38,881 nt of DNA from Pseudomonadota bacterium (GTDB lineage: Bacteria > Pseudomonadota > Gammaproteobacteria > SURF-13). Made by a program: the position numbers and the translations under genes. Position 1 is the first letter of the stretch; every line of letters starts with the position of its first letter. Location: contig JAQBXX010000010.1 in NCBI GenBank assembly GCA_027624315.1, positions 1-38,881 on the forward strand. Reading direction: 5' to 3'. Of this stretch, positions 1 to 38,881 are shown piece by piece. The notes below the pieces were generated by a model, which had not been told where the DNA came from, ran no database searches, and saw nothing but the letters and a program-made list of their open reading frames with translations.

Positions 1-85
1 TCATCGCCCGATTCCTTCTCGCTTCGGACTACAGCTTAATCTACTGTCTTAAATTCGGGGTCCACTATAGCCCGGCGCAGGCGGA

Positions 86-94
86 TGTTATACT
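86..94 (+). promoter_or_regulatory. putative extended -10 promoter of yebC
   Basis: TG at 86-87, one base, then TATACT at 89-94 form an extended -10 box about 33 bases upstream of the yebC start. No good -35 hexamer is visible at the expected distance, which is tolerable for extended -10 promoters. Bases 1-85 show no gene that I can support. This could drive yebC and, by read-through, ruvCAB. Confidence 0.4.
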
Positions 95-126
95 AGTTGC
101 CGTATTTCCCAAACCGAAACCAGTAC

Positions 127-885
127 ATGGCAGGGCATAGCAAGTGGGCCAACATCCAGTATCGGAAGGGGGCCCAGGACGCCAAGCGCGGCAAGATATT
201 CACCAAGCTCATCCGCGAAATCACCGTGGCCGCGCGCATGGGCGGCGGCGACCCCGCCACCAACCCGCGCCTGCGCCACGCCATCGACAAGGCGCTGGCC
301 CAGAACATGACGCGTGACACCATCGAGCGCGCGACAAAGCGCGGCGCGGGTACGCTCGAGGGCGTGCATTACGAAGAGGTGCGTTATGAAGGCTATGGGC
401 CGGGTGGCGCGGCGGTGATGGTCGATTGCATGACCGACAACCGCGTGCGCACGGTGGCCGATGTGCGCCACGCCTTCAGCAAATGCGGCGGCAATCTGGG
501 TCAGGACGGCTCGGTGGCCTATCTGTTCACCCAGCGCGGCGTGCTGAGTTACGCGCCGGGCAGTGATGAAAACAAAATCATGGAGGCGGCGCTGGAGGCG
601 GGCGCGGAAGATATCACTACCAACGACGACGGCTCCATCGATGTACTCACCACGCCGGAACAGTTTGCCCACGTCAGGCAGGCGATGAGCGCGGCGGGGC
701 TCGCGGCGGAGCAGGCCGAGGTCACCATGCAGCCATCCACCGGCGCGGCCCTCGATGCGGACGACGGCCAGCGCATGATCAAGCTGCTCGACATGCTGGA
801 GGATCTCGACGACGTGCAGAATGTATATTCCAACGCAGACATCCCCGACGCCGTGATGGCCATAGGGCCTGTTAGCACTCATTAG
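127..885 (+). CDS. yebC: YebC/PmpR family regulatory protein
   Basis: This is a 252-residue protein of the YebC/PmpR/TACO1 family, cytoplasmic, described as a transcriptional regulator (PmpR in Pseudomonas) and more recently linked to translation. The N-terminus [11 protein letters not shown] is the family signature and fixes the start at 127; an in-frame upstream start at 97 would add ten unconserved residues. Length is normal for the family. It precedes ruvC, as in Pseudomonas and E. coli. Oddly, the last residues (GPVSTH and the stop) are encoded inside the left arm of a large inverted repeat that continues to base 1131, so the natural C-terminus may have been altered by that element. Confidence 0.95.
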
Positions 886-899
886 ACCGCGGCGTTGCC

Positions 900-988
900 G
901 CCCCCAAAAGGGCCAGGCAAGGCGCGAGGAGAGAAATTTGGTGACTCCAAATGAACGACGAGCAACGCAGCATGGCCCTTTTGGGGGC
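900..988 (+). repeat. foldback element copy A
   Basis: Perfect 16-base arms GCCCCCAAAAGGGCCA (900-915) and its complement (973-988) enclose a core with CAAGGCGCGAG, a small hairpin ATTTGG/CCAAAT at 936-952 with loop TGACT, and GAGCAACGCAG. The core resembles copies B and C while the arms do not. Confidence 0.8.
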
Positions 989-1005
989 TCAACCCAGAGG
1001 GACGG

Positions 1006-1095
1006 GGCCAGTGTGCCGCGATCCGGCGTTGCGCCTTCGCTTATGTACGTCAAGTACACCGCGCTCGGCGCGCCTTGTCTCGCGGCACACTGGCC
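1006..1095 (-). repeat. foldback element copy B
   Basis: Perfect 16-base arms GGCCAGTGTGCCGCGA (1006-1021) and its complement (1080-1095). Read on the minus strand, the core runs GACAAGGCGCGCCGAGCG, a hairpin TGTAC/GTACA (1044-1058, loop TTGAC), then AAGGCGCAACGC. This is the same core order as copy A, in opposite orientation and with different arms. Confidence 0.8.
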
Positions 1096-1135
1096 TCCGT
1101 CGCCACGGTCTAATGAGTGCTAACAGGCCCTTAGC

Positions 1136-1654
1136 GTGACACGCACGCGCATCCTCGGCATCGACCCCGGCTCGCGCCTCACCGGTTTTGGCGTGATCGA
1201 CGTGGAAGGGAGCCGCGCCGTTTACGTCACCAGCGGCTGCATACGACTGCCCGAGGGCGCGCTTGCCGAGCGCCTGAAACACATCTTCGAAGGCCTGACC
1301 GAACTCGTGACCACCTACCAACCCACCGTCATGGCGATTGAGTGCGTGTTCATGCACCGCAACGCCGACTCTGCGCTCAAGCTCGGCCAGGCACGCGGCG
1401 CTGCGATCTGCGCTGGCGTGACGCAGGCGCTGGAAATCGTCGAGTACACCCCGGCTGCAATCAAGCAGGCCGTGGTTGGGCGCGGCAATGCCACCAAGGC
1501 GCAGGTGCAGCACATGGTGCGCGCGCTGCTCAAGCTGCCCGGCGCACCGCAGGCGGACGCCGCCGACGCGCTCGCCGTCGCGCTGTGCCACGGCCATCAG
1601 CAGCCGTTCGCAAACGCGCTGCGCGGCACGCAACGTCGGGCGGCACGCCGATGA
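1136..1654 (+). CDS. ruvC: Holliday junction endodeoxyribonuclease RuvC
   Basis: RuvC is the dimeric resolvase that cuts Holliday junctions with RuvAB. The 172-residue frame starts at GTG 1136, giving the conserved ILGIDPG. Acidic residues that match the known catalytic set are Asp10, Glu69 (AIECVF), Asp141 and Asp144 ([12 protein letters not shown]). There is no in-frame ATG that keeps the first aspartate. The start sits five bases after the end of the nested palindrome, so a hairpin may affect its translation or its promoter. Its stop overlaps the ruvA start (ATGA), which indicates translational coupling. The C-terminus is basic (TQRRAARR). Confidence 0.96.
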
Positions 1655-2259
1655 TCGGACGCCTGCGCGGCATTCTGCTCACCCGGCAGCCGCCGCAACT
1701 CACGCTGGAGGTGCAGGGCGTGGGCTATGACGTCGAGGCGCCGATGTCCACCTTTTACGAACTGCCGCCGGTGGGTACCGAAGTGGTGCTGCACACGCAT
1801 CTCGTGGTGCGCGACGACGCGCACCTCCTGTTCGGCTTTGCCACCGAGGCCGAGCGCGCGTTCTTCAGAAGCCTGCTCAAGGTGAACGGCGTCGGCGCAA
1901 AGGTCGCGCTCGCCATTTTGTCCGGCATCTCGGTAACCGTCTTCGCGCGCTGCGTGCAGGACAACGACAGCGCCAGCCTCACGCGCCTGCCCGGCATCGG
2001 CAAAAAAACCGCCGAGCGCCTGATCCTCGAAATGCGCGACCGCCTGAGCGACTGGCACGTCGGCCCGGCCGCCGCCGGCGGCCTCCATGGCGCTCCGCTG
2101 ACAGAAAAGCCCGACCCCATCAGCGACGCGGTGCGCGCGCTGATCGCGCTCGGTTACAAACCGCAGGAGGCGAGCCGCATGGTACTCGCCATCGACGCCG
2201 CGGGCCTCGGCAGCGAGCAGCTTATCCGTCGTGCATTGCAATCCATGGCGAAGGCATGA
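1651..2259 (+). CDS. ruvA: Holliday junction branch migration protein RuvA
   Basis: RuvA is the tetrameric DNA-binding subunit that loads RuvB on Holliday junctions. The 202-residue protein begins [10 protein letters not shown], the typical OB-fold start, and has the helix-hairpin-helix stretches [15 protein letters not shown] and [16 protein letters not shown], followed by a flexible linker and the C-terminal domain III ([16 protein letters not shown]) that contacts RuvB. It overlaps ruvC by four bases and is followed by ruvB after four bases. Confidence 0.97.
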
Positions 2260-2263
2260 CGGT

Positions 2264-3305
<1,042 letters not shown>

Positions 3306-3313
<8 letters not shown>

Positions 3314-3725
3314 TGCACGTGAATTTTCATGGCCGCTGCGGGTCTACTACGAGGACACGGACAGCGGCGGCGTGGTGTATTATGCCAACTATCTCAGATT
3401 CATGGAGCGCGCGCGCACCGAATGGCTGCGCGGCCTCGGCTTCGAGCAAGACGCACTCATGCGCGAGGAGGGCGTGATTTTCGCGGTGCGTTCGGTGACG
3501 CTGGATTTTTTGCAGCCTGCGCGTTTTAATCAATTGCTGCACGTGACGGTAAAACTCATCGAACGAGGGCGCGCGAGCCTGGGCTTTGAGCAGCAGGTGC
3601 GCGATGGCGCAAGCGGCGCACCGTTATGCTCCGGCCACGTCAAGCTGGCGTGTCTCGACGCCGTTATGTTCAAGGCGCGCGCCATACCCAAGACAATAAT
3701 AGCGGAGCTTCCCGGTGACCTCTGA
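3306..3725 (+). CDS. ybgC: Tol-Pal associated acyl-CoA thioesterase YbgC
   Basis: YbgC is a hotdog-fold acyl-CoA thioesterase usually encoded first in the tol-pal cluster. The 139-residue product has the family motif [16 protein letters not shown], whose aspartate is the catalytic residue of the 4-hydroxybenzoyl-CoA thioesterase class, followed by [12 protein letters not shown] chose ATG 3306; a TTG at 3297 is also in frame. It overlaps ruvB upstream and tolQ downstream by 11 bases, so ruvB-ybgC-tolQ are probably cotranscribed. Confidence 0.93.
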
Positions 3726-4386
3726 CCTGTCCATCCTGCATCTCATTCTCAATGCCAGCCTGCTGGTACAGCTCGTCATGGCGCTGCTGCTGGTAGTCTC
3801 GATGGTGTCGTGGACCATGATCTTCCGCAAACGTGCGCTGCTGCGCGCTACGCGCGCGGCAGCGGACATATTCGAAAAGCGCTTCTGGTCGGGCAATGAC
3901 CTCAACCTGCTGTACGACCAGGTGACGCACCGCTCCAGTCCGCGCGGCATGGAGGCAATCTTCGAGGCCGGGTTCAAGGAGTTCGCGCGCCTGCGCAAGC
4001 AGGCGGGCGTGGAGCCGATGGCGGTGCTGGAAGGCGCGCAGCGCACCATGCGCGTGGCGCTTTCGCGCGAAGTGGAGGCGCTCGAGGTCAACCTGTCGTT
4101 TCTCGCCACGGTCGGCTCCACCAGCCCCTACGTCGGCCTGTTCGGCACCGTGTGGGGCATCATGAATTCGTTCCGCAGCCTCGGCAATGTGCACCAGGCC
4201 ACGCTCGCGATGGTCGCACCCGGCATCGCCGAGGCCTTGATCGCCACCGCCATGGGCCTGTTCGCGGCGATACCGGCGGTGATCGCGTACAACGGCTTCG
4301 CCAACGATGTCGAGCGCCTGCATAGCCGCTATGATGCCTTCCTCGAAGAGTTTTCCACCATCCTGCAGCGGCAGGCGCACGCGTAA
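3715..4386 (+). CDS. tolQ: Tol-Pal system proton channel subunit TolQ
   Basis: TolQ is the inner-membrane, MotA/ExbB-like stator subunit that with TolR converts proton flow into TolA movement. The 223-residue protein starts at GTG 3715, within ybgC. It has an N-terminal membrane segment (about 12-34) and the conserved C-terminal part with VGSTSPYVGLFGTVWGIM and APGIAEALIATAMGLFAAIPAVIAYN, two further membrane helices lining the channel. The stop overlaps the tolR start by one base (TAATG). Confidence 0.96.
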   Translation: MTSDLSILHLILNASLLVQLVMALLLVVSMVSWTMIFRKRALLRATRAAADIFEKRFWSGNDLNLLYDQVTHRSSPRGMEAIFEAGFKEFARLRKQAGVEPMAVLEGAQRTMRVALSREVEALEVNLSFLATVGSTSPYVGLFGTVWGIMNSFRSLGNVHQATLAMVAPGIAEALIATAMGLFAAIPAVIAYNGFANDVERLHSRYDAFLEEFSTILQRQAHA

Positions 4387-4823
4387 TGGCGCGGGCCCGT
4401 AAACGGCGCGTGCCGATGGCGGAGATGAACGTGGTGCCGTACATCGACGTGATGCTGGTGCTGTTGGTCATCTTCATGATCACCGCGCCGCTGCTCGCGC
4501 AGGGCGTGAAGGTGGACCTGCCGCAGGCGGCGAGCACGCCGATGGAGCCGGACAAGAAAGAGCCGCTGGTGGTGACGGTGAGTGCGAACGGAAAATTTTA
4601 TCTAAATGTCGGCGACGGTCAGGAGAAAGGCATCGCCGATGCGCTGCTGGCGCAACGCGTGGGCGCGGTATTACGCAACCAGCCCGGCACACCGGTACTG
4701 GTGCGCGGCGACAAGAACGTCAATTACGGACGCGTGATCTACGCCATGACACTATTGCAAAGCGCGGGCGCGCCGAGCGTGGGCCTCGTCACCGAGTCTC
4801 CCCCGGCGCCCACACATAAATAG
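4386..4823 (+). CDS. tolR: Tol-Pal system protein TolR
   Basis: TolR is the ExbD-like partner of TolQ: one membrane helix and a periplasmic domain. The 145-residue protein has MAEMNVVPYIDVMLVLLVIF, in which Asp21 is the proton-carrying residue expected at the start of the helix. The periplasmic domain runs from about residue 45 to the end. It is coupled to tolQ by a one-base overlap and followed by tolA after ten bases. Confidence 0.95.
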   Translation: MARARKRRVPMAEMNVVPYIDVMLVLLVIFMITAPLLAQGVKVDLPQAASTPMEPDKKEPLVVTVSANGKFYLNVGDGQEKGIADALLAQRVGAVLRNQPGTPVLVRGDKNVNYGRVIYAMTLLQSAGAPSVGLVTESPPAPTHK

Positions 4824-4833
4824 TCGCCATCAC

Positions 4834-5721
4834 ATGCTGAACAAGTTGCGCAATAACCTGCGTGCGGTGGTGCTGGCCGTGCTGGTGCACGTCGCGCTGA
4901 TTGCGATGCTGGTGGTGAGCCTCGACTGGACGCCCAAGCCGCAGCCGGCGGGCGCGCAGTCCGCCGTGGTTCAGGCCACGGTGGTGGACAACACCAGGCT
5001 CAAGGCGGAGCAGCAGAAGAAACAGGAGGAGGCTGAGCGCAAGAAGCGCGCGGAGCAGGAGGCCGCAGATAAACAGCGCACGGAAGAACAACGGCGCGAA
5101 GAGGAAAAGCGTCAGGCCGCAGAAGAAGCGCAGCGTAAACTGGAAGACGAGGCGAAGCGTCAGGAACAAGCCGGGCAAGAGCGGCTGGTCGCGGAACAAA
5201 AACGCGCCGAAGAGGCCAAACACGAGGCGCTGAAGGAAAAGCAGGCGGTGGCAGAAAAGCGGCACACGGAGCAATCGCGCCGCGCTGAAGAAAAGCGCTT
5301 GGCCGCAGCCGACGCACAACGTAAAATCGAGATGGAAAAGAAGCGCAAGGCGGAAAAAGAAGCGCAACAGCGGCGTGAGGCCGAGCAACAGATGAAGGAG
5401 CAGCTCGCCTCGGAGGAACAGGCGGCACAGGAGCAGCAGGCACAGACCTTGGTCAGCCAGTACATCCCGCTGATCCAGAAACGGATGAAGGAGAAATGGT
5501 CGCCTCCGCCGAGCGCCAGACCCGGCATGTCGTGCACGGTGACGGTGCGGCTGCTGCCGGGTGGCGAAGTAACCGACGCGCGGGTCAGCGTGAGCAGCGG
5601 TGATGCGATCTTTGACCGCTCGGTGGAAAACGCGGTGTATAAGGCCTCGCCGCTACCGCTGCCGGCCGCTCCGGCCTTGTTTGAGTATTTTCGTGAGTTG
5701 AATTTTATCTTCAAGCCCTGA
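4834..5721 (+). CDS. tolA: cell envelope integrity protein TolA
   Basis: TolA spans the periplasm from the TolQR motor to Pal and TolB. The 295-residue protein has an N-terminal membrane helix (about 12-34), a long Ala/Glu/Lys/Arg-rich helical domain II (about 50-205), and a C-terminal globular domain III of about 90 residues with YIPLIQKRMKEKW and GGEVTDARVSVSSGD, which match the TonB/TolA C-terminal family. The helical domain is low-complexity and typical of TolA. It lies between tolR and tolB. Confidence 0.93.
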   Translation: MLNKLRNNLRAVVLAVLVHVALIAMLVVSLDWTPKPQPAGAQSAVVQATVVDNTRLKAEQQKKQEEAERKKRAEQEAADKQRTEEQRREEEKRQAAEEAQRKLEDEAKRQEQAGQERLVAEQKRAEEAKHEALKEKQAVAEKRHTEQSRRAEEKRLAAADAQRKIEMEKKRKAEKEAQQRREAEQQMKEQLASEEQAAQEQQAQTLVSQYIPLIQKRMKEKWSPPPSARPGMSCTVTVRLLPGGEVTDARVSVSSGDAIFDRSVENAVYKASPLPLPAAPALFEYFRELNFIFKP

Positions 5722-5727
5722 GGACAC

Positions 5728-7059
5728 ATGCTGAATAAACAATTCCTGCTGGTGTACGCGCTGGCCCTGTGGCTGCCGCTGGGCGGCGCGCATGCGGCGC
5801 CCCTCACCATCGAGATCACCGAAGGCGTGCCGGGCGCGCTGCCCATTGCCGTCGTACCCTTCGGCGTAGAAGGGCAGGGTGCGCCGCCGGAAGACATCGG
5901 CGCCATCGTCGCCGCCGACTTGAAACGCAGCGGGCGCTTTGCGCCGCTGGCGGAGCAGGACCTGCTGGCGCGCCCGCACGAAGGGCGTGAAGTCAATTTC
6001 CGTGACTGGCGCGTGCTCGGCGTGGAAGGCCTGGCGGTGGGCAAGGTGCGCGCCACCGGCGCGGGCCAGTACACGGTGCAATTCCAGTTGTTCAACGTGT
6101 TTCAGGCCACCCAGCTTGCGGGTTACACCATCCCGGCCACGAGCGCGGAACTGCGCCGCACCGCGCACCGGATCAGCGACATCATTTACGAAAAACTGAC
6201 CGGCGAGCCGGGTGCGTTCAACACGCGCATCGCCTACGTCACGGCCGCGGGCAAGGCACCGGCGCAAACCTATTCGTTGCAGGTGGCCGACGCCGACGGC
6301 CACAATCCGCAGCCGATTCTCAACTCCAGGCAGCCGCTGCTCTCGCCCGCGTGGTCGCCCGACGACACACGGCTCGCCTACGTGTCGTTTGAAAACAAGC
6401 GCGCACAGATTTACATCCAGGAGATCGCCACCGGCAAGCGCGAGTTGATTGCGTCTTATCCCGGCCTGAACAGCGCACCCGCGTGGTCACCCGACGGCAC
6501 GCGGCTCGCGCTCACGCTCTCCAAGGACGGCAACCCGGAAATCTATGTGCTGAGTCTCGCCGCCAAAACCCTGCAGCGCCTCACCAGCAACCTGGCCATT
6601 GATACCGAACCCGTCTGGTCACCCGACGGCAGCGCGCTGGTATTCACCTCCGACCGCGGCGGACGTCCGCAGCTGTATCGCATGTCAGTAAATGGTGGAG
6701 ACGCGAGCCGCATCACCTTCGCAGGCGACTATAATGCGCGCGGCGTGTTTTCACCCGACGGCAAGCAGCTCGCCATGGTGCACGGCACGGGTGGCCAGTA
6801 CCGCATCGCGCTCATGGAGCTGAAAACCGGCGCACTGCGCGTGCTCTCCGACCGCACGCTGGACGAGTCACCGAGCTTCGCGCCGAACGGCGCCATGATT
6901 ATTTACGCCACCAATGAAAACAACCGCGGCACGCTTGCGGCGGTGTCGGTGGACGGACGCGTGCACAACCGCCTGGTGCTGCAGGAAGGCGATGTGCGCG
7001 AAGCCGTGTGGTCGCCGTTTAGTCGTCGTATAATGCTGCAGCCTGATCCCAAACCTTAA
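5728..7059 (+). CDS. tolB: Tol-Pal system beta-propeller protein TolB
   Basis: TolB is a periplasmic protein that binds Pal. The 443-residue precursor has a signal peptide ([20 protein letters not shown], cleavage probably after AHA), an N-terminal alpha/beta domain (about 25-160) and a six-bladed propeller marked by repeats of the type [23 protein letters not shown] and [10 protein letters not shown]. Length and order are normal. It follows tolA by six bases and precedes pal by 27 bases. Confidence 0.96.
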
Positions 7060-7086
7060 CCTGGATAAACAACAAAGGAGCCTCCC

Positions 7087-7620
7087 ATGAAGTTGCCAAC
7101 CAAATTCTTATTTTTGATCCTGCCCACAGCCATTTTGCTCGGCTGTCAGGGCACGGGCACCAAGTCGGGTGAAAGCGCCGCGATCGAAGATAAATCCAGT
7201 GCCGCGAGCGGCGCGACCACAAGCGCCGCAGGCGACACAGGCGCATTCCGCGGTGACGCACTGGATGATCCCGCCGGTGCGTTGTCCAAGCGTATCGTCT
7301 ATTTCGCCATCGACAGCAGCGAGGTCGCGCAGGAAGACCGCGCCACCGTCTCGGCCCACGCCAGGTATCTCTCCGGCAACGCCACCGCCGCCGTCACGCT
7401 GGAAGGCCATGCCGACGAGCGCGGCTCGCGTGAGTACAACCTCGCGCTCGGTGAGCGCCGCGGCAACGCCGTGCGCCAGCTCCTGCTTGCCGAAGGCGCC
7501 GCCACGAAGCAAATCCAGGTGGTGAGCTACGGCGAGGAAAAGCCGGTGGCCACCGGCCATGACGAGACTTCGTGGCAACAGAACCGCCGCGTCGAAATTA
7601 GCTACACCAGCCGCAAGTAA
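7087..7620 (+). CDS. pal: peptidoglycan-associated lipoprotein Pal
   Basis: Pal is an outer-membrane lipoprotein that binds peptidoglycan and the Tol complex. The 177-residue precursor has a lipoprotein signal ending ILLGC, so Cys21 should be lipidated, then an Ala/Ser/Thr-rich linker and an OmpA-like domain (about 68-177) with YFAIDSSEV, EGHADERGSREYN and LGERRGNAVRQLL, the diaminopimelate-binding region. A strong AAGGAG ribosome site precedes the ATG. Confidence 0.97.
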   Translation: MKLPTKFLFLILPTAILLGCQGTGTKSGESAAIEDKSSAASGATTSAAGDTGAFRGDALDDPAGALSKRIVYFAIDSSEVAQEDRATVSAHARYLSGNATAAVTLEGHADERGSREYNLALGERRGNAVRQLLLAEGAATKQIQVVSYGEEKPVATGHDETSWQQNRRVEISYTSRK

Positions 7621-7625
7621 CAGCC

Positions 7626-8447
7626 ATGCGCGCGCGCATGCTGGTTTTCGCAGGCGCATTGCTGCTGCTGCCGCTCTTCGCGGCGGCAGCAGAGGATCCG
7701 AACGCGCAGATGTCGCTGCAGGCGCGCATCATGCGGCTGGAGCGCATTGTGGAAGGTCAGAGCGGGACGGAACTGCTCACGCGCATCGATAGCCTGCAGC
7801 TGGAGCTGCAACAGCTACAGGGTGTCATCGAGGTGCAAACGCACGAGATCGAGGAACTCAAAAGCAGCAGGCAGGGCGCAAACCAGGATTTCGACCGTCG
7901 TCTGCATGAACTGGAGAGCCGCACGAGCGCCGCACCGCCGCCCGCACCCGTGACCGCAAGTGAGCCCACCCCGGCAGCTGCGCCAGTTACAGCGCCGGCC
8001 ACAGCGCCGTCAAAACCGCCCGCTGCTGCACCGTCAACAGCGCCTCCGGCCGCCGACGCCGCACCGGAGCAGGCGGCTTACCAGCAGGCCTTCGCGTTGC
8101 TCAAAGAGGCGCGCTACGAAAAGGCGATCACGGCGTTCCAGGATTATCTTGCACGCTACCCTGCGGGAAAAAATGCCGGCAACGCCCAATACTGGCTGGG
8201 TGAGGCGTACTACGTCACGCGCCAGCTCAAGGAGGCGCAGCAGGCGTTTCAGACCCTCATGGACAACATGCCCACCAGCCCCAAACGCCCGGATGCCCTG
8301 CTCAAGATTGGCTTCGTGCATTACGAGCTCGGCCAGTGGGACGAGGCGCGCAAGTCACTGAACGAGGTCATCAAGACCTTCCCCGCCGCCCCCGCCGCGA
8401 AGCTCGCCGACAACCGCCTGCAGCGCATGAAGAAAGAGGGGCATTAG
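7626..8447 (+). CDS. cpoB: cell division coordinator CpoB (YbgF)
   Basis: CpoB is a periplasmic protein that links Tol-Pal to peptidoglycan synthesis by PBP1B in E. coli. The 273-residue precursor has a signal peptide (through about FAAAA), an N-terminal coiled coil (about 28-100) that trimerises in the family, a Pro/Ala-rich linker (about 103-148), and a TPR domain with YQQAFALLKEARYEKAI, AQYWLGEAYY and ALLKIGFVHYELGQWDEA. It starts five bases after pal. Confidence 0.94.
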   Translation: MRARMLVFAGALLLLPLFAAAAEDPNAQMSLQARIMRLERIVEGQSGTELLTRIDSLQLELQQLQGVIEVQTHEIEELKSSRQGANQDFDRRLHELESRTSAAPPPAPVTASEPTPAAAPVTAPATAPSKPPAAAPSTAPPAADAAPEQAAYQQAFALLKEARYEKAITAFQDYLARYPAGKNAGNAQYWLGEAYYVTRQLKEAQQAFQTLMDNMPTSPKRPDALLKIGFVHYELGQWDEARKSLNEVIKTFPAAPAAKLADNRLQRMKKEGH

Positions 8448-8482
8448 CGCAAAAGCTGGGGGGCAGGGTGTAAAATGCCCGC

Positions 8483-9169
8483 ATGCAAACTGCGATCGAC
8501 ACCGAGACACATGCCGCGCCCTCGCATGAGACGCGGCTGCGTATCACGGAAATCTTCTATTCCCTTCAGGGTGAAACACGCACGGTGGGTCTGCCCACCG
8601 TGTTTGTGCGCCTGACCGGCTGCCCGCTGCGCTGCGGCTACTGCGACACCGCCTACGCGTTTCAGGGCGGCGAGTGGATGGCGCTGCCGGATATCCTCGG
8701 ACGTGTGGCGCACTTCAAGCCGCGCTATGTCACCGTCACCGGCGGTGAACCGCTCGCGCAGCGCGCTGCGCTCGATCTACTCACCGCCTTGTGTGATGCA
8801 GGCTACGATGTCTCGCTTGAAACCAGCGGCGCGCTCGATGTGTCACAGGTGGATGCGCGCGTGGTCAAGGTGATGGATATCAAAACGCCCGGCTCCGGCG
8901 AAGTGGACAAAAACCGCTTGGAAAATATCCCACACCTGACAGCGCGCGACCATGTCAAGTTCGTGCTTTGCAACCGCGAAGATTATGACTGGGCCAAGAC
9001 CGTATTGACCCAATACGATCTCGCGGCGCACTGCGAGGTGCTGCTCTCACCGAGCTTCGGCGAACTGGACGCCACGCAACTCGCCAACTGGATACTCGAA
9101 GACCATCTGCCGGTGCGCTTGCAGATTCAGTTGCATAAATATCTGTGGGGCAATGTCCCCGGAAAATAA
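8483..9169 (+). CDS. queE: 7-carboxy-7-deazaguanine synthase QueE
   Basis: QueE is the radical SAM enzyme that converts 6-carboxytetrahydropterin to 7-carboxy-7-deazaguanine in queuosine biosynthesis. The 228-residue protein has FYSLQGE near the start, the CxxxCxxC cluster motif (GCPLRCGYCDTAY), and TVTGGEPL. It follows cpoB as in Pseudomonas. Its TAA stop is immediately followed by the left arm of a foldback element (9170), which separates it from queC. Confidence 0.95.
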   Translation: MQTAIDTETHAAPSHETRLRITEIFYSLQGETRTVGLPTVFVRLTGCPLRCGYCDTAYAFQGGEWMALPDILGRVAHFKPRYVTVTGGEPLAQRAALDLLTALCDAGYDVSLETSGALDVSQVDARVVKVMDIKTPGSGEVDKNRLENIPHLTARDHVKFVLCNREDYDWAKTVLTQYDLAAHCEVLLSPSFGELDATQLANWILEDHLPVRLQIQLHKYLWGNVPGK

Positions 9170-9310
9170 GGGCGCCTCTAAAAATGATGGATTTTGATTC
9201 AAGACAAGGCGCAGCGCAGGCGAGCAGCGCAGCATACACGTCAGTATGTGAGCAGCGGAGACAAGCTGCAACGCAGTATTGGAGCAAAAGACGCATTTTT
9301 AGAGGTGCCC
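9170..9310 (+). repeat. foldback element copy C between queE and queC
   Basis: Arms GGGCGCCTCTAAAAATG (9170-9186) and its near-complement (9294-9310, one mismatch) bound a 141-base element that fits exactly between the queE stop and the queC ribosome-binding area. The arms continue imperfectly inward. The core has GACAAGGCGCAGCG, a hairpin CATAC/GTATG at 9233-9248 (loop ACGTCA, complement TGACGT), and GCTGCAACGCAG. It shares its core with copies A and B near 1 kb. Confidence 0.85.
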
Positions 9311-9314
9311 GGCA

Positions 9315-10016
9315 ATGAGCGCCGCCGTCATTCCCTTAACTGCTGCACACACACGCGCCGTGGTGCTGCTCTCCGGCGGCATGGACTCCGCCACCACGCT
9401 CGCCATCGCCAAGGGCTTGGGCTTCGAGTGTTATGCGCTCGCCGTCGATTACGGCCAGCGCCACCGCGCGGAACTCGACGCGGCGGCGCGCATCGCGCAC
9501 AGTCTTGGCGCCGCCGCTTACAAAGTGATCAAGATCGACCTCGGCGCCATCGGCGGCTCGGCACTCACCGACGTGAGCATCGCAGTGCCACAGCAGTCGA
9601 GCCAGGGCATCCCCGTCACCTACGTGCCCGCGCGCAACACGATATTGCTTGCGCTTGCACTGGGCTGGGCCGAGGTGCTGAAGGCGTGGGACATCTTCAT
9701 CGGCGTGAACGCAGTGGATTATTCCGGCTACCCGGATTGCCGCCCGCAATTCATCGAGGCGTTTGAGCACCTCGCCAACGTCGCCACCAAGGCCGGCGTG
9801 GAGGGCAACCGCTTTATCTGCCACACCCCGCTCATCCACCTGAGCAAGGCAGACATCATCCATGAAGGGCTGCGCCTCGGCGTGGACTACGCCGAGACCG
9901 TCTCTTGCTACAGCGCCGATGACGCAGGCCGCGCCTGCGGCCGCTGCGACGCCTGCCGCCTGCGCGCCGCGGGCTTCAAGGCAGCGGGCGTGGCTGATCC
10001 CACCCGCTATCAATAA
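9315..10016 (+). CDS. queC: 7-cyano-7-deazaguanine synthase QueC
   Basis: QueC converts 7-carboxy-7-deazaguanine to preQ0 with ATP and ammonia. The 233-residue protein has the PP-loop [41 protein letters not shown], and a C-terminal zinc site ([18 protein letters not shown]). It is in the expected place after queE, but copy C of the foldback element lies between them, and the right arm ends four bases before the ATG, so ribosome access could depend on that structure. QueD and QueF are not in the window. Confidence 0.96.
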
Positions 10017-10095
10017 GTTTGCCCCAAAACGCATCCGCGCCTTGGTGTTAGGGCTGCGGACGATTACAATAGGCAGCCTTCATTCCTTAAATAGC

Positions 10096-10193
10096 CCTTC
10101 TCCCTCCGGGAGAAGGTGGCCCGAAGGGCCGGATGAGGGAATTGTGCGCGGGCAGCCCTCATCCCCATCCCTTCTCCCGGGGTGAGAAGGGGG
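10096..10193. repeat. cluster of palindromic repeats downstream of queC
   Basis: Several hairpins lie together: CCTTCTCCC/GGGAGAAGG at 10096-10116, GGCCC/GGGCC at 10118-10130, GGATGAGGG (10131-10139) pairing with CCCTCATCC (10156-10164), and CCTTCTC/GAGAAGG at 10170-10190. Together they can fold as one branched stem. This looks like a dispersed intergenic repeat. Lack of a T-run argues against a simple terminator. The flanking gap 10017-10228 holds nothing else I can name. Confidence 0.6.
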
Positions 10194-10228
10194 CGAGCCG
10201 AGGCGCTACGCGCACTAAAATTATATCG

Positions 10229-10304
10229 GGGCCGTTAGCTCAGCCGGTAGAGCAGCAGACTTTTAATCTGTTGGTCGTGCGTTCGATCCGCACACGGCCC
10301 ACCA
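10229..10304 (+). tRNA. tRNA-Lys (anticodon UUU)
   Basis: A 76-base cloverleaf: acceptor stem GGGCCGT pairs with ACGGCCC, D-loop TAGCTCAGCCGGTAGAGC, anticodon stem GCAGA/TCTGT with loop CTTTTAA (anticodon TTT at 10262-10264), T-loop GTTCGATCC, and an encoded ACCA end. A tRNA-Lys after queC is also the Pseudomonas arrangement. Confidence 0.97.
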
Positions 10305-10344
10305 TTCTCCTGCACCAGCTTCTGGTCCTTCAACAAGGGAGGTA

Positions 10345-10463
10345 ATGTCCATGCACGGTTTAAAAAGCAGGGCGCAGCAGACCTGGCAGTCGGTTTTATT
10401 CTGGACGACGCTGTGTCAAAAGTGGTGACCGCGCTGATCACCAGGCTCGATAAACCCGCCTAA
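10345..10463 (+). pseudogene. mscL: truncated, frameshifted mscL remnant
   Basis: A GGAGG site precedes ATG 10345, but that frame soon leaves the homology. One base out of frame, the sequence reads FKKQGAADLAVGFILDD, then AVSKVVTALITRLDKPA and a stop at 10461-10463. This matches the first transmembrane segment of the large-conductance mechanosensitive channel MscL (DLAVG, K[IV]V and the final P). The rest of the channel, about 90 residues, is missing. It is therefore a decayed 5' fragment. The identification rests on a short match, so I keep moderate confidence. Confidence 0.6.
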
Positions 10464-10503
10464 TGACTTGAAATGACACCATCATGCCACCACCTTATGT
10501 ATC

Positions 10504-11210
10504 ATGATCTTCCGCCAGCTATTTGAACCCGTCAGCTCGACCTATACCTATCTACTCGGTTGCGAGCGCACACGCCAAGCGTTGCTCATAGACCCGGTCG
10601 CTCTGAGGAGGTGGGTGCCTACCTTCAGCTCCTCAAGGATCTGGAGTTAACACTCGTTTACACCTTGGAGACGCACGTCCACGCTGACCACGTCACTGGC
10701 GCGGCCTTGTTGCGTGAGAAGTTAGGCAGCAAAACCGTGGTGCACCGCGACGCAGGCGCAAGCTGCGCCGACCTCATGGTATCTGATGGTGAGCAGTTGC
10801 TGGTGGGTGACATACACATCGAGGTGCGCCATACGCCCGGCCACACCAATGCCGACGTTGCCTATGTCATCGGCGACCGGGTGTTCACTGGCGACGCGCT
10901 GCTCATCGGCGGTTGCGGCCGCACCGATTTTCAGCAAGGTGACGCGGGCCGTTTGTACGACAGCGTGCACAAAAAACTATTTGCCCTGCCACCCGACACG
11001 CTGGTGTATCCGGCGCACGACTACCACGGCAACACCGTCTCCACCATCAAGCAGGAAATGGCGAAGAACGCGCGCCTCGGTGGTGGTAAAACCCGTGACG
11101 AATTTATTCAGATCATGCGCGACTTGAAACTGCCCTATCCGAAGCAGATAGACCGCGCCCTGCCTGCGAATCAGGCCTGTGGGCGCGAGTTTGAAATTCA
11201 GCAAGGCTGA
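10504..11210 (+). CDS. ETHE1-like persulfide dioxygenase (MBL fold), apparent frameshift
   Basis: This is a metallo-beta-lactamase-fold enzyme of the ETHE1/Blh persulfide dioxygenase type, which oxidises glutathione persulfide to sulfite. Iron ligands are visible: HVHADH, HTPGHT, the Asp of FTGDALL, and PAHDYHG. The N-terminal strand [19 protein letters not shown] starts at ATG 10504 in one frame, while everything from [10 protein letters not shown] onward is in another. One base appears to be missing near 10599-10606, and the first frame stops at 10648-10650. Reconstituted length would be about 235 residues, normal for the family. A shorter product from TTG 10560 would lack the first strand. 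It may be a real mutation or a sequencing error. The neighbours (TauE, two YeeE/YedE) fit sulfide detoxification. Confidence 0.8.
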
Positions 11211-11215
11211 CAACC

Positions 11216-11989
11216 ATGTTCCTGATACTGTTTGCGCTGCTGATCGGCCTTGCGCTCGGCGTGTTCGGCGGTGGCGGTTCGCTGCTCACGGTGGCGCTGT
11301 TCGTCCACGAGGACATTGGCGCGCAAGCAGCAATCAGCACATCGCTGTTCGTGGTTGCGCTCAGTGCGGCGGCAGCGCTCATTCAGCACGCGCGTGCTGG
11401 CCACGTGCGCTGGCGCGTGGGCGCGCTGTTCGCTGGCAGCGGGATGATAGGGGCTTACGTAGGCGGATTCGCGGCGGGGTTCATTCCTGCCACGCTGTTG
11501 CTGTTACTGCTCGCCGCAGTGATGGTGGCGAGCGCCGTCATAATGCTGCGCCCACGCGACGCTGAAAGCGTACGTCCCGCACGGCCGCTCCATCCTGCGC
11601 AACTTCCGGCGCAGGGACTTTTGATAGGCACGCTCACCGGCCTGGTGGGCGCAGGCGGTGGTTTTTTGGTGGTGCCCGCCCTGGTACTGTTGAGCGGCAT
11701 GTCCATGCGCGAGGCGATCGGTACTTCGCTGCTGGTGATTATGCTTAATTCCCTCGCCGGCCTCGCTGGCCATAGTGCGCATCTTCAAATTGATTACGCG
11801 CTCGCCGGAGTGGTCACCGCGTTTGCCATCGCGGGTACGTTTCTCGGTCACACACTTGCAGGGCGCATACCGCTGGAGCGCCTGACAAACGGGTTTGCCT
11901 GGTTTATTCTGGCGATTGCCGCCTGGCTGGTGTACCAGCAACTGCCGTTGTCATGGAAAGCGTGGGTGTCTCATGCAAATGTTGTCTAG
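11216..11989 (+). CDS. TauE/SafE family sulfite/anion exporter
   Basis: A 257-residue integral membrane protein of the TauE/SafE (formerly DUF81) family, implicated in export of sulfite or organosulfonates. It has about eight hydrophobic segments, with the duplicated family motif GVFGGGGSLLTVALF near the start and GLVGAGGGFLVVPAL in the second half. It begins five bases after the dioxygenase gene. Export of sulfite made by the persulfide dioxygenase is the natural inference and is known for BigR-type operons. Confidence 0.88.
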   Translation: MFLILFALLIGLALGVFGGGGSLLTVALFVHEDIGAQAAISTSLFVVALSAAAALIQHARAGHVRWRVGALFAGSGMIGAYVGGFAAGFIPATLLLLLLAAVMVASAVIMLRPRDAESVRPARPLHPAQLPAQGLLIGTLTGLVGAGGGFLVVPALVLLSGMSMREAIGTSLLVIMLNSLAGLAGHSAHLQIDYALAGVVTAFAIAGTFLGHTLAGRIPLERLTNGFAWFILAIAAWLVYQQLPLSWKAWVSHANVV

Positions 11990-12011
11990 CACTGATTACA
12001 GGAGTCTTTAA

Positions 12012-12431
12012 ATGGAGCACTTCACGCCCATCAGCGCCATCCTCGGCGGCCTGCTCATCGGACTTGCCGCAGCCGGGCTGCTGTTATTCAACGGACGCAT
12101 CGCGGGCGTCAGCGGTATTTTGGGCGGGCTGCTCGATCTGCCGCGCGGCGATATATCATGGCGCAGTGCGTTTGTTGCCGGGCTGGTCTCGGGCGGATTA
12201 CTATTGCTGTGGCAGTATCCGCAGGCGTTCGTGCTGCCGCCTGATAACTCATACGTCACTTACGCCGTCGCCGGGCTGCTGGTGGGCTACGGCACCCGCC
12301 TCGGCAGCGGCTGTACCAGCGGTCATGGCGTGTGTGGCATCGGCCGCATGTCGCCACGCTCACTCGCCGCTGTGACATCCTTCATGACCAGCGCCATGCT
12401 CACGGTATTTGTCGTCCGCCACGTGTTATGA
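12012..12431 (+). CDS. YeeE/YedE family half-transporter, PmpA-like
   Basis: A 139-residue membrane protein of the YeeE/YedE (DUF395, sulfur transport) family. Four hydrophobic segments and the family motif [17 protein letters not shown] are visible; the cysteines of that motif are thought to handle sulfur species in YeeE. It is half the size of YeeE and pairs with the next gene, which it overlaps by four bases (ATGA). In bacteria with BigR-type operons such pairs accompany a persulfide dioxygenase. Confidence 0.87.
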
Positions 12432-12868
12432 AACAAACGCTCGCTGCATTCTTGTTAGGACTCCTGTTTGCCTTGGGACTAGGCATATCGGGCATGACCC
12501 AGCCACAAAAGGTCATCGCGTTTCTGGATGTGACCGGTGATTGGGATCCCAGCCTGCTGCTGGTGATGGCGAGCGCCACGCTGGTGTATTTGCTGTGCTA
12601 CCGTTTAATCACACTACGCCGCGCGCCGCTGCTGGCGGAAAAATTCTCACTGTCCACCGCCCGGCACATCGACGCGCGACTGATTGCAGGCAGCGTGCTG
12701 TTCGGCGTCGGCTGGGGCTTGAGCGGCTACTGCCCTGGCCCCGCTCTGGTGGCGCTGCCCGGCCTCGCTCCGGCCACGCTTGTATTCGTGGCTTCGATGC
12801 TCGCCGGAATGCTGCTGTTCAAGCTGGGCGAGAAGTGGCACAACGGGCGCGCGGTTACTCCACGGTAA
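12428..12868 (+). CDS. YeeE/YedE family half-transporter, PmpB-like
   Basis: A 146-residue membrane protein that forms the second YeeE/YedE half. It has [18 protein letters not shown] and [18 protein letters not shown], the usual motifs of this half, including one conserved cysteine. It is translationally coupled to the preceding gene. Its 3' end runs 14 bases into the convergent glmS gene, so the two stop codons are encoded within each other's reading frames. Confidence 0.87.
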
Positions 12869-14687
12869 CCGACTTGGCGAGATTGCGCGGCTTGTCCACG
12901 TCGGTGCCCTTGAGCACGGCGACGTGATAGGCCAGCAATTGCAAGGGCACGGTGTAGACCAGCGGTGACGTATCATCCTCCGCGTGCGGTACATTCAGCA
13001 CCTGCACACCCTCTGAAGATTTGAAGCCTGCCGCACCGTCGGCGAACACGATCAGCTTACCGCCGCGCGCGCGTACCTCTTGCAGATTCGACTTGAGCTT
13101 TTCCAGCAATTCATTGTTGGGCGCCACGGCAATCACTGGCATCTCGGCGTCCACCAGCGCGAGCGGGCCGTGCTTGAGTTCGCCTGCGGGATACGCCTCG
13201 GCATGGATGTAGGAAATTTCCTTCAGCTTGAGCGCGCCTTCCATCGCCACCGGATAATGCGCGCCGCGCCCCAGGAACAGCGCGTGATGCTTGTCGGCAA
13301 ACTGTTCGGAGAGACGCTTGATGTCATCACTCATCAGCAGCGTTTGCTCAATCTTGGCGGGTAATGACTCAAGCTGTGTAACCAGTTTTCCCTCCAGCTC
13401 CGGCGTCAGCGCATGACGCCGCCCCAGCACAATGGTGAGCAGCATGAGTGCAACGAGTTGTGTGGTGAAGGCCTTGGTGGAGGCGACACCTATTTCAGGT
13501 CCGGCGCGCGTCATGAGCACGATGTCCGCCTCGCGCACGAGCGAGCTTTCCGGCACGTTGCAAATAGCGAGGGAGTAACGAAAACCGAGCCGCCTCGCTT
13601 CGCACAGCGCGGCGAGCGTGTCGGCCGTCTCGCCGGACTGCGAAATCGCCACTACCAGGCAGTCGGCGCTCACCACCGGGCGACGATAGCGGAACTCGCT
13701 GGCCACCTCGACGTTGCAGGGAATGCCCGCAAGCGCCTCAATCGAGTAGCGCGCAATCAGTCCCGCATGGTAACTCGTGCCGCAGGCGATGATGTGCACG
13801 CGCTTGACGGCATTCAGTATTGTGGCGGCGTTGGGGCCGAGGCTTTCTTCCAGCACGCGGCCTGCATTGAGGCGTCCTTCCAGCGTATCGCTCACCGCGC
13901 GCGGCTGCTCGAAGATTTCCTTCAGCATGTAATGGCGGTATTCGCCGCGTTCCACCGCATCGGCACTGAGCGTGCTCACATGCACCTTGCGCGTGACCTC
14001 CGCACCCGCCGCATTGATGATGTGCACGCTGTCCTTGGTGATGTCGGCAACGTCGCCGTCTTCGAGAAAGATAAATCGCCGCGTCACGGGCAGCAGCGCC
14101 GCGACATCGGAGGCGATGAAGTTCTCGCCCTCGCCGAGGCCGATCACCAGCGGGCTGCCGCGCCGCGCAGCGACGAGGTGCGCGGGATCGGCGGTCCCGA
14201 TAACGCCCAGCGCATAGGCGCCGTGCAACTCCGCAACCGTCGCACGCAGCGCGTCGAACAGTGATGTCCCGGGTTGCAGGTGATGGTGTATCTGATGCAC
14301 CACGACCTCGGTGTCCGTCTGCGAGGTAAACTCGTAGCCCGCCTTCACCTGTTCGGCGCGCAGCTCTTCGTGGTTTTCGATAATGCCGTTGTGCACCACG
14401 GCGACGCTGCCGCGGCAGATGTGCGGATGCGCATTGGCCTCGCTCGGCACCCCGTGCGTCGCCCAGCGTGTGTGCGCAATGCCGGTGTGGCCTTGCAGCG
14501 ACTTGGCCGCGAGCTGCAACTCAAGCTCCACCACCTTGCCCACCGCGCGCGCGCGCGTGAGCGTGTTGTGCGCATCTAGCACCACCGCGCCGGCAGAGTC
14601 ATAGCCGCGATACTCCAGACGCTTGAGGCCCTCGACCAGCGCGGGCATCACGTCACGTTGTGCTACGGCTCCGATGATTCCGCACAT
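12855..14687 (-). CDS. glmS: glutamine-fructose-6-phosphate aminotransferase GlmS
   Basis: GlmS makes glucosamine-6-phosphate, the first committed step to UDP-GlcNAc. The 610-residue protein starts MCGIIGA, with Cys2 as the glutaminase nucleophile, followed by [10 protein letters not shown] and the class-II amidotransferase domain (to about 240). Two SIS sugar-isomerase domains follow, with [22 protein letters not shown] and the C-terminal LAKSVTVE. It is downstream of glmU in the same direction. No glmS ribozyme is seen in the 64-base leader. Confidence 0.97.
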
Positions 14688-14704
14688 ATCAACTCCGCTC
14701 TGCG

Positions 14705-14786
14705 GAAGAGAAAAGAGGCAAGAGCAAAGAGAAAAGAATCATGATAAGACGCTAGCTTTGCTCTTTGCTCTTTACTCTTTTCTCTG
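14705..14786. repeat. hairpin of 7-nt tandem repeats, glmU/glmS gap
   Basis: The left arm (about 14708-14737) is built of units like AGAGAAA, AGAGGCA and AGAGCAA. The right arm (about 14756-14786) is the complement, units TTTGCTC and TTTACTC. About 27 of 30 positions pair. The right arm lies inside the 3' end of glmU. It is one of four such structures in this operon, each in a separate spacer. Confidence 0.75.
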
Positions 14787-16143
14787 TTTTAACAGGACGC
14801 TTCCAGCCCGGCACGGTGCTTTGTTTTACCCGGCTTACCGCCAGCACTTTCGGCGGCACGTCTTGGGTGATGGTGGAGCCCGCACCCACCGTGGCGCCCG
14901 CGCCGACAGTGACGGGCGCCACCAGTTGCGTATCCGAGCCGATGAAGACACCGTCTTCGATGATGGTCTGATGCTTGTTCGCGCCGTCGTAGTTGCAGGT
15001 GATGGTGCCGGCGCCGATGTTCACGTCGCGCCCGACGGTGGCATCGCCGACGTAGCTCAGATGATTGATCTTGGAGCCCGCGCCAATCTCGGATTTTTTG
15101 ATCTCGACGAAATTGCCGATGTGCACGCCGGCGGCAAGTTTTGTTTCGGGGCGGATGCGCGCAAACGGCCCAATGCGGCAGCCGGATTCGATGACCGCGT
15201 CATCAATCGCGCAATGGGAAAGTATTTCGACATCATCGCCGATCTTCGCGTTGCGGATCACGACGTGCGGCCCGATGCGGACACGATCACCGAGCGTGAC
15301 TATGCCTTCCATGATGACGTTCACATCTATCGTGACATCCTGGCCGGCGCTGAGCTCGCCGCGCAGATCAAACCGCAGCGGATCAAGCAGCGTGATCCCT
15401 TGCTCCATCAGGCGCTCCGCCTGCCTGTGCTGATAGTAGCGCTCAAGTTCGGCAAGCTGTCCCTTGTTGTTCACGCCCATCACCTCGGCCACCTTGTCCG
15501 GCTCCACGGTGTTGATCACCCTGCCGTCCTGCACCGCAAGCGCAATCACATCGGTGAGATAAAACTCTTTTTGCGCGTTGTTGTTTTCGAGCTTGGCGAG
15601 CCACCCGCGCATCTGCTCGGCAGGCGCCGCGATCATGCCGGTGTTGATTTCGTTGATCGTGCGCTCGTCCGCTGTCGCATCTTTTTCCTCCACGATGCGC
15701 GTCACCTTGCGGCCTTTATCACGCACGATGCGTCCATAGCCGCGCGGATCGTGCTGATAGACCGTGAGCAGGCCGAGGCCCTCGCTGCTCGCGGCCGCGA
15801 GCAACCGGCGCAGTGTCGCCGCGCCGATGAGCGGCACATCGCCGTACAGCACCAGCACCGTGTCAGCGTCCGCCACAAACGGCATCGCCTGTGCCACCGC
15901 ATGGCCGGTGCCGAGCTGCTCGGCCTGTTCGACCCAGCACGCGTCGAGATGCGCCAGCGCACGCGGCACGGCATCGCCGCCATAGCCGTAGACGACATGA
16001 ACCGCCTTGGCGTCAAGCTCATGCGCGGTGTGGATGACGTGCTCCAGCAGCGGCCGGCCCGCGAGCGGGTGCAGCACCTTGGGCAGCGCGGAGCGCATGC
16101 GCGTGCCTTGTCCGGCGGCGAGGATGATTACGGAGAGGCCCAT
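14752..16143 (-). CDS. glmU: bifunctional UDP-GlcNAc pyrophosphorylase / GlcN-1-P acetyltransferase GlmU
   Basis: GlmU acetylates glucosamine-1-phosphate and uridylates the product to UDP-GlcNAc. The 463-residue protein starts [18 protein letters not shown], so ATG 16143 is preferred to an upstream in-frame start at 16254. The N-terminal nucleotidyltransferase (to about 230) has [17 protein letters not shown] and VLYGDVPLI. The left-handed beta-helix acetyltransferase has [20 protein letters not shown] and YDGANKHQT. The last dozen residues ([11 protein letters not shown]) are encoded by the arm of a tandem-repeat hairpin and do not look like the family end, suggesting that the repeat replaced the original stop. 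Confidence 0.96.
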
Positions 16144-16211
16144 AGGCCCAAGATACAGGAAAAGTGAGCGGTTAATAAGAAGGTCATTAGCAAGATGACA
16201 TCTCCGTCTAC

Positions 16212-16241
16212 GTCCCCGCCCCCTGTTTAGGGGGCGGGGAC
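16212..16241. repeat. perfect GC-rich inverted repeat, atpC/glmU gap
   Basis: Thirteen-base perfect arms GTCCCCGCCCCCT and complement enclose loop GTTT, followed by CAGGGTGGGTG. The same tail follows a longer inverted repeat at 32676-32719, so the two seem to belong to one dispersed repeat family. No T-run follows on either strand, so a standard terminator is not supported. Confidence 0.7.
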
Positions 16242-16263
16242 AGGGTGGGTGCAATCATTGTGC

Positions 16264-16289
16264 GTCGGATCCGCTGCGCTTGATCCGAC
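16264..16289. repeat. inverted repeat GTCGGATC/GATCCGAC near atpC end
   Basis: Eight-base arms (16264-16271, 16282-16289) with loop CGCTGCGCTT, followed by CTAC. It lies 13 bases from the atpC stop. It resembles short REP-like palindromes common in gammaproteobacteria. The gap 16144-16301 contains only this and the inverted repeat at 16212. Confidence 0.55.
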
Positions 16290-16301
16290 CTACACGTTGT
16301 A

Positions 16302-16724
16302 TCAGCGACCCTTTTTGCGCAGACGCTGGATGGTCTGCAACTGCGCCACGGCCTCGGCCAGTTCGGCCTGCGCCTTGGCGTAGTCGAAGTCGGACTTGCG
16401 GTCGCGCATCGCCTGCTCGGCGTGCTGCTTGGCCTCCAGTGCGGCGGCCTCGTCCACATCGTGCGCGCGCAACGCGGTATCGGACAGAATGGTGACGACG
16501 TGCGGCTGGATTTCCAGTATGCCGCCGGAGACGTAAAACACCTGCTCGTCGCCATCTGGAATTTTCACGCGCACCTCGCCCGGCCGGAGGGTGGTGAGCA
16601 GCGGCGTATGGCGCGGCAGAATGCCGACCTCGCCCTGCGAAGCGGGGGCGAACACCATCTCCGCCAGACCGGAAAAGATTTCCGCTTCAGCGCTCACGAT
16701 ATCGAGATGCAGAGTCATAGCCAT
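16302..16724 (-). CDS. atpC: F-type ATP synthase epsilon subunit
   Basis: Epsilon is part of the central stalk of F1 and can inhibit ATP hydrolysis. The 140-residue protein starts [13 protein letters not shown], has [21 protein letters not shown] in the N-terminal beta-sandwich, and ends in two helices ([15 protein letters not shown] onward). ATG 16724 fits the family; extending the frame upstream to 16763 would translate the repeat. It is the last atp gene, followed by glmU. Confidence 0.95.
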
Positions 16725-16739
16725 AACTATAAACAACCT

Positions 16740-16877
16740 AACGCAAAGACGCCAAGACGCCAAGATATTCGTTTAGTCAAAATGTATCTAGCCATAATTT
16801 ATATTTGAGCGTACCCAATTTGTGCCGCTATTTGATTACTCTAATTTTAGAGCTTTGCGTCTTGGCGTCTTTGCGTT
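16740..16877. repeat. hairpin of 8-nt tandem repeats, atpD/atpC gap
   Basis: Arms at 16740-16764 and 16853-16877 pair at 24 of 25 bases. Each is made of three units of the type ACGCAAAG or ACGCCAAG. The loop of about 88 bases is AT-richer than its surroundings and has no gene I can support. The structure fills most of the spacer between atpD (ends 16889) and atpC (starts 16724). Confidence 0.8.
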
Positions 16878-16888
16878 TAGTCTTTCCT

Positions 16889-18286
<1,398 letters not shown>

Positions 18287-18307
18287 TCAAATTAAAATTA
18301 GTTAACG

Positions 18308-18379
18308 AGTGGCGAGTGGCGAGTTGCTAGTGGCGAGGAAATACATTTCCTAGTTACTCGCCACTCGCTACTCGCTACT
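18308..18379. repeat. hairpin of 7-nt tandem repeats, atpG/atpD gap
   Basis: Arms 18308-18342 and 18345-18379 pair at about 28 of 35 bases with a two-base loop. Both arms are tandem heptamers of the type GAGTGGC or GAGTAGC. It occupies most of the atpG/atpD spacer (18269-18389). Confidence 0.8.
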
Positions 18380-18389
18380 GTATTTAAAC

Positions 18390-19250
18390 TTAAACCGCCG
18401 CCGCGCCGGCCACGATTTCCGACAGCTCCTGCGTGATGCCTGCCTGGCGCGCCTTGTTGTAGACCATCTGCAGATCGCCAATCAATTCGCCCGCATTATC
18501 CGAGGCGCTCTTCATCGCCACCATGCGCGCCGCCTGTTCGGAGGCGATATTCTCCAGCACGCCCTGATACACCAGCGACTCGACATAGCGCGTGAGCAAA
18601 TGGGTCAGCACCTCTTTGGCCTCGGGCTCGTAGAGGTAGTCCCAATGATGATGCAGCGTTGCATCCATATCGGGCACGACGGGCAGCATCTGCTGCAGCG
18701 CCGGCTTCTGCACCATGGTGTTGACGAAATCGTTATAGACCAGATAGAGGCGGTCGATGTGCGCGTTGTTGTAGGCATCCAGCATCACCTTCACCGCACC
18801 GATCAGGTCGGTGAGGCTGGGCGCATCACCCAAGTGTGATTTCTCCGCCACGATGTTGCCGCCGAAGCGCTTGAAGAACCCCCCCGCCTTGGTGCCGACG
18901 GTGCACACATCCACCTGCACGCCCTGCGTGCTCCAGTCGCGCATCGCGACTAGCGCGGTGCGGAACAGGTTGCTGTTCAGGCCGCCGCACAGCCCGCGGT
19001 CGGAGGACACGATAATAAAGCCGACGCGCTTTACTGCGCGCTCCTGCAAGTAAGGATGCTTGTACTCCGGGTGCGCGTGCGCCAGATGGCCGATCACGTT
19101 ACGCATCTTGGCGGCATAGGGGCGCGCGGCGCGCACGCGCTCCTGCGCCTTGCGCATTTTCGAGGCCGCAACCATCTCCATCGCACGCGTGATCTTCTGC
19201 GTGTTCTTGATGCTCTTGATCTTGGTGCGTATTTCTTTTTTGCTGCCCAT
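18390..19250 (-). CDS. atpG: F-type ATP synthase gamma subunit
   Basis: Gamma is the rotating central shaft of F1. The 286-residue protein starts [20 protein letters not shown], has [15 protein letters not shown] in the Rossmann-like middle part, and the conserved C-terminal helix [20 protein letters not shown]. Normal length. It lies between atpA and atpD on the minus strand. Confidence 0.97.
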
Positions 19251-19277
19251 CTGGTTACCTTGGCTGCTCTAACGACT

Positions 19278-19354
19278 CAACGTTAAGGCGCAAAGGCGCA
19301 AAGACGCAAAGAAAAAATAATTTTAGTTCTTTGCGTCTTTGCGCCTTAGCGTTG
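19278..19354. repeat. hairpin of 8-nt tandem repeats, atpA/atpG gap
   Basis: The left arm (19278-19313) contains three octamer units of the type GCGCAAAG or ACGCAAAG; the right arm (19327-19354) is complementary but has two. The outer CAACG and TAAGGCGCAAAG parts and the inner ACGCAAAGAA match. The unit sequence is close to the one in the atpD/atpC gap. Confidence 0.78.
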
Positions 19355-19361
19355 GATGTTA

Positions 19362-20903
19362 TTACCAAGCATTGCTCTTCTTGAATTCCGTCAGCGCGGA
19401 GCGCAGGTCGCTCTCGATCTCGCTGCTGTAATCGCCCGTGGCATTGATCTTGTCCATGAGGGCGGCATGCTTGGACTTCATGAAGCTCAGCAGTGCGTGT
19501 TCGAAGCCCTGAATCTTGGCCACCTCGACGTCGTCGAGGAAGCCCTGGCTGGCGGAGAACAGCGACACCGCCAGTTCCGCCACGCTCATCGGCGCGTACT
19601 GTTTCTGCTTCATCAACTCCATCACGCGCTGACCGCGCTCCAGTTGCTTGCGCGTGCTCTCGTCGAGGTCGGAGGCGAACTGCGCGAACGCCGCCAGTTC
19701 GCGGTACTGCGCGAGGTCGAGGCGCACGCCGCCGCCCAGTTTCTTGATGATCTTGGTCTGCGCCGCGCCACCCACACGAGACACGGACAGGCCGGCGTTG
19801 ATGGCGGGCCGGATACCGGCGTTGAACAAATCGGTTTCGAGGAAGATCTGGCCGTCGGTGATCGAGATCACGTTGGTGGGCACGAAGGCCGATACGTCGC
19901 CGGCCTGCGTTTCAATGATGGGCAGGCCGGTGAGCGAGCCGGTCTTGCCTTTCACCTTGCCGTTGGTGATTTTCTCGATGTGCTCCGCGTTCACGCGCGC
20001 AGAACGCTCCAGCAGGCGCGAGTGCAGATAGAACACGTCGCCCGGATACGCCTCGCGGCCCGGCGGGCGGCGCAGCAACAGCGACACCTGGCGGTAGGCC
20101 CAGGCCTGCTTGGTCAGATCGTCGTACACGATGAGCGCGTCTTCGCCGATGTCGCGGAAGTATTCGCCCATGGAGCAGCCGGAGTAGGGCGCGATGAACT
20201 GCATCGCGGCGGAGTCCGACGCGGTGGCGGTCACCACGATGGTGTGCGCCAGCGCGCCGTGCTCTTCGAGCTTGCGCACCACGGCGGCGACCGACGAGGC
20301 CTTCTGGCCGATGGCGACGTAGACGCACTTCACGCCCGTGCCTTTCTGATTGATGATGGTGTCCACCGCCACCGCGGTCTTGCCGGTCTGACGGTCGCCG
20401 ATGATGAGCTCGCGCTGACCGCGGCCGATCGGCACCATCGCGTCGATGGCCTTGAGGCCGGTCTGCACCGGCTGGCTCACCGACTGGCGCGCGATCACGC
20501 CCGGCGCGACTTTTTCAATCGGCGAGGTCTGCGTGGTCTTGATCGGCCCCTTGCCGTCGATGGGGCTGCCGAGCGCATCCACCACGCGGCCCAGCAGCGC
20601 CTCGCCCACCGGCACTTCCAGAATGCGGCCGGTGCACTTTACGCTGTCGCCTTCGCTGATGTGTTCGTAATCGCCGAGCACCACCGCGCCGACCGAGTCG
20701 CGCTCAAGGTTGAGCGCCATGCCGTAGGTGTTGCCGGGAAATTCGATCATCTCGCCCTGCATCACGTCGGACAGACCGTGTACGCGCACAATGCCGTCGG
20801 TCACCGAGACCACGGTGCCTTCGGTACGCGCCTCGGTGAGCACCGCGAAATTCTCGATGCGGCTCTTGATCAAATTGCTGATTTCTGAAGGGTTGAGCTT
20901 CAT
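19362..20903 (-). CDS. atpA: F-type ATP synthase alpha subunit
   Basis: Alpha forms the hexameric head with beta and holds the non-catalytic nucleotide sites. The 513-residue protein starts [16 protein letters not shown] and has the P-loop [46 protein letters not shown] and the family end [12 protein letters not shown]. Length is the same as in E. coli. It lies between atpH and atpG on the minus strand. Confidence 0.98.
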
Positions 20904-20954
20904 GTAAGCTTCCTCAATAGTTACTTAAATTCTGTTAGCGGATCGGGATGCCGG

Positions 20955-21491
20955 TCAACGCGCCAGCACTTGCGCGAGCTTCGCGATCTGGCTGCGCACG
21001 GAGCCGTCGATGACGCGGTCGCCGGTGCGGATCACCGCGCCGCCCAGCAGGCGCTTATCCACCACACTGGAGAGGCTGATCTCGCGCTGCATGCGCAACT
21101 TCAGCGCTGCGGATATATTGTGTTCTTCGTCACTGGAAAGCGGAAAGGCCGACGTCACTTGCACCTTGAGTACGCCCTCTGCCTCGGCGCGATTCGCCTC
21201 ATACAACGCGGCGATCTCCGGCAGCAGCGCCAGCCGTCCGTTTTCGACCACCAGCCGGATGAAGTTTTGCTCGGCGCTGCTCAGCTTGTCGCCGCAAATT
21301 TCCAGCACCAGCTCCGCCAGTTGGGTCTTGTGTACGCGCGGGTGGCCGATGAGCCTGCGCAGGGCAGGGTCGGCCGCCACGCTCACGGCGAGCACCAGCA
21401 TCTCCGACCAGCGCTTCAGGTCGCCGTGCGCTTGCGCCAGCTCGAATACGGCTTGCGCATAGGGACGGGCTGCGGTGATTTTTTCGGCCAT
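20955..21491 (-). CDS. atpH: F-type ATP synthase delta subunit
   Basis: Delta (OSCP) ties the peripheral stalk to the top of F1. The 178-residue protein starts MAEKITAARPYAQAVFELA and ends with the conserved VDKRLLGGAVIRTGDRVIDGS and VRSQIAKLAQVLAR. Normal length. Spacers to atpA (51 bases) and atpF (26 bases) are short and lack the tandem-repeat hairpins found further downstream. Confidence 0.96.
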   Translation of the reverse strand: MAEKITAARPYAQAVFELAQAHGDLKRWSEMLVLAVSVAADPALRRLIGHPRVHKTQLAELVLEICGDKLSSAEQNFIRLVVENGRLALLPEIAALYEANRAEAEGVLKVQVTSAFPLSSDEEHNISAALKLRMQREISLSSVVDKRLLGGAVIRTGDRVIDGSVRSQIAKLAQVLAR

Positions 21492-21517
21492 GGGCGTGCG
21501 GTGCCTGGATTAAATTA

Positions 21518-21988
21518 TTAAATTTCGGCGACCAGATGCTTCAGCAGGTCGCTGTGCGCCTTGGCGTCAATCTCGCGGCCCAGAATCTTCTCTGCACCGC
21601 TCACGGCAATCGCCGCCACCTGCGTGCGCAGCTCGGTCTTGGCGCGATTCACCTCCTGCTCAATCTCGGCCTTGGCCCCGGCGATGATGCGCTCACCCTC
21701 GGCGCGCGCATTGCCCTTGGACTCTTCCACGATTTCGCTGGCGCGGCGCTCGGCCTGCGCGAGGATCTCGGCGGACTGGGTCTTCACCTTGTGCAGCGCT
21801 TCTTTGGCGTGCTTCTCGGCGAGCTCCAGATCGTGACGTCCCTTTTCACCAGCGGCGAGGCCGTCGGCGATGCGCTTCTCGCGCGCCTGCATCATCGCGG
21901 TCAGCGGCCCCCACAGCAGGCGATTGACGAACCAGATGAGCAGGATGAAGGCCACGATCTGGCCAAACAGGGTAGCTGTAATATTCAT
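21518..21988 (-). CDS. atpF: F-type ATP synthase b subunit
   Basis: The b subunit is the peripheral stalk: an N-terminal membrane helix and a long cytoplasmic coiled coil. The 156-residue protein starts [20 protein letters not shown], followed by [20 protein letters not shown] and charged helical sequence to the end ([18 protein letters not shown]). Normal length. It lies between atpE and atpH on the minus strand. Confidence 0.96.
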
Positions 21989-22033
21989 GCGCTTCTCACT
22001 CGATCAAGCTGAATAGATTTGAAGCTTAGGACG

Positions 22034-22324
22034 TCAGCCCGCCGCGCCGATAGCCGCCTGGAGCGCACCCACGAACGGGTTGGCGAACAAGAACCACATG
22101 CCGAAGGCGAGAATGATGAACGGGAACGACTCCATCAGGCCCGCGAAGATGAACATGTTGGTCATCAGCGCCGGGCGCATCTCGGGCTGGCGCGCGATGC
22201 CTTCCAGCGTCTTGGCGCAGATCAGGCCCCAGCCGATGGCAGAACCCAGACCGGCGGCGGCGAGAATCACGCCCACGCCGACGGCGGTGTAGGCATAAAT
22301 CATTGCAATCATGTCAGGTGTCAT
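22034..22324 (-). CDS. atpE: F-type ATP synthase c subunit
   Basis: The c subunit forms the rotor ring of Fo. The 96-residue protein has two hydrophobic helices joined by the polar loop RQPEM (Arg45-Gln46-Pro47). Glu65 in GLMESFPF is the expected proton-binding carboxylate; its surroundings show no obvious sodium-site signature, so proton coupling is inferred. A GGAG site precedes the ATG. Unusually it is the first atp gene left: atpB and atpI, which should lie immediately upstream, are replaced by an insertion sequence whose end is 36 bases from this start codon. Confidence 0.97.
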   Translation of the reverse strand: MTPDMIAMIYAYTAVGVGVILAAAGLGSAIGWGLICAKTLEGIARQPEMRPALMTNMFIFAGLMESFPFIILAFGMWFLFANPFVGALQAAIGAAG

Positions 22325-22360
22325 TTGCAGTTCTCCTAAAAGTAATAGTTCAAATTAATA

Positions 22361-23195
22361 GGTAATTAGGGCGAAACGTAACCAAAGTAGAGTTTAATGA
22401 AGCGTTTGAACAGATTCTCTTTCCGGTGATTATAGCGGTACTCGATTTCCTTAAGATACAGGGGAAAGTGATACTTGGAAACACCCCGGTAGTTGTACAA
22501 GATATGCTTGGCATAACTCCAAAAGCCTTCAATGCCGTTGATGTGGTTTTTGGTGCGTCTATCCACCAGTGACTTGGAGTGATTAACCGTATGATGCTTC
22601 CCGTAGCGTTTGAGGGACTGATAGCCCCGGAAGGCATCGGTGTAGTAGACCGAGCCCTTGCGGGTTTTGGCCCGAATGTGGCGCATCAGCTCCTCGGCGG
22701 TAACGGACTCCACGACCTGGGTGTACACCCGCCCATCCCGCTCCAGGAGGCCAAATACCACGCTTTTGCCCGCCGCTCCCCGGCCTCGCTTGCCCTTACG
22801 CCTACCGCCGAAGTAGGCCTCGTCCAGCTCGATCTCACCCTTGAGCTTGCCACCCTCCAGTTCAGTGACGTGGTACAGCGCCTCTCTCAGACGCTGGTAG
22901 ACACGGGTGACCACCTTGATGTCCAGTCCCAAGTCCTGGGCCAACCGATAGGCCGGTTGCAGTTGATAGAAGCCTCTCAGCAGAGCGATTTCACGGCGCA
23001 GGCGGGTGAGACTTTTGGCCTTGCCGCACTGAGCGCATTTGACGTAGCTGCGGCCAGTCTTGCAGACCTTGAAAGAACCGCAAAACACACACTTGCGGCC
23101 CCGCAAAAAGTTGGCCGCACAACTGAAATGGCTGTTTTTCCCAGTAACCATGCGTATCTCCCAGTATACGATGGTTACGAAACGCCCTAATTACC
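22361..23195 (-). mobile_element. IS1595-family insertion sequence upstream of atpE
   Basis: An 835-base element bounded by 24-base inverted repeats (22361-22384 and 23172-23195) that differ only at three central bases (AAA versus TTT when both are read inward). It encodes one full-length transposase in the same direction as the atp genes. IS1595-family elements usually make 8-base target duplications, but the flanks here are AATTAATA and TTGAAAAA, which do not match. The element sits where atpB should be, so its two flanks probably did not belong together originally. Confidence 0.88.
22366..23151 (-). CDS. IS1595-family transposase
   Basis: The 261-residue transposase has a zinc-ribbon (Cys21, Cys24, Cys39, Cys42), a helical region, and an ISXO2-like catalytic domain with Asp110 (ELDEAYFGG), Asp172 (YYTDAFRGY) and Asn205/Glu208 (HINGIEGFWS), in line with the IS1595 family. 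No frameshift or internal stop is seen, so it may be active. The stop codon lies within the terminal inverted repeat. The N-terminus is somewhat shorter than many relatives. Read-through from its promoter would run directly into atpE. Confidence 0.88.
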   Translation of the reverse strand: MVTGKNSHFSCAANFLRGRKCVFCGSFKVCKTGRSYVKCAQCGKAKSLTRLRREIALLRGFYQLQPAYRLAQDLGLDIKVVTRVYQRLREALYHVTELEGGKLKGEIELDEAYFGGRRKGKRGRGAAGKSVVFGLLERDGRVYTQVVESVTAEELMRHIRAKTRKGSVYYTDAFRGYQSLKRYGKHHTVNHSKSLVDRRTKNHINGIEGFWSYAKHILYNYRGVSKYHFPLYLKEIEYRYNHRKENLFKRFIKLYFGYVSP

Positions 23196-23226
23196 TTGAA
23201 AAATGGCGGCACATCCATGTGCCACA

Positions 23227-23253
23227 GGAATCTCTGAATAAATCAGAGATTCC
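23227..23253. repeat. perfect hairpin GGAATCTCTGA/TCAGAGATTCC
   Basis: Eleven-base perfect arms with loop ATAAA, 31 bases outside the insertion sequence. It is followed by CAAAACAAGGCGTG, which recalls but does not complete the core of the foldback elements. It may be a remnant of another repeat. Confidence 0.55.
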
Positions 23254-23332
23254 TTATCATAGTGACGCAAAACAAGGCGTGTTTTAGGGCATCTACTTTT
23301 GGTTACGCTCAATATGGAGAATAGCACGGTAG

Positions 23333-23411
23333 GGCGCATTAGGCAGGAGCCGTAATGCGCCGGATGTTTCAATGTAGAGCCATTCGGCGGGTTACGCTGC
23401 GCTAACCCGCC
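23333..23411. repeat. two REP-like palindromes between IS and ttcA
   Basis: GGCGCATTA/TAATGCGCC at 23333-23361 and GGCGGGTTA/TAACCCGCC at 23386-23411, the second followed by CTACG and the first preceded by GTAG. Such GTAGGG-flanked palindromes are widely dispersed in gammaproteobacterial genomes. The whole stretch 23196-23419 holds only repeats and no gene that I can support. Confidence 0.65.
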
Positions 23412-23419
23412 CTACGAAG

Positions 23420-24157
23420 TTACGCTGTACTTTGGCCGGCCATCAGCGGCTTGAGCGTGGTGAGCAGGCTCTTGAACAGTCCTTTGTTGGTGCCCTCTTC
23501 CCCGGCGAGCAATTCCTTCAGGTGCTGGCGCTGCATCGGCATGCTGAAGCAGGCGGGGCAGTTGTCGAGGATCACGGGCAGGTGCGCGGCGGTGGCGAAA
23601 TCCCTGAGTTGGCGTTCGCGCGCGTACACCAGCGGGCGGATCACGCGCACATCGCCTGCGTCGTTCAGATAGTGCGCCTGCATGGTGCGCAGCTTGCCGC
23701 CGTGAAATGCGGACATGAGAAAGGTCTCGGCGAGATCGTCCAGATGCTGCGCCAGCGCGAGCACGTTGTAGCCCTGCTTGCGCGCGGTGTCGTACAGCAC
23801 GCCGCGCTTCATGCGCGAGCAGTAGGCGCAGAACGAATCGTTGTCCATGTTCTGTTTGGCCTGTTCCATGATCGCCTGGCTGCGGTAAAAATACGCCACG
23901 CCCAGATCGCTCATCACCTGCTTGAGCGGCGACGGGTCGAAGCCTTCGACTTGCGGGTCCACGGTCACGGTGCCGAGTTCGAGGCGCACCGGCGCACTGC
24001 ACTGAAAGTGCAGGAGAATATGCAGCAGCGACAGCGAATCCTTGCCGCCGGAGACGCCGAGCAGCACGCGGTCGCCCTCGCGGATCATGTCGAAGTCGGC
24101 AATCGCCTTGCCCACATGGCGCAGTAACGGCTTGGGTGGTTTTTGTGGTGTGTGCAT
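23420..24157 (-). CDS. ttcA: tRNA 2-thiocytidine(32) synthetase TtcA
   Basis: TtcA thiolates cytidine 32 of tRNA using ATP and an iron-sulfur cluster. The 245-residue protein has the PP-loop LLGVSGGKDSLSLLHIL, the cysteine pair in CAYCSRMKRG, and a later cysteine motif (NCPACFSMPMQRQ) where the family has its third cluster cysteine. It is shorter than E. coli TtcA and matches the compact form. Other TtcA/TilS-like PP-loop enzymes are possible but the two cysteine motifs favour TtcA. It is divergent from the next gene across a 108-base gap. Confidence 0.88.
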   Translation of the reverse strand: MHTPQKPPKPLLRHVGKAIADFDMIREGDRVLLGVSGGKDSLSLLHILLHFQCSAPVRLELGTVTVDPQVEGFDPSPLKQVMSDLGVAYFYRSQAIMEQAKQNMDNDSFCAYCSRMKRGVLYDTARKQGYNVLALAQHLDDLAETFLMSAFHGGKLRTMQAHYLNDAGDVRVIRPLVYARERQLRDFATAAHLPVILDNCPACFSMPMQRQHLKELLAGEEGTNKGLFKSLLTTLKPLMAGQSTA

Positions 24158-24265
24158 GGTGCCATTTTACGCACTTCCGGGCGCAGCCGAAACAGGCGCC
24201 CTTGATTTATAGTCTGCGCGGGGTAAGACTGTAGGCCAGCGTTAGAGCGGTAAATGGAGGTAACG

Positions 24266-25210
24266 GTGGATATCGTGTTTACGTTTTCAATGATTCTGGT
24301 GGTGGTGGCGGTGCTGCTGGTGTGGCACGGTGTACAGTCGGTGCCGCAGGGCATGGAATACACGGTGGAGCGCTTCGGCGCCTACCAGCGCACGTTGCCG
24401 CCCGGCCTCAGTTTTCTCTGGCCCATCATGGAGCGCGTCGGACGCCGCATGAACATGATGGAGACCGTGCTCGAGGTGCCGTCGCAGGAAATCATCACCA
24501 AGGACAACGCCATGGTGAAGGTGGACGGCATTGTGTTTTACCAGGTGCTCGATGCGCCCAAGGCCGCGTATGAGGTGAACCAGCTCGAATACGCGGTGTT
24601 AAATCTCACCATGACCAACGTCCGCACCGTGATGGGCTCGATGGATCTGGATGAGCTGCTGTCGCAACGCGATGCCATCAACGCACGCCTGCTGCACGTG
24701 GTGGATGACGCCACCACGCCGTGGGGCATCAAGGTGACGCGTATCGAAATCAAGGACATCACGCCGCCGCGTGATCTGGTGGAGGCGATGGGACGGCAGA
24801 TGAAGGCCGAGCGTGAAAAGCGCGCCAATATTCTCGATGCGGAAGGTTTCCGCCAGTCTGCCATCCTTAAGGCCGAGGGCGAAAAACAGGCGGCGATTCT
24901 GGAGGCCGAAGGCCGTAAAGAAGCCGCGTTCCGCGACGCCGAGGCGCGCGAGCGCCTGGCACAGGCGGAGGCCAAGGCCACAACGATGGTTTCTGAGGCC
25001 ATTGCCCAAGGCAGCATCCAGGCCATCAACTATTTTGTGGCGCAAAAATACGTCGATGCACTGCGCGCGATTGCGGTGTCCGATAATCAGAAAGTTTTAT
25101 TTCTGCCGCTTGAAGCCTCAAGCGTCATCGGTGCCATTGGCGGCATTGCGGAGATCGCCAAACAGGCGTTCAGCGATAAACCTGTACAGACCGGGGCTAA
25201 GCCAATTTGA
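24266..25210 (+). CDS. SPFH/stomatin-family membrane protein (QmcA-like)
   Basis: A 314-residue stomatin/paraslipin protein: one N-terminal membrane helix (about 3-20), the SPFH/band 7 domain (about 22-190) with VPQGMEYTVERFG, SQEIITKDNAMVKVDG and VTRIEIKDITPP, then a long Ala/Glu-rich coiled coil and a C-terminal segment. GTG 24266 is chosen because GGAGG lies five bases upstream; ATG 24254 is in frame but overlaps that site. It is paired with an NfeD gene, the usual partner. Role: large membrane assemblies linked to membrane-protein quality control; exact function unknown. Confidence 0.9.
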   Translation: MDIVFTFSMILVVVAVLLVWHGVQSVPQGMEYTVERFGAYQRTLPPGLSFLWPIMERVGRRMNMMETVLEVPSQEIITKDNAMVKVDGIVFYQVLDAPKAAYEVNQLEYAVLNLTMTNVRTVMGSMDLDELLSQRDAINARLLHVVDDATTPWGIKVTRIEIKDITPPRDLVEAMGRQMKAEREKRANILDAEGFRQSAILKAEGEKQAAILEAEGRKEAAFRDAEARERLAQAEAKATTMVSEAIAQGSIQAINYFVAQKYVDALRAIAVSDNQKVLFLPLEASSVIGAIGGIAEIAKQAFSDKPVQTGAKPI

Positions 25211-25244
25211 TTTCGCTCCGCGCGGTATGAACCCGCGCGGGCGA

Positions 25245-25276
25245 CCAAAGGGGAGAGCTGCACTTCTCCCCTTTGG
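25245..25276. repeat. perfect 12-bp hairpin between stomatin and nfeD genes
   Basis: CCAAAGGGGAGA (25245-25256) and its complement (25265-25276) enclose loop GCTGCACT. It could attenuate read-through or stabilise the upstream mRNA. There is no T-run, so it is not called a terminator. Confidence 0.6.
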
Positions 25277-25328
25277 AAACCCCAAGGCTTTGAGTCCGCA
25301 ACAAGCTGCGGAGTAAGGAGATTAATAC

Positions 25329-25772
25329 ATGTCACCCTTCGATCATATTGTCTATTGGCACTGGTGGGTCGTTACGGGCGTGCTGTTGATACTGGAACTC
25401 ACCACGCCGAGTTTCTTTTTTCTCTGGCTGAGCGCGGCGGCAGGCGTGACCGGTCTGGTGGTGTTTTTTGTGCCGCTCGATCTGGTGTATCAGTTGGTGC
25501 TGTTCGCCGTGTTGTCCGCGCTTGCCATCAGCGTCTGGCGTTTTTATTTCAAGGCCCGCCCCGCAGCGAGTGACCAGCCCAAGCTCAACCGGCGCGGCGA
25601 ACAATACAACGGACGTGTGTTCACCCTGCAAGAGCCGATCATCAACGGCCAGGGAAAAATCCGCGTCGACGACTCCACCTGGAAGGTCGAAGGCAGCGAC
25701 TGCCCGGCGGGTGCGCGGGTCAAAGTCACCGGCGTCGACGGCGTGATTTTGTGCGTGGAGATCATGACATAA
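25329..25772 (+). CDS. NfeD family membrane protein
   Basis: A 147-residue short NfeD-type protein without the N-terminal ClpP-like protease domain. Two or three hydrophobic segments (about 13-75) are followed by a C-terminal OB-fold domain with GEQYNGRVFTLQEPIINGQGK and ARVKVTGVDGVILCVE. NfeD proteins are genetically tied to SPFH proteins, as here (119 bases downstream of the stomatin gene), and probably form one membrane complex. AAGGAG precedes the ATG. Confidence 0.92.
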   Translation: MSPFDHIVYWHWWVVTGVLLILELTTPSFFFLWLSAAAGVTGLVVFFVPLDLVYQLVLFAVLSALAISVWRFYFKARPAASDQPKLNRRGEQYNGRVFTLQEPIINGQGKIRVDDSTWKVEGSDCPAGARVKVTGVDGVILCVEIMT

Positions 25773-25779
25773 TACGTGT

Positions 25780-26568
25780 GTGACCCTGCCGCGCATCTAT
25801 TTTCCCTTCCCTCTCCGTAGCGGAGAAATCGTCACGCTCGACAAGCAGGCTGCGCAACACGTGCTGCGCGTGCTGCGGCTGGCGCCGGGTGATGCGCTGA
25901 CGCTGTTTAACGGTCAAGCGCTCGATGACCGTTACGGCGAATATCAATCCAAGCTCCAAGATGCAAAGGGCGCCGTTCTGGTCGGCGATTTTATCGCACG
26001 TGACACCGAGTCACCCCTCCACATCACGCTCGCGCAGGCCATCTCGCGCGGCGAGCGCATGGATTATGCGGTGCAGAAAGCGGCTGAACTGGGCGTGACA
26101 CAGATCGTGCCGCTGATCACCGAATTCTGCGTGGTGAAGATGGTCGCTCCCGGCATCCTGCCTCCCGCGACACTAGCACGTCCCTGTGCGTCGCAGGGCG
26201 AGCGCACAGGCAAACGCGTCGCCCATTGGCAAGGCATCGCGACTTCTGCTTGCGAACAATCAGGCCGTGTGCGTGTGCCCGGTGTGAGCGCGCCGCAGAC
26301 CTTCGCTGACTGGCTGCCTGCGGTAAATGCCGGCGTCAAACTTGTACTCGATCCGCTGGCGCAGACCACGCTGAGGCAACTGCCCGCGCCTCAAGGCGAC
26401 ATCGTCCTGCTGGCCGGCCCAGAAGGTGGCCTGAGTGATGCCGAAGTCGCGCAGGCCAAACGTGCAGGCTTCACGCCCGTGCGCCTGGGGCCGCGCATTC
26501 TGCGCACCGAGACCGTTCCCGCCGCCGCGCTCGCCGCGCTGCAAGTCTTGTGGGGAGATTGGGCATAA
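25780..26568 (+). CDS. rsmE: 16S rRNA (uracil(1498)-N3)-methyltransferase RsmE
   Basis: RsmE methylates U1498 of 16S rRNA. The 262-residue SPOUT-class protein starts at GTG 25780 (VTLPRIYFPF), with HVLRVLRLAPGD in the PUA-like N-domain, QAISRGERMDYAVQKAAELG, SACEQSGR, and the knot motifs LLAGPEGGLSDAEV and RLGPRILRTET. It is about 20 residues longer than E. coli RsmE: residues about 121-142 (APGILPPATLARPCAS region) form an extra segment between EFCVVK and KRVAHWQ, encoded by a palindromic DNA stretch. The frame is intact. Confidence 0.93.
   Translation: MTLPRIYFPFPLRSGEIVTLDKQAAQHVLRVLRLAPGDALTLFNGQALDDRYGEYQSKLQDAKGAVLVGDFIARDTESPLHITLAQAISRGERMDYAVQKAAELGVTQIVPLITEFCVVKMVAPGILPPATLARPCASQGERTGKRVAHWQGIATSACEQSGRVRVPGVSAPQTFADWLPAVNAGVKLVLDPLAQTTLRQLPAPQGDIVLLAGPEGGLSDAEVAQAKRAGFTPVRLGPRILRTETVPAAALAALQVLWGDWA
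26144..26205. repeat. in-frame palindromic insert inside rsmE
   Basis: The extra coding segment contains a hairpin at 26167-26194: GCGAC and GTCGC pair, then GCAC/GTGC around loop GTCCCT with a four-base bulge; CCTGC (26157-26161) can also pair with GCAGG (26193-26197). The segment has no counterpart in RsmE proteins I recall. Boundaries are estimated. It looks like a mobile palindrome that kept the frame, as Rickettsia palindromic elements do. Confidence 0.5.
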
Positions 26569-26591
26569 AAACCCTCTCATACTTACTTACT

Positions 26592-26691
26592 CCTTCCCCC
26601 TCGACGGGGGAAGGTTGGGATGGGGGTGAAAGCCTGTCCGCAAGGCGACTTCCCCCCCCCCCCCCTGGCCCTCCCCCGTCAAGGGGGAGGG
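26592..26691. repeat. paired palindromes with poly-C run, rsmE/hemF gap
   Basis: Two hairpins, CCTTCCCCC/GGGGGAAGG (26592-26614, loop TCGAC) and CCCTCCCCC/GGGGGAGGG (26669-26691, loop GTCAA), look like two inverted copies of one repeat unit. Between them is a run of 14 C (26652-26665). The gap 26569-26777 holds nothing else that I can name. Confidence 0.65.
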
Positions 26692-26747
26692 GAGTGTGCC
26701 GGAGAGTTATAGCGCTATGTATTGCGGAGAGCGAGATGCGCACCTAA

Positions 26748-28171
<1,424 letters not shown>

Positions 28172-28179
28172 CAGTCTAT

Positions 28180-28722
28180 ATGCCTGAGCCCAATGAAATC
28201 GCAACATTGGGCGGCGGCTGCTTCTGGTGTCTGGAGCCCATTTGCGCAAACCTGAAGGGTGTGCAGAAGGTGGAGTCCGGTTACTCCGGCGGCGCAGTGA
28301 AGAACCCAGCCTACCGCGAAGTGTGCGAGGGCACCACCGGCCACGCGGAGGTGGTGCAGGTCGCGTTTGACGCCAGCGTCATCCCGTATAAAGAGATTCT
28401 GGAAATCTTTTTCACCTTCCACGACCCGACCACGCTCAACCGGCAGGGCGCCGACAGCGGCACGCAGTACCGTTCCGTGATTTTTTATCACACGCCGGAG
28501 CAGCAGGCCGTTGCTAAAGAGGTAATGCAGGAGATTAACGCGGCAGGGATTTGGGGCGGGGCCATCGTCACGGAGCTTGCGCCCTTCAACGCCTTTTACC
28601 GCGCCGAGGATTGCCACCAGGACTATTACGCCAGAAACGGCAGCCAACCCTACTGCCAGATGGTGATCGCCCCCAAGGTACAAAAATTCCGCGCGCGCTA
28701 CAGCGCAAAGCTCAAAGGCTAG
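28180..28722 (+). CDS. msrA: peptide-methionine (S)-S-oxide reductase MsrA
   Basis: MsrA reduces the S-epimer of methionine sulfoxide in proteins. The 180-residue protein has the catalytic GGGCFWC (nucleophile Cys14), SGYSGG, and TGHAEVVQVAFD, then HDPTTLNRQGADSGTQYRS and the tail FYRAEDCHQDYY. Length fits the cytoplasmic form. It starts eight bases after the SET gene. Its TAG stop shares the palindrome CTAG (28719-28722) with the stop of the convergent ArsC-family gene. Confidence 0.96.
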   Translation: MPEPNEIATLGGGCFWCLEPICANLKGVQKVESGYSGGAVKNPAYREVCEGTTGHAEVVQVAFDASVIPYKEILEIFFTFHDPTTLNRQGADSGTQYRSVIFYHTPEQQAVAKEVMQEINAAGIWGGAIVTELAPFNAFYRAEDCHQDYYARNGSQPYCQMVIAPKVQKFRARYSAKLKG

Positions 28723-29090
28723 CCCGAAAATAACTTCTTCACATTCTCCGCCGGGCGACACAGCACCGCCTCATCGCCGCGCACGACAATCGGCCGCTGA
28801 ATCAGGTCGGGATTCTCCACCATAATCCTGATTAACTCATCCTCCGATAACTGCCGCTCCGCAAGCCCAAGGCTGTGCGCCAGCGGCTCACCGCTGCGCA
28901 GTATGTCACGCGCCGTGAGGCCCAGCTTCTCAAGCAACCCACGCAGTTGATCCTCCGTCAAAGGCACCTCGTAATAATTGATGGCCTCAAACTCAGCGCC
29001 GTGCTCCTTGAGCAGATCGAGTGTCGATTTGCAGGTTCCACAGGTGGGTTTCTGGTAAACGGTTATTTTGTTGCTCACCGGCAACCTCAT
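28719..29090 (-). CDS. ArsC family (arsenate reductase-like) protein
   Basis: A 123-residue thioredoxin-fold protein of the ArsC/YfgD/Spx group. KITVYQKPTCGTCKSTLDLL contains a CxxC pair, and the C-terminal half has NPDLIQRPIVVRGDEAVLCRP, the usual ArsC ending. It could reduce arsenate with a glutaredoxin, but YfgD-type paralogues of unproven role look much alike; no ars genes are nearby. The start overlaps the stop of the upstream gene by four bases. Confidence 0.85.
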   Translation of the reverse strand: MRLPVSNKITVYQKPTCGTCKSTLDLLKEHGAEFEAINYYEVPLTEDQLRGLLEKLGLTARDILRSGEPLAHSLGLAERQLSEDELIRIMVENPDLIQRPIVVRGDEAVLCRPAENVKKLFSG

Positions 29091-29581
29091 GGCTTCTTTC
29101 CGAGAACCTCTGCCTTAGTTTTATTCATGATCTTATCGATATCAATTACATGGGGGACGAAGACGTTGAAAAAGCCCCGTAATCCCCACCAAACAAAGAT
29201 GAAGAAAACAAAAATCGGCACTAGCAATGAGGCTGTGAAAGGGGAGCCTTCAAGTGAGCGGAGAGAGTAGAGGAAGAGCATGAGTGAACATAGCGCAATG
29301 AATAGGCACCACACCAATTTCATTATCTGAAGCGTGTAATAGATCTGGAACTTGTGCCCAGAATTACCAAGGTAGAGTTTGGTTTGTTGTGTTGCGACAG
29401 GCTTTGTGAGAAAGCCGGCCAGAAAATCTACGAAGCCGACAAATAGCCGCTTAAGAAGCGGCGCGAGGAGCTTCTTAAACAATCCCAACACAAAAATCGC
29501 GAGGATGCTTCCGAGCGCCCCTAGTACCACGATTCCGAGAATGGTTGTCTTGAGCCACGTCTCGATTGAAGTGAAGTCCAT
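29087..29581 (-). CDS. unknown small membrane protein
   Basis: I do not recognise this 164-residue protein. Its hydrophobic segments are near residues 12-35, 87-107 and 118-140, so about three membrane helices are likely, with a polar loop (about 60-82) and a charged tail. Base composition is clearly more AT-rich than the neighbours, suggesting recent acquisition. It is coupled by an ATGA overlap to the downstream ArsC-family gene. Confidence 0.6.
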   Translation of the reverse strand: MDFTSIETWLKTTILGIVVLGALGSILAIFVLGLFKKLLAPLLKRLFVGFVDFLAGFLTKPVATQQTKLYLGNSGHKFQIYYTLQIMKLVWCLFIALCSLMLFLYSLRSLEGSPFTASLLVPIFVFFIFVWWGLRGFFNVFVPHVIDIDKIMNKTKAEVLGKKP

Positions 29582-29687
29582 GCTGAACCTAAATGTTGTT
29601 GCCAGCTAGGTAGAAGTAGACCCCAAATGGGGCGATTATTTGTGCCGCCTTCGATGCTTTGAAATTTACGCCACTACGGTTCCACAG

Positions 29688-30383
29688 TCAAACCAGCGCT
29701 GGGTGTTCTGTGCCCGCAATACTTCCATCCACCAGATGTATCTGGCGCTGGGTGTGTTCGGACAGGTGGGGGTCGTGGGTGACGGTGATTACGGTCTGGC
29801 GGTTTTGCTCCGCGAGGCGTTTGAAGATGTCGAACACGATGCGGCCGTTTTTGGTGTCGAGGTTGCCGGTGGGTTCGTCGGCGAGAATGATCAGCGGGTC
29901 GTTGGCGAGTGCGCGCGCGATGGCGACGCGCTGGCGTTGGCCGCCGGAGAGTTGGTCGGGTGTTTTTCTGGCTTCAGGGGTGAGCCCCAGTTCGTCGAGT
30001 ATCTCTGCGGCGCGGGCGCGCATCAGGCTATCGCTGCGTGCGCCGAGTTTGCGCATCGGCAGCATGACGTTTTCGAGCACCGAAAACTCCGGCAGCAGAA
30101 AGTGAAACTGAAACACGAAGCCGAGTTTTTTCAGGCGCAGTTCGGCAAGCTCGTTGCGGCCCAGTTTGGAAGTCTCGCGTCCTTCGAGATAGATGGAGCC
30201 GCTGGTCGGCACGTCGAGCAGGCCGAGCAGGTAGAGCAGGGATGATTTGCCGGAGCCGGACGGGCCGGTGATGGCGATGAATTCGCCGGGCTGTACGCTG
30301 AAATGGATGTCGCGCACCAGGGTCACCGGCACCGGGCCGGGCAACACGCGCATGACGCCGCGCGCCTCCAGCAGCGGCGTCAT
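29688..30383 (-). CDS. ABC transporter ATP-binding protein (LolD/MacB type)
   Basis: A 231-residue ATPase of the LolD/MacB class. It has Walker A GPSGSGKSS, the signature LSGGQRQRVAIARAL, Walker B LIILADEPTGNLD, and the switch histidine in VTHDPHL. Start ATG 30383 (MTPLLEARGVMRVL) overlaps the permease stop by four bases; a longer in-frame start at 30443 is within the permease gene. It should power the permease encoded just upstream. The substrate is unknown. Confidence 0.93.
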   Translation of the reverse strand: MTPLLEARGVMRVLPGPVPVTLVRDIHFSVQPGEFIAITGPSGSGKSSLLYLLGLLDVPTSGSIYLEGRETSKLGRNELAELRLKKLGFVFQFHFLLPEFSVLENVMLPMRKLGARSDSLMRARAAEILDELGLTPEARKTPDQLSGGQRQRVAIARALANDPLIILADEPTGNLDTKNGRIVFDIFKRLAEQNRQTVITVTHDPHLSEHTQRQIHLVDGSIAGTEHPALV

Positions 30384-31624
30384 GCCGCGCCCCGGATGAT
30401 GTCCACAGGATTCAGGCGCGCCGCCTTGCGCGCGGGCAGCCATGCGGCGAAGGTGGCGGAGAGAATGGCGAAGCCCCCGGCGATGAGGTAGTGGATGATG
30501 GTGTAATGCAGGATAAACCCTTCTGCGGTGATAAAGCCCTCGTTATGAATGCGGATGGCGCCGAGCATGCGTGTGAGCCCGTAGCCCAGCGCCCAGCCGA
30601 GCAGTGTGCCGACCAGGCCAACCAGCAGGCCCTCAATGAGGAAGATGTGGCGGATGTCGCGCTCCTCGAAGCCGATGGATTTCAGGATGCCGATGTCGCG
30701 TGTTTTTTCGTGCACCACAGTGGAGATGATATTGAAGATACCGAACGCCGCGACGATGAGAATCGCGCTGACGGTTGAGTACATGATGCCGTTCTGGATT
30801 ACAAAGATGCTGAGGATGTTTTCATAGGTCTCTTCCCACGACTCGGTGCGGTAGCCGAGTCGCGCCTCGATGGATTTCGCGATGCTGTGCGCCTGATTGA
30901 CGTCACTCAGGCGGATGCGTATCTGGTTGATGACGTTGGGACGGTCTTGCAGGATCTGCACCTTCTTCAGCAACGCATAGGATTCTAAGTTGTCTATCGG
31001 TGTGATGCCGGTGCGGAAGATGCCGACCACTTTCATTTTGAGAATAACCCCGGCGGGTGAGGTCACCGACAGGGTGTCGTTCATGACCGCGCCAGCTTTT
31101 TTCGCCACGCCGTCGCCGAGGATGATGCCATTGGCGGCGGTGTGCAGGGCGTTGAGATTTCCGGCGATGAGGTCATTTTCCAGGTGACTCACGCGCCGCT
31201 CTTGTTCCGGCTCGATACCGACCAGAGTCGCCGACACGTCTTTCGATCCATAGCGCAGGAAGACCTGCGCGCGCAGGGTGGGTGCGGCGGTGAGGTCGCT
31301 GCGCCGGTTGAGTGCGGCGATTTCCGTAGCGGCATCCTTGATGCCGCGCAGTTCGTCGCGCGGCTTGAGTCCGCGCAGCATCACCACGCCGTCGCTGAAC
31401 AAACGCTGTGCTGGCTGCAACGGCGCGCTGCGGTATTCGTCTTTGATTACGACGTGCGGCCACACGTCGATGACCTTGGAGACGAAGTAGACGTGAAAGC
31501 CCTGCATCAACGCGGCCATGGCGATGAAAAAGCCCACTCCCATCGCCACGCCCAGCACCGAAACCAGTGTCTGGCGCTTGCGGTTACGCAGATGGGTTAG
31601 CGCTATTTCGAGTGGCAGCCACAT
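30380..31624 (-). CDS. ABC transporter permease (FtsX/MacB type)
   Basis: A 414-residue permease with one membrane helix near the start (about 21-43), a large periplasmic domain (about 45-285) and three C-terminal helices (about 287-312, 334-360, 380-402), the MacB/LolC/FtsX layout. HEKTRDIGILKSIGFEERDI, between the last helices, is the conserved cytoplasmic coupling region, and LPARKAARLNPVDIIRG is the typical end. Together with the fusion protein and ATPase it forms a mechanotransmission-type exporter rather than a pore. Cargo could be lipid, peptide or drug. Confidence 0.92.
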   Translation of the reverse strand: MWLPLEIALTHLRNRKRQTLVSVLGVAMGVGFFIAMAALMQGFHVYFVSKVIDVWPHVVIKDEYRSAPLQPAQRLFSDGVVMLRGLKPRDELRGIKDAATEIAALNRRSDLTAAPTLRAQVFLRYGSKDVSATLVGIEPEQERRVSHLENDLIAGNLNALHTAANGIILGDGVAKKAGAVMNDTLSVTSPAGVILKMKVVGIFRTGITPIDNLESYALLKKVQILQDRPNVINQIRIRLSDVNQAHSIAKSIEARLGYRTESWEETYENILSIFVIQNGIMYSTVSAILIVAAFGIFNIISTVVHEKTRDIGILKSIGFEERDIRHIFLIEGLLVGLVGTLLGWALGYGLTRMLGAIRIHNEGFITAEGFILHYTIIHYLIAGGFAILSATFAAWLPARKAARLNPVDIIRGAA

Positions 31625-31625
31625 G

Positions 31626-32651
31626 TCAGGGTGCGGGCTGCGCTTTCGTGCGCACGCTGCGGCCTTGCTTCAGGTCGGCAGGCGGCGCGACGATGATTTC
31701 ATCGTTATCGCCGAGGCCCGCGGTGATTTCCATGCGTTGTTCGTCGGCGGCCCCGGTTTTGATGCTGACACGTTCGGCCTTGCCGTTGCGCACCACCCAT
31801 ACGGCGCCATTCGACACTGCGCTTACCGGCACCAGCAGCGCGTTCTGCATTTTGCGCACGATGATGTTGACCTCGGTCGTCATGCCGATTTTCAGGCGGG
31901 TGTCGGCAGGCAGGCTGATGCGCACGCGGTAGCTCTTGTTTACCGGATCGCCCTTGGGTGTGATTTCGCCGACGGTGCCTTCCAGTGCCTCGGCAGGAAA
32001 CGCATCCGCCTTAATGACGACGCGCTGGCCTGCTTTCACGCGCGGAATGTCTTCCTCGTCCACCTCGGCGGTAATGCGCAGCGGACTCGTCTCGCCGACC
32101 CAGAACAGCACCTGCGTGCTGGTCACCGTCTCGCCCGGTTCGCCGTCCTGGCGCAGCACCACGCCGTCCATGGGTGAGCGCAGGCGCAGGTCGTCGAGTA
32201 CGTGTTTTGCCGCATCCAGATTGGCGCGTGCCTGGCGGTGTTCGCTCACGGCGCGGTCGTAGGCCTGCCTGCCGACGTAGCCTTTGGGCAGCAGTGGGGT
32301 GAGGCGTTTCACTTCGTCGCGCAACAGGCGCTCCTGCGTCGCTACTTGATCCACACGCGCGCCGGCCTCGTCGTCGCTGAGGCGTGCGAGCAATTGATTG
32401 CGCGTCACCCGGTCGCCCTCGCGCGCCAGTATCTCAACGATGCGCGCGGTGGATTTCGGACTCACCTTGGCCCAGCGCACCGGTTCCACCTCGCCGGTGG
32501 CGTACACCGCTTCGACCGCCGGGCCACGCGCCGGATGCACCACAGTGACGGTGGGCGGTGAGTAGAAAAAGATAAAACCGCCGCCAGCGGCCAGTATTAC
32601 AAACAACAGAGTGAAAACAATGTGGCGTGTGCGCATGGTGTGGTGACTCAT
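31626..32651 (-). CDS. HlyD/MacA-type membrane fusion protein
   Basis: A 341-residue periplasmic adaptor with an N-terminal anchor helix (about 10-30). The lipoyl-like half-motifs VSPKSTARIVEILAREGDRV and LRSPMDGVVLRQDGEPGETV flank an alpha-hairpin, and beta-barrel and membrane-proximal domains follow. It is the first gene of the exporter cluster; its stop is separated by one base from the permease start. A TolC-type outer-membrane partner is not in the window. Confidence 0.92.
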   Translation of the reverse strand: MSHHTMRTRHIVFTLLFVILAAGGGFIFFYSPPTVTVVHPARGPAVEAVYATGEVEPVRWAKVSPKSTARIVEILAREGDRVTRNQLLARLSDDEAGARVDQVATQERLLRDEVKRLTPLLPKGYVGRQAYDRAVSEHRQARANLDAAKHVLDDLRLRSPMDGVVLRQDGEPGETVTSTQVLFWVGETSPLRITAEVDEEDIPRVKAGQRVVIKADAFPAEALEGTVGEITPKGDPVNKSYRVRISLPADTRLKIGMTTEVNIIVRKMQNALLVPVSAVSNGAVWVVRNGKAERVSIKTGAADEQRMEITAGLGDNDEIIVAPPADLKQGRSVRTKAQPAP

Positions 32652-32675
32652 AAGCTCATAAGTAAGTCTGCACTT

Positions 32676-32719
32676 CCCACCCTGCCCATCCCCCGAAATA
32701 GGGGGATGGGCAGGGTGGG
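32676..32719. repeat. perfect 19-bp inverted repeat
   Basis: Arms at 32676-32694 and 32701-32719 pair perfectly around loop GAAATA. The left arm begins CCCACCCTGCCCATC. The right end GGGCAGGGTGGGTG is shared with the sequence after the inverted repeat at 16212-16241. It sits in the divergent gap between the fusion-protein gene and the GspC-like gene (32652-32906), where I see nothing else certain. Confidence 0.75.
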
Positions 32720-32906
32720 TGTAGAGTAAATAGGGCAGTGGTCAATGAGTGCCTCCTGGTCACTGTAAATGAACTGCGCCAGGAAGACGATAGGCTGTTC
32801 CTGCGGGCTCCCCCAAGGGGCTCTGTTCTGTTAAGCTTGTGTAAACGAATGTAGGAAAATGGCTGCTGTCACGGGTATTCAGCGCCAATTTCTAAGGTGT
32901 AACCTG

Positions 32907-33224
32907 ATGATGCAGTTACCGAGCTGGAATAGCGCCATCCTGCAGCGGGTGCAGTGGCGCCAGGCCGAGCGGGCAGTGCCCGCCGTCAATGCGCTGCTCG
33001 TGATTCTGCTCGCGTACACGCTGGCGCAGCTTACCTGGCGTGTCTGGCTGCCGCCGCTGGTCGTGAGCGGGGGCGGACCGGTGCAGGCCCAGGGCGTGCT
33101 GGCCCTCAAGTCCGACGGCAGTTATCAATTCAGCGGCGCGTTCGGCGCGCGCGATGCTACATTGGCGTCCGCACTACAGGCGTTCGGCCCCGCCGGCGCA
33201 GACGGTAAAATCGCACTGTCCTAA
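32907..33224 (+). CDS. small membrane protein resembling GspC N-terminus
   Basis: A 105-residue protein from ATG 32907, chosen because AAGG lies about ten bases upstream; an ATG at 32859 is in frame. It has a short cytoplasmic start, one membrane helix in VPAVNALLVILLAYTLAQLTW, and a short periplasmic tail with VLALKSDGSYQFSG. The helix and its WR flank recall the N-terminus of type II secretion protein GspC, but the rest of GspC and all other gsp genes are missing. It may be a remnant or an independent small protein. It is followed by rng after 13 bases. Confidence 0.5.
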   Translation: MMQLPSWNSAILQRVQWRQAERAVPAVNALLVILLAYTLAQLTWRVWLPPLVVSGGGPVQAQGVLALKSDGSYQFSGAFGARDATLASALQAFGPAGADGKIALS

Positions 33225-33237
33225 ATAAAGCATCCCC

Positions 33238-34707
33238 ATGAGCCGCGAAATCCTGATCAATGTCACACCACGCGAGACGCGCGTCGCCGTGGTTGAAAAT
33301 GGCGTACTGCAGGACATCTTTATCGAGCGCGCGCACAAGCGCGGCCTGGTCGGCAACATCTACTATGGCCGTGTGAGCCGCGTGCTGCCCGGCATGCAGG
33401 CCGCGTTTGTGGATATTGGCCTGGAGCGCACCGCGTTTCTGCACGCATCTGATGTTCTCAGTGTCGGCAATGGGGATGAGGCGGAAGAGAAAAAAATAGT
33501 CGAGCCTATTACCACGCTGCTGCGCGACGGTCAGGAGCTGCTGGTGCAGGTCGTCAAAGACCCGCTCGGCAGCAAGGGCGCGCGCCTCACCACGCAGATT
33601 TCCGTCGCCTCGCGTTACCTCGTGTTCATGCCCAACACAACGCACATCGGCGTGTCGCAGCGCATCGAAGACCCCGCCGAGCGGCAACGCCTGAAGGACA
33701 TCATCAAGCAGCTCAGCCCGCCTGCGACGAGTGGCGGGTATATCATCCGCACCATGACCGAGGGCGTGAGCGCGGAGGATCTGCAGGCGGACATGGGTTT
33801 TCTGCACAAGTTGTGGGGCTCAATTGAAGAGCGCGCGCGCAGTGAGCAGGCGCCTGCGGTGATCCATGAAGACCTGCCGCTGGTGATGCGCACCATGCGC
33901 GATCTGGTGGAAGTGGAGGTGGAGAAGGTGCGCATCGACTCGCGCGAAACCTGTCAGCGCGTACTCCAGTTCGCGCAAAAATTCATTCCGCAGATCGTGG
34001 AGCGCATTGAGCATTATCCCGGCGAGCGTCCGATCTTCGATCTCTACAGCATGGAAGACGAAATCCAGAAGGCGCTGGAGCGCAAGGTGCAACTGAAGTC
34101 GGGCGGCTATCTCATGTTCGATCAGACCGAGGCCCTGACCACGGTCGACATCAACACCGGCGCCTTTGTCGGTCACCGCAATCTGGAAGAGACCATCTTC
34201 AAGACCAACCTGGAGGCGGCGCAGACGATTGCGCGCCAACTGCGCCTGCGTAATCTGGGCGGCATCATCATCATCGATTTTATCGACATGACCGACCTCG
34301 ATCACCGGCGTCAGGTGCTGCGTGCGCTCGGCAAGGCGCTGGAGCGTGATCACGTCAAGACCCACATCTCCGAGGTGTCCGCGCTCGGGCTGGTGGAGAT
34401 GACGCGAAAACGTACGCGCGAGAGTCTGGAGCACGTGCTGTGCGAGCCGTGCCCGGCCTGTCAGGGACGCGGCTCGCTCAAGACCGCCGAGACCGTGTGC
34501 TATGAAATCTTCCGCGAGATTTTGCGCGAGGCGCGCCAGTTCGAGGCGCAGCGTTTTCTGGTCATGGCCGCGCAGGAAGTAGTGGGTCTGCTGCTGGATG
34601 AGGAGTCCACCGGCCTCGCGGAGCTGGAGGAGTTCATTGGCAAGCCGATACGCCTGCAGGTGGAGACGCAGTACACCCAGGAACAATATGACGTGGTGTT
34701 GACTTAG
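33238..34707 (+). CDS. rng: ribonuclease G
   Basis: RNase G is the short RNase E homologue that matures the 5' end of 16S rRNA and turns over some mRNAs. The 489-residue protein starts MSREILINVTPRETRVAVVE, has an S1 domain (about 38-130) with YYGRVSRVLPGMQAAFVDIG, the catalytic metal-binding region TTVDINTGAFVG and IIIIDFIDM, and the zinc-link cysteines CEPCPACQGRG. Length matches E. coli Rng, with no degradosome extension. It precedes yhdP, as in E. coli. Confidence 0.97.
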   Translation: MSREILINVTPRETRVAVVENGVLQDIFIERAHKRGLVGNIYYGRVSRVLPGMQAAFVDIGLERTAFLHASDVLSVGNGDEAEEKKIVEPITTLLRDGQELLVQVVKDPLGSKGARLTTQISVASRYLVFMPNTTHIGVSQRIEDPAERQRLKDIIKQLSPPATSGGYIIRTMTEGVSAEDLQADMGFLHKLWGSIEERARSEQAPAVIHEDLPLVMRTMRDLVEVEVEKVRIDSRETCQRVLQFAQKFIPQIVERIEHYPGERPIFDLYSMEDEIQKALERKVQLKSGGYLMFDQTEALTTVDINTGAFVGHRNLEETIFKTNLEAAQTIARQLRLRNLGGIIIIDFIDMTDLDHRRQVLRALGKALERDHVKTHISEVSALGLVEMTRKRTRESLEHVLCEPCPACQGRGSLKTAETVCYEIFREILREARQFEAQRFLVMAAQEVVGLLLDEESTGLAELEEFIGKPIRLQVETQYTQEQYDVVLT

Positions 34708-34714
34708 ACACGCG

Positions 34715-37700
34715 ATGCGCAGAACCCGATACAGACTTCATGCCTTGTGGCACCGGCTGGCGGTAGCGAGCCACTTCACGTTGCGCCATACCTGGAAGAT
34801 GGCCATCACCACCTCCGTCGTTCTCATTATCGTAGCAGGGGTTTTGCTCGCTGTGGCGCGCATGCTGTCACCCATGGCGGGCCAGTTCCGCGGTGATCTT
34901 GAGGTATGGGCGAGTGCCGCCGCCGGTCAGCCGGTGAAGATCGGCGTCCTCAAGGCCGACTGGTCCGGCTTGATGCTGCAGATCAGGTTGAGCGACGTGC
35001 GCGTGTACGATGTACGGGGCGAGCGGGTGTTACTGCGTTTCAGCGATACGCGCATGCGCGTCGACCCGGTGGTGTACCTGCGCTACAGGCGCGTCGAGCC
35101 CAGCCATCTCTCGTTGGAGGGCGTGAGTTTGTCGCTGATCCGCACGCCGCAAGGCAATGTGGTGCTGGAAGGATTCGAAGACCGCTCCCTGTCGGACGGC
35201 ATGTTCGTGCCATGGCTGTTGCGGCAGGGGCGGCTCGATATCCGGCAGAGCCGGATTGACTGGACCGATCAGGAGACCGGCAGGGCGCGACGGAGTTTCA
35301 GTGACGTGAATCTTCTGCTGCGCACCGACGGCAAGCGCCATCAGTTGAACGGCACGGTAGCACTGTCCGGCGCAACGCCTTCAGGCGTGACACTCGCGCT
35401 CGATTTCGACGGCGACCTCAGCGCCCCTGCGACATGGAGCGGCAAGGTCTACCTTCAGGCCGGCGCTCTCGATCTGGTAGCGCTGCAGCGTGCGCTGCAA
35501 TGGCCGAGTGTCGTGGCGTCACAGGGCGCGATTGATTTCAAACTCTGGGGGCTCTGGAGCGGCACGCGGTTGCAGCGGCTGGAGGGCGAGACCGCCGCAC
35601 GCGACGTGCGCGTGGTGACGTCAGGCCAGCCGCCGCTGGTCATCCGCCAGGCGAGCACGCAACTCCAATGGCAGCGTGAGGACTCCGGCTGGCGCTTCTC
35701 CGCCGAGCGCTTTGTGCTGGAGCGCGCCGCGGCTGCGGAGCCGTCACGTTTTGTCGTCGTCTCCCATATCGAAAACAGTATCCGCGTGCTGGACGCGCGC
35801 TTCAGTGAATGGCGCATGGAAGATGCCGCTGCACTGCTGCTGGCCGGTGCCGCGCTGCAGCCTGCCCTTGCCGAACCGCTGCGCGGGCTGGAACCGCGCG
35901 GTGTGTTGCGCGACGTGCGCGTGCGCTTCACACCGGGGCCTTCCACGGCGTCGGCCGTGACACCGGCCCCGGTGGCGGACACCTTCACGAATTTCTATCT
36001 GCGCGCCCAGGTGGTGGGCCTGCACACACATGCCTACCGCTCCCTGCCGGCGCTCGATAACGTCAGCGGGGTGTTGCAATGCGACGAGCGCTCCGGCGCC
36101 TTCGAGCTGGGCACACGCAGCGCGCAACTCACAGGATGGTTGCGCAAGCCGCTCGCCATCGCCCAGGCCACGGGCCGGGTGGGCTGGCAGCGCGGCGAGC
36201 ACGCGTGGCGCGTCGGGCTGGAGGCGCTCGATCTCAGGAATGACGACATCAGCGCGCAGGTGAGCGGCACCATCGATTGGCCGCTCGACGGCGGCTCGCC
36301 GCTGGTCGATCTGCAATCGCGTTTTGAGATCCCGCGCATCGGCCGTGTGGCGGATTATCTGCCGGAGCAACTGCCGGAAAAGGCCCGCGCCTGGATCACG
36401 CGCGGGCTCGTTACCGGGCGCGTCAGCTCCGGCACGGCGCTGGTGCGCGGACGGCTGAGCGATTTTCCGTTCGATGCCAGCAACGGAGTGTTCGAGGCGC
36501 GCCTGAATGTGAGCGATGCCGTGCTGGATTACGAAGCGGGCTGGCCGTGGCTGGGCGAGCTCGATGGCGAGATGGCGTTTCGCGGGCGCAGCCTGGAGAT
36601 CAATGCCGTCGCGGGCAAGATTTTCGACTCCAGCGTGCAGAAGATCAGTGCCGTGGTTCCCGATCTGTCGCTGGAGGAGCCGCAGCTCACGATTCGAGGC
36701 GAGGTGCGCGGCGCGACCACCGATGTGCTGCGCCTGTTGCGGGAGAGTCCGCTGAAAGACAAGCTGGCGAACTCCGTGGCGGGATTGAGCGCGAGCGGAC
36801 AGGTCACGCTCAATCTGGATTTGCTGATTCCGCTCTCGGTGCAACCCAACCAGATCAAGGGTGCGTTGCAGTTCAGGGACAGCGCCCTGCATTACGTGGA
36901 CAAGGCGCAGGAGCACGACATCGAGTTGACGCGCATCAACGGCACGCTCAATTTTACCGGTGACCTGCACCTCACCGGCAACGACATTGATGCCGTCCTG
37001 CTCAATCACAAGATCAAGCTTGCGCTGAAGAGCGAGGCCGCAGATGCGCCTGCGGGCAGGGCCAGGCAGGCGCTGCTGATCGAGGCGCGCGGCCGCACCG
37101 ATCCCGCCGACCTGTCACGCCAGTTGAAGCGTATTGCACCCGATCTGCCGGCGGGCGCGCTCGATACCCTGCGCGGCAGCACCGACTGGCTCGCCGCCCT
37201 GCAACTGCGGGTGGGTGCGGGCAGTAATGTCGAGGCCGACTGGCGGCTGGAGTCGTCGTTGCAGGGCATGGCGCTGCAGTGGCCGGAGCCCGTGGGCAAG
37301 GCCGCGCCGGAGGCGGTGCGGCTGGTGCTGGAATCCGTGCCGGGCAGCGGACTAAACCGGCGTTTCGCGCTGCACTATGGCAGCCGTTTGAACGGCGTGT
37401 TTGAATTTGCGCGTGCCAAAAATACCTGGGGGCTGGCGCGCGGGGATCTGCGCTTCAGCGCAACCCCTGCTGTCCTGCCGCCGCAGGGGCTGCGCATCAG
37501 CGGCGAACTTGAGCGTCTCTCGGTCACCGAGTGGCAGGCGTTTCTTGCCCGCGGTACCAGCGGCGGAGGCGGTTTGACTGCCAGGCTCAATGCGGTCGAT
37601 GTGCGCATCGGCGCGCTGGAAGTGTTCGAGCAACGGTTCAGCAACATTCAAATCCGCGCCACCCAGACGCCGCAGGCGTGGGAGGCGAACGTCAGCGGCG

Positions 37701-38653
37701 CGGAGCTTGCAGGCAGCCTGCGTCTGCCGCGTGAGAAGGAGGCCGCGCTGGTGCTGAATCTGGAGCGCATGCACCTCAACAAGGTCGAGGGCAGCGCGGC
37801 GAAGGGTTCTGATCCGCGTCTCTGGCCGGCGCTGCGTATCGACGTCGCGAGCTTCAAATACGCTGACTCCGATCTTGGGCGCCTGCATCTCGATGCCGCC
37901 AAACGCAGCGGCGGTCTGCGCATCGACAGCCTGAGTCTCGCGTCACCGAATTTCCAGATCAATGGACAGGGCGACTGGGTGGTGGAGCAGGATAAGCCCG
38001 CGTCACGCTTTACGCTCAAGGCCAGCGGCGATGAGTTGGGCAAGATACTCTCTGCTTTTGGTTATGCCGCCTCGGTGTCCGGCGGCAACAGCCAGTTCGA
38101 TATCACCGCGACATGGGAAGGCACGCCCGCCGACTTTGCGCTGGAGCGGTTGAATGGAAACCTGTCGCTCAAGGTAACAAAGGGAAGGCTGCTGGAGGTG
38201 GACCCCGGGGCCGGGCGGGTGTTCGGGTTGTTGAGCCTGCAGGCCCTGCCGCGCCGGCTGACGCTCGACTTCAGTGATATCTTCGCCAAGGGTTTCAGCT
38301 TTGACCGTATCGAGGGTTATTTTGTGTTCGAGAACGGCAACGCCTACACCAACAATCTTGTCATGGAAGGACCCTCGGCCCACATCACTGTGACCGGCCG
38401 CACCGGTCTTACAGCCAAGGATTACGACCAGATAGTGACCGTGAAACCCGAAATCAGCGAGGGGCTGTCGCTGGGAGCGGGGCTCGTGGGCGGGCCGGTG
38501 GTGGGTCTGTCGCTGTTTCTCGCCAATAAATTATTACCCGGGCTCAAGGATATCGCGACCTACCAGTACACGATCAAGGGGCCGTGGAAAGAACCCGTCA
38601 TCGCGCCTCTGGAGCAGCAGGACAAGGCGGCAAAGAAAAAGAGCGCGGGGTGA
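34715..38653 (+). CDS. yhdP: YhdP family AsmA-like phospholipid transport protein
   Basis: This is a 1312-residue protein of the YhdP family (TIGR02099). Together with TamB and YdbH, YhdP moves phospholipids to the outer membrane in E. coli. An N-terminal membrane helix (about 28-50, TTSVVLIIVAGVLLAVA) is followed by a very long repeat-rich beta region expected to form a periplasmic groove, including PEQLPEKARAWITRGLVTGR, and a C-terminal AsmA-like part with GRVFGLLSLQALPRRLTLDF. Full length, with no break. It starts seven bases after rng. Confidence 0.95.
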   Translation: MRRTRYRLHALWHRLAVASHFTLRHTWKMAITTSVVLIIVAGVLLAVARMLSPMAGQFRGDLEVWASAAAGQPVKIGVLKADWSGLMLQIRLSDVRVYDVRGERVLLRFSDTRMRVDPVVYLRYRRVEPSHLSLEGVSLSLIRTPQGNVVLEGFEDRSLSDGMFVPWLLRQGRLDIRQSRIDWTDQETGRARRSFSDVNLLLRTDGKRHQLNGTVALSGATPSGVTLALDFDGDLSAPATWSGKVYLQAGALDLVALQRALQWPSVVASQGAIDFKLWGLWSGTRLQRLEGETAARDVRVVTSGQPPLVIRQASTQLQWQREDSGWRFSAERFVLERAAAAEPSRFVVVSHIENSIRVLDARFSEWRMEDAAALLLAGAALQPALAEPLRGLEPRGVLRDVRVRFTPGPSTASAVTPAPVADTFTNFYLRAQVVGLHTHAYRSLPALDNVSGVLQCDERSGAFELGTRSAQLTGWLRKPLAIAQATGRVGWQRGEHAWRVGLEALDLRNDDISAQVSGTIDWPLDGGSPLVDLQSRFEIPRIGRVADYLPEQLPEKARAWITRGLVTGRVSSGTALVRGRLSDFPFDASNGVFEARLNVSDAVLDYEAGWPWLGELDGEMAFRGRSLEINAVAGKIFDSSVQKISAVVPDLSLEEPQLTIRGEVRGATTDVLRLLRESPLKDKLANSVAGLSASGQVTLNLDLLIPLSVQPNQIKGALQFRDSALHYVDKAQEHDIELTRINGTLNFTGDLHLTGNDIDAVLLNHKIKLALKSEAADAPAGRARQALLIEARGRTDPADLSRQLKRIAPDLPAGALDTLRGSTDWLAALQLRVGAGSNVEADWRLESSLQGMALQWPEPVGKAAPEAVRLVLESVPGSGLNRRFALHYGSRLNGVFEFARAKNTWGLARGDLRFSATPAVLPPQGLRISGELERLSVTEWQAFLARGTSGGGGLTARLNAVDVRIGALEVFEQRFSNIQIRATQTPQAWEANVSGAELAGSLRLPREKEAALVLNLERMHLNKVEGSAAKGSDPRLWPALRIDVASFKYADSDLGRLHLDAAKRSGGLRIDSLSLASPNFQINGQGDWVVEQDKPASRFTLKASGDELGKILSAFGYAASVSGGNSQFDITATWEGTPADFALERLNGNLSLKVTKGRLLEVDPGAGRVFGLLSLQALPRRLTLDFSDIFAKGFSFDRIEGYFVFENGNAYTNNLVMEGPSAHITVTGRTGLTAKDYDQIVTVKPEISEGLSLGAGLVGGPVVGLSLFLANKLLPGLKDIATYQYTIKGPWKEPVIAPLEQQDKAAKKKSAG

Positions 38654-38665
38654 GTGCGTCAAATC

Positions 38666-38674
38666 TGCTAGAAT
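38666..38674 (+). promoter_or_regulatory. putative extended -10 promoter of lipoprotein gene
   Basis: TG, C, TAGAAT forms an extended -10 box, about 85 bases before the lipoprotein start and just after the yhdP stop. No convincing -35 is seen. TTGAAC near 38714 with TAATCT near 38735 is an alternative but has short spacing. Confidence 0.35.
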
Positions 38675-38758
38675 TTTTTCAGCGGTTGTAGGCCGGAACA
38701 TGCCGCACTGCGTTGAACCGGAACGATGGATCTTAATCTTGAAGAAGGAGCCTTGAGT

Positions 38759-38881
38759 ATGAAACAATGGATGCTGATAAGCGGCGTGCTGGCCCTGGTG
38801 CTCGGCGCCTGCGGCAAAGAGGAAGAGACCACGATCACCCCGACTGCGGAAGAGGCGGCCCCGGCAGCCCCGGCACCCGCC
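38759..38881 (+). CDS. lipoprotein, 5' part (cut by window end)
   Basis: The first 41 codons of a lipoprotein: a basic start MKQWMLISG, a hydrophobic stretch, and the lipobox VLGAC with Cys18 expected to be lipidated, then a charged and Ala/Pro-rich linker (KEEETT, AAPAAPAPA). AAGGAG lies eight bases upstream of the ATG. The function cannot be told from this part. Confidence 0.8.
   Translation, partial: MKQWMLISGVLALVLGACGKEEETTITPTAEEAAPAAPAPA

What the first reader, a model, noticed from the sequence alone, without database searches (positions are those of the whole stretch)
22325..23420. ATP synthase operon lacks atpB and atpI; an IS without target duplication stands in their place
Seen: the operon runs atpE-F-H-A-G-D-C, and upstream of atpE there is an 835-base IS1595-family element, then repeats, then ttcA. 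Established: in gammaproteobacteria atpI-atpB normally lie directly before atpE, and subunit a (AtpB) is essential for proton flow. The 8-base flanks of the IS (AATTAATA, TTGAAAAA) do not match, although the terminal repeats are nearly intact. Inference: recombination between two IS copies moved or deleted the left part of the operon, or the assembly joined two contigs through an IS. If real, the operon has lost its native promoter, and the IS, which is read in the same direction, may now drive it.
Basis: partly seen in the sequence, partly recalled or inferred. Interest (0 to 1): 0.72.

Follow-up and report, generated by a model that had tools for sequence, protein, structure and literature searches.

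The report
Assembly mis-join through a repeated IS
The ATP synthase operon only looks as if it had lost atpB: the gene is intact on another contig of the same genome that stops inside the same mobile element, so two copies of that element were very probably spliced together during assembly, and the finding is ordinary.

Summary
atpB and atpI are not lost. They lie intact on contig C34 of the same genome (atpZ-atpI-atpB), which ends 67 bp inside the same IS. The 8 bp before the IS there, TATTAATT, exactly repeat the atpE-side flank of the window copy. The IS therefore inserted between atpB and atpE with a normal 8-bp duplication, 36 bp upstream of the atpE start. The ttcA-side half belongs to a second insertion, within a dispersed intergenic repeat between a DUF2007 gene and ttcA; the other half of that repeat ends contig C1. 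In a genus relative, C34 and the left part of the window are contiguous over 64 kb, and C1 and the right part over 38 kb; both breaks fall at the IS. The other two copies with both ends found (TSDs TTGTTTTG, TTTTCTTT) pair correctly, match relatives' gene order, and were left open by the assembler. The one traversed IS is the discordant one. Best reading: misassembly (about 0.9). A real IS-IS inversion is not formally excluded (about 0.07).

The parts
22034..22324 (-). atpE (F0 subunit c), first gene of the operon part present in the window
   Evidence: NCBIfam NF005363 and TIGR01260 above cut-off; 100% protein identity in G001/G004
16302..21988 (-). atpF-H-A-G-D-C, rest of the operon
   Evidence: NCBIfam equivalog hits for b, delta, alpha, gamma, beta, epsilon
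22353..22360 (.). Site A flank AATTAATA (TATTAATT on the operon strand): one copy of the 8-bp duplication; the other copy is at the end of G000:C34 after atpB
22361..23195 (-). IS1595-family element, 835 bp. Drawn in the contig as one copy, but its two ends carry the flanks of two different insertions
22361..22389 (.). IS terminal inverted repeat, 3' end of the IS, facing atpE
   Evidence: begins GGTAATTAGGGCG
23167..23195 (.). IS terminal inverted repeat, 5' end of the IS, facing ttcA
22366..23151 (-). IS1595 transposase, 261 aa, intact
   Evidence: NF033547 E 4.2e-44; PF12762 E 7.3e-32
23196..23203 (.). Site B flank TTGAAAAA: half of the duplication of a second insertion; the partner falls in the gap between C1 and C18 (inferred)
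23196..23261 (.). Right half of a dispersed ~165-bp palindromic intergenic repeat; the left half of such a copy is the end of G000:C1 (65955-66034)
23206..23225 (-). Terminator-like hairpin plus T-run inside that repeat, downstream of ttcA and before the IS
   Evidence: 2 such sites found, 1.5 expected, so weak
23323..23416 (.). Two further short dispersed repeats (GTAGGGCGCATTAGG..., GGCGGGTTACGCTGCGCTAACCCGCC)
   Evidence: many hits to query 1304-1347 and 1360-1399 in relatives
23420..24157 (-). ttcA-like tRNA thiolation gene; its native downstream neighbour is the DUF2007 gene at the end of contig C1
   Evidence: NF007972 E 9.8e-62, below that model's cut-off

Best explanation
Contig C18 (the window) joins halves of two different copies of one IS1595-family element. 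Shown: copy A inserted between atpB and atpE with an 8-bp duplication (TATTAATT). Its upstream half, with atpZ-atpI-atpB, is the end of contig C34; its downstream half is window 22361 leftwards. Copy B lies between the DUF2007 gene (end of contig C1) and ttcA (window 23196 rightwards), inside a dispersed intergenic repeat. Inferred: the assembler collapsed the at least five near-identical copies and walked from one half of A into one half of B. The real order is then atpZ-atpI-atpB-[IS, same direction]-atpE-F-H-A-G-D-C, one complete operon with an 835-bp co-oriented insert 36 bp upstream of the atpE start. It keeps the atpE ribosome-binding site and is presumably still transcribed by read-through from the native promoter.
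For: One intact atpB at C34:26601-27278, E 1.6e-54, after atpI and atpZ. C34 ends 67 bp inside the IS with flank TATTAATT, identical 8 of 8 to the atpE-side flank. TSD pairing holds for every other copy with both ends found: C15/C24, C1-left/C9, and C76/C33 in relative G007. The relative G004 has C15 next to C24 (C81 about 6102/6109) and C1-left next to C9 (C72 5190/5194). G003 contig 22 runs C34 into the left part of the window (25150-69386, then 69381-88947), and G003 contig 21 runs C1 into the right part (89559-67192, then 67173-51619). Relatives have atpB directly before atpE and DUF2007 directly after ttcA. C1 ends in the left half, and the window continues with the right half, of one repeat.
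Against: No reads or coverage are available, so the join itself is not directly disproved. Real recombination between copies A and B would leave the same half-junctions. Why the assembler crossed this one copy is not explained. The 3' half of copy B was not found in any contig.
Confidence: 0.9

Rival explanations
1. A real homologous recombination (inversion) between IS copies A and B. The operon is physically split, atpZ-I-B lies elsewhere next to an IS, and atpE-C follows ttcA and an IS.
For: The contig as deposited shows it. Near-identical IS copies can recombine, and mixed TSDs are the classic mark of this.
Against: The join appears in no relative examined; both sides are native elsewhere. 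It is the only IS copy crossed in the assembly and the only discordant one; the correctly paired copies were left open. Splitting an essential operon away from its upstream genes would probably be costly (inference).
Confidence: 0.07
2. The deposited genome comes from a mixed population holding both arrangements.
For: The close relatives are records titled MAG, and IS inversions can be polymorphic.
Against: Nothing specific; low contamination value for G000 (0.38).
Confidence: 0.02
3. atpB was truly lost from this genome, or the operon was always without it.
For: None beyond the window.
Against: Single intact atpB on C34 with matching TSD; atpB-atpE order in G003 and G004.
Confidence: 0.01

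Closest known systems
IS1595 family of insertion sequences (elements annotated ISEc69 and ISAba36 among the nearest in plasmids)
   Same: DDE_Tnp_IS1595 transposase, terminal repeats starting GG, single gene, 8-bp duplications (PMC8101967)
   Different: At most about 45% protein identity to the best-listed plasmid-borne members, so a distinct element; no difference in kind
Contig breaks and false joins at multicopy IS elements in draft assemblies (general knowledge)
   Same: All other copies end contigs 66-79 bp inside the IS; one copy is crossed with discordant flanks
   Different: No read data here to show the false join directly
F-type ATP synthase operon atpI-B-E-F-H-A-G-D-C
   Same: Complete gene set and order once C34 is placed before the window
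   Different: An IS lies between atpB and atpE; an atpZ-like gene (PF09527) precedes atpI

Membership tests
IS1595 family | DDE_Tnp_IS1595 transposase domain | tested here: met
   PF12762 110.9 bits against cut-off 27; NF033547 151 bits against cut-off 75
IS1595 family | 8-bp target duplication (PMC8101967) | tested here: met
   Three pairs in G000 and one in G007, all 8 of 8; 3 or more matches arose in 94 of 200,000 composition-matched simulations
IS1595 family | Terminal inverted repeats beginning GG (stated in PMC8101967 for the related Merlin elements) | tested here: met
   GGTAATTAGGGCG at both ends, 83% complementary over 30 nt
IS1595 family | N-terminal zinc finger (all subgroups but IS1016) | tested here: inconclusive
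   CVFC...CAQC is visible in the translation, but no Pfam zinc-ribbon hit at E 0.001
Complete F-type ATP synthase operon | atpB (subunit a) present in the genome and originally next to atpE | tested here: met
Assembly mis-join through a repeat | Join lies in a multicopy repeat and its two sides have other native neighbours | tested here: met
Assembly mis-join through a repeat | Reads do not support the join | not testable with these tools
   No reads available

The most novel reading that the evidence does not exclude
The join is real: an inversion between two IS copies split an essential ATP synthase operon, leaving atpE-F-H-A-G-D-C to be transcribed from inside the IS or beyond it, while atpZ-I-B stays with the native promoter.
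Probability: 0.07. Interest if true: 0.35.

Novelty: not a real feature. Interest (0 to 1): 0.08.

Why it matters
It corrects a claim that an essential operon lost a gene, and it shows a quick check that needs no reads: pairing the 8-bp duplications of all copies of an IS across contig ends detects wrong joins. The one biological residue, a co-oriented IS sitting between atpB and atpE, is a modest curiosity about transcriptional read-through in an essential operon.

Tried and rejected
Loss of atpB: rejected, since a single intact gene is on C34. An IS-borne promoter driving atpE: no sigma-70-like site in 21900-23420 (0 found, 1.0 expected), so unsupported. Finding the 3' half of copy B: a search for the IS 3' terminus with up to 1 mismatch found only C9, C18 and C24; C1 ends about 22 bases of repeat short of where the window resumes it. 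GC skew of the two sides of C18 (-0.015 and +0.054) differs in sign but is confounded by gene strand and was not used. Literature searches for IS insertions inside atp operons and for IS-caused chimeric contigs gave nothing I used.

Full report
Observation. On the minus strand the window carries atpE (22034-22324), atpF, atpH, atpA, atpG, atpD and atpC, with family hits for each. Upstream of atpE is an 835-bp element, 22361-23195. It encodes an intact 261-aa IS1595 transposase read in the same direction as the operon and has inverted ends 83% complementary over 30 nt. Its plus-strand flanks are AATTAATA and TTGAAAAA, which do not match.

atpB is present. A search of the genome the window comes from (1.43 Mb, 53 contigs; the window is contig C18) found one atpB, intact and covering nearly the whole Pfam model, at C34:26601-27278. 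It is preceded by atpI (PF03899) and an atpZ-like gene (PF09527). C34 ends 67 bp inside the same IS, at its 5' end, directly downstream of atpB. The 8 bp before the IS there are TATTAATT. On the operon strand, the 8 bp after the IS on the atpE side of the window are also TATTAATT. This is an ordinary 8-bp target duplication; [quoted passage not shown] Joining the two flanks gives an empty site that aligns with the uninterrupted atpB-atpE spacer of relative G003, which has a single TGTTGATT at that place.

The other half belongs elsewhere. The window side facing ttcA begins with TTGAAAAATGGCGGC, the right half of a dispersed ~165-bp palindromic repeat with many copies in this genome. The left half of such a copy is the very end of contig C1 (65955-66034), next to the genes DUF2007, TPR and trkH. 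In the relatives L012/G004, L013/G005 and G003, the DUF2007 gene directly follows ttcA. So a second IS copy sits inside a repeat between DUF2007 and ttcA. Its 3' half falls in the unassembled gap between C1 and C18, where two multicopy sequences meet (inference; one search found no further 3' end).

Synteny. Against genus relative G003, C34 matches contig 22 from 25150 to 69386, and the left part of the window continues from 69381 to 88947. C1 matches contig 21 from 89559 to 67192, and the right part of the window continues from 67173 to 51619. Both breaks in the window's gene order coincide with the IS.

Control. At least five IS copies exist in G000 (five distinct 5' ends). All ends except those in C18 stop a contig 66-79 bp inside the element. 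Every 3' end found pairs with exactly one 5' end by its 8-bp flank: C34/C18, C15/C24 and C1-left/C9. A pair in the same-family genome G007 behaves likewise. In 200,000 simulations with the same base composition, three or more matches arose 94 times. The pairs C15/C24 and C1-left/C9 are immediate neighbours in relative G004. Flank pairing therefore recovers native neighbours. The assembler left the true pairs open and crossed only one copy, and that crossing is discordant in both flanks and gene order.

Conclusion. The window is most likely a mis-join through a collapsed IS. The real operon is inferred to be atpZ-I-B-[IS]-E-F-H-A-G-D-C. The IS lies 36 bp upstream of the atpE start, is co-oriented, and leaves the ribosome-binding site intact. 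No promoter-like site was seen in the element; two terminator-like sites were found in the region against 1.5 expected. Continued read-through from the native promoter is the default expectation, not shown. A true inversion between the two copies gives the same half-junctions and can be excluded only with reads; given that the crossed copy is the lone discordant one, I put it at about 7%.

Noticed in passing
window 23196-23261; G000:C25 2495-2669, C4 6781-6944, C8 932-1090 and others: A dispersed ~165-bp palindromic intergenic repeat (hairpins GGAATCTCTGA...TCAGAGATTCC and CATTTTTCAAATACTTACGTATTTGAAAAATG), more than a dozen near-full copies in this 1.43-Mb genome and pieces in relatives; looks like a non-autonomous (MITE-like) element or a terminator-bearing repeat.
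   Followed up: partly
window 23323-23416: Two more short dispersed repeats between the IS and ttcA, shared with many gammaproteobacterial relatives; the ttcA 3' end differs from close relatives just where they begin.
   Followed up: no
G000:C33 end (L005): A fifth IS 5' end with flank AAATATTA whose 3' partner was not found in any contig.
   Followed up: no
L003 127-278 (G000:C24 start): A ~150-bp sequence (query 47-198) present in dozens of copies in relative G004 and several in G003: another high-copy intergenic repeat of this genus.
   Followed up: no
L095 1831-2067 (G000:C34): An atpZ-like gene (PF09527) precedes atpI at the start of the atp operon.
   Followed up: no
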